Below, piece after piece: positions 1 to 64,000 of a stretch of DNA of 64,000 nt. Under the pieces are notes generated by a model, which was not told the origin of the DNA, searched no databases, and was given only the letters and a program-made list of their open reading frames with translations. Where the stretch lies: the NCBI RefSeq assembly GCF_023983475.1, contig NZ_CP092713.1, forward strand, positions 1,178,001 through 1,242,000, given 5' to 3'. The number at the start of each line of letters is the position of its first letter. The first letter of the stretch is position 1. The position numbers and the translations under genes were made by a program. Source of the stretch: Aliivibrio fischeri ATCC 7744 = JCM 18803 = DSM 507 (GTDB taxonomy: Bacteria > Pseudomonadota > Gammaproteobacteria > Enterobacterales > Vibrionaceae).

Positions 1-3000
1 CCTTGACCTACAGCGGTTTGTGCTAATCGTACTTTAAGCTCTGAAAACTTTTCAATAAGAGCCTTTCCATATTCAAGACCATCACCTGTGTTTTCAATTC
101 GCAGATGATAAAAGACCTTTTGTTGATCTGTTTGATGGTTGTAGGTTTTCTTAACACTAGTCAGTGCATTATCAGAATAAGCTTTATGTAGTTTGTTTAA
201 TGCTACAGGTAGCATCACTGAACGATCTGATGTCACGGTATGTCGACCATCAATCAAGGCACTATTTTTAAATTCACCTACTGCATTTTCAACAATATGA
301 GCTTTAATTTTATACCTAACATATGAGCCAAGCGGATCTGAACTTTTAGCAGCTAAATCAAATTCTGTATCAATATCTCTATTATCTTGAACATGTCCAG
401 GATTGGATATTGGGCTTCTGTCCGTCTCAGTGACAATCTGCCAACTATCAAACGCTGGACATTGTTCTATTGAGCCAGTTGTTACATTGTAACAATCAGT
501 TTTAATTGAACGAATTCGGTCAGTGATAGTAATGTCGTTTAAGTGAACTTCATTATCATTGGTTATTTCTATTTGATACTCAATAAATCCATCGGGTTTA
601 TAGCCAGCAAGACCACTACTCAACTTGGTCACACCATCAGTATCATAATAAGCAAGAATCGATTTTGAATACTCAAACTTTTGAGCATCGGGTTTAGATA
701 ATGCACTTACACGATCACCATTAACCGATAATATATTAATAATATCGCCTATTGCTGTTGGGTTTACCGTAGTAGTAACAACATAATCAATGGTAGCTCC
801 CGCTGGGATTGAAGCTCTTGTATTTAAATCTCTACCATCCGTAGTGGTTCCAACTTGAACATTACTGCCTGGTGCATCGCCACTCACTTGAGGGTCAATC
901 GTCCACCCCGGCAAAAATGCGGATCCCATCGTTCCATCAACTAACTCAACTTGTACTTTTGATATTTCATCTAGAACAGGGATATCATAAGCATTGCCCT
1001 TACCATCATTAGTAATAATCAGGTGATAAGTTAATGCCTCGCCAGGTTTATAGTTTAATTCATCCACTTCTTTAGAGAAGGTTAAGTGGAACTCATTTGG
1101 ACGTACCGTTATTCCACCGATCGTAATATCACCAACGGCATCATTACGAACAATTCCTTTCACTGTATAAAGAACATAGTCTCCACCAGCAACATCAATG
1201 GTAGTATCAATGTTCTTATTATCTTCCACCACACCATCTAGAGTGCCATTGGTTGTGCCTTTTCCACCATTCGTATCATCTTTGTCTACGGTAACGCTAA
1301 ACGTATCTAAAAATGGGTTAGCTGACGACCCATCCATCAATAAAACATTTAAACCAAGAATATCTTCCAATACCTTATGGTTATTTAAATACCCAGTTTT
1401 AGATAGTACTTTAACGGTATAAGTCAGTTCATCACTAGGACTGTAGTATTGGTTAGGACTACCATTAACGAGCAAATTTCGAATCGTATCTGCACCGTTC
1501 CAAGCGATTTCATTTTCGTGATGAGATACGTGTGATGCTTCATCCACTTCACCAAAATCACGATATACATACGCATCATTTGGCAATAAATTCGTTTGAG
1601 AGCCAGATATAACGGTACCGACATAGTTATCTTTTACTTTGGCTTTAATCTGAAAGATTTTAGCTTCTTGTGGTGCAAGTTCTAACGTGTTACCAGAGCC
1701 TTTAACAGGGTAAATAAAATCTTCATTAGTGCTAGGGCCAAACGCACTTTCACCATCTAATTTTATCTGCCAATATTCAAAAGGAGACTTATCTAAATCA
1801 TCTTGGAAATGATCGTCTTTATCATTCGCTAGCACAGATTTAATTTCTGACATCAGGTCAGCAACGGTTAATCGATCAGCGGTGACCGTTGAGCTATTAT
1901 TAAATAGTGTGATGGTGTAAGTGATGTCCTCACCGGGTACCACTTTTACCTTATCTGATGTTTTTAAAATTGAAACATTAAATTTTTCGGTAACGACATC
2001 TTTACCAATTTCAGCGGTTGATGAATGATCAGTTCCCGTTGCAGGATCGTGAATTTCAGCGGTGTTTGATATTTCTTCTTTTGCATAATCTGATTTTACG
2101 ACACCGGTTACAGAATACACAACATACCCCATACCACCAAAGGAGCCCGCAGATTCTTGTGGATCAATATCAATTTTTGAATTTATGTTATTTCCATCTT
2201 GCCAATTTGACTTATCGTCTGCAAAACTGCCACTATTAAGATGTCCTTCCGTTGATGCCTCTATTTTCCAGCCGGGTTCAAAAACATCCATTCCAATAAT
2301 GTCATCTTTTACATCAACATCATTTGCAAAACCTGCGCCTTTGTTAAAAATGTAAATATCAAAAGTAACTTCTTTACCTATTTCAAAATGCTCATTACTG
2401 CTGGTTTTTGTCACAAATACATCTGGGTCTTTAGGCCTAACCCATGCATTGTCACTATTTGATTTTCCGTTATCTGGCGTAGTTACTGTTGCAATATTAT
2501 TAAAACTACCCCACACGATTTTGTTAGGGTTAGTACGGTCAATTTGTGCTGTGATCGTATAAATTATACGAACATTAGGTGGAATTTGGGCTGTAGTATC
2601 AAGATCCTTATTATTTTCAACAATACCAACATCCGTAGCAGCTAACAGATCAGCTTCTTCTTGCGCTGACAAACCAGCTGTATCAACAACCTCTTTGTCT
2701 ACATCAATCGTCCACGTAGTAAAAACAGGCATTAATGTATTATCAGGTTCTAACATATCAGCTTGAATGGTAGATATTGGATCAATCACATTTACATTCG
2801 TAGCATAACCATTTGATTTATCATTTTTTAATACCAACTGATAAGTAATTTCTGTTGCAGGTTTAGAATAAGAAGTTTGTTCACCACTAAATGACGTCGC
2901 TCCATTCACCTTTACTGATTTGTTTATCGAAACCGTAAAATCTCTAGGTACAGAACCTCTATCCGCAATGGCTTTTCCATCAACAATCACTTCATTGGTA

Positions 3001-5171
3001 ATTGTGCCATTTGCGGTATTAGATGTTCTCGCTTTTACTGTGTATGTTACGATTGTTTTCGGCTCAATCGTTGCTTCAACATCTAAAATATCAGGAGATG
3101 TAATAACTCCAACTATCCCTGTATCTGTTGACGTAGCAGGCGTACCATCAATATGCTCGGCGTTTGCCGTAATAGCCCAGCTTGAATAAGCAGGTACAGG
3201 AGTTCCATTGATGCTATCTACCATGATAGATGCAAGATCATCAACTACTGGTACTTGGTTAGCAAAACCATCACCATTATTCGTTACTTTAATAGTGTAA
3301 GTAAGTAATTGTCCTGCTGAGTAATAATATGAATCGACATCTTTGGTTACAGAAAGACTATCGTCAGGCATTTCAACCCCTGTTCCACCTTCGGATATGT
3401 CATCAGAACAACTTGGATCATCATCAATAATGGTTCCAACACTCGTGTCATTTACGATTGCTGTTAATTTATAAGTTACTTTTTTACCTGGTGCGATATC
3501 AGGTGATATGGCTAAATCCCCAGTCTGACTCGCGCCATAATTAAATTTACCTGCGTCAGTACCAATCTTGTCTTTGCCGTCCGTAACTTCCAACTTCCAA
3601 GATTTAAATGCGCTCCCTTGGCCAGCACCACCAGCTTGCTCTGTTTTTATACATGATAATTTATCTACAATTATCAAATTATTAGCAAAGTATTTATTAG
3701 ATGTATTCTCAACAGTAATGTCATAGACAACTGAACCACCAGGAACATACTCACTCTGAGCAGTATCTTTCGTGATTTTTATTTCCGAATCACTTGTTTG
3801 TAATACTCTCTCTGCATCAATCGGTGTTGAAATTTGGCTTGTTGAACCTGCAAGAGTACCGTCAGATTTAAGTACTTTTGCAATTAAATTATTGATTGTT
3901 CCAACAGTTACAGGAGTAATAATAGTTTTTATCGAATAATCAATGGTTTCATTTGGGTAAACCGATACTAAATCATCAAAAACAGCATCTGATAATGAAC
4001 CACTGGTATTCAACGCAGAAATAGAATGTGTACCTATGCTATCAACTTTCGCGATCCATGATTGATAAGGGTTACCTTGGACATCGGTGTGATCATACTT
4101 TGCTTCATCTAAATCATTACCTAATGTTGATAATAATGTAGCGATATTATGTTGAACTCGATAATTATGAACGATTCCACCACCAGTATTTCCAACACTA
4201 AGACGAATAAGCATCTCACCATTAATCAAATAAGGCGAAGTTTGATCAAATTCATGTAATGTTATTTCCAATTGGCCATTCGAAGGTGGTGTCGTTAATT
4301 CGTTACTATTTATACTACCATCTTTGGTATTCGAAACCGCAGAGGTGACAATGTCACCAACTAACGTATCTACAACAGTGGCTTTAATCGTATAAGTTAA
4401 ATTTCCACCTACATCAATTACAGCATCAATTACTTCTAAGTCACCTTGCGAAGGGAAAGAGCCAATATCACTATTTCCCCCACTCTTTTTTGCACTAATG
4501 GCCACGGATGAAAATGGCGAAATTAATGTCCCGTCAATTGACTCAACCGATAAAGAAGCAAAAAGTTGATTAATAGATAAATGCTGTACTTTATAACTAC
4601 CTGTATTTTGGGCTACAAGTGTATAGGTTATTTGTTGACTAAGTTTATATTCACTTTTATCTGCAGAAAGTGTTAATGAATATTCATATGGCGCGGGCTT
4701 AACAATAGCTATATTTGAATCAATTGTTTCCGTATCTGTTGTCGCTGTAGCTTGAACTGAAATATCATCTTGAGCAAGTTCTGATACATTTGCTAAAACG
4801 GTATAAGTTAATGTACCACCTGAGTTTAATTTTGCATTGGAAACAATAAGGTCACCAGATGTATTAAAATCCCCTTTATTAGAGAACCATGTAGCCTTTC
4901 CAGAAATTTCTGTCGATTGAAATGCAAGCTCACTGCCTGACATCACAGATAAAAAATCAGCGGAAAGAGAAATATTATCAATGGTATTCGATGTTAAATT
5001 ATCAACAGTGATGGTATAAGCCACTTCGCTACTATTTTCATAAATAGTCGTATCAGAAGAGACATTAACAGATAAATCAGCTGCAGAAACATGGTTTATC
5101 TGCAACAAAGAACTCACAAAAAAGATCATCATACTTATCAGAGTACAATTCAATCGTAAAAATGATTTCAT
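1..5171 (-). CDS. Giant DUF11-type repeat surface/secreted protein (C-terminus beyond window)
   Basis: The frame opens at an ATG at 5171 and has no stop before the window edge, giving at least 1,723 codons; the C-terminus and any anchor are missing. The first ~31 residues form a signal peptide (MKSFLRLNC, a hydrophobic stretch, then HVSAA before DLSVN). The rest consists of roughly ten diverged modules of about 150 residues. Each has a strand like ELTYTVKV or ETDVTYTLVV with asparagine and glycine, then V-D-x-I/L, a DG, and a closing xxIDTxID...YTVKGIVRNDAVG block. This fits DUF11/'conserved repeat domain' (TIGR01451-like) extracellular beta domains. It is transcribed divergently from the EAL gene. 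Likely secreted or cell-surface; ligand unknown. An adhesin role is inference from architecture. Family assignment is by eye. Confidence 0.8.
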   Translation of the reverse strand, partial: MKSFLRLNCTLISMMIFFVSSLLQINHVSAADLSVNVSSDTTIYENSSEVAYTITVDNLTSNTIDNISLSADFLSVMSGSELAFQSTEISGKATWFSNKGDFNTSGDLIVSNAKLNSGGTLTYTVLANVSELAQDDISVQATATTDTETIDSNIAIVKPAPYEYSLTLSADKSEYKLSQQITYTLVAQNTGSYKVQHLSINQLFASLSVESIDGTLISPFSSVAISAKKSGGNSDIGSFPSQGDLEVIDAVIDVGGNLTYTIKATVVDTLVGDIVTSAVSNTKDGSINSNELTTPPSNGQLEITLHEFDQTSPYLINGEMLIRLSVGNTGGGIVHNYRVQHNIATLLSTLGNDLDEAKYDHTDVQGNPYQSWIAKVDSIGTHSISALNTSGSLSDAVFDDLVSVYPNETIDYSIKTIITPVTVGTINNLIAKVLKSDGTLAGSTSQISTPIDAERVLQTSDSEIKITKDTAQSEYVPGGSVVYDITVENTSNKYFANNLIIVDKLSCIKTEQAGGAGQGSAFKSWKLEVTDGKDKIGTDAGKFNYGASQTGDLAISPDIAPGKKVTYKLTAIVNDTSVGTIIDDDPSCSDDISEGGTGVEMPDDSLSVTKDVDSYYYSAGQLLTYTIKVTNNGDGFANQVPVVDDLASIMVDSINGTPVPAYSSWAITANAEHIDGTPATSTDTGIVGVITSPDILDVEATIEPKTIVTYTVKARTSNTANGTITNEVIVDGKAIADRGSVPRDFTVSINKSVKVNGATSFSGEQTSYSKPATEITYQLVLKNDKSNGYATNVNVIDPISTIQADMLEPDNTLMPVFTTWTIDVDKEVVDTAGLSAQEEADLLAATDVGIVENNKDLDTTAQIPPNVRIIYTITAQIDRTNPNKIVWGSFNNIATVTTPDNGKSNSDNAWVRPKDPDVFVTKTSSNEHFEIGKEVTFDIYIFNKGAGFANDVDVKDDIIGMDVFEPGWKIEASTEGHLNSGSFADDKSNWQDGNNINSKIDIDPQESAGSFGGMGYVVYSVTGVVKSDYAKEEISNTAEIHDPATGTDHSSTAEIGKDVVTEKFNVSILKTSDKVKVVPGEDITYTITLFNNSSTVTADRLTVADLMSEIKSVLANDKDDHFQDDLDKSPFEYWQIKLDGESAFGPSTNEDFIYPVKGSGNTLELAPQEAKIFQIKAKVKDNYVGTVISGSQTNLLPNDAYVYRDFGEVDEASHVSHHENEIAWNGADTIRNLLVNGSPNQYYSPSDELTYTVKVLSKTGYLNNHKVLEDILGLNVLLMDGSSANPFLDTFSVTVDKDDTNGGKGTTNGTLDGVVEDNKNIDTTIDVAGGDYVLYTVKGIVRNDAVGDITIGGITVRPNEFHLTFSKEVDELNYKPGEALTYHLIITNDGKGNAYDIPVLDEISKVQVELVDGTMGSAFLPGWTIDPQVSGDAPGSNVQVGTTTDGRDLNTRASIPAGATIDYVVTTTVNPTAIGDIINILSVNGDRVSALSKPDAQKFEYSKSILAYYDTDGVTKLSSGLAGYKPDGFIEYQIEITNDNEVHLNDITITDRIRSIKTDCYNVTTGSIEQCPAFDSWQIVTETDRSPISNPGHVQDNRDIDTEFDLAAKSSDPLGSYVRYKIKAHIVENAVGEFKNSALIDGRHTVTSDRSVMLPVALNKLHKAYSDNALTSVKKTYNHQTDQQKVFYHLRIENTGDGLEYGKALIEKFSELKVRLAQTAVGQ

Positions 5172-5568
5172 ATTTTAATTTATCCAACCCACAACATGTT
5201 AAAAATTCAAACTCAAGGTTAATCACTTCCCTTGTCAATCGAACAAGAACCGCAAAGGTGTCAATTAAATATTAATTTAACTTAAATTTTGTATCATTTG
5301 TGAGAGTAATTATTAAATCAAGAGTTATAGCAATCAATTATTCATAAATGAGCACAAGGTATTATTTTTTTAATGAAAAGAACTAAATACATTGACCAAA
5401 TAAATACCATTTAAGGCGCGATTATGTTTTGTTTCATCGAATTCCCTACTCAGCAAATTCTTAACTTTGAAACACTTAATCTGTGATTTCACTCGATTTT
5501 TCCTTTTCGTTCATTTGCTTAATTTAATTGATTCAGATATCAATACTGGAACGTATAAGGAGTTACGA
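5172..5568. promoter_or_regulatory. Divergent intergenic region between repeat protein and EAL gene
   Basis: About 400 bp of very AT-rich DNA separates the starts of two divergent genes, so both promoters must lie here. An alternative upstream ATG for the EAL gene at 5467 lacks a clear ribosome binding site. AAGGAG at 5557-5562 sits 6 nt before the ATG at 5569 and decides the start of the rightward gene. I see no convincing operator. Confidence 0.4.
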
Positions 5569-6369
5569 ATGCTATTGGCAACACAGGACGAGTTTCAAAC
5601 TCATTTATTCATTGATGACGCAGGTTCATATTGCGCTCAATATGACGGCTTCATTTTGAGAAGTGTTTTCCAACCAATATTTGATAAACAAATGAATATT
5701 TTTGGTTATGAAGCATTGCTTAGAATTCAAGACTCAAATGCTCAGCCAATCAGACCCGACCTTTTCTTTTCGGACTTATCTCGCACCTTAGAACAGATAT
5801 TAAATATCGAACGCTTAAGTCGCGTTATTCATATCCGCAACTTTTCTACCTTTGCTCCATTAAATTGCAAACTATTCTTAAATGTTTTACCTGAATCTGC
5901 AGTCCTTCTTTATACCAGTCATTTACCTGATATAAATGCAATGCTATTAGAGTCAAGAATCAGTGCATTAAATCTATCTCCACAAAACATCGTATTTGAA
6001 TTAGTAGAATTTCATTACCAAGATGAAAAGAGGCTCATCAATGCTATCGAGATGATCAAAGAGCACGATTTTTTTGTCGCTATTGACGATTATGGATCGG
6101 AAGCCTCTTCTGCAAAAAGAGTTTCACAATTAAACCCAAACGTAATTAAAATCGACCGAGCTCTATTATTAAAGTATGAAGCTGGCGTCAAAGCTCCTCT
6201 TTTATCTGCACTTTCTATAGCAAAAATACAAGATGCTTTAACGATTGTTGAAGGTGTTGAAACACCTCATCAATATGAGCTAATGAAAAAATTAAATATT
6301 GGTTATTTTCAAGGTTTCCTGCTTGGAAAACCATTACCTTTACACGAACAAAATCATCAAGCGGCTTAA
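5569..6369 (+). CDS. EAL-domain c-di-GMP phosphodiesterase (stand-alone)
   Basis: A 266-residue protein that is essentially one EAL domain, predicted to hydrolyse c-di-GMP to pGpG in the cytoplasm. The signature is visible: YEALLRI with the EAL glutamate at about residue 48, LNVLP (metal-binding Asn), FELVE, AIDDYG (the DDFG-like pair), VIKID, VEGVET and YFQGFLLGKPLP. All residues usually needed for catalysis appear present, so it is probably active. The start at 5569 is chosen over the in-frame ATG at 5467 because of the AAGGAG at 5557-5562. No sensor domain precedes EAL beyond ~30 residues. It is divergent from the giant repeat protein and upstream of the LruC gene, so control of surface structures is a reasonable inference. 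Confidence 0.9.
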   Translation: MLLATQDEFQTHLFIDDAGSYCAQYDGFILRSVFQPIFDKQMNIFGYEALLRIQDSNAQPIRPDLFFSDLSRTLEQILNIERLSRVIHIRNFSTFAPLNCKLFLNVLPESAVLLYTSHLPDINAMLLESRISALNLSPQNIVFELVEFHYQDEKRLINAIEMIKEHDFFVAIDDYGSEASSAKRVSQLNPNVIKIDRALLLKYEAGVKAPLLSALSIAKIQDALTIVEGVETPHQYELMKKLNIGYFQGFLLGKPLPLHEQNHQAA

Positions 6370-6682
6370 CTCTTCTTAATGAGTAACAGCTGGATAAACA
6401 TCCATCTGTTACTCAAAATCACCTGTAACATTTATATTCTCATATTGATTCCTATATTGAGGATAGCCCTGCTTATCTAAACAGAATTCATACCTATACT
6501 GCACAGAAATAAAAAATTAAAACTCGATATTTCAATAAATTAAATTTAATTCCCCTCTACTAGCTCTAAATGGTATGTGTATTGCTTGATACATAGATAA
6601 TCGAATAATACATCGAGTTTTTTCACGCGTTAGAGCTTTCATTTTTTGAGAGCGTCTCATCAAGATTGAGTAGAGGCTGACT
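6370..6682. promoter_or_regulatory. Intergenic leader of the LruC gene, with inverted repeats
   Basis: This 313-bp gap contains a hairpin right after the EAL gene (GAGTAACAG ... CTGTTACTC, about 6379-6414), probably its terminator although no clear T-tract follows. Further on is a 10-bp perfect inverted repeat, AAAACTCGAT at 6519-6528 and ATCGAGTTTT at 6612-6621, the second arm followed by more T. The promoter of the LruC gene is presumed here. No protein-coding frame is convincing. Confidence 0.4.
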
Positions 6683-8794
6683 ATGAAATACAAACAACTT
6701 ATACCGATTATTGCCCTCGCTACTGCGAGCATTCCTATTCATGCAACCATCGTTGATTTGGACTTTTCAAATCATATTGAAGACACCAATCTAAATAATA
6801 GTTTTGGTCCCTCATATGATGGCCCTGTTATGCACTTCCTAAACGTTGGTGTTCATAACGGTAAAACTATTGATGCGAAGATAAGCAGCCGAATTATTGG
6901 TGATGCCACTTTCCTATACCACACACCTAATTATAAAGAAGGTTCAACACAACCTAGTGGAGATATTGGTTTCCTTTACCAAACAAACTCTCCAGGCCCT
7001 GCTGGTCTTATTTATACTTTTGAATTTTTTGATGGAACCGATGGATTATCTGGTACTTTTTCAATTCCTTATACTATCCCTGAATTTGAGATGATTGGTT
7101 ACGATATAGATGGTGAGCCAGTACAATCAGAGCAAGTTCGTGTATATAAAAACGAAGGGTTTTTCAGCTATCAAACCGGTTCTGCCGGAGCAAGTCTAAC
7201 AGCAGAAGAAAGTCCTGATGGTCTTTCTGTTTTGTTCACAGGTCCTGGCACAAACTATAATGAAACCGACACTTCAGGTGCTGTAAAATTTACCTATAAA
7301 AACACGTCTATTGTGACTCTTCAATTTGAAACCGTTACCGCTAGCAACAGTCCTTTGCCAAACCCAATTTTTTCTGCTTTTGATGGTAACTGGGATCTTG
7401 ATGACTTTACTCCACCAATTGGAAGCTCTGATGAATCTGATTTTGGTGATGCTCCTGATAGCTACAACACCTTAAAATCCAATGACGGTGCAGAACATGC
7501 TATGACAAGTACCCTTTACTTAGGTAGTAGCGTCGATGCAGATACCGATGGCCAACCAGGGATCGCATCAAATGGTGATGATCTTGATGTTGACGGTAAC
7601 GACGATGACGGTATCACTATCTTGACCAGTTTAGAAAAAGGCTTAGACGCCTTAATTAATGTAAATGCCAGTGGCAGTGGTTATTTACAAGCATGGGCTG
7701 ATTGGGATATGAACGGTTCATTTGATGAAGGGGAACAAATTTTAACAAACCACCCAGTTGTGAGTGGCGTACAAATCGTTCCAATTAGAGTCAGCGATAG
7801 CGCAACTATAGGTTCTGTACAAACTCGTTTCCGTTTATCAAGCAACCCTAATATACCAAGCTCGGGTTACGTTGGTGATGGTGAGGTCGAAGACTATGTA
7901 TTTGACGTTACTGACCCGGGAACAACAATTCAGCATTCTGGTTATTATACTGCAGCATTTGAGGATAACTGGCCTGAAATTGGTGATTTTGACTTAAATG
8001 ATGTGGTTGCCTATTACCGAACTACTATTGTGAGTAAAGATGGTGAAGTATTACGATTTGATATCACTGGGACCATCATGGCATACGGAGCATCTTATGG
8101 TAACGGTCTAGGTTGGAAACTGAATGGTTTCTCTGAATCGGATATAAACCTATCGTTGGCTCGTTTAGAAAAAAATGGCGTGACTCGAGCGAATATTTCA
8201 CCATTTACTGGCGAAGACAAATCTATCGCCTCTCCTGGTGGAGACTTGGTTGTTGTTGCCTCATTAAATCTACGAGAAGACATAATCATTAACGAAGAGT
8301 GTAAATTCCACCGTACAAATCCATCATGTAGTGCATCACTTGAATCAGAGCAGATGACATTTAGCATCTCACTTCCTTTCAATGATGGTAGTGAGCCTAG
8401 TGTAAGTTCACTATTGCCTCTAAATGGTGCTGACCCATTCATCTTTGCTGCAGGCTATGGCTTGTATCACGGTGATAGCTTCTCTACAGCGCCAGGGACA
8501 GATTTAGAAATTCACACAGCGGATTTCCCACCGACAAGTAAAGGGACATTGGTGAGCAGTTTCTATGGTATTGCTCAGGATGATTCAGACCCTGCAACAA
8601 GTAAATACTACCGTACAACCGGAAATCTTCCATGGGGGATATTAATTTCATCATCTTGGAATCATCCATCAGAATATATTGATATTGGTGATGCTTACCC
8701 AGACTTCGCTGAATGGGCAACATCAGGCGGTACAGAAAAAACAACTTGGTACCTTAACCCTACAGCTAGTAATACTTGGTCAACTGCTGACTAA
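6683..8794 (+). CDS. LruC-domain, GEVED-domain secreted protein
   Basis: A 703-residue protein with a signal peptide (MKYKQLIPIIALATASIPIHA) and therefore exported. The N-terminal ~240 residues look like an all-beta domain. From about residue 253 comes FGDAPDSYNTL, acidic calcium-like repeats (DADTDGQPG, DVDGNDDDG), and a GEVED module ending GDGEVEDYVFDV near residue 412. The C-terminal ~270 residues carry the LruC signature FEDNWPEIGDFDLNDVVAYY. LruC proteins are poorly characterised and often occur in envelope or matrix contexts. AGAGG precedes the ATG. It is followed after 12 nt by a lipoprotein gene with a strong ribosome binding site, so the two are probably one operon. Function unknown; domain names are by recognition. 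Confidence 0.8.
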   Translation: MKYKQLIPIIALATASIPIHATIVDLDFSNHIEDTNLNNSFGPSYDGPVMHFLNVGVHNGKTIDAKISSRIIGDATFLYHTPNYKEGSTQPSGDIGFLYQTNSPGPAGLIYTFEFFDGTDGLSGTFSIPYTIPEFEMIGYDIDGEPVQSEQVRVYKNEGFFSYQTGSAGASLTAEESPDGLSVLFTGPGTNYNETDTSGAVKFTYKNTSIVTLQFETVTASNSPLPNPIFSAFDGNWDLDDFTPPIGSSDESDFGDAPDSYNTLKSNDGAEHAMTSTLYLGSSVDADTDGQPGIASNGDDLDVDGNDDDGITILTSLEKGLDALINVNASGSGYLQAWADWDMNGSFDEGEQILTNHPVVSGVQIVPIRVSDSATIGSVQTRFRLSSNPNIPSSGYVGDGEVEDYVFDVTDPGTTIQHSGYYTAAFEDNWPEIGDFDLNDVVAYYRTTIVSKDGEVLRFDITGTIMAYGASYGNGLGWKLNGFSESDINLSLARLEKNGVTRANISPFTGEDKSIASPGGDLVVVASLNLREDIIINEECKFHRTNPSCSASLESEQMTFSISLPFNDGSEPSVSSLLPLNGADPFIFAAGYGLYHGDSFSTAPGTDLEIHTADFPPTSKGTLVSSFYGIAQDDSDPATSKYYRTTGNLPWGILISSSWNHPSEYIDIGDAYPDFAEWATSGGTEKTTWYLNPTASNTWSTAD

Positions 8795-8806
8795 CAAGGA
8801 GGATTT

Positions 8807-9256
8807 ATGAAACGAATTAATATATTACTAAGTATCGCCATCATTACTTTTCTTTCGGCATGTAGTGATTCGTCATCTGGTACATCGGGGGGAGCAGCAC
8901 CTGCAGCGGCAGATGTACCTAAAAAAGAAAGCGGTATTAAAACAAGTGAGTTGTCGGTACCAGAAGGCTTTACATTCTCAACAGAACGAGAAGTCACTTT
9001 CGACCTTTCTGTTGCAAGCTCTCAAAGTGATCGAGGTTTTATGTCTATCTACACTGAATTTAATGAAGGTGCCGTAGACTATACATCTCAAATCATTCTA
9101 ACCCCAATGAATGACAGTACCGAATTTAAAAGCAGTATGATGCTTCCAAACCACGTCGATAAGGTTTGGGTGGAAATTTGGTACCCTTCAGCACTAGGCA
9201 GTGAAATAAAGCAAATGATAGATATCGTTGATAATACTGTTGTTGCTACTTTATGA
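8807..9256 (+). CDS. Small lipoprotein downstream of the LruC gene
   Basis: A 149-residue protein with a lipoprotein signal peptide: MKRIN, a hydrophobic core, then the lipobox LSAC at about residues 16-19. A flexible Ser/Gly/Ala linker follows. The remaining ~110 residues look like a single beta-rich domain (FDLSVASSQSDRGFMSIY). The gene begins 12 nt after the LruC gene, with AAGGAGG immediately upstream, and is followed by a terminator. It is therefore likely co-produced with the LruC protein and may be its outer-membrane partner (inference). I recognise no characterised family. Confidence 0.75.
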   Translation: MKRINILLSIAIITFLSACSDSSSGTSGGAAPAAADVPKKESGIKTSELSVPEGFTFSTEREVTFDLSVASSQSDRGFMSIYTEFNEGAVDYTSQIILTPMNDSTEFKSSMMLPNHVDKVWVEIWYPSALGSEIKQMIDIVDNTVVATL

Positions 9257-9283
9257 ACATCATTAAAACTATGCATTAATTTA

Positions 9284-9308
9284 AACGGCCTATTTAGGCC
9301 GTTTTTTA
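9284..9308 (+). terminator. Rho-independent terminator after the LruC/lipoprotein operon
   Basis: AACGGCCTA - TT - TAGGCCGTT followed by a T run, 28 bp after the lipoprotein stop codon. Confidence 0.9.
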
Positions 9309-9396
9309 TACAAAATGACCAAGCAATACAAGGAGCTCTTTACACTTTCCACTTTACCGTTAAAATAACCCTTTTCGTTTTTAAAGGATTCACGCC

Positions 9397-10332
9397 ATGT
9401 CCATCCAATGGTTCCCGGGACACATGCACAAAGCTCGTAAAGAGATTGAAGAAGTTGTGCCAAAAATCGATGTTATCATTGAAGTTCTTGACGCCCGTAT
9501 TCCTTTTAGTAGTGAAAATCCGCTTATCTCTTCTATTCGTAAAGACAAGCCGTGTGTAAAAGTACTTAATAAGCGTGATTTATCGGATCCAGAAGTAACT
9601 CAACTTTGGATTGAGCATTTAGAAAAAGAACAAGGCGTAACTGCAATGGCGGTTACTACAGAAAACCCAGAAGAAATCCATAAAATCATGGAAGTATGTC
9701 GTAAACTTGTTCCTCACAGAGAGGCAATGGGGAAAAACGTTCGTACCATGATCATGGGTATTCCGAATGTTGGTAAGTCAACCATCATTAATACTTTAGC
9801 CGGTCGTACAATTGCTGTGACAGGTAACCAACCAGCGGTTACTCGCCGTCAACAACGCATTAATCTTCAAAACGGTGTGGTACTTTCTGATACCCCAGGA
9901 ATTTTATGGCCAAAAGTTGAAAACCCACATAGTGGATTCCGTTTAGCGGCAACTGGTGCGGTAAAAGATACAGCAATGGAATATGACGAAGTTGCATTCT
10001 ACACTGTTGAATATCTTGCTAAACAATACCCAGAACGTTTAAAAGAACGTTACAAGTTAGATGAACTACCAGACAATGATTTAGAACTAATGGAAGCGAT
10101 TGGACGCAGCCGTGGTTGTTTACAAGCTGGTGGTCGAATCAACCTTTACAAAGCGTCTGAGATTTTACTTCATGAATTACGCTCAGGTGTTCTCGGTCAA
10201 GTCACTCTTGAATTACCAGAGATGATCACTGAAGAGTTAATTCAAGTTGAAATTGATGCCGCTCGTAAAGAAGAAGAAAAAGCGAAGAAAAAAGAAGAGC
10301 GTCGTAAACGTTATCTGAAAAACAAACGCTAA
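9397..10332 (+). CDS. ylqF: Ribosome biogenesis GTPase YlqF/RbgA
   Basis: A 311-residue circularly permuted GTPase of the YlqF/RbgA (YawG) family, which acts in late assembly of the 50S subunit. The GTPase motifs occur in permuted order: NKRDLSD (G4) near residue 58, then GIPNVGKST (P-loop, G1) near 121, then the Thr-containing G2 region and DTPGIL (G3) near 167. The N-terminus MSIQWFPGHMHKARKE is the family hallmark. The lysine/arginine-rich C-terminal tail is suited to rRNA binding. Single gene with its own promoter; it ends at a terminator shared with yeiR on the other strand. Length matches the family. Confidence 0.95.
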   Translation: MSIQWFPGHMHKARKEIEEVVPKIDVIIEVLDARIPFSSENPLISSIRKDKPCVKVLNKRDLSDPEVTQLWIEHLEKEQGVTAMAVTTENPEEIHKIMEVCRKLVPHREAMGKNVRTMIMGIPNVGKSTIINTLAGRTIAVTGNQPAVTRRQQRINLQNGVVLSDTPGILWPKVENPHSGFRLAATGAVKDTAMEYDEVAFYTVEYLAKQYPERLKERYKLDELPDNDLELMEAIGRSRGCLQAGGRINLYKASEILLHELRSGVLGQVTLELPEMITEELIQVEIDAARKEEEKAKKKEERRKRYLKNKR

Positions 10333-10355
10333 TATTCCATTACAAAAATGCAAAC

Positions 10356-10380
10356 GGGGAGCTTTACGCTCCCCTTTTTT
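10356..10380. terminator. Terminator between convergent ylqF and yeiR
   Basis: GGGGAGC - TTTAC - GCTCCCC followed by six T. It serves ylqF and may act on the converging yeiR as well. Confidence 0.9.
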
Positions 10381-10399
10381 ATCTGTACATCAATATCAA

Positions 10400-11368
10400 T
10401 TATTCAATGATCAGACTTAGCAATATTGTTTCTAACTGATCCCATGGAAGCAGTTGAGTATCAATCACTTCAAGTTTTGATTCCATTCCTTCAATACTTA
10501 ACTGATTAACAGAGACGACACGATTAGCCACATTAAATGCATAACACCCTTTATCAGTATTCATTACCGCTTTAATCCGTTCTGCATTCAAATCTGATAA
10601 CATCGAAAACAATTCTTCAAAATCAAACACTGATTCAGCGCCAAAAAACCATCCACAACTTACATAGCCTTGGCCTTTATTCTCTTTTCTGCAAAACTTC
10701 TGACCTGGTTCAAGAGCCATTTCGACAATATCTTGTTCAGCATGGTGGTGGTGATGTTCTTCAATCGTTAACTCAATAGTACGCTCTTCATCCAACCAAG
10801 ATTGTGGTAGCTCACCATAATTTATCTTCGTTGTTTTAGGTTGAGTTGACAGTTCTTTTGCCCATGAATCAAATAAACATTCATCGTAATCTGAAACCAT
10901 ATCCATCTTAGTCGCGACAACGACATCAGAAATACCCAATTGATCATTAAAGTTTTGATTAGATACATACTTATCATCAGATAGGTTTCTTGGGTCAACA
11001 AGGCCAATCGTTGCTTTCAAATCAATGTACTTTTCATAGTTTTCTGATTGTAAAATAGCAATGATTTTTTTAGGGTGCCCTAACCCTGTTGGTTCAATAA
11101 TTAAATGATCCGGTTTTTGTCTCAGTAACGCGTTAATCCCAACAGACATAGGAAGACCGGCAGTACAACACATACAGCCGCCAGGAACTTCTTTCACCAT
11201 GGCACCGCCTTCAGCAAGAAAAGCACCATCAATGCCAATTTCACCAAATTCATTTACTAATACTGCCCAAGATTCATTCTCTGGTTTATTTTTTAGTAAT
11301 TGTAAGATGGTGGTGGTTTTTCCTACACCTAGAAAACCCGTAATAATATTGGTTGGTATTTTTTTCAT
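10400..11368 (-). CDS. yeiR: Zinc-binding GTPase YeiR (COG0523/CobW family)
   Basis: A 322-residue G3E-family GTPase of the COG0523 group, thought to act as metal (Zn) chaperones or insertases. Walker A GFLGVGKTT is at residues ~12-20, followed by VNEFGEIGIDG. The metal-binding CxCC motif GGCMCC lies at ~64-69, with IEPTGLGHPK after it and an NKxD-like TKMD later. The C-terminal CobW_C-like domain contains GQGYVSCGWFF, which resembles E. coli YeiR closely in memory. A histidine run (EEHHHHHAEQ) separates the two domains, as in many members. The start ATG at 11368 is well placed. It is divergent from an ABC exporter; I see no Zur operator with confidence. Confidence 0.88.
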   Translation of the reverse strand: MKKIPTNIITGFLGVGKTTTILQLLKNKPENESWAVLVNEFGEIGIDGAFLAEGGAMVKEVPGGCMCCTAGLPMSVGINALLRQKPDHLIIEPTGLGHPKKIIAILQSENYEKYIDLKATIGLVDPRNLSDDKYVSNQNFNDQLGISDVVVATKMDMVSDYDECLFDSWAKELSTQPKTTKINYGELPQSWLDEERTIELTIEEHHHHHAEQDIVEMALEPGQKFCRKENKGQGYVSCGWFFGAESVFDFEELFSMLSDLNAERIKAVMNTDKGCYAFNVANRVVSVNQLSIEGMESKLEVIDTQLLPWDQLETILLSLIIE

Positions 11369-11558
11369 TTGCTTACTCTGTTGTGATGGTATTTTTTCAT
11401 CATACCTCTACTGAGTCTCAACCTACTAATTTTTTTAATAAACAGCTCTACTTATCCTATAAAAACATTACAATAAGCACTTGATTTAGGTTATGTTAAT
11501 AATATGTACAAACAACTTCACTATAGTGAACGTTGGCTAATAATTTTAAGGTTTAATT

Positions 11559-13385
11559 ATGTTTAAATTCTTTGAGCGGTTAACGACTGCTTTTCCAAAA
11601 CAAGAGCCCGACCAACCACCCAAAGGTTTGTATGCATTCTGTCGTCATTACACTAAAGGCTTTGAAGTTCCATTAATTAGCATGTCACTATTAAGTGCCG
11701 TTATTGCTATGATCGAAGTATCATTATTTGGCTTTATGGGACAGCTCGTTGATTGGCTATCAACTCATGATAGAGAAACCTTTTTAGCTCAAGAAGGACA
11801 AACATTACTACTGCTTGGTTTTTTAATTGTTGTTATTGTTCCTATCCTTTTATTTATACATTCTTTGCTAACGCACCAAACGTTATTAGGTAATTACCCA
11901 ATGGCAATTCGTTGGCAAGCACACCGTTACTTATTAAAACAAAGTGTTTCATTTTACTCAGATGACTTTGCTGGTCGTATTGCAACAAAAGTAATGCAAA
12001 CTGCTTTAGCCGTTCGTGAGACGGTAATGAAGTTATTAGATGTATTGGTTTATGTCTCTGTTTACTTTACTTCCATGGTTGTCATGGTTGGTCAAGCAGA
12101 TTGGCGATTAATGTTGCCAATGCTCATTTGGTTTGCAGCTTACGTAGCGATTCAATTTCACTTTGTACCTAAACTTAAAGCTATTTCAGAACAACAAGCT
12201 GATGCTCGTTCAACAATGACAGGACGTGTGGTTGATAGTTACACCAACATCAACACAGTGAAACTCTTTAGCCACAGTAAGCGTGAGACTCAATACGCTG
12301 AAGAAGGAATGGAAGAGTTTCTAGGCACAGTTCACAAGCAAATGCGTTTAGCTACAGGCATTAATATTTCTGTTGAAATCATTAACTACTTATTGGTTTT
12401 CTCAATTGCAGCTGTATCTATTACCCTTTGGTTAGATAACGTTCTCAGTGTTGGTGCTATCGCTATTGCTATTAGTTTAGCTCTTCGTGTAAATGGCATG
12501 TCACACTGGATAATGTGGGAAATCAGCTCACTATTTGAAAACCTTGGAACGGTTACTGATGGTATTAACACCCTCTCTAAGCCTATTGAAATCACAGATA
12601 AAGAAAATGCTTCAGAGCTTAATGTGTCTAAAGGAACCATTAAGTTTGACAGTGTAAACTTTAACTATGGTGAAAATAAGAGCGTAATTAATGATTTGAA
12701 TCTGGAAATTAAACCTGGTGAAAAAATCGGTTTAGTTGGCCGTTCAGGTGCAGGTAAATCAACACTTGTTAATCTGCTACTCCGTTTTCATGATGTTGAG
12801 TCAGGTTCGATATCTATTGACGGTCAAGATATTAGAGATGTCACTCAGGACTCATTAAGAAGCCAAATTGGTATGGTAAGCCAAGATACCTCCCTACTTC
12901 ATCGTTCTATTCGCGATAATATAAAGTATGGCCGTCCAGATGCAACTGACGAAGAACTATTTGCAGCAACCAAACAAGCACAAGCACACGAGTTCATTGA
13001 AACCTTAACTGACTCTTTTGGTAGTAAAGGGTATGACGCACAAGTTGGTGAGCGTGGTGTGAAATTATCGGGAGGTCAACGCCAACGTATCGCTATCTCG
13101 CGTGTACTATTAAAAGATGCACCTTTACTAATTTTAGATGAAGCAACTTCAGCATTAGATTCTGAAGTTGAAGCTGCGATCCAAGATAGCCTTGATGAAT
13201 TAATGCAAGGCAAAACTGTTATCGCCATTGCGCACCGTTTATCTACCATTGCAGCAATGGACCGCTTATTAGTGATGGATAAAGGTCAAGTTGTTGAGCA
13301 AGGCACACATAAAGAACTCGTTGCATTAGGTGGCATTTACGCTCAACTTTGGAACCATCAAACTGGTGGATTCATTAGCGAATAA
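11559..13385 (+). CDS. ABC exporter, fused membrane and ATPase domains
   Basis: A 608-residue half-transporter. Residues ~30-330 form a six-helix type I exporter membrane domain; ~365-600 form the ATPase. Visible motifs are Walker A GRSGAGKST, the Q-loop region (GMVSQDTSL), the signature LSGGQRQRIAISR, Walker B LLILDEATSALD and the H-loop AHRLST. It should work as a homodimer in the inner membrane, exporting a lipid, drug or peptide; the substrate cannot be read from sequence. It resembles the MdlB/MsbA-like multidrug class. It is a single gene divergent from yeiR and is followed by a hairpin terminator. Confidence 0.88.
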   Translation: MFKFFERLTTAFPKQEPDQPPKGLYAFCRHYTKGFEVPLISMSLLSAVIAMIEVSLFGFMGQLVDWLSTHDRETFLAQEGQTLLLLGFLIVVIVPILLFIHSLLTHQTLLGNYPMAIRWQAHRYLLKQSVSFYSDDFAGRIATKVMQTALAVRETVMKLLDVLVYVSVYFTSMVVMVGQADWRLMLPMLIWFAAYVAIQFHFVPKLKAISEQQADARSTMTGRVVDSYTNINTVKLFSHSKRETQYAEEGMEEFLGTVHKQMRLATGINISVEIINYLLVFSIAAVSITLWLDNVLSVGAIAIAISLALRVNGMSHWIMWEISSLFENLGTVTDGINTLSKPIEITDKENASELNVSKGTIKFDSVNFNYGENKSVINDLNLEIKPGEKIGLVGRSGAGKSTLVNLLLRFHDVESGSISIDGQDIRDVTQDSLRSQIGMVSQDTSLLHRSIRDNIKYGRPDATDEELFAATKQAQAHEFIETLTDSFGSKGYDAQVGERGVKLSGGQRQRIAISRVLLKDAPLLILDEATSALDSEVEAAIQDSLDELMQGKTVIAIAHRLSTIAAMDRLLVMDKGQVVEQGTHKELVALGGIYAQLWNHQTGGFISE

Positions 13386-13403
13386 CATAAGTTCTAAGAT
13401 AAA

Positions 13404-13440
13404 TAAACACGCCGCTAACGTTTATGTAGCGTGTTTATAT
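13404..13440 (+). terminator. Hairpin terminator after the ABC exporter
   Basis: TAAACACGC (13404-13412) pairs with GCGTGTTTA (13429-13437), about 20 bp after the stop; the T-tract is only partial (TTTATATTAT). Confidence 0.6.
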
Positions 13441-13561
13441 TATCTGGAATAATTTTATCTCCATTATCATTTAAGATACTGATTTGAAGTAGATTATTAC
13501 TTGATTTTGAACTAGATTGTATCTATATATTTATAAATTAACGATATAAGGTTATAAACGA

Positions 13562-14557
13562 ATGATAAGGCTACGTCCTTCACTGCTTATTATGATATTG
13601 CTTTATTTAGCATACGATAAAGCTGAAGCTCGTAACTTTACGCCTGCAAGCCAATTTGAAGAAGCCTTCGCAACATCATTAGTTTTATCAGACAGTAATA
13701 TGATCACTTTCGGTATTGCTGACTTCAATCCAAACCGCTATTTATCTAAAGATGAAAATAACCCTGACAATGGTTTAGGTAGCAATGATTCCATTCAGCT
13801 GCGTAACCAAATGACAGTATATTCGTTACCCTATACTTTTGAGTTAACCGATGATCCTGACTCACGCTGGTCACATGAAATCACGGTAAGAGCTTCATAT
13901 GTGAATACTGATGTTGATGTCGAGTTCAAAGATAAAACCTCACCCGATTCTGATTTAGATGAAATATTTGGTTTATATGCAGAATACGCCCAAAACTATG
14001 ATTTCTATGAGAATTGGACTATTTCAGTTGGTAATGCCTTACATTTAATGCACTATCGAAATACTCATACTTATAATTCTGATTTCAGTCAGAGTTTCGC
14101 TCCTGTTTTAGACGGTCTGTACTACAACGTATCCAGTAATGCGTTCATTATTGAACCCAAAATTACTTTCCAATACAAAAAAGAAACCGATTGGGGTGAG
14201 TGGCGTTTTAACAACAGCTACCACTATGCTTATGGGCAAGGCTTTGGTGGCTCATCAGATTACAGCTCTGATGCAAATCCTGAAGTTTGGCGTTTCGTAA
14301 ACAGCATTCAACTGCGATATAACATGGCACATTGGAATCGTTTAGCACAAGTTTTATACCTAAAAGCCAAACGAGTTGATCTTGGTGGAGACGCAAATGA
14401 ACCACTTGGAACCGACTTTTATTATGAGTTCAATATTGCATGGTTAATCGATACGAGAAAGTGGATTTCTTTAGTTGATAATGTTGGAATCGGCTTCACA
14501 TTTAACGTGGGTAGCGCCCTACGCGGCGGCAGCATTGTACTTTTTTACGATGAATAG
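13562..14557 (+). CDS. Outer-membrane beta-barrel (solitary autotransporter-like, Omp_AT type)
   Basis: A 331-residue exported protein with a signal peptide over residues 1-23 (hydrophobic core LLIMILLYLAY, cleavage near KAEA). The body has alternating amphipathic strands rich in aromatic residues and ends in a barrel-like C-terminus (SIVLFYDE). No passenger domain precedes the barrel. This fits the Vibrio 'solitary outer membrane autotransporter-like beta-barrel' family, but I assign that by overall appearance and length. Role unknown. It has its own upstream region and is followed by about 220 bp without a gene. Confidence 0.65.
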   Translation: MIRLRPSLLIMILLYLAYDKAEARNFTPASQFEEAFATSLVLSDSNMITFGIADFNPNRYLSKDENNPDNGLGSNDSIQLRNQMTVYSLPYTFELTDDPDSRWSHEITVRASYVNTDVDVEFKDKTSPDSDLDEIFGLYAEYAQNYDFYENWTISVGNALHLMHYRNTHTYNSDFSQSFAPVLDGLYYNVSSNAFIIEPKITFQYKKETDWGEWRFNNSYHYAYGQGFGGSSDYSSDANPEVWRFVNSIQLRYNMAHWNRLAQVLYLKAKRVDLGGDANEPLGTDFYYEFNIAWLIDTRKWISLVDNVGIGFTFNVGSALRGGSIVLFYDE

Positions 14558-14777
14558 CAACCAAATTTTTCATACTTATTTTCAATATTAACAGCGTATT
14601 CATATGTTTTACCATACGCTAACCCAACTCTATTAATAAAAATGATACTATCAGTCCCTGAAATCAGACAATATCTAGATTAAGAATGCATTAAAATACA
14701 TGTATTCTTCATTTATTTTCGCATAATTTAAAATTGTGGACGAAACTATAAATTAGATATTTCAACTTAGGAGTACT

Positions 14778-16001
14778 ATGTCACACACTCTATCTATTGG
14801 TGCGCTTGAATCATTTTTAATTGCAATTGCCGTGTTATTCCTCGGCCACTTGATCAATTCAAAAGTCGTACTATTCAAAAAATACAATATCCCAGAGCCA
14901 ATTGTAGGTGGATTAATCGTAGCTTTTTTCATTACGATCCTACATTTCCAAGGGATTAACTTAAAGTTCTCACTGCCATTACAAAGCACATTCATGTTGA
15001 TGTTCTTTAGTACAGTAGGACTTGCTGCAAACTACAAACAATTAATTAAAGGCGGAAGTAAAGTATTTATCTTCCTTGCTGTAGCTTCTGTTTATATCAT
15101 TATTCAAAATGGTATTGGCGTCAGCCTTGCTAGCTTAATGGGACTTGACCCTCTAATGGGGTTAATCGCAGGTTCAATTACACTATCTGGCGGTCATGGT
15201 ACAGGTGCAGCTTGGTCACATACATTTGCTGAGACATACCATTTAAATACGCTTGAGCTTGCAATGGCTTCAGCTACATTTGGTTTAATCATGGGTGGAT
15301 TAATTGGTAGCCCTATCGCACAAAAATTAATTCATAAGCATAATTTAGAATCAGAATACGGCACTGGCGTTGATACACATTCACGCTTCCCTGAAGTTGT
15401 TACCTACAATGAACGTGAAGAAGAAAAAGTAACCGCAAAAAAAGTAATCGAGACATTATTTGTATTACTGCTTTGTGTAGTTGGTGCAGGTCATCTTGGT
15501 GACTTTATCGCAACATTTGACATCGCATGGTTAAAAATACCTGATTTTGTATACGCTCTATTCATTGGTGTATTCATTACAAATATTACCGAAGTCACTA
15601 AAGTACATAAAATCGACACAGAAACTGTCGATATTTTAGGTACCGTTTCATTGGCTCTGTTTTTAGCAATGGCATTGATGAGTCTTAAGCTGTGGAATAT
15701 CTTTGATCTAGCGATTCCATTACTTATCATTCTTTCAATTCAAACAGTGGTACTTGCTTTATTCTCATACTTTGTAACCTTCAGAGTAATGGGTTCAAAT
15801 TATGATGCGGCAGTAATGGCTGGTGGTCATTGTGGTTTTGGTCTTGGCGCTACACCAACAGCAGTAATGAACATGGGCTCATTGGTTTCTCGCTTCGGCC
15901 CTTCTCCACAAGCATTTATGGTCGTTCCAATTGTTGGTGCTTTCTTTATTGATATTGTAAATTTAATTATTTTACAAACTTACATCAGTTTTATCGGATA
16001 A
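14778..16001 (+). CDS. gltS: Sodium/glutamate symporter GltS (copy 1)
   Basis: A 407-residue inner-membrane protein of the ESS family that imports glutamate with Na+. The N-terminal KKYNIPEPIVGGL matches the family hallmark (KKYxIPEPVxGGL). Two inverted-topology halves carry the glycine-rich re-entrant signatures SGGHGTGAAW (~residue 135) and GGHCGFGLGATPTAVMNM (~350). About ten hydrophobic helices are visible. The start ATG at 14778 has TAGGAG 6 nt upstream. A near-identical paralogue is at 44469. Its upstream region differs from that of copy 2, so the two are likely regulated differently. Confidence 0.93.
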   Translation: MSHTLSIGALESFLIAIAVLFLGHLINSKVVLFKKYNIPEPIVGGLIVAFFITILHFQGINLKFSLPLQSTFMLMFFSTVGLAANYKQLIKGGSKVFIFLAVASVYIIIQNGIGVSLASLMGLDPLMGLIAGSITLSGGHGTGAAWSHTFAETYHLNTLELAMASATFGLIMGGLIGSPIAQKLIHKHNLESEYGTGVDTHSRFPEVVTYNEREEEKVTAKKVIETLFVLLLCVVGAGHLGDFIATFDIAWLKIPDFVYALFIGVFITNITEVTKVHKIDTETVDILGTVSLALFLAMALMSLKLWNIFDLAIPLLIILSIQTVVLALFSYFVTFRVMGSNYDAAVMAGGHCGFGLGATPTAVMNMGSLVSRFGPSPQAFMVVPIVGAFFIDIVNLIILQTYISFIG

Positions 16002-16012
16002 GAAAAACCAAG

Positions 16013-16048
16013 AAAAAGCCCTACCTCTCATGGAGTTAGGGCTTTTTT
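16013..16048. terminator. Bidirectional terminator between gltS copy 1 and the HD-GYP gene
   Basis: AAAAAGCCCTA...CTC with loop TCATG pairs with GAG..TAGGGCTTTTTT. A/T runs on both sides make it usable from either strand. Confidence 0.9.
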
Positions 16049-16070
16049 ATATCAAGAAATTAAATTATTT

Positions 16071-17816
16071 TTAATCCGGGTATTCAAGTCGAATATCAAT
16101 AAAACTGTATATATTATCTAGAAATAATTGAGACAAATTGGGATCAAATTGTCGACCCCGTTCTTGTTTAAACAGCTCAATAACTCTTTCCAATGGCCAC
16201 GCTTCTTTATAACAACGTTTACTCATCAGGGCATCAAAGACATCAACAATGGCTGTTATTCTTGCGAAAATATGAATTTCTTCGCCCTTTAGCTGATTTG
16301 GGTACCCTTTCCCATCCCATCTTTCATGGTGCTCTAATGCAATTCGAGCTGCTGATTGCATTATTTCGCCATCACCAGACATCAATAATTTGTACCCCAT
16401 AATAGTATGGGTCTCGATAATGGTTCTTTCTTCTGGTGTTAACTTGCCGGGTTTATCTAAAATAGCTTCAGGGATCCCTATTTTTCCAACATCATGCATA
16501 GGGCTAATAACTTCAAGCAATTTATATTCTGATTTTGGTAACTCATATAAACGCCCAAGCAAAGAAGACATTTTTGCCACACGCTTTACGTGATTACCCG
16601 TTTCACCAGAACGGGTCTCGATTGCTTCACCGAGGACGTTGATCATCTCTTTTTGAACGTTCAACGTTTTCTTTTGTAATTTAAGAATATGCGTTTTATT
16701 CTCGTCTAACTCTTTTTTACGTAAAATCGCAATGTACTGAGTAACGATTATCCCTAACATCATAATGATAAGCAGAGCCGTTACGGATATGATATTTCTG
16801 TTTTTATATAAGAATGATTCAGGCTCGTTAACAATGCTTGAAGCATAAGGTAAATCATCTCTATCTATATTGAATTTATCTACAATTCCATAATCAAATA
16901 CATAACCTTCCCATGCTACAGGATATGCTGATACTTTTTCGTTAACCGTAAAATGTAATTTATTTGATAGCGATAAAATAGATTGGATCCCTAAAGCGTA
17001 GGAACGGTTAACATAACCACCTAACACACCATATCCAATATAGTGTTCCCAAAATACAAAAATAGGTATGTTGCTTTTCTTGGACAACACTGAAGCTATC
17101 GCCCCATAGTCATAGTAATTCCCTTTTTTTAACTCAGTATTAAAATGAGTTAGGAAAGCGACCGAATCATCGCCCGCCTTTGCCAAGAACAGCTCCGCTT
17201 CTTTTAAAGATAAATCATCAATGATTTTAACTGTTAAGTTAGGAAACACCTTAGCGTCTTCTATGAATTGTTTTCTTACAAGTTGGGAAGTTAAACTGTT
17301 ATCACTAAACAAATATACTGTTTTTCTTTCAGGGAAAAGAGATTGCGAGAGCTTTAAATTTTTTACGATATGGTCACGTTCATAGTAAACGGTTGTTCTA
17401 TCTTCAATATCAGCTAAATCAATTGACAAATTATTGATACCTACAGCAACGATAGGTAGCTTAGGAAAAGTTGTGTTTGCGTTTTTAATTAAGAAATTAA
17501 GTGCATTATCATCCGATGCAATGATCGCATCAAAATACCCTTCCGAGTATTTGTGCTTCAAATATGTTAGATATTGCGCTTTGTAGTCGTTACCGTTTAC
17601 ACGCTTAGAATCCATGTACTCAACAGAAAGTCGAACATTTCGATCAACTTTAGCAATGGATTCTGAAATCCCCTGTTGTATATTCATTGTCCATTCATAA
17701 GATGGACTATATGAATGCAACACGAGTATGTTCAGTGGTTTCATTTCATGAGCAAGCAAACTCATTGGTGCAAATAAGAAAACAAAACCACAAACTAGAG
17801 ATAGGTAATGACGCAT
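16071..17816 (-). CDS. Membrane HD-GYP phosphodiesterase with periplasmic ABC-type binding domain
   Basis: A 581-residue protein with a signal peptide (~1-22), then a periplasmic region (~27-320) resembling ABC transporter substrate-binding proteins of the PF04392 class (ILVLHSYSPSYEWT). A transmembrane helix follows at ~340-362 (ISVTALLIIMMLGIIV), then a short coiled coil and a C-terminal HD-GYP domain (~400-575). The catalytic motifs HDVGKIGIP and HHERWDGKGYP are intact, so c-di-GMP hydrolysis is expected. The layout suggests a sensor in which a periplasmic ligand controls c-di-GMP; the ligand is unknown. It starts 22 nt after the stop of the 161-residue gene upstream, so the two may be co-transcribed. 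Confidence 0.87.
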   Translation of the reverse strand: MRHYLSLVCGFVFLFAPMSLLAHEMKPLNILVLHSYSPSYEWTMNIQQGISESIAKVDRNVRLSVEYMDSKRVNGNDYKAQYLTYLKHKYSEGYFDAIIASDDNALNFLIKNANTTFPKLPIVAVGINNLSIDLADIEDRTTVYYERDHIVKNLKLSQSLFPERKTVYLFSDNSLTSQLVRKQFIEDAKVFPNLTVKIIDDLSLKEAELFLAKAGDDSVAFLTHFNTELKKGNYYDYGAIASVLSKKSNIPIFVFWEHYIGYGVLGGYVNRSYALGIQSILSLSNKLHFTVNEKVSAYPVAWEGYVFDYGIVDKFNIDRDDLPYASSIVNEPESFLYKNRNIISVTALLIIMMLGIIVTQYIAILRKKELDENKTHILKLQKKTLNVQKEMINVLGEAIETRSGETGNHVKRVAKMSSLLGRLYELPKSEYKLLEVISPMHDVGKIGIPEAILDKPGKLTPEERTIIETHTIMGYKLLMSGDGEIMQSAARIALEHHERWDGKGYPNQLKGEEIHIFARITAIVDVFDALMSKRCYKEAWPLERVIELFKQERGRQFDPNLSQLFLDNIYSFIDIRLEYPD

Positions 17817-17838
17817 GTTTCAAGACTCTGAAGATGTA

Positions 17839-18324
17839 TTAGGCTTTAATACAAGTTGTAAAAGTAGTCCCATGTAAACTTGATTGTTGCTCCATTACAG
17901 ATCCTAAGAATCCATCAACATCAAGGGTATTATCCGTAATAACAATATCTGAAATAAATAATTCGCCATCAATAACTTGCGATAAGCACGCAGCAATTGG
18001 CATCATTCCATTTAAAGCAACAAATAACTGATATTCTTCTGACAATTCAATTTGAGTCAAAAACTCAAGAACGTCGTCATATTCTTTATCCCATTGTTTT
18101 GCAACAATCATTGCCCAACGAATGGTTAGCCTATGCTCTGTAACAGGTAAAACAAATACGCCATCAGGAATATTTGAATTAACAAATTCAAGCTTAGTTG
18201 GTGCGCATGCATTTTGACTTAGGTAGATATCTCTACCTCTAAGACTTTCAGGGGTTGGGAAATCAACATTTACCTGTTCTGCCAACCAAGATAACTTGTT
18301 CTTGTTGAATGTTTCGCTGTTCAT
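17839..18324 (-). CDS. Conserved hypothetical protein upstream of the HD-GYP gene
   Basis: A 161-residue soluble protein with no signal peptide, transmembrane segment or motif that I recognise. It contains hydrophobic-alternating stretches (RLTIRWAMIVAKQWDKEY, LFVALNGMMPIAA) consistent with a compact alpha/beta fold. AGGTG lies just before its ATG. It lies between a terminator hairpin (18334-18358) and the HD-GYP gene, with 22 nt to the latter, so a shared transcript with that gene is likely. Function unknown. Confidence 0.7.
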   Translation of the reverse strand: MNSETFNKNKLSWLAEQVNVDFPTPESLRGRDIYLSQNACAPTKLEFVNSNIPDGVFVLPVTEHRLTIRWAMIVAKQWDKEYDDVLEFLTQIELSEEYQLFVALNGMMPIAACLSQVIDGELFISDIVITDNTLDVDGFLGSVMEQQSSLHGTTFTTCIKA

Positions 18325-18333
18325 ATCACCTAC

Positions 18334-18358
18334 AAAAAAGGATGGTACCCCATCCTTT
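18334..18358 (-). terminator. Terminator after the DUF3010 gene
   Basis: Read on the minus strand: AAGGATGG - GGTA - CCATCCTT followed by TTTT, between the DUF3010 stop (18366) and the next ATG (18324). It should separate the two units at least partly. Confidence 0.8.
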
Positions 18359-18365
18359 ATTTAAA

Positions 18366-18788
18366 TTAGAAATTCAAAAATGCATAACCTGTTTCGTAGG
18401 CATCTTGTTGGTAGCCTTTTAGACCAATTTCTTTTACGCGAATCATTTCTGGAGCGCGTTTCAGGCTTGCTTTTTGATCAGCAGCGCTAAGAACTTCTAC
18501 TTCAACATCTTCAATAAGTTGAATTGCAGCTTCTAATTTAAAGCCAACAGCACCACCTGCAAATTTACCTTTCATTAAACGTTCTTTGATAACAACCGTT
18601 TCAACTTGGTAATCTTGCATTAATTTTTTAAATTTAAATTGAAAATCACGGATTGATTCCGTTTTTGATGGCTCAACAATATCAAATTTAGCTACTCGAC
18701 AATCAGGTAAGTCGATCATGCCATCTGATTTATTGATTAAACAGATGATTGCTTCATTACCTTTAAGCTCTACGCCACATACTTTCAT
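18366..18788 (-). CDS. DUF3010 family protein
   Basis: A 140-residue soluble protein matching the Vibrionaceae/gammaproteobacterial DUF3010 family as I recall it: MKVCGVELKGNEAIICL at the N-terminus, FKKLMQDYQVETVVIKER in the middle and KGYQQDAYETGYAFLNF at the end. The N-terminal strands and the VVIKER segment resemble an RNase H-like fold, but no catalytic set is evident. It has its own terminator downstream. A tiny lipoprotein frame lies 95 nt upstream on the same strand. Function unknown. Confidence 0.8.
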   Translation of the reverse strand: MKVCGVELKGNEAIICLINKSDGMIDLPDCRVAKFDIVEPSKTESIRDFQFKFKKLMQDYQVETVVIKERLMKGKFAGGAVGFKLEAAIQLIEDVEVEVLSAADQKASLKRAPEMIRVKEIGLKGYQQDAYETGYAFLNF

Positions 18789-18883
18789 TCTAAAATCCTA
18801 ACAATGTCTTGAACCCGTTGATTATAGGCTTAAATTGATGAGATTGATACGTTGAATCGAAGATAAAAGCAATCTAACTTGAA

Positions 18884-18997
18884 TCATTGACCCCATATAT
18901 TGCAAAAATCAGGAACGCACATGCGTGGCTGGGATGGAGAGCTACAAGCGCTTAATAAAAGAACCATTAAAGCAACAGTAATCATTTGTTTTTTCAA
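18884..18997 (-). CDS. 37-residue lipoprotein, TTG start
   Basis: A short frame read by hand. TTG at 18997-18995 is preceded by GGAG with about 7 nt spacing (GTGGAGATATAACTTG). The product begins MKKQMITVALMVLLLSAC, a textbook lipoprotein signal with lipobox LSAC at residues 15-18, and the mature part is only 20 residues with two more cysteines (PRMCVPDFC). It ends at TGA 18884. The next gene downstream on this strand is the DUF3010 gene after 95 nt. Mature lipopeptides this small resemble colicin-lysis-type or stress-linked small lipoproteins, but the function is unknown. Confidence 0.6.
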   Translation of the reverse strand: MKKQMITVALMVLLLSACSSPSQPRMCVPDFCNIWGQ

Positions 18998-19161
18998 GTT
19001 ATATCTCCACTCATATATTTTATCCAACGCATACTAATACATATCACCTGAATTCAGAAATCCAATTAATGCTTTTATGCATAAGGTTACTTACTTTATG
19101 CTAAAGTGATGACATCCTTATGCTACACTCTTCTATATCGTTTAAAATCAGAGAATCTTTA

Positions 19162-19632
19162 ATGAAAAAAATCATTTTTGCACTTGCTATCACAACTATG
19201 CTTAGCGCTTGTTCTGATAACGAAGTTGGTGATGTATCACTAGGTATGTTCACCATGAAAGACATTAAAATTTCAAACTTGGATGATGAAAAGATCCCAG
19301 GTGTTACTTGCCACATCGCATCAGTTGAAGCAAATTTAAGTCTTTCTGATCCAAGTGACAGCTCTATCTCATGTCGTCAAACTGGTGAAATCACACCTGA
19401 AATGATCGCTCAAATTGACAGAAGTAAATCTGGTGAGGTTGTTTTCAAGCAATCTAAAAGTATTTTCTTTAAATCAATGAAAGTTAGACGTATTTACGAT
19501 GCTGAAAACCAAACATTACTGTACTTGTCATACACAACTAAAGAAACGGAAGGTAGCTTTAAGCATAGTTTATCAACGGTGCCATTATGGGGAACAAAGG
19601 CTTACGTAGAACAACCTGTCGTAGGAAATTAA
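19162..19632 (+). CDS. creA: CreA-family lipoprotein
   Basis: A 156-residue exported protein. The start at 19162 gives MKKIIFALAITTMLSAC with lipobox LSAC; an in-frame ATG at 19120 would only add a non-signal extension. The body follows the CreA pattern (PF05981): PGVTCHIAS, SSISCRQTG, GEVVFKQSK, FFKSMKVRRIYD, LLYLSYTTKETEGS, STVPLW. CreA proteins are widespread periplasmic proteins of unknown biochemical role. E. coli CreA is soluble, whereas this one carries a lipobox. A decayed second copy of its 3' two-thirds lies about 4 kb away at 23411-23716. Confidence 0.88.
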   Translation: MKKIIFALAITTMLSACSDNEVGDVSLGMFTMKDIKISNLDDEKIPGVTCHIASVEANLSLSDPSDSSISCRQTGEITPEMIAQIDRSKSGEVVFKQSKSIFFKSMKVRRIYDAENQTLLYLSYTTKETEGSFKHSLSTVPLWGTKAYVEQPVVGN

Positions 19633-19647
19633 ACAAATATTAATGAA

Positions 19648-19665
19648 GCCACTCAGATGAGTGGC
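19648..19665. terminator. Hairpin between creA and the 41-codon frame
   Basis: GCCACTC - AGAT - GAGTGGC between convergent units. There is no strong T run on either side, so it is a weak or rho-assisted terminator. Confidence 0.55.
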
Positions 19666-19678
19666 ATCACACTCCGAA

Positions 19679-19804
19679 TCAATGTGTTACTTTCATTATC
19701 TGGAGTTTTTTATTCTCCGGATTAAATATATCAAAAGATACGATATCAAATTCATTTGGAACATCCATATAAAAATAAACATCACTACTATGATCAAACT
19801 TCAT
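19679..19804 (-). CDS. 41-residue frame downstream of the M64 peptidase (small protein or gene remnant)
   Basis: ATG at 19804 with AGAGGA about 5 nt upstream, ending TGA at 19679. The product starts MKFDHSSDVYFYMD and ends NKKLQIMKVTH. It lies 53 nt after the peptidase stop, in a different frame, with a small AGGATT-TTTT-AATCCT hairpin between them. The sequence looks like the last strands of a beta domain rather than a free-standing protein, so it could be the relic C-terminus of a related gene or a genuine small protein. No family recognised. Confidence 0.4.
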   Translation of the reverse strand: MKFDHSSDVYFYMDVPNEFDIVSFDIFNPENKKLQIMKVTH

Positions 19805-19857
19805 TATTCCTCTGATGACTAGGATTAAAAAATCCTAACCATCAAAGATAAATTATT

Positions 19858-22800
19858 TTAAATTAAAGGAATTGGATTCATAACTTCGATTTTTTCTTTA
19901 TCATGAATAAGCCTTGCGCTATAGTCATTACCTATTAACTGCATATCAGAGGTAATCACCACATCAAAAATCAAGCCTTCCATACCACTATTTTCCTGTG
20001 TTAGTTGATTCTCTTCATGAGAATAGTATCTATTTGAGGGATTATAATAATACTTATCAGTTCCATTGCTTAACTCTAATAAGTAACCATCAAACACATT
20101 AGGGCTTATATCATTAGGTGAGACTTGCTTATTTACCTCTTCCTTATCTTTAACTCTTAAAGCGCCCTGTGCAACTTCAAATGTGTATCGATAGTTAGGT
20201 TGTGTTTTATCCGAGCTAATACGGTTTGGATGATTAATATTCCATACATGCTCATCCGTTAACGCCTCTTCCCTAACAATAATACCTGTCACATCTTTCG
20301 AAATCACTTTGATAGTAGTTGGTTCCGAATCAAGAACGCTATAGCTTATGCTGGTAAGATTATCATACTGTGGCATATAAGCATCATTTATATACCACTT
20401 GAACTCTTGACCTCGAATCTCTTGACCCTTGTACATAGCAAGTTCATTAAACGGGAATATGCTAAAATCAATAACTTCATTAGTGCTAGCTGTAATGCTT
20501 TCGCTTATTGGACTAATAACACTAAATTGCCCACCCGATCTTTCATAGGTTTTCATTGCCCATATTTCTGAGTTATAAGCATGAAAAGGCTGACCTAGAC
20601 TTTTCATTATGGAGTTGTTTGTTGGTCGCCACATGCCTTTTGCATAAGTATAACTACCTTCAAACCAACCCAACGTTTCAGGAGCACAGTCGCTCCCAGA
20701 TTTACAAACCGTATCTATAGTGATAGATGCATCCATTAAGTGCTTCCAGTCACGACTTTCAAATACTGCACACGCATTAAGGTAACAATAAGTTGGGTCT
20801 GGAACCCCTGAGTTGCCATAATCATATTCGTCTCTTAGACCTGCAAAACCATGTCCAAGCTCATGAATAAATACGTGAGGATTCATTTTATTCGCAACGG
20901 ATATGTTTCCACCTACACCGCCATATACGTTTGAATTGATCAGCGCAATCCTATTGTCGTAATGATTAATGTATTTTTTAATGTATGCATTTGCCTTATC
21001 ATGATTAACTTGATAAGTGCGGTTTCTTAAGTTCTTCGAACCATCAATAGCGGTGTCTTTCGGTAAGAAAGCTGAAGACGTAGATGCTCTTGTGCAGTTG
21101 TCATGCTTATCATAACTGCAACCTTCTTCTATTACATTATCTGCACCGCGTTCATTGGATACCGTGAAGATTGTGTGGAAATTAACAGCACTAAGGTGCG
21201 CAGGAAGATTATCATAATAATAAAACCCTTCGTCCATTAGGTTTTGAACATGCTCATCAAATAAAGCTTGGTCTCGATCTAAATAACCATCACCTATGAT
21301 CACTAAATCCATACCATGACCTTCAATGCTATTACCGTAAACTTTGTAAGCACCATCAGGAGATACATAGCTAGGGTGATTTACATCAAAAACCTTTGGC
21401 TTATTTGACTCAGGTAAAATTTGTTCACCAAAAGCGATCACTGAGTTAAAATCTGAACCAATAAATTTAATAAAGTCATTGTTGTAACGAACTTTTATTT
21501 GATCTTTAGAGAACGACCTGCCACCAGTAAGAATACCTACGTCTGACGCTGCTGAGAACGTTTTACCAAAATCAAATGAGTATTCGAAAACCTTGCCACT
21601 GAATATAGGATGCTCAATCTTTAGAAAACTACCATCCCTAACCAATGAGAAGCTCAAGTCATACTCTGAGAAGAATGATGAGTTAAACGCATGTAGATTA
21701 TTAATATTAGTTACATATTTATCAAAATCTCTATCATTAAAAGATACTATTAAATTATCTTTCATTTCACTAACATCATATCCAGAAACCTTGTCGCTTA
21801 GATACTCAATTGACTTGAGCCATCCGTCATGCTTAGGATGCTGCATTTTAATTGAGTTGATTCTCAATGACTCTTTGCCACCAAGCAGACCACTTGTACC
21901 AGATAGAGTGGCGAGATATGGATAATCTTTGGTTTGAAATGTATAGCTTCTCTTGTGCTGATCTTTATGCTCTGACATTTCAATCCCGTAATAATCACGA
22001 ACCAAATCAATCATACATAAGTCTTTAGTTGTTCCATCATTACCATATCGACCAGTCTGATTAAACACAATTAAATCAACTCCATTTTTTATGGCATTCT
22101 CAACCTTTGCGCACTCTTCTTTAGTTTCAAAGTCATTATGGTACTCAGTAGAATTAGAGTAATACGCATCATATTGCTCATAGTCTTCTACAGAATGAGT
22201 AAATGAAATTCTCCCATCTGTAAACTTTGAGTATTCATTTTGCAAGCCATTAGTCGATGTCCTGTTATTTATCACATACTCTTTTCCCTTTGAGAAATAT
22301 TCAATAACATTTCTTGAGACTTTCGACATATTGGCGTATTGCGAATTAAAATCCCACGGAAAGAAATGATCATTTCTTAAGACGAATAGTTTTGAGTCAC
22401 TACCAGGTGCCTTATGCTGATCTATAAATCCAAAACTAAGCCCCTCTCTTTGCGCAAAGATGTTTGCTGAATTAAGCGAATGGATGTAATTATAATTACC
22501 TCGATAAAAACTTACCATTTCAAATGATTCCATCTCACCTAAGAAATCCTTAGCTATCACATTAAAATCAATAATCCCATCTTTTAAAACAGTGTTCATC
22601 ACACTATCTTTAGTGTCATTAATAGCACTGTATTTTTTTGACTTAATATAACCATCAAAAACATCAAAACGTTGTTTTAAGTCGTTATAGAAATCAATAT
22701 CAAAACCATTGTTCTCATGCACACCAATCGATGATGGCGAATAATAAATTACATTCCTTAAATTCTTTATATTGATAGATAACTCATTACCATTTTCAAT

Positions 22801-23073
22801 TACTCTGAATATAGAATTATTCTCTAAATTATTTTTATCCAAACTCAGAAGAATTGCTTTATATAACGTATCATTTGTCGCTTGATAAATATCCCCTCCT
22901 ATATCAGAAAGAAGTTTGCTATCAAAATCATTTTCACCATTTGATTCTATGAAGTCACTGATTTGTGAATACTTATCATTGCCTCCGCCAGCTGTTGGCT
23001 TATTAATATTTATTGACTCGTCATTGCACGCTACAACAAAAAGTAAAAACGAGAATATTATATATTTTTTCAC
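19858..23073 (-). CDS. Large lipoprotein metallopeptidase, M64 (IgA peptidase)-like
   Basis: A 1071-residue exported lipoprotein: MKKYIIFSFLLFVVAC, lipobox VVAC at about residues 13-16. The region ~590-830 holds the peptidase. DLVIIGDGYLDRDQALFDEH opens an M64-type domain, and HELGHGFAGLRDEY at residues 737-750 gives the HExxHxxGxxDEY zinc motif. The N-terminal ~580 residues are unlike anything I recognise, and the C-terminal ~240 residues are beta-rich with an Ig-like look. It is predicted to be anchored to a membrane with the protease outside the cytoplasm, cutting host or environmental protein, but the substrate is unknown. Its base composition is more AT-rich than its neighbours and it is flanked by an intact and a broken creA, signs of acquisition or local rearrangement. 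Confidence 0.85.
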   Translation of the reverse strand: MKKYIIFSFLLFVVACNDESININKPTAGGGNDKYSQISDFIESNGENDFDSKLLSDIGGDIYQATNDTLYKAILLSLDKNNLENNSIFRVIENGNELSINIKNLRNVIYYSPSSIGVHENNGFDIDFYNDLKQRFDVFDGYIKSKKYSAINDTKDSVMNTVLKDGIIDFNVIAKDFLGEMESFEMVSFYRGNYNYIHSLNSANIFAQREGLSFGFIDQHKAPGSDSKLFVLRNDHFFPWDFNSQYANMSKVSRNVIEYFSKGKEYVINNRTSTNGLQNEYSKFTDGRISFTHSVEDYEQYDAYYSNSTEYHNDFETKEECAKVENAIKNGVDLIVFNQTGRYGNDGTTKDLCMIDLVRDYYGIEMSEHKDQHKRSYTFQTKDYPYLATLSGTSGLLGGKESLRINSIKMQHPKHDGWLKSIEYLSDKVSGYDVSEMKDNLIVSFNDRDFDKYVTNINNLHAFNSSFFSEYDLSFSLVRDGSFLKIEHPIFSGKVFEYSFDFGKTFSAASDVGILTGGRSFSKDQIKVRYNNDFIKFIGSDFNSVIAFGEQILPESNKPKVFDVNHPSYVSPDGAYKVYGNSIEGHGMDLVIIGDGYLDRDQALFDEHVQNLMDEGFYYYDNLPAHLSAVNFHTIFTVSNERGADNVIEEGCSYDKHDNCTRASTSSAFLPKDTAIDGSKNLRNRTYQVNHDKANAYIKKYINHYDNRIALINSNVYGGVGGNISVANKMNPHVFIHELGHGFAGLRDEYDYGNSGVPDPTYCYLNACAVFESRDWKHLMDASITIDTVCKSGSDCAPETLGWFEGSYTYAKGMWRPTNNSIMKSLGQPFHAYNSEIWAMKTYERSGGQFSVISPISESITASTNEVIDFSIFPFNELAMYKGQEIRGQEFKWYINDAYMPQYDNLTSISYSVLDSEPTTIKVISKDVTGIIVREEALTDEHVWNINHPNRISSDKTQPNYRYTFEVAQGALRVKDKEEVNKQVSPNDISPNVFDGYLLELSNGTDKYYYNPSNRYYSHEENQLTQENSGMEGLIFDVVITSDMQLIGNDYSARLIHDKEKIEVMNPIPLI

Positions 23074-23410
23074 ATTGTTTCCGATTTAATATGTAACGAA
23101 CCTGTTTACATTATAGAAATGCTCTACATTTATCGTCATTAATTTTATAAATTATTTTTGATACAACTCATTTTCATCATTTGAGAGATCGGCGCGATTA
23201 TATTCGCCCCTTACAATAACTCAAAATAATTTATTTATATTAGACAAACTCTTTAACGTAGTTTAAGTCTAAATTTGAATAGGGATCTCTATTTTAAATA
23301 GCAATCTTTACTGTAGTCGTAAAATTAAACAGCTCCGACTTAAAAAAGTGGTAAAAACATCATCAGTTTCATCCAAAAATTCATACAATAAGAGTCTTAT
23401 AATAGTCATC
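23074..23410. other. AT-rich upstream region of the M64 gene
   Basis: About 340 bp without a coding frame that I can support. It must contain the promoter of the leftward peptidase gene. No operator, repeat or RNA gene stands out. Confidence 0.4.
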
Positions 23411-23716
23411 TTGATATAAATTTAAGCCTTTCTGCAACAAGTGACAACTCTATCTCATGTCGTAAACAGATAAAATTACACCTGAAATGATCGTTAAAAT
23501 TGACAGAAGTAAATCTGGAGAGGTTGTTTTCAAGCAATCTAAAACTATTTTCTCAATTCAATGAAAATTAGACGTATTTGCGATGCTGAAAACCAAACGT
23601 TGCTGTACTTGTCATACACAACAAAAGAAACGGAAGGCAGCTTTAAGCATAGTTTATTAACGGTGCCATTGTGGGGAACAAAGACTTATGTAGAACAATC
23701 GGTTGCTGCTAACTAA
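23411..23716 (+). pseudogene. Decayed partial copy of creA
   Basis: This stretch aligns by eye to codons ~50-156 of creA (19162-19632), including ACTCTATCTCATGTCGT, GACAGAAGTAAATCTGG, GAGGTTGTTTTCAAGCAATC and GTCATACACAAC. The 5' part with signal peptide is missing. At least two 1-bp deletions relative to creA break the frame: CGTAAACAGATAAAATTAC versus the creA version near 23462, and ATTTTCTCAATTCAATG near 23550. The last ~130 bp, from the second deletion to the TAA at 23716, is close to creA. The flanks beyond the stop do not match. It is a truncated duplicate that has lost function. Confidence 0.85.
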
Positions 23717-23738
23717 GTTAATAAACATCTACAAAATA

Positions 23739-23765
23739 GCCCTCAAATAACAAGGGCCATTTTTA
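23739..23765. terminator. Terminator between creA remnant and the OmpA-like gene
   Basis: GCCCT (23739-23743) pairs with AGGGC (23753-23757), followed by ATTTTTA on the plus strand. The minus-strand gene ends at 23771. Confidence 0.6.
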
Positions 23766-23770
23766 TGCTA

Positions 23771-24397
23771 TTACCAGTGAATTTTTAAGATGGTAATTTC
23801 CACTCTTCGATTACATTTACGACCTAGGATCGTATCGTTATCACATAACGGTAGATATTCACCAAAGCCTCGAGAGTATAATTGACTCGCATTTAGTTTA
23901 TTCGCTAATAAATAGCGACGTACTTCGTTAGAACGTTGTTCAGATAAGTTCTGATTCTTAATCGGATCACCAGTCACATCCGTATGACCATCAAGCACTA
24001 GTGCTAGTTCTGGTTTACTCGCCATAACGACAATTAATTTATTAAGTAGTGAGCGTGCTAAAGGCGTTAATTCCGCTTTAGCGCTAGAAAAATGCACTTT
24101 TTCTTGAATGCTTATCACCAGTTGGTCATTACCTACTTTGTGATATTGAATACCCATATTTGTTAATTGTTGAGCAACTTGTCGCATGTCATCGTCTTTT
24201 AACTCACCATTAGGTCCAGTCAATGCACGTGTCATTTCTGACGTATCCACCTCTTCAACGGGCGCAGTTTCAGGATTTTCAAAATTAGGGAACGGTGCAT
24301 CTTCTTTCGTCTTTGGTGCGGTATCTAATAAACTACTTCCTTGAGGTGCACACCCAACAAATAATAATGAAGCAAATAATGGTAAAAGTCTTAGCAT
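23771..24397 (-). CDS. OmpA-family peptidoglycan-binding lipoprotein
   Basis: A 208-residue lipoprotein starting at ATG 24397 (MLRLLPLFASLLFVGC, lipobox FVGC); a TTG two codons upstream is less likely. Residues ~20-95 are a low-complexity acidic linker. The C-terminal ~110 residues form an OmpA/MotB domain: LVLDGHTDVTGDPIKNQNLS, then EQRSNEVRRYLL and SRGFGEYLPLCDN, with the Asp/Arg pair that holds diaminopimelate. It probably ties an outer-membrane-anchored protein to peptidoglycan. It is a single gene with its own promoter and no partner alongside. Confidence 0.88.
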   Translation of the reverse strand: MLRLLPLFASLLFVGCAPQGSSLLDTAPKTKEDAPFPNFENPETAPVEEVDTSEMTRALTGPNGELKDDDMRQVAQQLTNMGIQYHKVGNDQLVISIQEKVHFSSAKAELTPLARSLLNKLIVVMASKPELALVLDGHTDVTGDPIKNQNLSEQRSNEVRRYLLANKLNASQLYSRGFGEYLPLCDNDTILGRKCNRRVEITILKIHW

Positions 24398-24605
24398 GAT
24401 CAATCCGAGTAATATAATTCCTACTCTTAATATCGACGTTTATAATCGTTTCTTTAATGAAAAACGGTGATAAATGTGATGTTGATTCCTGCTTTTCGCT
24501 TATTAAAACCACGATTTCTTATCAAATATCCCTTATAGGAATGAATAAAATTGACATTTCTGATGGTCTAGTTACCATTTCCCTTTTATATGACGAGAAA
24601 TTCCC

Positions 24606-25043
24606 ATGTCTGAAGTTGAAAACACACAAAAAGAAGCTATCGATCTAGAAACGATCTCTCCTGAACTTAAAAAAGTTATCGAATTTGAAAACGTTCCTGA
24701 AGAAATGTGGCACATGCTTGTTTCTGTGCACGAAGTAGCTGAAATCGCTGTTCGTGAATCTTGGGATGAAATGCCAGCAAGTGCTCAAAAAGTACTGGAT
24801 AATTTTGAGCAATTCCACGCTTTAGTTTCTCTAAGCCAAAGCTACGCTGGTTATGATTTCATGGCTGAGTTCGAAAACTTAGACCTACCAGAAAACATGG
24901 ACGAAGATGCTCAAGCTGAATACCGTTCACAACTTCTTGATCAAGTTTTACACAACTGTGTGAAAGATCTAGTTAAGCAAATCAAAAAAGCACGTCGTGA
25001 TCCAATCATGAAGCGTGAACTTGCTGAAATCTTCAAAAAATAA
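24606..25043 (+). CDS. DUF3069 family protein
   Basis: A 145-residue, acidic, mostly alpha-helical soluble protein without signal or membrane segments. It fits the Vibrio DUF3069 family as I recall it (FENVPEEMWHMLVSVHEVAEIAVRESW; AGYDFMAEFENLDLP). TTGACA at 24551-24556 may be a -35 element. A hairpin followed by T (25052-25076) separates it from the DUF2960 gene. Function unknown. Confidence 0.75.
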   Translation: MSEVENTQKEAIDLETISPELKKVIEFENVPEEMWHMLVSVHEVAEIAVRESWDEMPASAQKVLDNFEQFHALVSLSQSYAGYDFMAEFENLDLPENMDEDAQAEYRSQLLDQVLHNCVKDLVKQIKKARRDPIMKRELAEIFKK

Positions 25044-25051
25044 TTAATATT

Positions 25052-25076
25052 GGATGGTTTTAGTGCCATCCTTTTT
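25052..25076 (+). terminator. Intercistronic terminator/attenuator between DUF3069 and DUF2960
   Basis: GGATGG (25052-25057), loop of 8 nt, CCATCC (25066-25071), then TTTTT, only 10 nt before the next ATG. The ribosome binding site GGAG of the next gene follows directly at 25078-25081. Confidence 0.7.
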
Positions 25077-25086
25077 CGGAGAAATA

Positions 25087-25329
25087 ATGGCTCGTATCGT
25101 TCGTTATACTTACAAGTCTGAAACAAAAGAGATCCCTTTCTCTTTTCGTGAATTTCACGGCCCATTTGAAGCTGCAGCAGCTGCTGAAGGTATTGATATC
25201 TCAGATTTCGATACTATGTTGAAGCAAGTTGAAATGGCATCAAATAACCCTGGTGCGGTTAAAGATTTCCGTCACAGCTACTTTACAAAGCTTGGCTTTT
25301 CAAAAGTACGTTTCGTGAAAGAAGACTAA
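25087..25329 (+). CDS. DUF2960 family protein
   Basis: An 80-residue basic/aromatic small protein starting at ATG 25087, 5 nt after GGAG; an in-frame ATG at 25054 overlaps the terminator hairpin and is rejected. The sequence MARIVRYTYKSETKEIPFSF and FRHSYFTKLGFSKVRF matches the DUF2960 family as I remember it. No domain of known activity. It follows the DUF3069 gene and converges with viaA, whose stop codon abuts its own. Confidence 0.8.
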   Translation: MARIVRYTYKSETKEIPFSFREFHGPFEAAAAAEGIDISDFDTMLKQVEMASNNPGAVKDFRHSYFTKLGFSKVRFVKED

Positions 25330-26778
25330 TTAGCGAATTTGCGTTAGTCTCCCTAGCATTGATGGATGATATGCCCATGTGTGGTCAAACATCGCCATTA
25401 ATGCTGGATTTCCATATTTTGATAAACACACCGCATGAAATCGGTTCTGATGTTTTTTCAAATCCCCTACCATTGCATCTATCTTTTCTGAATGTGTCGG
25501 TGCTATAAAATCAGACAATACCACTAAATCTGCGTTTTTATACTTATCCCCATGCATCAACTGAATTGATTTTTCCAACACGGGCTCTAAATCTGTACCA
25601 CCATGAAATTTATACGATAGGAAATCAGCGACTTCTTTCAAGCCATCCTGTTTACTTAATTCATATGTGATTTGCTGAGTCGAAAACAGAATTACATAAC
25701 AATCTCGCTCTTCTGCCAATGCGATCTGCATTAATCCATAAGCTAACGCTTTTGCACATTGCTCAGGAAAGCCACTCATGGAACCTGATGCATCGACACA
25801 AACAACAAACGGCCCTTTTTCAATAAGAGCATTACTTGCTGCTCTTGATTGAGCCGTCACTTTACGTAACTTACGATCTGCTCCTTGCATTCGATAGTTC
25901 ATCAAGCGTTTATCAATAAGGTGCTGATAAAAAATAACTTCAAGTTCTGGATGCGATAAAAATAAAGTTTCATTAGGAAGTAAACGACTTAAATCATCAC
26001 CTTCATGAACACCAACAATATCGTCAGTTACAAAATCACTTTTCTCTTCCACCACTTTGACTTCTTCAGCCATAGCTTGTGATTTATCACTATGTTCAGC
26101 TTCATTTGCCATACGTCCTAACTTAGAGGCGATGTCTTGCAATCCTTTATTTTTCTTCAGAAACCGTGCATGTAGTTTCATGATATCTACATTAGATTTG
26201 GTCAATTTTGCTGATGCCATATCCCACAGTTTACCGATTTGAGCTTCATCACCTTCAGCAGTAACAGACTCCATGGTTTTTAATGTTTCAATTCGTTGAT
26301 ACAAGTCAGCAAGGAGTTTTTCTTTATCTTCTTTTAATTCACTTAACTGCGCTTTTTTGATTGCATCCGACAAACTTTGATACCAACGTTCACAAAAGAA
26401 TCGAGGGAACATTGGGTTCATTAACCCTTTGTTATCATTAGCCAGTTGTTTTGCTTCCACGTAAAATGCAGAGTGCCATTTTAGCTTAGATACAATCTCA
26501 TCAATGCGTTGATAAAACTCATTTTCGCTCCAATAAATCACATCCTGATATAAAGCCAGTTCATCTTGAATACGCTCTGTTTCGCATACTTTGGTCATTT
26601 TATGCTTAACTTTGCCACGCCATTTCAAAATATGATTCTTAATGGTTGGTTTTATATTAGGGTTTGATTTGGCAGCTGTCAGAAATTGCGGACGCGAAAG
26701 GACCTCAGCGATCGAAGAATCAATCATCCCTGATTCTGCTACCATCATTACCAAGTTTAAGGCATCAGCACCTAACAT
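25330..26778 (-). CDS. viaA: VWA-domain protein ViaA, partner of RavA
   Basis: A 482-residue cytoplasmic protein. The N-terminal two-thirds is helical; the C-terminal ~190 residues form a von Willebrand A domain with an intact metal-ion site: CVDASGSMSG (DxSxS) at ~330, a threonine in FHGGTDLEP and VVLSDFIAP. In E. coli ViaA works with the MoxR AAA+ ATPase RavA, and the pair has been linked to respiratory complexes and aminoglycoside uptake. Here the ravA stop is 18 nt upstream of its ATG, so the genes form an operon. Length matches the family. Confidence 0.93.
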   Translation of the reverse strand: MLGADALNLVMMVAESGMIDSSIAEVLSRPQFLTAAKSNPNIKPTIKNHILKWRGKVKHKMTKVCETERIQDELALYQDVIYWSENEFYQRIDEIVSKLKWHSAFYVEAKQLANDNKGLMNPMFPRFFCERWYQSLSDAIKKAQLSELKEDKEKLLADLYQRIETLKTMESVTAEGDEAQIGKLWDMASAKLTKSNVDIMKLHARFLKKNKGLQDIASKLGRMANEAEHSDKSQAMAEEVKVVEEKSDFVTDDIVGVHEGDDLSRLLPNETLFLSHPELEVIFYQHLIDKRLMNYRMQGADRKLRKVTAQSRAASNALIEKGPFVVCVDASGSMSGFPEQCAKALAYGLMQIALAEERDCYVILFSTQQITYELSKQDGLKEVADFLSYKFHGGTDLEPVLEKSIQLMHGDKYKNADLVVLSDFIAPTHSEKIDAMVGDLKKHQNRFHAVCLSKYGNPALMAMFDHTWAYHPSMLGRLTQIR

Positions 26779-26796
26779 ATTTGTCCTTATTACTTA

Positions 26797-28446
26797 TTAA
26801 GAATAATAATCGCTAAACTTCATTACTCGTCGACTGGAGTTATTAAATTGAGTTTTACATCCCTCAATACGTTGAGTTAATAACTGTAGACTGTTTTCAA
26901 TCACTGAAGGCAAAGTTTCTTCAATAAAGTTATGAGGTAAAGCTGCATGAAATTGAGTTCGACTCTTTAACAGTTGATGTTCTGCTTCATCTAATTTCTT
27001 TTGATTTACAGAAACTTGCTCTGCCCATGCCTCAAATTGACTTTCAGTTGGGTCATTATGACCAACCATACCGACAAGAACAGAACGATTTGCGATATCT
27101 TTGATTACTAATCTGGAATCCGCATCTAATTCAAAATTAAGCATGCACAGACTTGGGTTCTGGTTTACATAACCATATACCGAGGCTTTGCCTTCTTTCA
27201 TCTGCTTTTCGATGTCATCAGGATTAACATAAACCCAGCGGCTATCGCCTTTTTCACCTTCGGATACTGACATATTAGATTGAAGCATCACTAATTTTAT
27301 TAATTGATGTGCATTACCAACACTAAAGCGCTTACCCTTTTGAAAATCGAATTCATAGCTTTCTTTTTTCATTAAGCGATTACCGGCTGTTTCCATGTGC
27401 AGTTCAACACTGTGATTTGCCAGAATCTTGGCTTCCATTTCTGCCATATCCGTTAAGATCATATCGATATTCATTAATACCGCTTGTTGATCAAACGCTT
27501 TTTCTGATGCAAAGACTCGAATACTTTCACGTACTTGTTCTCTATTCTCAGGAGTCGTCCATAAACAATCTTGTAATAACAACAAATCCATCGGATTAAT
27601 CTCATCACGGCCACTAAAGAAAGCGGATGCTTTTAATAATTTAACGGATTTTTTCCAACGTCGATCAGATACATACAAATCTTCATCATAAGCCGTGTTG
27701 TTTTGCTCAAGCATGGTCTTTAACTCAAATAGCTTTTCAAAAACTTGATCGGATAAGGTTAATCCATCCAGTTCTTTTTGCCATTGATGGTACTCGCTGT
27801 CCGTTACAACTAATGATGGATCGATTTCAGTTTCTTGAATCGTCCCTGTCATCAACATGGATTTAAAGTTATTTTTATTTTGAATACGGTTAACAAATAC
27901 GCGTACTAACATTCGGTCATAGAGCGCATCTAAGCCGCTGTCTTCATCGGGTAATTCGTTTGATGCCGAAATAAGAAGTCGCATTGGGACAGGAAAAATT
28001 TCATTACCGTTTTTAAATGTTTTTTCATTAACAACGGTCAGTAGTGTATTAAGAATTGCAGGGCCTGCTTTCCAAATTTCATCTAAAAAAACAACTTGAG
28101 CATCAGGTAAGTAACCTTGAGTTAATCGAACGTATTTACCGTTATCTTTTAATTCTTGAATTGAGAGAGGACCAAACACTTCTTCTGGTGTCGAAAAGCG
28201 TGTCATTAGATATTCAAAATAACGGCTGTTATCAAACGCTTTAATTAATCGTTTTGCTATTAAGCTTTTTGCAATACCTGGAGGACCTAATAAAAATACG
28301 CTTTCACCAGACAAAGCGGCAAGTAAGCATAGTCGCATTGTATCTTCACGTTCATACACACCATCAGATAATGCGGTAGTGAGTTTTTGAATTCGTTCAG
28401 ATAGCAGCGCACGTGCAGCGCTTGTTCTCGTTGAGGTTCCTTGCAT
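26797..28446 (-). CDS. ravA: MoxR-type AAA+ ATPase RavA
   Basis: A 549-residue ATPase. The AAA+ core occupies ~20-300, with Walker A GPPGIAKS near residue 56, Walker B VFLDEIWKAG near 124, sensor ISASNELP near 163 and the arginine-finger region after DALYDRMLVR. The remaining ~240 residues match the RavA-specific LARA and helical parts in length. It is the first gene of the ravA-viaA operon, and the region upstream (28447-28728) holds its promoter. Confidence 0.93.
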   Translation of the reverse strand: MQGTSTRTSAARALLSERIQKLTTALSDGVYEREDTMRLCLLAALSGESVFLLGPPGIAKSLIAKRLIKAFDNSRYFEYLMTRFSTPEEVFGPLSIQELKDNGKYVRLTQGYLPDAQVVFLDEIWKAGPAILNTLLTVVNEKTFKNGNEIFPVPMRLLISASNELPDEDSGLDALYDRMLVRVFVNRIQNKNNFKSMLMTGTIQETEIDPSLVVTDSEYHQWQKELDGLTLSDQVFEKLFELKTMLEQNNTAYDEDLYVSDRRWKKSVKLLKASAFFSGRDEINPMDLLLLQDCLWTTPENREQVRESIRVFASEKAFDQQAVLMNIDMILTDMAEMEAKILANHSVELHMETAGNRLMKKESYEFDFQKGKRFSVGNAHQLIKLVMLQSNMSVSEGEKGDSRWVYVNPDDIEKQMKEGKASVYGYVNQNPSLCMLNFELDADSRLVIKDIANRSVLVGMVGHNDPTESQFEAWAEQVSVNQKKLDEAEHQLLKSRTQFHAALPHNFIEETLPSVIENSLQLLTQRIEGCKTQFNNSSRRVMKFSDYYS

Positions 28447-28728
28447 TACATTCCCTTACACTTAAGATAACTGCTTTCTCTTGAGTATAATGTAAATTTC
28501 AGAGTCGTTATAGTTACATATTGCCTCAATTGTTTGATTAATAACCATATACACTCATCAATTAGTCGAATCCCTCTACTTTAAAGGTAATAAATTGCAC
28601 TCTTCTTAATATATAAATCACCATACTCGTTATTTTTTTGTAAAACCCAAATAACATTGTTTTCATGGATACAAGCTGTGTGCTAGGTTATCTATCTATA
28701 TAAAAATAAGTGCAGTAAAGGATATACC
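28447..28728. promoter_or_regulatory. Divergent promoter region of ravA and ltaE
   Basis: 282 bp of AT-rich DNA between two divergent starts. No gene, strong hairpin or operator that I can name. Confidence 0.4.
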
Positions 28729-29733
28729 ATGATTGATTTTCGCTCTGATACGGTTACCCGTCCAACACCAAATATGCGTAAAGCTATCGCTAATGCTCTG
28801 GTTGGTGATGATGTTTATGGAGATGATCCAACCACAAACGAGTTAGAACAATGGGCTGCTGAGCGCCATGGTTTTGAAGCGGCAATGTTCACTTCATCAG
28901 GAACACAAGCAAACCTATTAGGGCTTATGGCTCACTGTGAACGTGGAGATGAGTATTTGTGTGGCCAACAAGCCCATAACTATAAATATGAAGCTGGTGG
29001 CGCAGCAGTATTAGGGTCAATCCAACCACAGCCGATTGAAAATAATCCTGATGGCACTTTATGCTTTGAAAAACTGGCTGCTGCAATAAAAGCGGATGAC
29101 TTCCATTTTGCTAGAACCAAACTATTGAGCTTAGAAAACACCATTAATGGCAAGGTTCTTCCGTTAAGCTACCTAGCTCAAGCTCGAGAATTTGTGAACA
29201 AACATCAACTTGCTCTGCATTTAGATGGGGCTCGCGTCTATAATGCCGCAGTTGCGTTAGATGTTGATATAAAAGAGATTGCTCAACATTTTGATAGTAT
29301 GACAATTTGTTTATCAAAAGGCCTATCAGCACCAATTGGTTCTTTACTGCTTGGCACAAAAGAATACATCAAAAAAACTCGCCGTATTAGAAAAATGCTG
29401 GGGGGCGGTATGCGCCAAACGGGCATTCTTGCTGCTGCTGGAAAACTCGCATTAACCGAGCAAGTGCCACAACTGGCCGTGGACCATGCCAATGCTAAAT
29501 ATTTAGCTGAACAGTTAAATACGGTAAATGGATTTTCAGTGAATGTTGAGCATATTCAAACTAATATTGTTTTTGCTAAATTAGACAACAAAGTAGATAT
29601 CAAAACCATTTGTAATAAAGCACTTGAACAAGATATTTTGCTTTCTGCTGGCAACCCTATTCGCTTTGTGACTCATAAAGACATCACAAAACAAAATATT
29701 GATACCTTAATTGAGTTCTTAAAACAGAACTAA
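28729..29733 (+). CDS. ltaE: Low-specificity L-threonine aldolase
   Basis: A 334-residue fold-type I PLP enzyme that splits L-threonine and L-allo-threonine to glycine and acetaldehyde. The N-terminus MIDFRSDTVTRPT and GDDVYGDDPT are family hallmarks. LSLENTINGKVLP and LHLDGARVYNA carry cofactor-binding Asp and Arg. The PLP lysine is in CLSKGLSAPIGS near residue 199, and GGGMRQTGILAAAG follows. Single gene ending in a strong bidirectional terminator opposite mlc. Length is normal. Confidence 0.95.
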   Translation: MIDFRSDTVTRPTPNMRKAIANALVGDDVYGDDPTTNELEQWAAERHGFEAAMFTSSGTQANLLGLMAHCERGDEYLCGQQAHNYKYEAGGAAVLGSIQPQPIENNPDGTLCFEKLAAAIKADDFHFARTKLLSLENTINGKVLPLSYLAQAREFVNKHQLALHLDGARVYNAAVALDVDIKEIAQHFDSMTICLSKGLSAPIGSLLLGTKEYIKKTRRIRKMLGGGMRQTGILAAAGKLALTEQVPQLAVDHANAKYLAEQLNTVNGFSVNVEHIQTNIVFAKLDNKVDIKTICNKALEQDILLSAGNPIRFVTHKDITKQNIDTLIEFLKQN

Positions 29734-29760
29734 TCTTATCCATTCATCAATATAAAAAGA

Positions 29761-29790
29761 AAAGAGCAGCCAAATTCGCTGCTCTTTTTT
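29761..29790. terminator. Bidirectional terminator between ltaE and mlc
   Basis: AAAGAGCAGC - CAAATTC - GCTGCTCTTT with T run to the right and A run to the left. Confidence 0.92.
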
Positions 29791-29810
29791 AATACTTTAC
29801 GGTGAGGTAA

Positions 29811-31025
29811 TTAACCTTCTATCACCTTCATTAGCAATGAACCATCACACATTGCTTGCTTAACCAATGCAGCTCCCGGCATGGTGGCTTGAGTATAAAA
29901 ACGACTCTCAACCAATTGCGTATCTTTTGCATATAGTGGCAATACTTGGTTTTGAATAGAATCCATGATGATTGGGTACAAAATATCTTTAGAAAGGTTA
30001 ATTTCCCCACCTATCAATATCATTTCTGGGTTAAATAGATTTACCATAATAGCGATGGCTTCACCCAAATTATGCCCAAGCTCAGTAATGACTTGTTTAG
30101 CTAATACGTCACCTTGGTTTGCGGCAAGACAAATGTTTTCAATCGTAATCGTCTGATCTTTTAAGACGGTTTGATGGCCATTATTAATCAAGTTTTTGAC
30201 TTGATCACGAATCGCCTTTGCACTCGCAACAGTCTCTAAACAGCCAGTATTACCACAATGACAACGTGCACCCAATTTATTGATCTTGATGTGCCCCATT
30301 TCACCGATATTACCAGTTCTACCTTGCAGCACTTCACCATTCATAATGATGCCTGCACCAACACCATGATGAATGGACACTAAAATAGAATTATCGATAT
30401 TTTTTGAATTACCAAACAGCTTTTCTGCTAATGCCCAACTTCTTGTATCGTTCCCTATGAATACTGGTAAGCCTGTAGATTCGTAGATCTTAGGGCCCAA
30501 TGGTAAATTTTTCACATTATAGTGAGGCATTTGAATGATCAGACCTTGTGAAGAAATCACTAATCCCGGTAATGACACAGCAATGCTAGTAATTCGCCCT
30601 AAAATCTTAGAATGCTTTTGAAAGAACACGTTAATTTCATTTAATAACTTAGCAAGTAGCTCATCTTGCTCAATCTCTTTGATTAACTGTCTTTCTTCAA
30701 TGATCTGCTCACCACCAAGACTGTGCAAAGCAATGGTTAAATAACCTCGTCCTAGTCGTAAAGATAAAAATTGCCAACCTTCATTATCAACTTCAAGGCC
30801 AATTGCAGGTCTACCACGACTATTTGCTTCTTGTACTTGAGTTTCTTTGATAAGGTGTGCGTCAAGAAGTTCACGTGTGATTTTGGTAATACTAGCCGGC
30901 GCTAGATTACTCTCTTTAGAAAGGTCTATGCGTGAGATAGGGCCAAGTTGGTCAATTAACTTATACACCCGGCCCGCATTTACTTGTTTTAAATGATCAA
31001 TGTGTCCGGGTTGGGCCACGTACAT
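29811..31025 (-). CDS. mlc: ROK-family transcriptional repressor Mlc
   Basis: A 404-residue regulator starting at ATG 31025 with TGGAG about 6 nt upstream; an in-frame upstream codon at 31052 is rejected. The N-terminal ~80 residues form a winged helix (RVYKLIDQLGPISRIDLSK, APASITKITRELLDAHL) very close to E. coli Mlc. The ROK domain follows with the zinc site CHCGNTGCLE near residue 250. Mlc represses sugar PTS genes and is released by the glucose transporter; whether this one does so is inferred. The start and the QPGHIDHLKQVNAGRVY segment favour Mlc over its paralogue NagC. A CRP-like site lies upstream. Confidence 0.87.
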   Translation of the reverse strand: MYVAQPGHIDHLKQVNAGRVYKLIDQLGPISRIDLSKESNLAPASITKITRELLDAHLIKETQVQEANSRGRPAIGLEVDNEGWQFLSLRLGRGYLTIALHSLGGEQIIEERQLIKEIEQDELLAKLLNEINVFFQKHSKILGRITSIAVSLPGLVISSQGLIIQMPHYNVKNLPLGPKIYESTGLPVFIGNDTRSWALAEKLFGNSKNIDNSILVSIHHGVGAGIIMNGEVLQGRTGNIGEMGHIKINKLGARCHCGNTGCLETVASAKAIRDQVKNLINNGHQTVLKDQTITIENICLAANQGDVLAKQVITELGHNLGEAIAIMVNLFNPEMILIGGEINLSKDILYPIIMDSIQNQVLPLYAKDTQLVESRFYTQATMPGAALVKQAMCDGSLLMKVIEG

Positions 31026-31106
31026 ACGTATCTCCAGTAAAAAATATATCAATTAATTGAATTTTTTTACTTTGCGAACAAATTGTGAAGCTTAAGTATT
31101 TACCTA

Positions 31107-31122
31107 CGTGATATCTATCACG
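31107..31122. promoter_or_regulatory. Candidate CRP-binding site upstream of mlc/queE
   Basis: CGTGA-TATCTA-TCACG is a near-perfect GTGA-N6-TCAC palindrome in the 183-bp gap between the divergent mlc and queE starts, about 80 bp from each. E. coli mlc is known to be CRP-controlled, which makes this plausible. Not tested by a weight matrix. Confidence 0.5.
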
Positions 31123-31208
31123 AAGATTATGAAATATTTACGAAAAATGCGACTTCACAACGAATTTTAACGCCAAATTTTATAGTTTTTTATTTGAGTA
31201 AAATAATT

Positions 31209-31889
31209 ATGTCAGCACCATTATTTAAAATTAACGAGTTATTCGAGACCATTCAAGGCGAAGGAACATTTACCGGTGTTCCATCTATATTTTTACGTTT
31301 ACAAGGTTGCCCTGTTGGTTGTTCTTGGTGTGATACAAAGCAAACTTGGGATGTTGAATTAAGTGATCAAACGGATTTACAAACCATTTTAGCAAAAACG
31401 GAAGATACCCCTAGTTGGACAGAACTGTCGAGCACTCAAATAATTGAAATGTTGGAAAATCAAGGTTATACCGCAAAGCACATGGTGATTACTGGTGGTG
31501 AACCATGTATGTATGATCTTACTTCATTAACTCAAGAACTAGAGCTGCACGGTTATCGCTGCCAAATAGAAACCAGTGGTACTTACCCTATTCTTGCTTC
31601 AGAGAACACTTGGGTGACAGTGTCACCAAAAATCAACATGAAAGGCAAATTACCTGTTCTGCCAGTCGCCCTATCTCGTGCAAATGAGATTAAACACCCA
31701 GTTGGTACAACAAAAGATATTGAACAACTTGATGCATTATTAGAAGGTGTTGAGTTACTCGATAATGTCACTATCGCTCTTCAGCCAATTAGCCAAAAAC
31801 CAAGAGCTACCGAACTTTGTATTGAAACGTGTATCAAAAGAAATTGGCGACTTTCTATTCAAACGCACAAATATTTAGCGATTGCGTGA
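31209..31889 (+). CDS. queE: 7-carboxy-7-deazaguanine synthase QueE
   Basis: A 226-residue radical SAM enzyme that rearranges 6-carboxytetrahydropterin to 7-carboxy-7-deazaguanine in queuosine synthesis. The start at ATG 31209 gives MSAPLFKINELFETIQGEG, the family opening. The cluster cysteines lie in GCPVGCSWC, a CxxxCxxC spacing, near residue 32. ITGGEPCMY is the SAM-binding GGEP motif. The other que genes are not next to it in this window; it sits between mlc and pykA. Confidence 0.93.
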   Translation: MSAPLFKINELFETIQGEGTFTGVPSIFLRLQGCPVGCSWCDTKQTWDVELSDQTDLQTILAKTEDTPSWTELSSTQIIEMLENQGYTAKHMVITGGEPCMYDLTSLTQELELHGYRCQIETSGTYPILASENTWVTVSPKINMKGKLPVLPVALSRANEIKHPVGTTKDIEQLDALLEGVELLDNVTIALQPISQKPRATELCIETCIKRNWRLSIQTHKYLAIA

Positions 31890-31990
31890 GAATTTTTTAC
31901 ATTTACCCTGTTTGAGTCATGGTATTGTCACTATTGCCGATATATGTTTAAGCATAGGAAAAATAAAACAACATCCACTTTGGAGATTAT

Positions 31991-32459
31991 ATGTCTAACA
32001 GACTACGTAGAACAAAAATCGTTACCACTCTTGGCCCTGCAACAGATCGTGATAATAACCTAGAAAAAATCATTGCCGCTGGCGCAAACGTTGTTCGTAT
32101 GAACTTCTCTCACGGTAGCCCAGAAGATCACATTGAGCGTACACGAAAAGTTCGTGAAATCGCAGCAAAACTTGGTACTCACGTTGCTATTCTAGGTGAC
32201 TTACAAGGCCCTAAGATCCGTGTTTCTACGTTTAAAGAAGGTAAAATCCAATTAGCTATTGGTGATAAATTCACACTAGATAGCGATTTACCTAAAGGTG
32301 AAGGTAACCAAGACTCTGTTGGCCTTGATTACAAAGAACTGCCTCAAGATGTAACTACTGGCGACGTTCTTCTTCTTGATGACGGTCGTGTACAACTTCG
32401 TGTAACTGCTGTTGAAGGCAACAAAGTACACACAGAAGTAACTGTTGCTGGACCTCTAT
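31991..32459 (+). pseudogene. pykA: Pyruvate kinase PykA, N-terminal part, interrupted by IS
   Basis: Codons 1-156 plus one base of pykA, beginning [19 protein letters not shown] (close to E. coli PykA rather than PykF), with [12 protein letters not shown] and [13 protein letters not shown]. The insertion falls after AGPL, in the B-domain region. Reading on into the IS adds seven foreign residues and stops at 32482, giving a 163-residue stub that lacks most of the catalytic barrel. GGAG lies 6 nt upstream of the ATG, so the start signals are intact. Pyruvate kinase makes pyruvate and ATP from phosphoenolpyruvate; this copy cannot work unless the IS leaves precisely. Confidence 0.95.
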
Positions 32460-32499
32460 TGTCTCGTCCTAAAATACGTTGACGATTTTTAATTGAAAG

Positions 32500-33333
32500 C
32501 TAAGTGCGTACGCACTTGGCTTTTTTGTGTACTTGATTTGGTGTACTCATTCCCAAGCTTAAATGTGGCCGCATTTCATTATAAATAAAAATAGATTCTT
32601 CAACTAAATGCCTTAACTCCTCTAAATCTTTACAGTCATACAAAAGAAACTCTTGTTTAAGTATCCCATTTATTCGCTCTGCTAATGCATTTTGATAGCA
32701 ATCATAACCATCCGTCATTGATGGCTTAATATCATTTTTATTCAATTTTTCCTGATAAACCTTTGAACAATACTGTAATCCTCGGTCTGAATGATGAATC
32801 GTACTCCTTTGATATTGACGGCTATCTATCGCCATATCAAGAGCTTTGACTACATCAGTAGCTTTCATTTCATCACTTAATTCATATCCCATTATCTTTC
32901 GACTATAAGCATCTGTTACTAAAGATAAATAATGAATACCTTTTTGTGATTGAACGTAAGTGATATCACTAACAAAAACCTCTTCAGATGCTTGAGGTGT
33001 TACTTCTTTAAGTAAATTAGGATGTTTTTTCATCCAATGCTTACTATAGGTAGTTTTTGTATAACTTCGTTTAGGTTTTACTAATAAGCACTCATTTCTT
33101 AAATAGGAAAAAAAGTTATCTCTGCCTAACTTTATGCCATGAGTGATGAATTTGGGCTTAAGTAAAAAATATAATTTTTTACCTCCAATACGAGGCATAT
33201 ATCGACGAATTTCTTGCACCATATTTTTAACCGGTGAAAGTTCAACGGCACGTTTCAGAGCTCTACGTTCTTGTTGGTATATACATTGTCTTGTAATGCC
33301 AAGTAGCTGACTAGCTCGCTCTAAGCTGATCAT
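32500..33333 (-). CDS. IS3-family transposase OrfB (copy 1)
   Basis: A 277-residue DDE integrase-like transposase. The catalytic residues lie in FVSDITYVQ (D), IHHSDRGLQYCS (D) and ALAERINGILKQEF (E, 35 residues after the second D as in the family). The N-terminal HTH_21-like segment (RYMPRIGGKKLYFLL) is present. Its ATG overlaps the orfA stop by ATGA, so it is made either by translational coupling or as an OrfAB fusion by -1 frameshifting. Confidence 0.93.
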   Translation of the reverse strand: MISLERASQLLGITRQCIYQQERRALKRAVELSPVKNMVQEIRRYMPRIGGKKLYFLLKPKFITHGIKLGRDNFFSYLRNECLLVKPKRSYTKTTYSKHWMKKHPNLLKEVTPQASEEVFVSDITYVQSQKGIHYLSLVTDAYSRKIMGYELSDEMKATDVVKALDMAIDSRQYQRSTIHHSDRGLQYCSKVYQEKLNKNDIKPSMTDGYDCYQNALAERINGILKQEFLLYDCKDLEELRHLVEESIFIYNEMRPHLSLGMSTPNQVHKKAKCVRT

Positions 33334-33728
33334 TTTCTGCTTTTGAAGACTTCTTGCTCCTTGGCAATATACTTTTTTCTAAGGCCTGCACCATGTTCTG
33401 CGTCCATGATATTCACTACTTCATTAAGTAATAAATTACGCATTCTTTCATCATCAAGCTCTCGCTCTAAACGTTTAATTTTTTGTGCAGGCGATTCTTT
33501 CGCTTTCGGGGATTTAGGCATAATAATCTTAGGTGATTGAGACCAGTCCATCTTACCGTGTTTTCTTAACCAAGTAAGTACGGTAGATCGACCTTGAATG
33601 CCATAAATGTTTTGAGCTTGCTTATAGGTCATATCGCCTTTTTCTATAGCGGCAACAAGCTGCAATTTAAAGCCTAATGAATAATCGCGTTGAGTTCGCT
33701 TATTCTTTGTTTTTTCTTGATTTGTCAT
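33330..33728 (-). CDS. IS3-family OrfA, helix-turn-helix protein (copy 1)
   Basis: A 132-residue protein with an N-terminal helix-turn-helix (SLGFKLQLVAAIEKGDMTYK, then GIQGRSTVLTWLRKHG) and a C-terminal coiled coil (QKIKRLERELDDERMRN), the usual OrfA layout. It binds the IS ends and pairs with OrfB. AAGGAG lies ~30 nt before its stop and may help OrfB expression. Confidence 0.92.
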   Translation of the reverse strand: MTNQEKTKNKRTQRDYSLGFKLQLVAAIEKGDMTYKQAQNIYGIQGRSTVLTWLRKHGKMDWSQSPKIIMPKSPKAKESPAQKIKRLERELDDERMRNLLLNEVVNIMDAEHGAGLRKKYIAKEQEVFKSRK

Positions 33729-33769
33729 ATAAAAGTCCTAAATGTGTAAACACATTTCAGGACGAGACA

Positions 33770-34749
33770 TATCAAACAATAAAGGCATCAACAAGCAAGG
33801 CGGTGGCCTTTCTGCTGACGCACTAACAGAAAAAGACAAAGCTGACATCATTACAGCTGCTGCAATGAAAGTTGATTACCTAGCGGTTTCTTTCCCACGT
33901 AACGGCGAAGACATGAACTACGCTCGTCGTCTAGCTCGTGATGCAGGTCTTGAAGCACAATTAGTTGCTAAAGTTGAACGTGCTGAAACGGTAGCGTCTG
34001 AAGAAGCACTGGATGACATCATCCTTGCATCTGATGTTGTTATGGTTGCTCGTGGTGACCTAGGTGTTGAAATTGGCGACCCGGAGCTAGTTGGTGTTCA
34101 GAAACAACTGATCCGTCGTGCTCGTAGCCTTAACCGTACGGTTATTACTGCAACACAAATGATGGAATCAATGATTTCTAGCCCAATGCCTACTCGTGCT
34201 GAAGTAATGGACGTTGCTAACGCCGTTCTTGATGGTACAGATGCGGTAATGCTTTCTGCTGAAACAGCGGCTGGTGACTTCCCTGTTGAGACTGTAACAT
34301 CAATGGCTGGTGTTTGTATGGGTGCTGAAAAAGTACCAACAGTTAACGTATCTAACCACCGTTTAGACCGTCGCTTCACGACACCAGAAGAAACAATCGC
34401 AATGTCTACTATGTATGCAGCAAACCACATGGAAGGCATCACAGCGATGATCACACTTACTGAGTCTGGTCGTACTCCACTTATGATGTCTCGTCTAAGC
34501 TCTGGTCTACCTATCTTTGCTCTATCTCGCAACGAAGGTACGCTAAACCGTGCAGCGCTTTACCGTGGTGTGACTCCAGTATTCTTTGATGAGAAAGCAG
34601 ATTCAGGTCTTCCATCAACTTATGCTGCAATCAACACACTAAAATCTAAAGGTTTACTATCAACTGGCGACCAAGTAATCATCACTCAAGGTGACGTTAT
34701 GGATATCGTTGGTTCGACAAACTGTATGCGTATTATTACTGTTGAGTAA
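33770..34749 (+). pseudogene. pykA: Pyruvate kinase PykA, C-terminal part
   Basis: The rest of pykA. After deleting 32460-33769 and one TAT repeat, the frame reads [16 protein letters not shown] without a break and ends at TAA 34749, giving 481 residues (E. coli PykA has 480). Catalytic motifs present here are the K of [28 protein letters not shown] and ATQMMESMI. An ATG inside the IS right end (33742) is in frame and would give a 335-residue fragment, but without the N-terminal barrel strands it should be inactive. Confidence 0.93.
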
Positions 34750-34767
34750 TTAAACATCGCATAAAAT

Positions 34768-34805
34768 AAAAGCCCCGCTGTTAAATCAACATCGGGGCTT
34801 TTTTA
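34768..34805. terminator. Terminator between pykA and nagZ
   Basis: AAAAGCCCCG and CGGGGCTTTTTT flank a 15-nt loop; bidirectional for convergent pykA and nagZ. Confidence 0.92.
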
Positions 34806-34828
34806 TTTAATCCAAAAACGATATTTGG

Positions 34829-35824
34829 CTATGATTTCCAACCATCATAAGCACGAGTGATAAGCTCACTCGCTTCTTTCCACTCTCTTGTACCTAGCAA
34901 TGTTTTTCTATCAAAATGCTGTGTTTTTAATAATGCATCCGCTTTAGCTACTGACTGAATAGTAAGATTATCCAATACTTCTACCGCTGATTTACGGTTA
35001 TTACACATCAAGAGCATATCACAGCCGGCATCTAACGCTTGTTGAGAGCGCTCTGCTGGACCACCCATAATGGTTGCCCCTTCCATGCTTAGATCATCTG
35101 AAAAGACTAAACCATTGAAGTTAAGTTGCTTACGAAGCACTTCTTTTAACCAATAAGATGAGCCACTTGCTGGTGATGAATCGTATTCAGGATAAATAAC
35201 ATGAGCAGGCATCATTGCATCTAAAATACCCGCTTCAATTTGAGCTTTAAAGATTGCCATATCAAGTTCAAAAATATTGTTACGGTTATCGTAAGGCGTT
35301 TCTAGATGCGAATCAGCAATAACACCACCATGACCAGGGAAATGTTTACCCGTTGTTGAGGTTCCTGCCGATTTCATACCTTGCATGAATGCTGTGCTGT
35401 ACTTAACAATCGTATTAATGTCATCGCCAAAAGCACGATTACCAATGGCTTTACAATCAAATCCATTATCTAAAACTGGGGCAAAAGTAAGGTCAATATC
35501 ATGAGCGACTAGCTCTGCACATAATAACCAACCCGCCGTTTTAGCCAGTTCAAGTCCGTTATCCATTTCAGCATAGGCTTGTGCTGGTGGAATAAGCGTA
35601 AACTCATCTCTAAAGCGCTGAACACGTCCACCTTCTTGATCGACACCGATAAGAATTGGTCGACCTGCTGCTTTACGAATGGATGCAGTCAATGCCGCTA
35701 ACTGTTTTGGATCATGATAATTTCGAGCAAATAAAATCAATCCCCCAACGGTTGGGTGCTGAAGTAACTCACGCTCTTCTGCATCAATCTCATATCCTTC
35801 AACATCTAGCCATAATGGGCCCAT
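34829..35824 (-). CDS. nagZ: Beta-N-acetylhexosaminidase NagZ
   Basis: A 331-residue GH3 enzyme that removes N-acetylglucosamine from GlcNAc-anhydroMurNAc peptides in the cytoplasm, a step of peptidoglycan recycling. It starts at ATG 35824 ([12 protein letters not shown]) with GGAG 7 nt upstream; an in-frame TTG at 35836 is rejected. Visible are [26 protein letters not shown] (the catalytic His-Asp dyad of bacterial NagZ) and [11 protein letters not shown] with the nucleophile Asp. It is divergent from anmK, whose enzyme acts on the product. Confidence 0.95.
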
Positions 35825-35996
35825 AGCATTCTCCAAATCATCTTAATTTTTATAGGCTTAAAGTATCATGCTCGTTATCATTTTGAAATCTCATATATGG
35901 CAATTTTATGTCAATAGTGTGAGTAATATAGATATAATCTTATGACTTTATGGCACAATAAAACCGTTAATAAATCCGTAGTTATGGAGTATATAC
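35825..35996. promoter_or_regulatory. Divergent promoter region nagZ/anmK
   Basis: 172 bp between the divergent starts of two peptidoglycan-recycling genes. AT-rich, no operator that I can name. Confidence 0.35.
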
Positions 35997-37100
35997 ATGG
36001 AAAAATACATTGGTTTAATGTCTGGAACCAGTTTGGATGGTGTGGATGCCGTCATCGTTGAGACTAACGGTACAACAATCAATCTACTTGGTCATGCTGA
36101 TTATCCTATGGATCCACAACTAAAAGCGGATTTACTTGCTGTATGCACGGGACAACAAACCAATTTAAAAGTGGTTGGTGAAATAGATCATCGTCTTGGT
36201 CATCTTTTTGCCGATGCAACTCTTCATTTACTGAGTACTTTACATATTGCCCCTTCTGACATCACAGCGATTGGCAGCCATGGTCAAACGGTGTTTCACT
36301 CACCTGACGCAGAATACCCTTTCACTATGCAACTTGGTGATAGCAATATTATTGCTGCAAAAACAGGGATTGATACGGTTGCCGATTTTCGTAGAAAAGA
36401 CATGGCATTAGGAGGCCAAGGTGCTCCTTTAGTTCCTGCTTTTCATAACACCTTATTTGGAAAGCCAGACAGCACCAATGTAATTCTAAATATTGGCGGT
36501 ATCTCTAATATCTCTATTTTACAAAAAAACTCTCCTGTTATTGGTTATGACACGGGTCCTGGCAATATGTTGATGGACTCATGGATTACTGAACATAAAG
36601 GGGAAAGTTACGATAAAGATGGCGCATGGGCTCGTTCTGGTCAAATTATTGATGAACTGCTCAACCAACTAAAAACACACGATTATTTTGCACGCCCATA
36701 CCCGAAAAGCACTGGACGAGAGCTATTTAATTTAGATTGGTTTGCACAATACATCGAAAATAAACCGTATCAACCACAAGATGTCCAAGCAACACTATTA
36801 GAATTCACCGTGACAACTATTGTTGATCAAGTGATCCGATTCCAAGTTGGCAATGACACTAAGCTATTAGTCTGTGGTGGCGGAGCTCATAACCAGTTTT
36901 TAATGGAGCGTCTGCAACATCATTTACCTAATTGGGCAGTTTCCACCACTAACGACTACAATGTAGATAGTGACAATATGGAAGCAATGGCCTTTGCATG
37001 GCTTGCTCATCAAAGAATTCATGACTTGCCAAGTAATGAACCTGATGTGACAGGTGCTTCTCGTTATGCGAGTTTAGGTGTAATCTACCCGGCTAATTAA
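35997..37100 (+). CDS. anmK: Anhydro-N-acetylmuramic acid kinase AnmK
   Basis: A 367-residue ASKHA-fold kinase that opens and phosphorylates anhydroMurNAc to MurNAc-6-phosphate. MEKYIGLMSGTSLDGVDAV at the start is the ATP-binding phosphate-1 motif. GSHGQTVFHSP, VADFRRKDMALGGQGAPLVP, NIGGISNIS and GYDTGPGNMLMD (substrate and catalytic Asp) follow, and VCGGGAHN is the adenosine motif. It works directly after NagZ, whose gene is divergent. The next gene starts 34 bp downstream. Confidence 0.95.
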   Translation: MEKYIGLMSGTSLDGVDAVIVETNGTTINLLGHADYPMDPQLKADLLAVCTGQQTNLKVVGEIDHRLGHLFADATLHLLSTLHIAPSDITAIGSHGQTVFHSPDAEYPFTMQLGDSNIIAAKTGIDTVADFRRKDMALGGQGAPLVPAFHNTLFGKPDSTNVILNIGGISNISILQKNSPVIGYDTGPGNMLMDSWITEHKGESYDKDGAWARSGQIIDELLNQLKTHDYFARPYPKSTGRELFNLDWFAQYIENKPYQPQDVQATLLEFTVTTIVDQVIRFQVGNDTKLLVCGGGAHNQFLMERLQHHLPNWAVSTTNDYNVDSDNMEAMAFAWLAHQRIHDLPSNEPDVTGASRYASLGVIYPAN

Positions 37101-37134
37101 AACCAATAAAAACAATTAAGAACTTGCTTATATT

Positions 37135-38001
37135 ATGCATATTTCAGCTCAACTACAGCCACTTTGGCGCAGCACAAAATCATCAGAATCATGCCATTCT
37201 TTAAAAGACCAATTGGCGTGGCTGCATGATGCTGACGATAACTTTAAATTTAAAGCAATAAATCAAGACAAACTGGATGATAAGCACCAGCCTCTTAATA
37301 CTTGGTTATCCGCTAACTTAACTCAGGCTATTGAGTTATTTTCAAAGAAAACAGAAGTTAATCATAATGTTGCGGCCTCTATGTGGCTAAAATCGTTTAA
37401 CAACCAATTCTTCACCAGTTTGGTGGCGCTTCGTTTAAAGTTTAATCGAGTTCCTGTTATTCAATTTAATGATATTTTCATTTCCACTCCTAACGGAGAA
37501 AAAATAAAGTCCTTACAAATCAATAATAATTGTCATTTTGTTTGCTTAGATGATGATCCGTTAGCAACAAGTTCACAATCAACGGTAGTAGCAAGCCATG
37601 AACAACTGGATGACGCTTTTACTCACCTCATCCAGCAAATTGGAGGTGGTTTAAGTGTATTATTTGAAAAAGAACGATTAAAACACCGTCCATTTTGGGG
37701 AAGTATTTCACTAGCTGTCAGTGTCTTCTTCATGCGTTTAACCGAAAAAGGACTTTCTGCGGATCTTGCTAAACAAATACTCCCTAACGCACAGCAATGG
37801 TTATCTAATATCATGCCTGATATAGGGAAAGATCTTGCGCATATTCATGTAGCAGAAAAAAAAGAACGAGCCATTTTGTACATTCAGCGTGAAACTTGTT
37901 GTTTAAAATATAAAATCGACGGCAAGAAAAAATGCGCGACCTGTCACCTATTATCTGATGAAGAACGAATCAAGAAAATCAGTAAACGTATCCCTTCATA
38001 A
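37135..38001 (+). CDS. Siderophore ferric iron reductase, FhuF-like
   Basis: A 288-residue cytoplasmic protein. The C-terminus has the 2Fe-2S ligand pattern of FhuF-type reductases: ETCCLKYKIDGKKKCATC, i.e. CC-x10-C-x2-C, near residue 265. The N-terminal part (WLKSFNNQFFTSLVALRL) matches the family loosely. Such enzymes reduce ferric siderophore to free the iron. It follows anmK by 34 bp without an obvious promoter, ribosome binding site or Fur box, and no siderophore synthesis or uptake gene lies in this window. Family by motif; substrate unknown. Confidence 0.75.
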   Translation: MHISAQLQPLWRSTKSSESCHSLKDQLAWLHDADDNFKFKAINQDKLDDKHQPLNTWLSANLTQAIELFSKKTEVNHNVAASMWLKSFNNQFFTSLVALRLKFNRVPVIQFNDIFISTPNGEKIKSLQINNNCHFVCLDDDPLATSSQSTVVASHEQLDDAFTHLIQQIGGGLSVLFEKERLKHRPFWGSISLAVSVFFMRLTEKGLSADLAKQILPNAQQWLSNIMPDIGKDLAHIHVAEKKERAILYIQRETCCLKYKIDGKKKCATCHLLSDEERIKKISKRIPS

Positions 38002-38132
38002 TCCTTTCTCCTACCAATGTGTCATCTCAACTCTGTCACACAGATGACACATTAGTTTTATAAATATTAAATAAAACTTACATTAATCCTTAATATGAGT
38101 TTTCTATCTTAGATCCCAAGCAAATAACTAGG

Positions 38133-38151
38133 CCAAAACGGGGTGTTTTGG
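38133..38151 (+). promoter_or_regulatory. Hairpin in the porin leader
   Basis: CCAAAAC - GGGGT - GTTTTGG, 24 nt before the porin ATG. No T run follows, so it is not a terminator; it could shape mRNA stability or bind a regulator. Confidence 0.4.
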
Positions 38152-38174
38152 TTAATTTAAAGGTATGGAATCTA

Positions 38175-39098
38175 ATGAAAAAATTACTACTATCAACGGC
38201 TATCGTTTCATCTTTTGTATCAACTCCTCTTTTAGCAGCAACGGTTTACGATCAAGATGACACTCAATTAAAAGTTGGTGGCAGAGCCGAAGCACGAGCA
38301 AATATTTCTGATAATAATGAATCAGCAACCGAGAGCTCGTTTCAAGATAAGAGCCGTGCACGCATCAATTTAAAAGGTAAAACCAAGATCAATGAAGATT
38401 TAGGTGCGTTTGGTACTTATGAAGTCGAAATTGCTGATGGGAAAAACAATCTAGTGAATACCCGTTATCTATTTGCTGGTCTAAGTACTGCCTTTGGCAA
38501 TTTCTCATACGGACAGCAAGATTCTGCACAAGTAATGCTTACTGATTACACCGATATTTTAGCTACATTTGGTGGTGATGCTGCAGACTTAACGGATGGT
38601 AACAAAGATAAACGTGAAAATAACTTTGTATACTCTGGTGAATTTGATGCTTTAACCGTGCAAGCAAACTACATTGCGAGTAATACCAAGAAAAGTGATA
38701 GCTTTGGCCTATCTGGCATGTATGCCCTACCAATTGGCTTAGATTTGGGGTTAGGTTATACCTCTGGTGAACAAGCAGGGCTAGATGCCGACCAAATTAA
38801 CCTTGCCCTTCGCTACACACTTGATGCGTTCATGGTTTCAGGTTTATTCACAACAGGTGAAATCGACAAGATCGATGCTACCGGTTACGAACTCGCCGCC
38901 GCTTATAAAATGGATAAATGGGTGTTCCAAGGCGTTTATAACTACCAAGAAGTTGATAGCAAAGACACTGAAAACAACGTTGCTATTGAAGCTATCTACA
39001 AACTAAACAAAAGTTTCCGCACATATGCAGGATACAAATTTGAACAAATTGATGATTTAGATGATCAAATTCAATTTGGTCTACGTTACGATTTCTAA
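38175..39098 (+). CDS. Gram-negative general porin
   Basis: A 307-residue outer-membrane porin. The ATG at 38175 gives a clean signal peptide (MKKLLLSTAIVSSFVSTPLLAA); an upstream in-frame ATG at 38148 lies in the leader hairpin and is rejected. The mature part starts TVYDQDDTQLKVGGRAEARA, contains FAGLSTAFGNFSYGQQDS (loop 3/barrel region) and ends QIQFGLRYDF with the C-terminal phenylalanine needed for barrel assembly. It is short compared with OmpU/OmpC (~330-350), so it is a distinct small porin. It is followed by a strong terminator. Confidence 0.9.
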   Translation: MKKLLLSTAIVSSFVSTPLLAATVYDQDDTQLKVGGRAEARANISDNNESATESSFQDKSRARINLKGKTKINEDLGAFGTYEVEIADGKNNLVNTRYLFAGLSTAFGNFSYGQQDSAQVMLTDYTDILATFGGDAADLTDGNKDKRENNFVYSGEFDALTVQANYIASNTKKSDSFGLSGMYALPIGLDLGLGYTSGEQAGLDADQINLALRYTLDAFMVSGLFTTGEIDKIDATGYELAAAYKMDKWVFQGVYNYQEVDSKDTENNVAIEAIYKLNKSFRTYAGYKFEQIDDLDDQIQFGLRYDF

Positions 39099-39139
39099 GT
39101 TTTATGAATTTTAGCACTCTGGGTGGAGGGCTAAAATCA

Positions 39140-39174
39140 AATCCGAAATGGCTTAATCGCTGTTTCGGATTTTC
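39140..39174 (+). terminator. Terminator after the porin gene
   Basis: AATCCGAAA (39140-39148) pairs with TTTCGGATT (39163-39171), then TTCT. Preceded by 40 nt of spacer. Confidence 0.8.
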
Positions 39175-39243
39175 TATTTTGCATATACCCAGAACCGAAT
39201 TTCTGCTATAACGTACTCTTAAATCACTATTATATGGTTAATC

Positions 39244-39480
39244 ATGAAATTACTTGTTCGCAATCTTCCTCGTACTATGTCTGAATTTGAACTACGTGAA
39301 ATGTTTAAAAAACACGGAGAATTTAAATACTGCAAAATAGTATTAGACGAAATTACAGGTGAATCAAAAGGATTTGGTTTTGTTGAAATGCTTGACGAAG
39401 AAGAAGCATTAGCAGCAATCGCCGCTGAAGATGGCAAAAAGTTTGGTAAACTTAAAATCCGCGTAAAAGCAGCTGAATAA
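39244..39480 (+). CDS. Single RRM-domain RNA-binding protein
   Basis: A 78-residue protein that is only an RNA recognition motif. RNP2 is KLLVRNLP at the N-terminus and RNP1 is SKGFGFVEM at about residues 40-48, with the aromatic residues that stack on RNA present. Such small RRM proteins occur in cyanobacteria and some gammaproteobacteria, including Vibrio, and are often cold-related. The target RNA is unknown. It is its own transcription unit with a short AT-rich upstream region. Confidence 0.9.
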   Translation: MKLLVRNLPRTMSEFELREMFKKHGEFKYCKIVLDEITGESKGFGFVEMLDEEEALAAIAAEDGKKFGKLKIRVKAAE

Positions 39481-39615
39481 TCATTTGCTTTTGTCAATGA
39501 CCATCAATCGCTATTCATCCATTAATGGTCATTGGTATTGCTGTGGTTTGATATAATATCGAACCACGCACTCTTCTTTACCCCCTATTCATTTGCTTTC
39601 AAATATAAAACTATT

Positions 39616-41316
39616 ATGCCTATCTCCAATCCTTGTTTTACTTCATTTACTCAATCTATCGACGGTTATACACTTCCTGAAAAATTCACTTTCCCTTTTT
39701 GTTATGAACCACATCCTTTATGTGAACTTGCAGCAGAAGAGTTACAACGTCACTTAGAAACACAACAAGAATGGCATCATAATTTCGGCCTATCTGGTGA
39801 TAAAAGCAATGCGATTGGTAAAATGTTTGGCGTATTATTAGTGAAAGCACCAACGGGTGAAATTGGCTATTTATCCGCATTCTCAGGCAAAGTAGCTGAC
39901 AGTAATCATCTCCCTCATTTTGTACCACCTGTATTTGATATGCTGGAAGAAGACGGTTTTTTCAAAACTGAACTTGCAGAAATCACAGAGATCAATGCAA
40001 CAATTAAACAGCTCGAAGCTAATCCACAATTATCTCACTTAACGACCTCTATCCAATCCGAAACTAATGCGTCACTACAACAGATAGAAATTCAACGCCA
40101 AGTAATGATTGAAGGGCGAAAATCTCGTAAAGCACAACGAGCTGCGGCTGAAATCACAGCTCAAGATGGTACGCAAAAAAGCGCAGATGAATTAGAACAA
40201 CTCAAAGTGGCACTTGGCAAAGAAAGTGTTAAAGAAAAAAATACCTTACGCGATATTAAATTCATGTGGGATGAAAAAATAAGCGCCCTTCAATGCCAAC
40301 TTAATGAATTAGAAGATGCACTTAATGAATTAAAAACCAAGCGAAAAAATTTATCTAACGGATTACAAAAGAAACTGTTTCAACAATACAAGTTTTTAAA
40401 TACCCATGGTATTGAGAAAGATCTTAACGATATTTTCAAAGATACACCAAACCAGATCCCACCAGCCGGTTCTGGCGAATGTGCTGCACCTAAATTACTT
40501 CAATATGCCTTTGCACATAGTTTCACACCACTTGCACTGGCGGAGTTTTGGTGGGGCATTGCTCCAAAATCTGAAATCCGCCAACATAAAAAATTCTATG
40601 CATCATGTCAGAGTAAATGCCAGCCAATTTTAGGCCATATGCTTGATGGAATAGAAATGGACGATAACCCATTGCTTATTAACCCAGCAGAAGGGAAAGA
40701 TCTTGAAATCGTCTATGAAGATGAATTTATGGTTGTAGTAAATAAACCAGCCGATTTTTTATCTGTTCCAGGTAAAAACATCCAAGATTCGGTTTATGCA
40801 CGTATACAACAGCGTTACCCTGATGCGACAGGTGGGTTAATCATTCATCGCTTAGATATGGCAACATCTGGATTACTGGTTTTAGGCCTGACCCCAAAAG
40901 CGCACAAACGCTTACAACAACAATTTATTAATCGTACGGTAGAAAAGCGCTACACAGCTCTGCTTGATGGAATTTTAGAACAAGATGAAGGGCTGATTAC
41001 TTTGCCTATGCGTGGTGATTTATATGATCGTCCTCGCCAACTGGTGTGTTTTGAGCATGGTAAACCTGCAGAAACCACCTACCAAGTGATTGAGCGTAAA
41101 GAGAATAAAACCAAAGTTTATCTTTATCCTAAAACAGGTCGAACTCATCAACTTAGAGTACATTGTGCTCATTATCTTGGTTTAAATATGCCAATTACAG
41201 GTGATGGTTTATATGGAAAAAAAGCAAATCGCTTACATTTACATGCAGGTTATTTGTCGTTAATTCATCCTATCACTAAAGAATCGATGGAATTTAATGT
41301 CGAAGCGGAATTTTAA
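39616..41316 (+). CDS. RluA-family pseudouridine synthase with long N-terminal extension (copy 1)
   Basis: A 566-residue protein starting at ATG 39616; the in-frame ATG at 39532 is in an AT-rich stretch without a ribosome binding site. The C-terminal ~220 residues form an RluA catalytic domain: VVVNKPADFLSVPG, HRLDMATSGLLVL with catalytic Asp414, and YPKTGRTHQLRVH. The N-terminal ~340 residues are unusual: an acidic FCYEPHPLCELAAEEL start, a long coiled coil (~130-250) and a region with three or more conserved Cys (SGECAAPKLLQYAF, SCQSKCQPILGHML). It probably modifies rRNA or tRNA. A paralogue starts 5 nt later. Confidence 0.88.
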   Translation: MPISNPCFTSFTQSIDGYTLPEKFTFPFCYEPHPLCELAAEELQRHLETQQEWHHNFGLSGDKSNAIGKMFGVLLVKAPTGEIGYLSAFSGKVADSNHLPHFVPPVFDMLEEDGFFKTELAEITEINATIKQLEANPQLSHLTTSIQSETNASLQQIEIQRQVMIEGRKSRKAQRAAAEITAQDGTQKSADELEQLKVALGKESVKEKNTLRDIKFMWDEKISALQCQLNELEDALNELKTKRKNLSNGLQKKLFQQYKFLNTHGIEKDLNDIFKDTPNQIPPAGSGECAAPKLLQYAFAHSFTPLALAEFWWGIAPKSEIRQHKKFYASCQSKCQPILGHMLDGIEMDDNPLLINPAEGKDLEIVYEDEFMVVVNKPADFLSVPGKNIQDSVYARIQQRYPDATGGLIIHRLDMATSGLLVLGLTPKAHKRLQQQFINRTVEKRYTALLDGILEQDEGLITLPMRGDLYDRPRQLVCFEHGKPAETTYQVIERKENKTKVYLYPKTGRTHQLRVHCAHYLGLNMPITGDGLYGKKANRLHLHAGYLSLIHPITKESMEFNVEAEF

Positions 41317-41320
41317 TGTC

Positions 41321-43027
41321 ATGTGTAACAATACATTAGCCCACAAATTTATTCGTTTATCCGATAATATTGATGGTATTGCTCTGCCTCAACATTTTAC
41401 GTTCCCGTATTATTATTCACCTCACCCATTAGCAAGATTAGCAATGGATGATCTGCAACTCTATTTAGATACTCAAAGTGAGTGGCAACACGACTTTACT
41501 GCTAACGGAAAAATGTTTGGTGTATTGGTAGTTAAAAACCAACATGACGAGATTGGTTATCTTGCTTCTTTTGCCACTCAAGATGCAGATAAACGACCAG
41601 AATTAGAGCACACTCCTAATTTTTTTGTTGATGCTATTTTTGATAAAACGAATCACGATTCTCTTTGTTCTCAGCAAAGAACAGAGTTACAACATCTAAA
41701 AAGTCATATTCATCAATTAAAAAATGACCCAGCGTTTATTGACCTAAAAGAAAAGCTGTCCGTTAATCAACAGCAAGCTGAACATGAAATCACCCAGTTT
41801 CAACAGGCTATGGCTGACGCTAAAAAGCAACGTAAGCGACAACGTGCAGAGGCAGAGTCAAAACCCCTATCACCTCTAACTCCTGATGATTTAAGTGCTC
41901 TTATCTCTGAGCTAGGAAACCAAAGTAGTCGAGAAAAAAGAGCATTTAAACAATTAAAGCAAGATTGGCAAAACACGCTTTTGACGCTCTCTACTCAATA
42001 CAACGAAAATGAGTATCGCATTTCACAAGCGAAATTAGCGTATGATAATTTAGTACAACAACTTCATATTGATGCACTAAAAGCAACGCAATTTCTTAAT
42101 TCTAATGGCGTAACTAAAAGCCTGTTTGACTTATTTAAGCACAGTGATTCAGACCAACTGAAACAAGAGTCTATTGCCAATTCCAGTGAACAAAACTGCC
42201 CTAAACTTTTACAAGCTGCGTTTACATTGGGTTATACGCCTTTAGCCTTAGGAGAATTTTGGTGGGGAGCGTCTCCTTATGATCAAATTCGCCAACATAA
42301 AAACCTTTATCCGGTATGCCAAAGTAAATGCTTTGAAATTCTAGAGCACATGCTTGAAGGAATAAGCACAGACGACAGCCCATTAGAGCAAACTCCGTCT
42401 TATGATAAAGAATTAGAGATCGTATATGAAGACGATGTGCTTGTTGTCGTCAATAAGCCCGCCGAGTTTTTATCCGTATCTGGAAAATACATTTCAGATT
42501 CTGTTCATGCTCGTATTCAAGCTCGTTACCCTAACGCAACAGGACCATTGATTGTTCATCGTTTAGATATGTCGACCTCTGGTTTATTGGTTCTTACATT
42601 AACTGCTGAATCGAATAAACAGGTTCAAAAACAATTTATCGAACGTACGGTTGAAAAGCGTTATACCGCATTACTTGAAGGTAATATTGAAACCGATAAT
42701 GGGACGATTAATTTACCATTAACAGGTGATATGGAAGATCGTCCTCGCCAAATGGTCAGCCATAAAAGTGGCCGTAAAGCAAAAACACACTACCAACTCA
42801 TAGCTCAAGAAGGCAAACGAACCAAAGTGCATCTTTACCCACATACGGGGCGAACGCATCAATTGCGTGTTCATTGCGCTCATCAAGCGGGATTAAATAC
42901 CCCTATTGTGGGTGATGATTTGTATGGTTTTAAAGCAGATAGGCTGCATTTACATGCTGGATATTTAAAATTCAAACACCCGACAACCAATGAGACGGTT
43001 GAATTCTCGTGCCCTGAAGATTTCTAA
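41321..43027 (+). CDS. RluA-family pseudouridine synthase with long N-terminal extension (copy 2)
   Basis: A 568-residue paralogue of the preceding gene with the same order: FPYYYSPHPLARLAMDDL, a coiled coil, the Cys region (NCPKLLQAAFTLG, VCQSKCFEILEHML) and the RluA domain with VVVNKPAEFLSVSG, HRLDMSTSGLLVL (catalytic Asp416) and YPHTGRTHQLRVH. The ATG at 41321 follows the stop of copy 1 by 4 nt (TAATGTCATG), so they are one operon, likely translationally coupled. The paralogues are diverged throughout, including the N-terminal part, so the duplication is not recent. Targets unknown. Confidence 0.87.
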   Translation: MCNNTLAHKFIRLSDNIDGIALPQHFTFPYYYSPHPLARLAMDDLQLYLDTQSEWQHDFTANGKMFGVLVVKNQHDEIGYLASFATQDADKRPELEHTPNFFVDAIFDKTNHDSLCSQQRTELQHLKSHIHQLKNDPAFIDLKEKLSVNQQQAEHEITQFQQAMADAKKQRKRQRAEAESKPLSPLTPDDLSALISELGNQSSREKRAFKQLKQDWQNTLLTLSTQYNENEYRISQAKLAYDNLVQQLHIDALKATQFLNSNGVTKSLFDLFKHSDSDQLKQESIANSSEQNCPKLLQAAFTLGYTPLALGEFWWGASPYDQIRQHKNLYPVCQSKCFEILEHMLEGISTDDSPLEQTPSYDKELEIVYEDDVLVVVNKPAEFLSVSGKYISDSVHARIQARYPNATGPLIVHRLDMSTSGLLVLTLTAESNKQVQKQFIERTVEKRYTALLEGNIETDNGTINLPLTGDMEDRPRQMVSHKSGRKAKTHYQLIAQEGKRTKVHLYPHTGRTHQLRVHCAHQAGLNTPIVGDDLYGFKADRLHLHAGYLKFKHPTTNETVEFSCPEDF

Positions 43028-43070
43028 CCGATAATGCTTTACCTATTTTTGTCTTCTAACTGCATAAAAT

Positions 43071-43098
43071 AACCCACCATAAAGAGAAATGTTGGGTT
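43071..43098 (+). terminator. Weak hairpin after the pseudouridine synthase pair
   Basis: AACCCACC and GTTGGGTT form a stem with one mismatch; no strong T run follows. Confidence 0.4.
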
Positions 43099-43213
43099 AT
43101 CCCTTTCATTACTGCATTAATATATTGCATTTATTTATAAAGAGGTTAATTTAGTCCTCCTTATCAACACCGCAAACACAGTGCCTTTTCACTTTGTCTG
43201 ATGAATTAACATT

Positions 43214-44311
43214 ATGTATGACTACAAACCACGAATAGACTACGCTTTACTTGCTGCAATTTTAGTATTAATTGTGCTTGGCTCTTTAACCGTTTGGAGC
43301 GCAAGTGGTTTTAGTGAACCTATGTTAGAGCGTCACTTAGTACGAGCAATGATCGCCATTGGTTGTATTGTCGTAATGTCAGGCATATCCCCTATGCATT
43401 ATCAACGCTCAGCACCTTTTCTATATGGGCTAGCTGTTGTTCTTCTCATTGGTGTAATTATTGCTGGAGATAGTACTAACGGCTCACAACGTTGGCTGGT
43501 AATAGGACCAATCCGATTTCAACCTTCCGAATTAGTTAAAGTTGCAATTCCTCTCATGGTTGCCTGGATACTAGCAGCAGAAGCAACACGTCCTGATTTA
43601 AAAAAAATAGGGATTTGTTTGCTCGTTACTGCTGTGCCTGCTGGTTTAATTTTTATTCAACCCGATCTTGATGGTGCCATTTTTACTGTTATATACGCTC
43701 TCTTTGTCCTGTATTTCGCCGGTATGAGTTGGAAAATCATAGGTTCTTTTCTAGCAACCGTAGCGACTGCCGTCCCGCTTTTATGGATATTCGTTATGGA
43801 AGCGTATCAGAAAAAGCGTGTTACTCAGTTTCTTGACCCTGAGTCGGATCCGCTTGGTGCAGGCTACCAAATTATTCAATCTTTAATTGCTATTGGCTCT
43901 GGCGGGCTACGTGGTAAAGGTTGGATGAATGCGACACAAGGACATCTGGGGTTTATTCCTGAAAGTCACACTGACTTCATTTTTTCTACTTATGCAGAAG
44001 AATGGGGATTTTTCGGCTGTGCTCTACTGTTATCACTGTATTTATTCATCACTGGACGCGTAATTTGGTTAGCTTATCAAAGCGAAAGTACCTTTACTCG
44101 TTTGGTGAGTAGTACCTTTGCATTAAGCTTCTTCTTATATGCTTTCATTAATATGGGCATGGTAAGTGGTTTACTTCCTGTAATGGGTAGTCCACTTCCA
44201 TTTTTCAGTTATGGTGGTACAGCAATGATAACCCAAGGTATTTGCTTTGGTATTGTCATGTCATTGTGTTTATACAAACCATACAAACCAAACCGCCCAG
44301 ATAGAATCTAA
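43214..44311 (+). CDS. RodA/FtsW-type SEDS glycosyltransferase (solitary RodA paralogue)
   Basis: A 365-residue membrane protein of the SEDS family, which polymerise glycan strands of peptidoglycan. About ten helices are visible. Family motifs are QRWLVIGPIRFQPSELVKVA, a QPDLDGA variant of the usual QPDLGTA near residue 150, QSLIAIGSGGLRGKGW, FIPESHTDFIFSTYAEEWG (with the Asp thought to be catalytic) and GSPLPFFSYGGTAM. Size and ends fit RodA better than FtsW. No penicillin-binding protein partner (mrdA) or rlpA lies nearby, so this is probably an extra RodA rather than the one in the mrd operon. Confidence 0.85.
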   Translation: MYDYKPRIDYALLAAILVLIVLGSLTVWSASGFSEPMLERHLVRAMIAIGCIVVMSGISPMHYQRSAPFLYGLAVVLLIGVIIAGDSTNGSQRWLVIGPIRFQPSELVKVAIPLMVAWILAAEATRPDLKKIGICLLVTAVPAGLIFIQPDLDGAIFTVIYALFVLYFAGMSWKIIGSFLATVATAVPLLWIFVMEAYQKKRVTQFLDPESDPLGAGYQIIQSLIAIGSGGLRGKGWMNATQGHLGFIPESHTDFIFSTYAEEWGFFGCALLLSLYLFITGRVIWLAYQSESTFTRLVSSTFALSFFLYAFINMGMVSGLLPVMGSPLPFFSYGGTAMITQGICFGIVMSLCLYKPYKPNRPDRI

Positions 44312-44357
44312 GGCTATTTTTCTTTGTCATAAATCGTTCATTATTCATCCACTTGAA

Positions 44358-44434
44358 TTATGAACTTTTTATGACAGTGAATGTTTATAGTGACATTATC
44401 AATAACTTGGCATAATCTCGATCTTTCCCGTCAC
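44358..44434. promoter_or_regulatory. Upstream block of gltS copy 2, shared with dedA
   Basis: Matches 45750-45826 over about 75 bp: TATGAACTTTTTATGACAGT is identical (44360-44379), followed by similar TAGTGAC-TTATCAAT and TCTCGA...GTCACA parts. On the minus strand it contains CTGTCAT-AAAA-AGTTCAT, which resembles a Pho box (two CTGTCAT-like repeats 4 bp apart). Likely a promoter with a common regulator; which one is inference. Confidence 0.5.
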
Positions 44435-44468
44435 ACCTCTTGGTTTGATATATTTATTTCGAGCTATT

Positions 44469-45692
44469 ATGACAAACTCACTATCAATCGGCGCATTAGA
44501 ATCATTTCTAATAGCTATCGCTGTGCTTTTTCTGGGTCATTTCATCAACTCAAAAATTGACCTATTCAAAAAATATAATATCCCTGAACCTATTGTCGGT
44601 GGATTAATTGTTGCTTTTGCGATTACGGCTTTGCACTTCCAAGGAATTAGCCTTGAGTTTTCTCTGCCTCTTCAAAATACCTTCATGCTAATGTTTTTTA
44701 GTACCGTTGGTCTTGCAGCAAATTACACTCAATTGCTTAAAGGTGGCACTAAAGTTTTCCTATTTTTAGCTGTCGCTTCGTTTTATATCATCATACAAAA
44801 TGCCGTTGGTGTTGGCCTTGCCTCAGCAATGGGGTTAGATCCATTGCTAGGTTTAATCGCAGGTTCTATTACCTTATCTGGCGGACACGGTACGGGTGCA
44901 GCTTGGTCACAAACCTTTGCTGACGCTTATCAATTAAACACACTTGAACTTGCGATGGCATCGGCAACGTTTGGGCTAATTATGGGTGGTTTAATTGGTA
45001 GCCCTATCGCGCAGCGACTTATTCAAAAGCATAAGTTAGAATCTGAATATGGCGCAGGTACAAATACACACGACCGTTTTCCTGAGCTAATTACTTATAA
45101 CGAACGTGAAGAAGACAAAGTGACCGCTAAAAAGGTCATTGAAATCTTATTCATTCTACTTATCTGTGTTACTGGTTCTAAGCACTTAAGTAATTTTGTA
45201 AACAGCTTCGATATTGCTTGGCTTAAGATCCCAGATTTTGTTTATGCGTTATTTATTGGCGTTTTCATTACTAATATTTGTGAAGTAACGAAAGTTAAAA
45301 AGATAGATAATGAAACCGTTGATATCCTTGGAACCGTTTCACTGTCGCTGTTTTTAGCAATGGCGTTAATGAGTTTAAAACTGTGGAACATCTTTGATCT
45401 TGCGATTCCATTTTTAATTATCTTAACGATTCAAACGATTGTTTTAGCCCTGTTCTCTTATTTCATTACTTTTAGAGTCATGGGTTCAAATTATGATGCT
45501 GCAGTCATGGTTGGCGGACATTGTGGGTTTGGACTTGGAGCTACACCAACAGCGGTAATGAACATGGGTTCTTTAGTATCTCGCTTTGGGCCTTCACCTC
45601 AAGCTTTCATGGTAGTTCCAATTGTAGGTGCATTCTTCATTGATATTACGAACTTAATTATCTTACAAGCTTATATTAGTTTTATTGGATAA
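44469..45692 (+). CDS. gltS: Sodium/glutamate symporter GltS (copy 2)
   Basis: A 407-residue close paralogue of the gene at 14778, starting at ATG 44469 (MTNSLSIGALESFL); an in-frame ATG at 44445 is less likely. It keeps KKYNIPEPIVGGL, SGGHGTGAAW and GGHCGFGLGATPTAVMNM, and long blocks are identical to copy 1, but differences are spread over the whole protein. Substrate is presumed to be glutamate. Its upstream region is shared with dedA, not with copy 1, so the copies are probably used under different conditions. Confidence 0.92.
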   Translation: MTNSLSIGALESFLIAIAVLFLGHFINSKIDLFKKYNIPEPIVGGLIVAFAITALHFQGISLEFSLPLQNTFMLMFFSTVGLAANYTQLLKGGTKVFLFLAVASFYIIIQNAVGVGLASAMGLDPLLGLIAGSITLSGGHGTGAAWSQTFADAYQLNTLELAMASATFGLIMGGLIGSPIAQRLIQKHKLESEYGAGTNTHDRFPELITYNEREEDKVTAKKVIEILFILLICVTGSKHLSNFVNSFDIAWLKIPDFVYALFIGVFITNICEVTKVKKIDNETVDILGTVSLSLFLAMALMSLKLWNIFDLAIPFLIILTIQTIVLALFSYFITFRVMGSNYDAAVMVGGHCGFGLGATPTAVMNMGSLVSRFGPSPQAFMVVPIVGAFFIDITNLIILQAYISFIG

Positions 45693-45702
45693 GTAATGTA
45701 AC

Positions 45703-45738
45703 AAAAAGATCGAATACATTAAATTCGATCTTTTTTTT
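45703..45738 (+). terminator. Terminator after gltS copy 2
   Basis: AAAAAGATCGAA - TACATTAAA - TTCGATCTTTTTTTT. Confidence 0.92.
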
Positions 45739-45749
45739 ACTAAAAATAA

Positions 45750-45826
45750 CATATGAACTTTTTATGACAGTAAAAATTTTTAGTGACTTTATCAATCAGT
45801 TAACTTACTCTCGACCTATCTGTCAC
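45750..45826. promoter_or_regulatory. Upstream block of dedA, shared with gltS copy 2
   Basis: The second copy of the ~75-bp block at 44358-44434, including the identical TATGAACTTTTTATGACAGT at 45752-45771 and the Pho-box-like CTGTCAT-AAAA-AGTTCAT on the minus strand. It ends about 35 bp before the dedA start. Confidence 0.5.
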
Positions 45827-45863
45827 AACAAGTTTCGGCTTAATTTTCGTCTGGAGAATGGCG

Positions 45864-46529
45864 ATGTTTGATTCATTTATTTCGATTCTAACGGCTTTAT
45901 GGCAACAAGATTTCACAATTCTACAAAACCCAGCAAGTATGACGATGATCTACTTTTGTTTGATTCTATTTATTTGGTTAGAAAGTGCTTTTATTCCAGC
46001 AGCACCACTACCTTGTGATAGTGTTGTTATTCTTGCAGGTTCTCTAGCTGCTGCTAATGTAATTAGCTACCCTGTAATTGTTGCTGGTCTTATCATGGCC
46101 GCGGCAATTGGTAGTCAATTAGCTTTTATACAAGGTCGTTGGTTGCATAAGTTTCCAACAATTCAGAAATGGATTAATGCAGTTCCACCACACAGATTAC
46201 AGACAGTTGACTCTTTGTTGACTAAACATGGGCTAATTGCTCTTTTTGTAGCTCGTTTTATTCCTGTTGTTCGCCCTCTTCTACCGTTAATGATGGGACT
46301 ACGAATGCAACAAGCTGCTCGCTTCCATTATTTTGCTTGGATGAGCGCTATTATTTGGATTTTATTACTAACTGGTTTCGGTTATTCATTATCATTTTTA
46401 CCGGAAAAACTGTCGAAATACATCACCATGGCACTAATGGCAGCACCAGTCATCACACTGGCGATTGCAGTATGTAGCTTTATCAGTGGTTACTGTTTAA
46501 AAAAATACCGTCGTAAAAAAATCTGTTAA
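45864..46529 (+). CDS. DedA-family inner-membrane protein
   Basis: A 221-residue membrane protein starting at ATG 45864, which has GGAG at 45853-45856 at proper distance; the ATG at 45858 is too close. The DedA/VTT domain is visible with re-entrant-loop motifs: ESAFIPAAPLPCDSVVILAG near residue 40 and FVARFIPVVRPLLPLMMG near 132 (F-x-R-F-x-P...R). DedA proteins scramble or flip undecaprenyl phosphate or phospholipids and affect envelope homeostasis. The shared upstream block links it to gltS copy 2. Confidence 0.9.
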   Translation: MFDSFISILTALWQQDFTILQNPASMTMIYFCLILFIWLESAFIPAAPLPCDSVVILAGSLAAANVISYPVIVAGLIMAAAIGSQLAFIQGRWLHKFPTIQKWINAVPPHRLQTVDSLLTKHGLIALFVARFIPVVRPLLPLMMGLRMQQAARFHYFAWMSAIIWILLLTGFGYSLSFLPEKLSKYITMALMAAPVITLAIAVCSFISGYCLKKYRRKKIC

Positions 46530-46541
46530 ATTAATTCAATA

Positions 46542-46577
46542 TAAAAAGCCCCTAACTCATACAAGTTAGGGGCTTTT
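46542..46577. terminator. Bidirectional terminator between dedA and gnd
   Basis: AAAAAGCCCCTAACT - CATACA - AGTTAGGGGCTTTTTT between convergent genes. Confidence 0.93.
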
Positions 46578-46602
46578 TTATTTTATTGATGAAAGATAAC
46601 AG

Positions 46603-48051
46603 CTACGAATTATACGTTGTCGACGATACATCACCGCCCTTACCAGTCCAATTCGTATGGAAAAACTCGCCTTTTGGTTTATCTACACGTTCATAAGTAT
46701 GAGCACCAAAATAATCACGTTGTGCTTGCAACAAGTTTGCAGGAAGACGAGCTGTTGTATAACCATCAAGGAAAGTCAATGCTGATGTCATTGATGGCAT
46801 TGGAATACCTACTTCCATTGATTTTGCTGCTACTTTTCTCCATGCGGACATACTATTTTCTAGAATACCTTTGAAGTAGCTATCTGAACCTAAAAAGGAA
46901 AGTTCAGAATCGATATCATATGCATCACGAATATTACTTAGGAATGCAGAACGGATGATACAACCACCACGCCACATCAATGCTACGTTACCGTAATTTA
47001 GATCCCAACCGTTTTCGTTTGACGCTTCACGCATCAACATAAAGCCTTGTGCATATGAGATGATTTTCGATGCTAAAAGTGCTTGGCGTAATGCTTCTAT
47101 CCAAACTTGTTTATCACCTTCAACAATTGATTCTTTCTTACCAAATAACTCTTCAGCTTCTACACGTTGATCTTTTAATGATGATAAACAGCGTGCAAAT
47201 ACAGATTCAGTAATTAGCGTTAATGGGATACCCATATCTAATGCATTAATACCTGTCCACTTACCTGTGCCTTTTTGGCCGGCAGTATCGAGGATTTTCT
47301 CTACTAATGGTTCACCGTCTGTATCTTTATAACCTAATATATCCGAAGTAATTTCTACTAAGTAGCTATTTAGTTCGGTTTTATTCCACTCAATAAAAAC
47401 AGATTGCATTTCATCGTGTGTCATACCAAGACCATCTTTCATGAACTGGTATGCCTCTGTGATGAGCTGCATATCACCATATTCAATGCCGTTATGAACC
47501 ATTTTTACAAAGTGACCAGCGCCATCGTTACCAACCCAATCACAACAAGGCTCATCATTTTCAGTTTTTGCTGAGATTGCTTGGAAGATTGGTTTAACAA
47601 ATGGCCATGCTTCTGGTGAACCGCCAGGCATAATCGAAGGACCAAAACGAGCGCCTTCTTCACCACCAGAAACACCAGAACCGATAAAGTGGATACCTTT
47701 CTCTTTTAGTGCAGCAACACGGCGGTTAGTATCTGGGAAATTTGTATTACCACCATCAATGATAATGTCGCCTTTATCTAATAAAGGAACCAACTTATCG
47801 ATAAATGAATCAACCACATCGCCAGCTCGTACCATTAGCATAATTTTGCGCGGTGATTCTAATTTGTCGACTAACTCTTGAAGCGAATATGCACCAACAA
47901 TATTTGTCCCTTTTGCCGGACCTTGTAAGAAGTCATCTACTTTTTCAGCAGTTCGGTTATGTGCAACCACTTTATAACCGTGATCGTTCATATTTAGAAT
48001 TAGGTTCTGGCCCATTACTGCAAGACCAATTACGCCAATATCGCCTTTCAT
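46603..48051 (-). CDS. gnd: 6-phosphogluconate dehydrogenase
   Basis: A 482-residue NADP-dependent enzyme of the oxidative pentose phosphate pathway. The nucleotide-binding GLAVMGQNLILNM is at the N-terminus, followed by IIDGGNTNFPDT, the substrate signature SGVSGGEEGARFGPSIMPGG, and the catalytic Lys/Glu region VKMVHNGIEYGDMQ. Length is normal. It is the last gene of zwf-pgl-gnd, 36 bp after pgl, before a strong terminator. Confidence 0.96.
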   Translation of the reverse strand: MKGDIGVIGLAVMGQNLILNMNDHGYKVVAHNRTAEKVDDFLQGPAKGTNIVGAYSLQELVDKLESPRKIMLMVRAGDVVDSFIDKLVPLLDKGDIIIDGGNTNFPDTNRRVAALKEKGIHFIGSGVSGGEEGARFGPSIMPGGSPEAWPFVKPIFQAISAKTENDEPCCDWVGNDGAGHFVKMVHNGIEYGDMQLITEAYQFMKDGLGMTHDEMQSVFIEWNKTELNSYLVEITSDILGYKDTDGEPLVEKILDTAGQKGTGKWTGINALDMGIPLTLITESVFARCLSSLKDQRVEAEELFGKKESIVEGDKQVWIEALRQALLASKIISYAQGFMLMREASNENGWDLNYGNVALMWRGGCIIRSAFLSNIRDAYDIDSELSFLGSDSYFKGILENSMSAWRKVAAKSMEVGIPMPSMTSALTFLDGYTTARLPANLLQAQRDYFGAHTYERVDKPKGEFFHTNWTGKGGDVSSTTYNS

Positions 48052-48087
48052 ATCTTTACTCCAAAAATTTGCGTTATGCTCGAACTT

Positions 48088-48810
48088 CTATTTATTAATA
48101 ATGCGAGCCGCTGCATCTATATCTAAAAACCATTCAGTTTCACCCAATGCTGAGTGAATTTTTGCTGCCGGGTATGGCAACTCATTTGCTGGTTTAGTAT
48201 GAATTTCTTGAACAATTTCAGCTTTACCACTACCTAACACTAGATAGCTAATACGTTTAGCTGCTTCTAATACTCTTGCTGTCTTCGATACTCTTTGTTG
48301 TCCTGACTCTGGGTGAGTCGCAATAACGGCTAAGTTTGTATCGTTATAATCTGTCTTATTAGGAAATAATGATGCCGTATGACCATCTGCTCCTACGCCT
48401 AATAAAATCCAATCAAAAACTGGGATCCCATTTTCTAACGGAATCAATTCTCTCATCTCATTAGAGAAGCGATTCACTTCTTCTGAAGGTTCATTTTCGC
48501 CTTCAATACGGTGAATATTTTCTAATGGAATATCGATACGAGAGAACAATAATTCATTTGCTTCTCCATAATTACTCTCAGGATCAGTAGGAGCAACACA
48601 ACGCTCATCCCCCCACCAAAAATGAAGATTATTCCATTGAATATTTTTAGCATAAGCCTCTGATGCTAAAAGTGAAAAAAGCATCTTTGGTGTGCTACCA
48701 CCCGATAATGAAATGTGAACAGCTTTTCCTTGCTCACCTAATTGCTTTAGCTCATCAGCTAGCGTTGTCACTACATCTTGTGGTGTTTCAAATATTTTAT
48801 GGTTAATCAT
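48088..48810 (-). CDS. pgl: 6-phosphogluconolactonase
   Basis: A 240-residue enzyme of the DevB/SOL type that hydrolyses 6-phosphogluconolactone. Family motifs are [23 protein letters not shown], and [14 protein letters not shown] (catalytic His/active site). Its ATG overlaps the zwf stop as ATGA, so translation is coupled, and gnd follows. Confidence 0.95.
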
Positions 48811-50309
48811 AATTCACAGTAATCCGTATCTGTTAAGTTCTTACAAGGAAAACGCCATTTTCTATTATCACGTTCCAATAATTGATCGGCTTCTTTTGGT
48901 CCCCAAGTGCCACATGCATAGCCAAATAAGGCTTGTGGATCTTGTTTAAAATCGAGTATCGGTTGAACAAATTTCCAACATGCATTTACCGCATCACTTC
49001 GTGCAAATAACGTAGCATCACCATTTAACGCATCTAATAGCAAACGTTCATAGGCTGTCAGCATTTGTGTTTCTGCCAGTGATTGATAATGGAAGTCCAT
49101 TGATACATCTTTCACATTAAAGCCTGAACCTGGCTCTTTCAAGCCGAAACGCATTTGAATACCTTCGTCAGGTTGAATGCGGATCACTAATTTATTTTCA
49201 GGAGCATTTTCTGCAAACGCTGGATGTGGCGTCTTTTTAAAATGGACAACAACTTCTGTCACTCGAGTTGGAAGGCGTTTACCAGTACGGACATAAAATG
49301 GCACACCATTCCATCGCCAGTTATTGATAAACATTTTTAAGCCAACATACGTTTCAGTACGAGAATCATCAGCAACACCATGTTCATCACGATAACTTGG
49401 TAAAAACTGTCCTCTTACTTCAGATTCAGTATATTGACCTAATACAAGGTTATTACGTAGATCTTGCTCTGTCAGTGGTTGAAGACTTTGTAGTACTTTA
49501 GCAATCTCATCACGCATTGAATCCGCATTAATTGCTGAAGGCGATTCCATTCCAACCATTGCTAATACTTGTAGCAAATGATTTTGGAACATATCACGCA
49601 TTGCACCAGAACCATCATAGTAACCACCACGCTCTTCTACTCCAAGAAACTCAGAGCCTGTGATCTCGACATAATCAATAAAATTACGATTCCACAGAGG
49701 TTCAAACATCACATTTGAAAAACGCAGTACTAATAAGTTTTGAACGGTTTCTTTACCAAGATAATGGTCAATACGATATATCTGATGCTCTTCAAAATAT
49801 TGATGAATTTGTTTACCAAGTTCTAGCGCTGATGCCAAATCATAACCAAATGGTTTTTCGATGATTAAACGTTTCCAGCCATTAGATTCATCATTTAATC
49901 CATGAGCGGCTAAACACGATGGGATCACCCCATAAAGACTTGGGGGTGTTGCTAAGTAAAAAAGTGTATTTTGTTGTTCTAATTGATATTTATCAGCAAG
50001 TTGGTCTAATTTACACACCAATTTTGAATATTCATCAACGTCTGATGTGTTCAGTGCTTGGTAGTGCAAGTGATGACAAAACGCATCTAAAATTTCAGGA
50101 TCCGTTTTCTCTAACTCTCTTAATGATTGTTTCATTTTTTCTCTATATGACTCGTCATCATATTGAGTTCGGCTTACACCTAAAATGGAAAACGTAGAAG
50201 GAAGTTGATTACTGGCATACAAATGATATAAAGCCGGGATCAACTTTCGATAAGTAAGATCGCCCGAAGCGCCAAAAATTACGATGGTATTGTTGTCCGA
50301 AATTGTCAT
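48807..50309 (-). CDS. zwf: Glucose-6-phosphate 1-dehydrogenase
   Basis: A 500-residue NADP-dependent enzyme that commits glucose-6-phosphate to the pentose phosphate pathway. Coenzyme motif [16 protein letters not shown] at the N-terminus; active-site [14 protein letters not shown] near residue 180; EKPFGYD before it. First gene of the zwf-pgl-gnd operon; its promoter must be in the 133 bp to 50442. With pykA broken, this route may matter more for pyruvate and NADPH balance (inference). Confidence 0.96.
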
Positions 50310-50442
50310 TATTTTTCTATCCGATACACAGCAAAGTATCTCTGTATAATAAGAACAACTTCTCTTTATTACTAATCAGTTTTAGTTATTGTATTGATAG
50401 GTAAAAACTAACGTTGTTCATTAATTAAACTTAAGGAAAATA

Positions 50443-51489
50443 CTAAAAATACACCTCTACAGGCATGCCTTCTACCCACTCTTTTTCTAATAAACCACCT
50501 AAAAACGTAATTTTAACCTTGAGTAAAGCTTTAGCTCCTTCAAAAGGTTTTGCTAACTGAATAGGAAGTTTTGAGGTTAAACCTATGGCAGATGACACTC
50601 TCGCCTCTACTTTTTTACCATTAGGAAGTTTAACCGTTACTAATGCACCTAATTTTGCTTTTTCAATGTGCTTAGGGTCTAAATAACTAATAACATAAGG
50701 AGCAACATCTGGTGATACAGTGACCAGTGGATCCCCAATGCTAATTTGTTGTCCTTTCAAGGCATTAATATCAATCACCAATCCCATATACGGAGCTCTA
50801 ATTGACAATGCATCAAGTTGATTTTTTTTCGTTGTTAATGCTTGGTTTAATTCACGAGTAACTTGAGCAACACCTCCAGCTAGTAAGCGTTGCTTTTGTG
50901 CGATTTCAGCTTGATTTAATGCGATATAAGCATTGGTAAGATTATTTTGTGCGGTGTTATAAATACCAACAATTGCGGCATAATCCACTTGAGATACTTT
51001 CCCCTCTTTTGCGTATTGATCATAATTGACTTTGATTTTCGTTATCTTTTTTAAATTAAGCTTTGCAGCTCCAATAGCACTAATATACGGACCAAAATCT
51101 TCTGTAATTTTTTGCGTTTGCTCTTGGTATAATTGCTCTAATTCATTTCCTATAAATTCAATTTCTTGCTCTAAAATGGGCGCATCTAATTCCATTAGCA
51201 ATTGATCTTCCAGAACAAATTCACTGTCTTTCACATCAATTAACTTTACTGAACCATTTTGGGATGCTGTGATGATCACAGGCCCTGTGGTGATTATTCC
51301 AGGAGCTACGGTAAATAAATGTTGTTTTGCAAAGGTATAAATCATAAAAAATATAGGACTAAGAATAATTGCTAGTATCAAATACCATCTAAAACGATAC
51401 GCCCCACGTTTTTCCATTCCATACAGCACTTTCATGCCGTTGTCTGAGGTTGGTTTATTCTTTTTTTCTAAATGAAATTTAACATCCAT
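50443..51489 (-). CDS. HlyD-type membrane fusion/polysaccharide copolymerase-like protein
   Basis: A 348-residue protein with a cytoplasmic ~30-residue start, one transmembrane helix at ~36-58 (WYLILAIILSPIFFMIYTF), a barrel-sandwich strand pair (GSVKLIDVKDSEFVLEDQLL; APYMGLVIDINALKGQQISI) around a coiled-coil hairpin (~110-220), and a C-terminal beta-barrel. This is a HlyD/Alg44-like periplasmic adaptor without a PilZ domain. It starts 5 nt after the glycosyltransferase gene. Together they look like a synthase and its periplasmic partner for exporting a polysaccharide. Polymer unknown. Confidence 0.83.
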   Translation of the reverse strand: MDVKFHLEKKNKPTSDNGMKVLYGMEKRGAYRFRWYLILAIILSPIFFMIYTFAKQHLFTVAPGIITTGPVIITASQNGSVKLIDVKDSEFVLEDQLLMELDAPILEQEIEFIGNELEQLYQEQTQKITEDFGPYISAIGAAKLNLKKITKIKVNYDQYAKEGKVSQVDYAAIVGIYNTAQNNLTNAYIALNQAEIAQKQRLLAGGVAQVTRELNQALTTKKNQLDALSIRAPYMGLVIDINALKGQQISIGDPLVTVSPDVAPYVISYLDPKHIEKAKLGALVTVKLPNGKKVEARVSSAIGLTSKLPIQLAKPFEGAKALLKVKITFLGGLLEKEWVEGMPVEVYF

Positions 51490-51494
51490 AATAG

Positions 51495-52811
51495 TTAAAA
51501 CCTCTTACCACGTTTAAGTACCCACCATGGAGCCATGCTAGATTCCTCATGACTTCGTCTAACAATTTCATTTATCATGGCAAATGCAGTAACAAACCGC
51601 ATAAACAAAGCATAGAATGGATATATCAATAGCCATAAAAGCATTTCACGGTCTTCTTGGATCCGTTCGGAAATCAAGCTGAGATAGATAAGAAAGGTCA
51701 TGGCAATGAATACCAAATAAATGACGTATAAACAGCTTAGGACTGCGAGAACCACTGTTGTTGGATAAAATATAAATATATAAAAATTAAACAGTGTCAT
51801 TAATACCGGTAATAATACCGCTTGTAAAACACCATAAACTAAGGTGTAACCAAAACTTCCCCATCCATACAATTTTGGGCGTAACCCATGTTTATGTTTT
51901 CGTAAATACACAAACAGAAGATCACCATCCCAACGTAATCTTTGACTCATTAAACCTTTAAATGTATCTGGTACATCAGTATGTCCAATCGCTCTAGGAG
52001 AAAAGTTAAGCCGAGTTCCTGGGTATCGTTTTTTGTATTGTTTTAAACGAATCGTTAAATCAAGATCTTCTGCTGTATGTGTATTCCAGCCACCGACCTG
52101 TTTCAATACTGAACGCCTAAAACCACCAAATGCCCCAGAAATATTATTCAATAAGCCCCATGTTGCCATTCCTGTTTTACTGCTCTGCATCGACATCATA
52201 TATTCGAGTGACTGCATTTTTGTCCAAAAACTGCTCTCTCGATTTCTTACCCTTAACGCACCTCCACAAGCAATAACATTAGGGTTTGCAAATGTTCGCG
52301 CCATTTTAAGAGCCATGTTGTTATCAAAAGAGGTATCTCCATCCACATTGATAACCAATTCATGTTTTGCTTCTGATAGCCCAGCATTAAGAGTCGATAC
52401 ACGTCCACCACGCTGCCATTTAGGAAGAATTTTGATGGTTTTATTTGGTATATTTTTGTATTTTTTAATCAAAGATATAGCTGTTCTATATGTCTCTTTA
52501 TTCTCTTTAGCACCATCAATCACAACTAAGATTTCAATGTGGTTTGGGTAGATTTGCTCAACCAAAGTAGCAATGGTTTTTTCTATCTCTTTACCTTCTG
52601 CATAACAGGTAACAATAAAACTGATTGATGGATGTTCATGTTTCCTGACTTCATTCGCTCCCCATGACCAATGCAAAATACCAATAAAAATGAGCAATAA
52701 AAGCGGGACTTCAACAAGCAATAATATAGGCAAAAAAGTTAGCATTAACTCCCAATATGTCGTCAACGTACCGGTTATTAAATAAAGAATATATTGAAAT
52801 TCAGCCATCAT
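51495..52811 (-). CDS. Processive family 2 glycosyltransferase (polysaccharide synthase)
   Basis: A 438-residue membrane glycosyltransferase. An N-terminal hydrophobic segment (~10-45) precedes a GT-A domain with SFIVTCYAEGKEIEKTI, the DxD-type VDGDTSFD near residue 155, TAEDLDL near 244 and QRLRW near 287 (the QxxRW motif of processive synthases). Three or more C-terminal helices follow. The pattern is that of PgaC, Alg8, cellulose or hyaluronan synthases; the sugar cannot be read. Its ATG overlaps the upstream stop (ATGA), so it is coupled to the TackOD1/GGDEF-like gene, and it is followed by the HlyD gene. Confidence 0.88.
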   Translation of the reverse strand: MMAEFQYILYLITGTLTTYWELMLTFLPILLLVEVPLLLLIFIGILHWSWGANEVRKHEHPSISFIVTCYAEGKEIEKTIATLVEQIYPNHIEILVVIDGAKENKETYRTAISLIKKYKNIPNKTIKILPKWQRGGRVSTLNAGLSEAKHELVINVDGDTSFDNNMALKMARTFANPNVIACGGALRVRNRESSFWTKMQSLEYMMSMQSSKTGMATWGLLNNISGAFGGFRRSVLKQVGGWNTHTAEDLDLTIRLKQYKKRYPGTRLNFSPRAIGHTDVPDTFKGLMSQRLRWDGDLLFVYLRKHKHGLRPKLYGWGSFGYTLVYGVLQAVLLPVLMTLFNFYIFIFYPTTVVLAVLSCLYVIYLVFIAMTFLIYLSLISERIQEDREMLLWLLIYPFYALFMRFVTAFAMINEIVRRSHEESSMAPWWVLKRGKRF

Positions 52812-54157
52812 ATATCCTTAAGCAAATCAGCTAACCATACTGAAGCACTATGACTCAATGAAGGATCAGGCAATTCCCAAATGTACAAATGAAGAGTCAC
52901 CAGTTCAGACTCAATATCACTGGCAATATTGGCGACTTTATCTTCAATAATTTTATGTGAGCTTCTTGGTGTCATTGGCATAAGAAGTAACATCAACTCT
53001 GAATTGTATTGACAACAAATGTCTGTATCTCTTAGCAACCCATTAAAATGAGATGATATTTCATCGATTAACTGTATCCGCTTTATCTCACCAAACTCTT
53101 TTGAGTAGCTATCAATTCCGGATAATTGAACCCCTAATAATAAATGGTGCTGTTCATGTCTTATTGCTAACTTATTTATCCATACCAACAAATTATGAAA
53201 TGAATTTTGGTCAATTAAACCGTTAAGTGAGAGCGCTTGCTCTATCGGTCGACGACCATACATCATAAGACCTTTAACCTGCTCACCCACTTTAAATTGA
53301 TTAATTGGCCTTGCTATTAACTCACTGGTTTCATTCATATGGAAACAAGAAAGACATCGAACTCTCACTACCGATTCGGAAAATGATAACTGACAATCTC
53401 GACATTGATAGCGCTCCAACGGTCTATCATAATCAACACCAATATGACGTAACTTAGTAAAACAATTTGGGCACTGAAGTTTATCTTGTTTAACAAAACG
53501 TTGTTCTTTACCCACATGACCACAAGTGAAACAATGCAGTGATAATATCTCCTCGATGTTTGTACTCTTACAATCGGGGCAAGTCTCGATGTAATTTAAA
53601 TGTCCGCTATGACAAGATGAACATAATCTTATTTTATCTACGGTATTAAGCTTTTCTAAATACCCTCTTTTTTCCTCTAATTGAAAATAATGATAAGGCT
53701 CATAATCCTCACCAAAATAACAATGTAATAAAGGATAATAATATAGTTCTCTTTTCTCACTTTGGCATAAAGGCAATAAACGTCGATCCAACCCAAGCCA
53801 TAACCATGCCAGTAGTTTGTCTGTTGGTTCTTCTTCAATTAAAGATAATTTACTTTGATGCTGTTTCCATTGATCTGTAATTTTGAAGGGATCAAAAATG
53901 CCATCAGATAGGTATTCAGTCAATGTACTCTCTTGTAAAACATAGACTTGGCTATTCCAGAGTGGGAAATCTTGATGTAAAGAGAGTAATGCTTGATTCT
54001 GTTTTTTAGGTTCTAAAGCTAAAATTATTATTGCTGGGGAGTCTAATGTTAATTCATCTAAATTATTAACATATATAAAATCAAGGTCCTGACAATTAAT
54101 TGGAATATCATTTCCAATAACATACATTGAAATACGATTATTATCATGTATATCCAT
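52808..54157 (-). CDS. TackOD1-like zinc-ribbon protein with degenerate GGDEF domain
   Basis: A 449-residue cytoplasmic protein and first gene of the polysaccharide operon. Residues 1-110 resemble a receiver-like alpha/beta domain without a clear phospho-Asp. Residues ~178-270 hold six CxxC pairs (CSSC, CPDC, CFTC, CPNC, CRDC, CLSC), forming stacked zinc ribbons that fit the TackOD1 output domain as I know it. Residues ~310-449 have the fold pattern of GGDEF domains, but the GGDEF motif is replaced (YNSELMLLLM), so no cyclase activity is expected. It probably acts as a regulator or scaffold for the synthase. Family names are by recognition and should be confirmed by profile search. Confidence 0.75.
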   Translation of the reverse strand: MDIHDNNRISMYVIGNDIPINCQDLDFIYVNNLDELTLDSPAIIILALEPKKQNQALLSLHQDFPLWNSQVYVLQESTLTEYLSDGIFDPFKITDQWKQHQSKLSLIEEEPTDKLLAWLWLGLDRRLLPLCQSEKRELYYYPLLHCYFGEDYEPYHYFQLEEKRGYLEKLNTVDKIRLCSSCHSGHLNYIETCPDCKSTNIEEILSLHCFTCGHVGKEQRFVKQDKLQCPNCFTKLRHIGVDYDRPLERYQCRDCQLSFSESVVRVRCLSCFHMNETSELIARPINQFKVGEQVKGLMMYGRRPIEQALSLNGLIDQNSFHNLLVWINKLAIRHEQHHLLLGVQLSGIDSYSKEFGEIKRIQLIDEISSHFNGLLRDTDICCQYNSELMLLLMPMTPRSSHKIIEDKVANIASDIESELVTLHLYIWELPDPSLSHSASVWLADLLKDI

Positions 54158-54263
54158 ATCTAACCTCTATCAATATGAATTAACTAAATTCTATAATGCC
54201 TTTCCTTATTGCTTATATACCTAGTTTTAATATCCTATAAGTATAGTTAGGAATTTTTAAATC
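54158..54263 (-). promoter_or_regulatory. Remaining upstream region of the polysaccharide operon
   Basis: 106 bp between the first operon gene and the left end of IS copy 2. AT-rich, with TATACT as a possible -10 in the leftward direction. The IS insertion has separated this piece from whatever control sequence lay further upstream. Confidence 0.4.
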
Positions 54264-54303
54264 TGTCTCGTCCTAAAATACGTTGACGATTTTTAATTGA
54301 AAG

Positions 54304-55137
54304 CTAAGTGCGTACGCACTTGGCTTTTTTGTGTACTTGATTTGGTGTACTCATTCCCAAGCTTAAATGTGGCCGCATTTCATTATAAATAAAAATAGAT
54401 TCTTCAACTAAATGCCTTAACTCCTCTAAATCTTTACAGTCATACAAAAGAAACTCTTGTTTAAGTATCCCATTTATTCGCTCTGCTAATGCATTTTGAT
54501 AGCAATCATAACCATCCGTCATTGATGGCTTAATATCATTTTTATTCAATTTTTCCTGATAAACCTTTGAACAATACTGTAATCCTCGGTCTGAATGATG
54601 AATCGTACTCCTTTGATATTGACGGCTATCTATCGCCATATCAAGAGCTTTGACTACATCAGTAGCTTTCATTTCATCACTTAATTCATATCCCATTATC
54701 TTTCGACTATAAGCATCTGTTACTAAAGATAAATAATGAATACCTTTTTGTGATTGAACGTAAGTGATATCACTAACAAAAACCTCTTCAGATGCTTGAG
54801 GTGTTACTTCTTTAAGTAAATTAGGATGTTTTTTCATCCAATGCTTACTATAGGTAGTTTTTGTATAACTTCGTTTAGGTTTTACTAATAAGCACTCATT
54901 TCTTAAATAGGAAAAAAAGTTATCTCTGCCTAACTTTATGCCATGAGTGATGAATTTGGGCTTAAGTAAAAAATATAATTTTTTACCTCCAATACGAGGC
55001 ATATATCGACGAATTTCTTGCACCATATTTTTAACCGGTGAAAGTTCAACGGCACGTTTCAGAGCTCTACGTTCTTGTTGGTATATACATTGTCTTGTAA
55101 TGCCAAGTAGCTGACTAGCTCGCTCTAAGCTGATCAT
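54304..55137 (-). CDS. IS3-family transposase OrfB (copy 2)
   Basis: 277 residues, identical in prediction to the OrfB in the pykA copy: DDE residues in FVSDITYVQ, IHHSDRGLQ and ALAERINGI. Start overlaps the orfA stop by ATGA. Intact. Confidence 0.93.
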   Translation of the reverse strand: MISLERASQLLGITRQCIYQQERRALKRAVELSPVKNMVQEIRRYMPRIGGKKLYFLLKPKFITHGIKLGRDNFFSYLRNECLLVKPKRSYTKTTYSKHWMKKHPNLLKEVTPQASEEVFVSDITYVQSQKGIHYLSLVTDAYSRKIMGYELSDEMKATDVVKALDMAIDSRQYQRSTIHHSDRGLQYCSKVYQEKLNKNDIKPSMTDGYDCYQNALAERINGILKQEFLLYDCKDLEELRHLVEESIFIYNEMRPHLSLGMSTPNQVHKKAKCVRT

Positions 55138-55532
55138 TTTCTGCTTTTGAAGACTTCTTGCTCCTTGGCAATATACTTTTTTCTAAGGCCTGCACCATGT
55201 TCTGCGTCCATGATATTCACTACTTCATTAAGTAATAAATTACGCATTCTTTCATCATCAAGCTCTCGCTCTAAACGTTTAATTTTTTGTGCAGGCGATT
55301 CTTTCGCTTTCGGGGATTTAGGCATAATAATCTTAGGTGATTGAGACCAGTCCATCTTACCGTGTTTTCTTAACCAAGTAAGTACGGTAGATCGACCTTG
55401 AATGCCATAAATGTTTTGAGCTTGCTTATAGGTCATATCGCCTTTTTCTATAGCGGCAACAAGCTGCAATTTAAAGCCTAATGAATAATCGCGTTGAGTT
55501 CGCTTATTCTTTGTTTTTTCTTGATTTGTCAT
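55134..55532 (-). CDS. IS3-family OrfA (copy 2)
   Basis: 132 residues, identical in prediction to OrfA of copy 1, with helix-turn-helix and C-terminal coiled coil. Intact. Confidence 0.92.
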   Translation of the reverse strand: MTNQEKTKNKRTQRDYSLGFKLQLVAAIEKGDMTYKQAQNIYGIQGRSTVLTWLRKHGKMDWSQSPKIIMPKSPKAKESPAQKIKRLERELDDERMRNLLLNEVVNIMDAEHGAGLRKKYIAKEQEVFKSRK

Positions 55533-55580
55533 ATAAAAGTCCTAAATGTGTAAACACATTTCAGGACGAGACAATCACAT

Positions 55581-55613
55581 AAAAAAAGCCCTCAGAATAT
55601 ATCTAAGGGCTTT
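55581..55613 (-). terminator. Terminator after lolE
   Basis: On the minus strand: AAAGCCCTTAGATATATTCTGAGGGCTTTTTTT, 22 bp after the lolE stop and just before IS copy 2. Confidence 0.9.
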
Positions 55614-55634
55614 ATCTTACTAAAAACTTATATT

Positions 55635-56879
55635 TTATTTTGAGCTTAATACTGCAGCTGGTTGCAATCGACTCGCTCTACGAGCTGGATACCAAGTGGC
55701 AATACTGCTTAATAAAATCGCAGTACATGTGACAATCGCCACGTCACTCCACACCAATTGCGACGGCAGAAAATCAACAAAATAAATATCCCCAGATAAA
55801 AACTGATGACCAATAAGAGATTCAAGCGCTTTAATCATTGGAGTCAAATTCAATGCCACTACCGATCCTAAAACAGAACCTGCGATACTCCCTGTTACGC
55901 CAGAGAAAATCCCTTGGCAAACAAATATCCGTTTAATCAGGCCATCGTTAGCCCCCATGGTACGAAGAATCGCGATATCTCCAGCGCGATCTTTTACCGC
56001 CATCATGAGAGTAGATACAATATTAAAACACGCCACCCCAATAACGAGCACCATGACTAAATACATAATGGAGCGTACTAATTGAATATCACGATACAGA
56101 TAACCGTATTTTTGAATCCAACTGCGTAAATACACGTATTCACTTAATGTACCACCCACTTCACGTACAATATCTTGAGCATTAAGTACACTGCCTACTT
56201 GTAATGATACACCAGTGACACTGTCACCTAAATTAATGTATTGCTGTGCATCCTTAAGAGGAACAATAGCTAAGCCATGATCAACTTGTCCCCCAAGAGA
56301 AAGTAAACCCACCACCTGTAAACGCTGGCGTTTTGGAGAACGCAATTGCCTATCTGCATTCTCATCAGGGATCATCGCTGTTATCCAATCCCCAACTTTC
56401 ACATTAAGTGTATCCGCCACGCCTTTACCTAAAATCACGCTTTGTTTATTGGCCTCAAACGCATTCCAAGCGGCTTTATCAATATACTCAGGTAATTTAG
56501 ATACAGAATTTTCAAGTAAAGGTTCAACACCTCTAACTTCCACCGCTTTTAATTTACTGCCTCTTTCTAATAAAGCGGTAAAACGAACATAAGGTGCCGC
56601 GCCTGTGACTTTTGGGTGTTTTTTAGCTTGGATCATCATAGATTGCCAATCAGTCACCGGTTTTTTTACGCCCTCAAGCTCTGCGTGTGGAATAACTGAC
56701 AAGACACGATTTTGCAACTCACGCTCAAAGCCATTCATGGCAGATAAACCAATGATAATTACAGCTACGCCAATCGCAATACCTAAAGTAGACGAGATAG
56801 AAATGAACGACACCATTTTGTTTCGTTGCTTCGCCCGTGCAAAACGACTACCGATAAAAAGAGAAAGCGGTGAAAACAT
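55635..56879 (-). CDS. lolE: Lipoprotein-releasing system permease LolE
   Basis: A 414-residue inner-membrane FtsX/MacB-type subunit of the LolCDE transporter, which extracts lipoproteins from the inner membrane for LolA. It has one N-terminal helix (FISISSTLGIAIGVAVIIIG), a large periplasmic domain (~50-265) and three C-terminal helices. It is assigned LolE by its place as the third gene and its ARAKQRNKMVSFIS start. Its ATG overlaps the lolD stop by one base (TAATG). Confidence 0.92.
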   Translation of the reverse strand: MFSPLSLFIGSRFARAKQRNKMVSFISISSTLGIAIGVAVIIIGLSAMNGFERELQNRVLSVIPHAELEGVKKPVTDWQSMMIQAKKHPKVTGAAPYVRFTALLERGSKLKAVEVRGVEPLLENSVSKLPEYIDKAAWNAFEANKQSVILGKGVADTLNVKVGDWITAMIPDENADRQLRSPKRQRLQVVGLLSLGGQVDHGLAIVPLKDAQQYINLGDSVTGVSLQVGSVLNAQDIVREVGGTLSEYVYLRSWIQKYGYLYRDIQLVRSIMYLVMVLVIGVACFNIVSTLMMAVKDRAGDIAILRTMGANDGLIKRIFVCQGIFSGVTGSIAGSVLGSVVALNLTPMIKALESLIGHQFLSGDIYFVDFLPSQLVWSDVAIVTCTAILLSSIATWYPARRASRLQPAAVLSSK

Positions 56880-57595
56880 TACGCCTCCATCTCTTGAGCT
56901 AAACTTGAACGTACCGTTTCTGTGATAAAGCGACCATCTTGCATACTTAGTTGCTTATCCAATTTTGCGGCTAATTCATTATCGTGAGTGACAACTAAAA
57001 ACGCCGTGCCTGATTCTTGGTTAAGCTCGCGCATTAAATTATAAATATCTAATGCCGTTTTGTGATCTAAGTTACCTGTTGGTTCATCCGCTAATACTAA
57101 AGCCGGTTTATTCACCAAGGCTCTAGCAATCGCAACACGTTGACGCTCACCACCTGAAAGTTCTGACGGGCGGTGTTCAATACGGTGCGCTAACCCTACT
57201 TTTTCCAGTAATTCAGTGGCACGCTTCGTTGCTTCTTTCTTATTTACACCACCGATTAACAATGGCATTGCTACATTTTCTAACGCACTGAAATCAGCCA
57301 ATAGATGATGAAATTGATACACAAAGCCAATATGCTGATTACGAATTTTTGCCTGCTTATTTGCACTCAACTTAGTCAGTTCATTCTCTTGGAAATGTAC
57401 AGTACCTGCCGTTGGCTCATCCAGAGCTCCTAATATATGCAACAATGTACTTTTACCAGAGCCTGATGACCCAACAATCGCCACTAACTCACTTTCATTA
57501 ATTTGGAAGTCCACGCCTTTAAGCACTTCAGTTTCCATTGTGCCTTCTTGATAAACCTTACGGATACCCTGACAAACTAATAATGGATTACTCAT
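56879..57595 (-). CDS. lolD: Lipoprotein-releasing system ATPase LolD
   Basis: A 238-residue ABC ATPase. Walker [10 protein letters not shown] near residue 42, Q-loop ([13 protein letters not shown], the family-specific region), signature [16 protein letters not shown], Walker [13 protein letters not shown] and VVTHD. It powers LolC/LolE. Overlaps lolC by 8 nt upstream and lolE by 1 nt downstream. Confidence 0.96.
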
Positions 57596-58796
57596 ATCTT
57601 AATGCCTCTGCTGGTTGTACGACTGCTGCTCGATAAGATGGGAATACGGTCGCTAATAAACTTAATAAAATTGCTAGGATAATGACTACACAGACCTGTA
57701 ATGGTTCAACCTCTGCTGGTAATGAGCCACCTACGGTAAATAATGACAAACCTAAAGTAGAGAGAATCACGTTAATATTGCTGGCAAAAAGAGCCCCTAA
57801 GGTACCGCCAACAATCGCTCCAATAACACCACTGCTTGCGCCTTGAACCATAAAGATAGCCAACACCTGATTACTCGTCATGCCTTGAGTTTTTAAAATA
57901 GCGACTTCCGCTTGTTTCTCCATCACGACCATAATCAGTGCTGAGATAATATTAAAGGCCGCGATAGCGACGATTAACCCTAGCATCAATCCCATCATGT
58001 TTTTTTCCATTTTTACCGCTTGGAATAATTCACCACGTTGATCACGCCAATCGCTCCATGTCATATCGTGTTCTAATGGCATTTTCGCTAATTCGGTCAC
58101 TTGAAATGGGTCTTCAAAAAACAAACGCCAACCCGTTATATTGCCTTTTTTCAGCTTCATTAAACGAGCGGTATCTTGAATATTAGCAACCATTAACTGA
58201 CCATCAACATCAGAACCAGTATTAAATACCCCAACAACTTTAAAATTGCGTTGGCTAGGAATACGCCCTAACGGTGTATATTGACTCGCATTGGTCACCA
58301 TAATACGAACCGTATCACCATATCGAACGCTTAATTCTCGTGCTAATTTCGACCCTAAGAAAATACCGTATTCACCGGTTGCAAGTTGACGAACATTTCC
58401 TGAAATTAATTCATAAGCAATAGGATCGTATTCATTCGGATCAATACCAACCAGCATTCCCGCGCTTAACCCACGAGCACTTTGAATGATGGCTTCACCA
58501 CGTACAACAGGCGTAACTTGGGTCACATGAGGCAAACTTGCTACATAGTCACGCTCATTATCTAATGGTGTAATTTGATTATCGGTACTAGAGATAACCG
58601 CTTGAGGTAACACCCCCAAAATACGGTCTTTTAATTGACCTTCAAAGCCATTCATCACAGACAATACTGTCACCAAAGAAAGCACGCCTATGGTGATACC
58701 GGCTGTGGACATATAAGAGATAAAGCGACTAAATCTATCGCCAGAACGACCTCTTAAATATCGTAATCCTATAAATACTGATACTGGATGAAACAT
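57588..58796 (-). CDS. lolC: Lipoprotein-releasing system permease LolC
   Basis: A 402-residue inner-membrane subunit, starting at ATG 58796 ([16 protein letters not shown]) with GAGAG upstream; the in-frame TTG at 58808 is rejected. Topology is as in LolE: one N-terminal helix, a ~220-residue periplasmic domain and three C-terminal helices ([20 protein letters not shown]). It begins the lolCDE operon, which is essential in most gammaproteobacteria. Confidence 0.92.
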
Positions 58797-58963
58797 AAAT
58801 TCTCTCAATCGCGCATATACAAGCTATAATCCTATAGTCTATCACGTAAAATACTGGTATTTATTCCTTTTTTACACTTCTTCCTCTCATTCAAAAAGAT
58901 TAAACACTTGCTGATACTCAGTGACTTCGCCATAATTAATGAATAATAAATAGAGGGACGCTT
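58797..58963. promoter_or_regulatory. Divergent promoter region lolC/PilZ gene
   Basis: 167 bp between divergent starts; AGAGGG serves the rightward gene. No operator that I can name. Confidence 0.35.
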
Positions 58964-59533
58964 ATGTCGCACGATGAATATTTTTCGGTTCACTATGATT
59001 TAACTATCAATGTAGAGCCACTTGCTGTTGATACTTCACTACCAAACATGGAAACGTTTGAGCGAGAAATCCCCGCTCCATTTCGTGTTGCGCAAGAGTG
59101 CAGCGCCTTAGACGATGTGTCTGAAAGCGAATTATCTTTTTTAAAACAAGATGATGGAAAGCGTCTAGCTAACTATTTAAACAATCAAAATCAAAAACTT
59201 AACCTACTTCTTTCTTACTTATTAATTCAACAAGATGACGCAGATTATCGTCATAAAACGTTAAGCTTTGGCGCAAGTAAGTTTACTTACCAAACAGACT
59301 CTGCATTAACTATTGGTCAAAAAGCCAAAGTTAAGTTGTTTTTAGAACATCCGCCTTCAGCTATTTATTGTTACGCTACGGTGACGCAGTGCACTGAAAC
59401 TGACAACGGTTTTAACATCGAAATGGCTTATGAATTGCTCCGTGATATCGATCAAGACTTATTGATCAAAGCGGCTCTTTTCCAGCAACAAAAAATATTA
59501 AAACTTCGCGCACAAGAAAGAAACTTAACTTAA
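58964..59533 (+). CDS. PilZ-domain protein (PlzB-type), motif degenerate
   Basis: A 189-residue soluble protein immediately before mfd, the place where V. cholerae has a PilZ protein (PlzB, from memory). The C-terminal ~100 residues look like a PilZ beta-barrel (TIGQKAKVKLFLEHPPSAIYC, FNIEMAYELL). The RxxxR and D/NxSxxG residues that bind c-di-GMP are not evident (RHKTLSFGASKF at best a remnant), so direct binding is doubtful. mfd begins 15 nt after its stop, so they are likely co-transcribed. Confidence 0.72.
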   Translation: MSHDEYFSVHYDLTINVEPLAVDTSLPNMETFEREIPAPFRVAQECSALDDVSESELSFLKQDDGKRLANYLNNQNQKLNLLLSYLLIQQDDADYRHKTLSFGASKFTYQTDSALTIGQKAKVKLFLEHPPSAIYCYATVTQCTETDNGFNIEMAYELLRDIDQDLLIKAALFQQQKILKLRAQERNLT

Positions 59534-59548
59534 TAATTGAATATCCTG

Positions 59549-62500
59549 ATGCCTATTAAAAATTTACTGTCTCTCTCGTTACCAACTAAAGCGAATGATA
59601 CTCGCTCTGTTGGTAATCTTACTGGTTCTTCTCTTGCTCTCGCGATTGCTGAGATCGAGCAGCAGCACCAAGGACCTATCATCGTTGCTGTTACTGAGCC
59701 TCAATTGGCATTTCGTCTACAAAATGAAATTAACCAGTTTTCTCAAAATGCAGTAGATGTTTTTCCTGATTGGGAAACCTTACCTTATGACAGTTTTTCA
59801 CCGCATCAGGATATCATTTCAGATCGTCTATCGCGCCTGTACCATCTTCCACAACAGAAGAATGGGACTCTGATCGTTCCAATAAGTACATTATTACAAC
59901 GTCAGTCTCCTCAATCGTTTCTTCACAAACACGCATTAGTGGTGAATGTGGGTGATCGACTGTCGTTTGACAAATTAAAGCTGCAATTAGAAAAATCTGG
60001 GTACCTACATGTTGATCAAGTAATGAGTCATGGTGAATATGCAAGCCGTGGTTCCATTATTGATCTTTTCCCTATGGGCAATGGTCACCCATTTAGAATC
60101 GATTTTTTTGATGATGAAATTGATTCAATTCGTCAATTTGATCCTGAAAATCAACGTACGATTGAAGAAGTTAAATCAATCAACCTATTGCCAGCTCATG
60201 AATTTCCAACCGATGATGAGGCAATTGAAGATTTTCGTATTCGCTGGCGTCAACGCTTTGATGCTCGACGTGAACCAGAATCTGTATATCAGCAGATCAG
60301 TAAAGGTACATGGCCTGCTGGTGTCGAATATTGGCAACCACTGTTTTTTGATGAAACAGAGACCTTGTTTGATTACCTACCTGACAACACATTATTGGTT
60401 ACTATTGGTGATATTGAGAAGGCAGCAGACGATTTCTTAGCCGATGCAGAGTATCGATACGAGCAGCGTCGAGTTGACCCGCTTCGCCCTCTTCTTCCTG
60501 TTAATGAACTTTGGCTAAATACCGCCGATATGTTTGCTTTATTTAAGCAGTATCCGCGCGTAAAACTCTCTAAAGAGCCAGAAAAAGAAAAAGCAGGTCG
60601 TTTTAATCCTGATCTGCTTGAGTTACCTGAAATTGCAATTCAGCATCAAAACAAAGAACCTTTTGCTCAATTTCGTCAATTTTACGAGAAATTCAGTGGA
60701 CAAGTTATCTTCTCTGTTGAATCAGAAGGTCGCCGTGAAGCGTTATTGGAACTTTTAGCTCGCATTAAGCTCAAACCCGCTATTTGTGAAACCATGAAAG
60801 AAGCCATGTCGCATAAAAACAAAGCGACCTTGGTTATCGGCTCTGCCGAACGTGGTTTTATTCTTCAAGACCCGTGCGTTGCTTTCATCTGTGAAAGTGA
60901 TTTATTGGGTGAGCGTGTCATACAGCGTCGCCGCCGTGGTGATAAGCAGTCAGCAAGTAGTGATACAATTATTCGCAACCTAGCTGAGCTAAAAATTGGG
61001 CAACCTGTTGTTCACTTAGACCACGGTATTGGTCGATACATGGGGCTTCAAACCTTAGATGTTGGTGATATGCCAGCAGAATACATGATGCTTGAGTACC
61101 AAGATCAAGCCAAATTGTACGTTCCTGTGTCTTCGTTAAACCTCATCAGTCGCTATTCAGCCGGTGCTGATGAAACCGCTCCTATTCATAAATTAGGTGG
61201 TGAAGCGTGGACTAAAGCGCGTCGTAAAGCCGCAGAAAAAGTGCGTGATGTCGCTGCTGAGCTGTTAGATGTATACGCAAAACGCGCCATTAAACCCGGT
61301 TTTGCCTTCAAACAAGATCGCGAAGCCTATGCTGATTTTAAAGCGAGTTTCCCATTTGAAGAGACGCACGATCAAGACATGGCTATTAATGCGGTGTTAT
61401 CTGATATGTGCCAAGCCAAAGCCATGGATCGCCTTGTATGTGGTGATGTTGGTTTTGGTAAAACAGAAGTTGCCATGCGTGCTGCTTTCTTAGCTACACA
61501 CAATGAAAAACAAGTGGCGGTATTGGTTCCTACAACCTTACTTGCTCAACAACACTTTGAAAACTTCCGAGACCGTTTTGCAAACTTCCCTATTCGTGTT
61601 GAAGTACTTTCTCGCTTTAAATCGGCCAAAGAGCAAAAAGAAATCCTAGCAGCAACCGCTGAAGGTAAAGTAGATATTCTGATCGGCACACACAAATTAC
61701 TGCAAGATAGCATCAAATTTGATGATTTAGGCTTACTTATTGTTGATGAAGAACACCGCTTTGGTGTGCGTCAAAAAGAGAAAGTAAAAGCCATGCGTGC
61801 CGACGTTGATATTTTAACGCTAACAGCAACACCTATCCCACGTACATTGAATATGGCAATGAGTGGTATGCGTGATCTCTCTATCATTGCTACACCACCA
61901 GCTCGACGCTTAGCTATCAAGACTTTTGTTCGTGAAAAAGCAGATGATGTGATTAAAGAAGCCATCCTGCGTGAAATTAAGCGTGGTGGCCAAGTTTATG
62001 TACTGCACAACAACGTTGATACGATTCAAAATGCAGCAGAAGAGATTGAAAAACTAATCCCTGAAGCTCGTGTTACTTTGGCTCATGGTCAAATGCGAGA
62101 GCGCGAGCTAGAAAAAATCATGGGGGATTTTTACCACCAACGCTTTAATGTGCTTGTTTGTACCACCATTATTGAAACCGGTATTGATGTACCAACAGCC
62201 AACACCATTATTATGGATAGAGCTGACAAGCTAGGTTTAGCACAACTACACCAGTTACGAGGCCGTGTTGGGCGTTCGCATCACCAAGCGTATGCGTATT
62301 TATTAACACCGCATCCTAAAGCGTTAAGCAAAGATGCAAGAAAGCGTTTAGACGCGATTGCTTCACTTGAAGATCTAGGTGCAGGCTTTACCTTAGCAAC
62401 ACACGATTTAGAAATTCGTGGTGCAGGTGAATTGTTGGGTGATGGTCAAAGTGGTCAAATTCAATCTGTTGGCTTTACGCTTTATATGGAAATGTTAGAG

Positions 62501-63004
62501 CAAGCCGTTGAAGCATTAAAAGAAGGTAAAGAACCCTCTTTAGATGATCTACTGCGTGAACAAACCGAAGTTGAACTGCGTTTACCATCGTTAATTCCAG
62601 AAGATTACATACCAGATGTTAATACTCGCCTATCTTTATATAAACGTATTGCAAGTGTATCAAGCAACGGTGAATTAGATGAACTGAAAGTAGAAATCAT
62701 TGACCGATTCGGCACTCTACCAGAAGCAACGCAAACATTGTTGATCAGCTCAGAAGTGAAAATGTTAGCCGCTTCATTAAAAGTGAAGAAATTAGAAGCA
62801 CACGGTAACGGTGGTTACATTGAATTTGAACCTACTGCTGACATAAACCCTATGTTCCTTGTGTCATTATTACAGAAAGATCCTACGGGTTTTGCTCTAG
62901 ATGGCCCAACCAAAGTCAAATTTATAAAAGACTTAACAGAGAGACAAACACGAATTAAATACGTAATGGACTTGCTCAAACTGTTCAACGAAAATAGAAT
63001 CTAG
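59549..63004 (+). CDS. mfd: Transcription-repair coupling factor Mfd
   Basis: A 1151-residue DNA translocase that pushes stalled RNA polymerase off and recruits UvrA. Start at ATG 59549 (MPIKNLLSLSLPTKAND); the TTG at 59537 is less likely. Order: UvrB-like domain (~1-350, with DWETLPYDSFSPHQDIISDRLS), RNA polymerase interaction domain (~480-550), RecG-like helicase (GDVGFGKTE near 635, DEEHRFG near 736, TATPIPRTLNMAMSG, RGRVGRSHHQAY near 910) and a C-terminal TRCF domain. All motifs intact. Same order relative to the PilZ gene and csiV as in V. cholerae, as far as I recall. Confidence 0.97.
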   Translation: MPIKNLLSLSLPTKANDTRSVGNLTGSSLALAIAEIEQQHQGPIIVAVTEPQLAFRLQNEINQFSQNAVDVFPDWETLPYDSFSPHQDIISDRLSRLYHLPQQKNGTLIVPISTLLQRQSPQSFLHKHALVVNVGDRLSFDKLKLQLEKSGYLHVDQVMSHGEYASRGSIIDLFPMGNGHPFRIDFFDDEIDSIRQFDPENQRTIEEVKSINLLPAHEFPTDDEAIEDFRIRWRQRFDARREPESVYQQISKGTWPAGVEYWQPLFFDETETLFDYLPDNTLLVTIGDIEKAADDFLADAEYRYEQRRVDPLRPLLPVNELWLNTADMFALFKQYPRVKLSKEPEKEKAGRFNPDLLELPEIAIQHQNKEPFAQFRQFYEKFSGQVIFSVESEGRREALLELLARIKLKPAICETMKEAMSHKNKATLVIGSAERGFILQDPCVAFICESDLLGERVIQRRRRGDKQSASSDTIIRNLAELKIGQPVVHLDHGIGRYMGLQTLDVGDMPAEYMMLEYQDQAKLYVPVSSLNLISRYSAGADETAPIHKLGGEAWTKARRKAAEKVRDVAAELLDVYAKRAIKPGFAFKQDREAYADFKASFPFEETHDQDMAINAVLSDMCQAKAMDRLVCGDVGFGKTEVAMRAAFLATHNEKQVAVLVPTTLLAQQHFENFRDRFANFPIRVEVLSRFKSAKEQKEILAATAEGKVDILIGTHKLLQDSIKFDDLGLLIVDEEHRFGVRQKEKVKAMRADVDILTLTATPIPRTLNMAMSGMRDLSIIATPPARRLAIKTFVREKADDVIKEAILREIKRGGQVYVLHNNVDTIQNAAEEIEKLIPEARVTLAHGQMRERELEKIMGDFYHQRFNVLVCTTIIETGIDVPTANTIIMDRADKLGLAQLHQLRGRVGRSHHQAYAYLLTPHPKALSKDARKRLDAIASLEDLGAGFTLATHDLEIRGAGELLGDGQSGQIQSVGFTLYMEMLEQAVEALKEGKEPSLDDLLREQTEVELRLPSLIPEDYIPDVNTRLSLYKRIASVSSNGELDELKVEIIDRFGTLPEATQTLLISSEVKMLAASLKVKKLEAHGNGGYIEFEPTADINPMFLVSLLQKDPTGFALDGPTKVKFIKDLTERQTRIKYVMDLLKLFNENRI

Positions 63005-63039
63005 TTATTAGGTTTAAATTATAAGAAAAACCAAATTTA

Positions 63040-63066
63040 TAGCTTCACTTATGGATGATTGAAGCT
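63040..63066 (+). terminator. Hairpin after mfd
   Basis: AGCTTCA (63041-63047) pairs with TGAAGCT (63060-63066); the T run (CCCTTTTTC) is 6 nt further. Weak or partial terminator. Confidence 0.4.
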
Positions 63067-63093
63067 TTAGAGCCCTTTTTCACCGGAGTATGA

Positions 63094-63984
63094 ATGAAAA
63101 AAATAATTTACGCGTTGATTTTACTAGCAAGTTGGCCTTCTTTTGCTCGCCAATTTGATATTGAAGTTATTATTTTTAAACGCAACGTAGAACCATCATC
63201 TTATCAAGAGGCTTGGCCTGATGTTTTGGATCCAATTAATTTGGATCGTGCTTTCTCATATCGCGACAAAGCTATGATGAGCAAAAATGGTGCTTTTTTA
63301 ATTTCGCAATACAAGCTAAATGACGTTTATCAAAAACTTCAAAACCATGCTGGCTTCAAACCATTAGTGCATGTAGCTTGGCGTCAAGGCGATTCAGGCT
63401 CTTCTCGTTCTCCTATTTTCCATATCCAAGCAGGTCAAGATTTCTCAGATCGTTTTGTTGCGGATGGCCGAACCATTGCTGATGCTAAAGCAGACTTATC
63501 TTTAGTGCCTTTAGATGCTCCAGCACCGACACCAGCTCTTGTTGAGGGTGATGAAAATCTAGCACCAGAAACACCAACGGTTCAATCTGGTCCAATTCTA
63601 GAGCTTGATGGAACAATGCAAGTTTACGTACAACATTATTTATACGTAAAAACAGAGCTAGATCTTAAAGTTCCAGGTAAGCATGAATTTATTGTAAATA
63701 CGCCTGAAGAAAAAGAGGCACTAGTTGAAGAATCGACTGATGTTGTTGCAAATGAAAAAAACAACGAAGAAGCCGTTGAAGTTACTGCAGCAGAATTAGA
63801 ACCAGCTCAACCAATGAATGAGAACATTCAACTTGGTCATCTTGAAGATGTAACCCCAGATACAGAGATTAAAGAATTTCTTAAATCTTACCGTATGAAA
63901 GAGAAGCGTCAGATGCGTAGTGGAGAAACTCACTATATCGACCACCCTCTTATGGGCATGATTATCCAAGTGCGTAAAGTCTAA
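63094..63984 (+). CDS. csiV: Peptidoglycan-binding protein CsiV
   Basis: A 296-residue exported protein with a short signal peptide (MKKIIYALILLASWPSFA). The N-terminal ~130 residues carry the CsiV pattern FDIEVIIFKRNVEPSSYQEAWP, and PLVHVAWRQ is also family-like. An acidic Pro/Glu-rich linker (~150-180, ~215-255) and a short helical C-terminus (SGETHYIDHPLMGMIIQVRK) follow. In V. cholerae CsiV acts with LpoA to activate PBP1a. Start has CCGGAG 6 nt upstream. It follows mfd, as in V. cholerae. Confidence 0.88.
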   Translation: MKKIIYALILLASWPSFARQFDIEVIIFKRNVEPSSYQEAWPDVLDPINLDRAFSYRDKAMMSKNGAFLISQYKLNDVYQKLQNHAGFKPLVHVAWRQGDSGSSRSPIFHIQAGQDFSDRFVADGRTIADAKADLSLVPLDAPAPTPALVEGDENLAPETPTVQSGPILELDGTMQVYVQHYLYVKTELDLKVPGKHEFIVNTPEEKEALVEESTDVVANEKNNEEAVEVTAAELEPAQPMNENIQLGHLEDVTPDTEIKEFLKSYRMKEKRQMRSGETHYIDHPLMGMIIQVRKV

Positions 63985-64000
63985 TTATATAAAATCTTTA

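Follow-up and report, generated by a model that had tools for sequence, protein, structure and literature searches.

The mxd operon of Shewanella oneidensis MR-1 (mxdABCD; SO4180 is mxdA) is the described system closest to the locus analyzed here. A role in biofilm formation and aggregation, together with c-di-GMP binding, has been reported for it (PMC3691769, PMC7666153, PMC11395469), and aggregation is lost in mutants of mxdA and of mxdB (PMC3691769). The GGDEF domain of MxdA was described as degenerated (PMC3409153), and the protein is reported to bind c-di-GMP and to interact with CheY3 and PdgA (PMC7666153, PMC11395469) and to shift c-di-GMP levels indirectly (PMC3691769, PMC3409153). The TackOD1 domain of archaea stands alone or is fused to REC or REC-wHTH; its function was termed obscure, and its metal might stabilize the structure (PMC5847659). 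Operons of the TackOD1/GT2 type appear, in the literature found, to have been studied mainly as mxd of S. oneidensis. A search for exopolysaccharide operons combining a degenerate GGDEF, a HlyD protein and a glycosyltransferase returned no paper, and a search for mxd in fischeri returned only papers unrelated by title. The locus described below is read, with a probability of about 0.78 and from sequence comparison, as an mxdABC operon of the Mxd type in Aliivibrio, encoding an exopolysaccharide synthase under c-di-GMP control.

Gene order and homology to mxdABC

The window (the whole 64-kb stretch of DNA that was analyzed) carries three coupled genes, A, B and C, on the minus strand at 50443-54157. 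The coordinates were confirmed, as were the tight junctions noted in the first-pass annotation: A and B overlap by 4 nt, and C begins 5 nt after B. The features are as follows.

52808..54157, minus strand: A, mxdA homologue (Pfam, conservation, 35% identity to S. oneidensis MR-1 MxdA)
51495..52811, minus strand: B, mxdB homologue, GT2 synthase with DGD, ED and QRLRW (Pfam/NCBIfam, 50% identity to MR-1 MxdB)
50443..51489, minus strand: C, mxdC homologue, HlyD/EmrA-type periplasmic adaptor (Pfam/NCBIfam, 31% identity to MR-1 MxdC)
54158..54263, minus strand: 106 bp separating the start codon of A from the IS3 element, with whatever is left of the native upstream sequence (BLAST against the empty sites of two relatives)
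54264..55573, minus strand: IS3-family element between lolE and A, outside the system (transposase model and empty sites in relatives)

The operon is flanked on one side by zwf-pgl-gnd, with zwf following C, and on the other by the IS3 element and then lolE, lolD and lolC.

The three proteins were aligned with MxdA (409 columns, E 1e-81), MxdB (E 5e-167) and MxdC (E 5e-53) of MR-1, and the gene order A-B-C is collinear with mxdA, mxdB and mxdC. The MR-1 locus used for comparison (L059) was taken to be the published mxd locus because it matches the cores of the mxd promoter primers given in Table 2 of PMC3691769 (5/5); the three cores that are 21-30 nt long hit L059 and L034 alone, the latter a piece of the same place. 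The first-pass annotation had called the system undescribed. With A, B and C homologous and collinear to mxdABC, and the MR-1 locus confirmed by the primers, the system is, on sequence grounds, not new but a relative of the Shewanella mxd biofilm operon.

A fourth gene equivalent to mxdD is absent from the window operon, in which zwf stands after C. Among 110 loci, homologues of MR-1 MxdD were found only at L059 and L060 (BLASTP, E up to 1e-5, ORFs of at least 80 aa). Since mxdD is thus no general feature even of the Shewanella loci examined, A-B-C was treated as the core.

B is a processive-type glycosyltransferase matched by GT2 models, in agreement with the synthase motifs listed above, which had been recognized at first pass. 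Its best NCBIfam model was PgaC/IcaA (TIGR03937), but the score of 162.7 bits falls short of the 422.3 set as cut-off, and an assignment of B as a PgaC/IcaA equivalog was rejected. C was HlyD_3/EmrA-like in Pfam and NCBIfam. PilZ was matched in neither B nor C at E up to 1 (Pfam), which bears out the earlier description of C as an adaptor lacking PilZ; a PilZ-regulated synthase of the alginate or cellulose type was rejected on the same result. A likely polysaccharide role, also proposed earlier, is upheld.

TackOD1 domain and degenerate GGDEF of protein A

Protein A consists of an N-terminal region (residues 1 to about 105), a TackOD1 domain (106-290) and a degenerate GGDEF. The TackOD1 assignment of the first-pass annotation was upheld by Pfam (PF18551, residues 106-290, E 9.7e-70, 234.4 bits against a gathering cut-off of 32), and an unrelated family was not found. 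GGDEF (PF00990) was matched weakly and below cut-off at residues 327-414 (E 0.012). The GG[DE]EF motif of the diguanylate cyclase active site is kept by none of the 93 A rows in the alignment (90 distinct) and reads NSELM in the window, in keeping with the earlier view of this domain as inactive. A receiver domain at the N terminus is not claimed: hhalign gave E 0.96 when 12 receiver domains from this genome were used, and E 0.0068 with only 5.6% probability against 30 receiver loci (of 56 matches).

The position of the I-site was fixed by profile alignment, in which the A residues line up with the RxxD-GGDEF segment of diguanylate cyclases of solved structure (e.g. 7e6g, 4urs). The I-site is kept in A as R376-x-T378-D379 plus K407. 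R376, T378 and D379 are each found in 80 of 80 aligned A proteins, the window included, and residue 407 is R or K in all 80. With the phylum-wide additions, RxxD is present in 92/93 aligned rows (90 distinct) and R or K at 407 in 91/93; the exceptions belong to the most distant branch, where L211 has HESD together with Gly at 407 and L209 has Ile at 407.

Six CxxC pairs lie in the TackOD1 domain, and each of the 12 Cys is present in 77 to 80 of 80 A sequences. The first-pass annotation had given a metal-binding A the regulatory place, and A could accordingly be seen as sensing metal or redox state and regulating B through its TackOD1 cysteines, without c-di-GMP input. The almost invariant cysteines and a domain function called obscure (PMC5847659) fit such a sensor, but the I-site is equally invariant and the metal might be structural (PMC5847659). 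Given the invariant I-site of A and the reported binding of c-di-GMP by MxdA (PMC7666153, PMC11395469), the earlier proposal is probably wrong, and a sensor of this kind is improbable.

Linkage across genomes and the upstream insertion

The same triplet was found conserved elsewhere. The arrangement is not due to chance: 78 of 80 named loci carry A, B and C side by side, and the remaining two are truncated at contig ends. In a phylum-wide draw, 16/16 TackOD1 genes over the family cut-off adjoin a B homologue. Both A and B are carried by the same 15 of 117 Shewanella genomes and by the same 9 of 14 genomes of the window's genus. Operons of this type extend over Vibrionaceae, Shewanella, Aeromonas, Pseudoalteromonas, Rheinheimera, Marinobacter, Pseudomonas and deeper branches, and the HlyD adaptor is conserved beside A and B across related loci.

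GGDEF/EAL genes (small home-made GGDEF and EAL profiles) are neighbours in 16/80 named loci, which is not clearly above the expectation from 38 GGDEF matches in the 4.5 Mb genome; c-di-GMP enzymes were thus rejected as regular neighbours. Among the matches listed, such a gene lies just 5' of A, on the same strand, in the second Aliivibrio locus and in two Rheinheimera loci. L087 also carries such a gene.

None of the OEP matches of the genome fell within the window, in line with the earlier remark that an outer-membrane exporter is not nearby; OEP proteins are encoded elsewhere in the genome. In some operons of Pseudomonas and Marinobacter, B and C are separated by a gene of the outer-membrane-efflux family, and an OEP domain was encoded there in 3/3 long-gap genes tested. 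Since OEP genes occur in some related operons and elsewhere in this genome, retention of the polymer at the membrane, suggested at first pass, is less likely. A might instead serve chiefly as a hub for proteins such as CheY or diguanylate cyclases, with c-di-GMP binding secondary, or B might make a short glycan or glycolipid in place of an exported polymer. The reported interactions of MxdA with CheY3 and PdgA (PMC7666153, PMC11395469), its indirect effect on c-di-GMP levels (PMC3691769, PMC3409153) and the lack of an exporter adjacent to the operon are consistent with this; the invariant I-site, the conserved adaptor and the OEP genes of related operons argue against it, and we regard it as unlikely.

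The IS3 element contains ORFs at 54304-55137, which matches an IS3 transposase model, and at 55134-55532; BLAST showed empty sites in the relatives L018 and L020. Its position just upstream of A may change operon expression. The operon could be silent or decaying in this strain, with IS3 cutting A off from upstream sequence: the element is absent from both relatives, presence in the genus is patchy (9/14), and G004 carries a lone second copy of B. The frames of A, B and C are nevertheless all intact and nearly identical to their counterparts in L018 and L020, the nearest relatives (A 98-99%, B 99-100%, C 98-99%), and 106 bp 5' of A are kept, so little weight is given to silencing or decay. Such a state would be compatible with the preferred c-di-GMP reading of the intact system.

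Proposed mechanism and comparison with known systems

In the proposed c-di-GMP-controlled operon, c-di-GMP would bind A through the degenerate GGDEF, as MxdA reportedly does and in the manner of PelD and BcsE. The TackOD1 zinc-ribbon would relay the signal to the membrane synthase B, or dock A on B, and A, once bound, would activate B. B would polymerize a nucleotide sugar, perhaps HexNAc from the weak similarity to PgaC, and extrude the product; C would bridge the periplasm to an outer-membrane channel encoded elsewhere, probably of TolC/OEP type. The output would be a matrix polymer for aggregation or biofilm. Against this model stand the identity of just 35% between A and MxdA, the loss of RxxD or residue 407 in the most distant branch, neighbouring GGDEF/EAL genes that are not clearly enriched, the missing mxdD and a possible effect of the upstream IS3 element on expression.

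The analysis places a supposedly undescribed system in the mxd family, for which genetic work is available, and provides a residue-level, testable account of how MxdA would sense c-di-GMP. By domain matching, the sensor A belongs to a predicted zinc-binding family, TackOD1, whose role was previously obscure. What the analysis adds, as judged from profile matches, is that MxdA is a TackOD1 protein and that all 16 phylum-wide TackOD1 genes over cut-off lie beside B; the orphan domain thereby gains a consistent genomic partner in Pseudomonadota, which makes its function testable. As a tentative extension, held at somewhat less than even odds, TackOD1 in Pseudomonadota may be a module dedicated to partnering a single class of GT2 synthase and, with a dead GGDEF that keeps its I-site, a further c-di-GMP gate beside PilZ, PelD/BcsE and PgaCD; on this reading, TackOD1 of archaeal pilus loci would likewise serve for docking at membrane surface machinery.

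Alg44 is a HlyD-like periplasmic protein, and Alg8-Alg44 of alginate synthesis likewise pairs a GT2 with such a protein; PilZ is unmatched in C, however, and the regulator here is a separate TackOD1/GGDEF protein. PgaC/IcaA, the poly-N-acetylglucosamine synthase, resembles B, a GT2 for which it gives the best NCBIfam model, but B scores far below cut-off and has a HlyD adaptor and a protein resembling MxdA as neighbours, not pga genes. The archaeal TackOD1 response regulators share the PF18551 domain, whereas window A bears only a weak N-terminal REC resemblance and has a degenerate GGDEF at its C terminus. PelD (Pel) and BcsE (cellulose) are receptors of exopolysaccharide machineries that have lost the active site and kept the I-site (PMC8461298). 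Window A appears to fit this type, with GG(D/E)EF lost and RxxD kept in place; PelD has GAF and transmembrane helices where A has TackOD1, and Pel uses the GT4 PelF in place of a GT2. The mxdABCD operon of MR-1 shares the order A-B-C, homology over most of the length and tight coupling, and its MxdA, like window A, combines TackOD1 with a degenerate GGDEF retaining RxxD. The window differs in lacking mxdD, in the 31-35% identity of A and C, in its neighbours (lolCDE/zwf, with IS3 upstream) and in the second locus of this type carried by some Aliivibrio.

The A-B-C genes and the mxd operon

The three-gene observation of the first-pass annotation was correct, and the coordinates and coupling of A, B and C were confirmed as follows.

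Genes of the triplet and the adjoining element (window positions)
52808-54157, minus strand: A, TackOD1 and degenerate GGDEF protein, overlapping B by 4 nt
51495-52811, minus strand: B, GT2 synthase, with the 4-nt overlap with A
50443-51489, minus strand: C, HlyD-type adaptor, starting 5 nt past the end of B
54264-55573: IS3-family element, separating A from the end of lolE

Downstream of the triplet lie zwf, pgl and gnd; upstream, the IS3 element is followed by lolE, lolD and lolC, with mfd beyond. The loci of the closest relatives (L018 and L020) hold an empty site without the IS3 element, as determined by BLAST. Its target duplication was placed at 3 bases (GAT) by reading the ends (in BLAST the two flanks share four bases), and 106 bp are left between the element and A.

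In Pfam searches, A matched TackOD1 (PF18551) over residues 106-290 with 234.4 bits (cut-off 32) and GGDEF over residues 327-414 with 15.9 bits, below the cut-off of 23.8. Several GT2 models were matched by B; the top NCBIfam model was PgaC/IcaA (TIGR03937), but the 162.7 bits obtained are far under its cut-off of 422.3. The relatives of B with a solved structure at E <= 1e-10 were hyaluronan synthases and one GT2. C matched HlyD_3 (34.7 bits, cut-off 22.2) and, under that model's cut-off, EmrA/EmrK. No PilZ match was listed for B or C in the Pfam search.

The triplet had been proposed to be an undescribed polysaccharide system, with a metal-binding TackOD1 protein in the regulatory place. The claim of novelty was not borne out, since the three genes are homologous to the mxd operon of Shewanella oneidensis MR-1 (identities of 144/409 for A, 223/443 for B and 106/341 for C). 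In the MR-1 locus (L059, genome G120), A, B and C are followed, in that order, by a fourth ORF of 122 aa. The cores of five mxd promoter primers, from Table 2 of PMC3691769, were used as test probes and all five matched L059. Among the loci searched, the three longest (21, 23 and 30 nt) matched only L059 and L034, which is a fragment of that locus; the two 15-mer cores were present in further Shewanella pieces too. Because all five match and the longest three are specific to L059/L034, L059 is the published mxd locus. MxdD matches were confined to L059 and L060 among 110 loci, and A-B-C is therefore the conserved core. As judged from sequence, the window triplet is a new member of the mxd operons. 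Aggregation fails in mxdA and mxdB mutants (PMC3691769).

MxdA is a TackOD1 protein. The function of the TackOD1 domain was called obscure in PMC5847659, the only paper with the word TackOD1 in a literature search that covered few subscription papers, and the link between MxdA and TackOD1 may already be published.

Conservation and genomic setting of the triplet

Synteny supported the triplet of the first-pass annotation, as the three genes are conserved together. A named scan gave 403 stretches encoding a relative; in the best 80 of the 403, selected by A, the order A-B-C was kept in 78, and the remaining two (L150 and L151) reach the contig end first. A, B and C were all present in 16/16 loci fetched around the TackOD1 matches of relatives.

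An even draw across the phylum, with no similarity ranking, gave 398 genomes, of which 15 have TackOD1 over the cut-off (16 genes). A B homologue adjoins A in all 16 (13/13 further loci plus the window, G041 and G045), and C is present for 15; L206, a contig of 4,287 bases, is the sole miss. Three loci, L203, L207 and L208, have their C match upstream of A, and it is weak in L207 (E 1.2e-11) and L208 (E 4.2e-7). TackOD1 is linked phylum-wide with a GT2 of the B type. No B or C was found beside three sub-cut-off TackOD1 matches (L212-L214).

Within Shewanella, A was over the cut-off in 15/117 genomes, and the identical 15 hold B at E <= 1e-60; the B genes of two of these contain a stop. Interrupted or split genes were recorded for mxdB in G063, G085 and L100 (Vibrio diabolicus) and for mxdA in L081/L067 (Shewanella indica); decay or sequencing error is possible in all of these.

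A and B occur in the same 9/14 Aliivibrio genomes, and G004 carries an extra B copy standing alone. The window genome (4,503,206 bases, 2 contigs) has one TackOD1 gene. Its triplet occupies locus 1, between lolCDE and zwf. A second mxd-like triplet, locus 2, lies about 14 kb from locus 1 (L021 in G002, L019 in G005); it was found in 5/14 genomes, two of which hold both loci. In G002, genes for EAL-GGDEF and CHASE-GGDEF proteins lie upstream of locus 2 and an MCP (chemotaxis-receptor) gene lies downstream; the same clusters were found again in G005, G010 and G013. In the A tree, both loci and Vibrio sinensis fall in one Vibrionaceae clade (7 rows, 100/100); G002 has two A copies, one of which shares 98% identity with the window A.

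Export genes

No exporter gene adjoins A, B or C in the window, which holds no OEP match, in agreement with the earlier statement that no outer-membrane exporter is nearby. Ten OEP matches were found in the window genome, all outside the window; eight exceed the cut-off and belong to four proteins. B and C are separated by 0.8-2.2 kb in Pseudomonas, Marinobacter and similar loci.

Genes in the B-C gap (locus:positions)
L131:10670-12796, OEP and ~260-residue domain
L088:10673-12799, OEP and ~260-residue domain
L091:10985-12706, OEP and ~260-residue domain
L099:10602-11480, ~260-residue domain alone

The OEP domain (PF02321) was found in 3/3 long-gap genes tested, and its presence between B and C suggests a TolC-like export route. 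The ~260 residues that follow it share 43-75% identity with the short-gap gene of L099, a separate gene that gave no Pfam match over the cut-off; by eye, this domain may resemble a TIM-barrel hydrolase.

The I-site and cysteines of A

A proteins were aligned from 78 loci, the window and MR-1 (80 proteins), and the alignment was extended to 93 rows (90 distinct) with 13 phylum-wide rows. R376, T378 and D379 (window A numbering) are each kept in 80/80 and align with the RxxD just ahead of GG(D/E)EF in solved diguanylate cyclases; RxxD is present in 92/93 rows, the exception being L211. The GG[DE]EF active-site motif itself was found in 0/93 rows, its position being occupied by NSELM in window A and TRDGL in MR-1. 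Residue 407 is Arg in 49 and Lys in 31 of the 80 proteins, and R/K in 91/93 rows. It lies 31 residues past the first Arg, the place of the second I-site arginine in PleD. To judge by these alignments, the I-site is conserved in A proteins.

Twelve cysteines, in six CxxC pairs, are each kept in 77 to 80 of the 80 A proteins. Among the 13 phylum-wide rows, C209 is lost in seven (L203 and L206-L211) and C179 in one (L202). L203, L206, L207 and L208 form a divergent TackOD1-GT2 branch in which RxxD is kept and C209 lost; L206 ends at a contig end.

The original work on c-di-GMP binding by MxdA is reportedly that of Gambari et al. 2019. MxdA has a degenerated GGDEF domain (PMC3409153) and is reported to bind c-di-GMP and to have CheY3 and PdgA as partners (PMC7666153, PMC11395469). 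Other degenerate GGDEF proteins, PelD and BcsE, bind c-di-GMP at the corresponding I-site, as described in PMC8461298, a paper whose main text does not use the term mxd.
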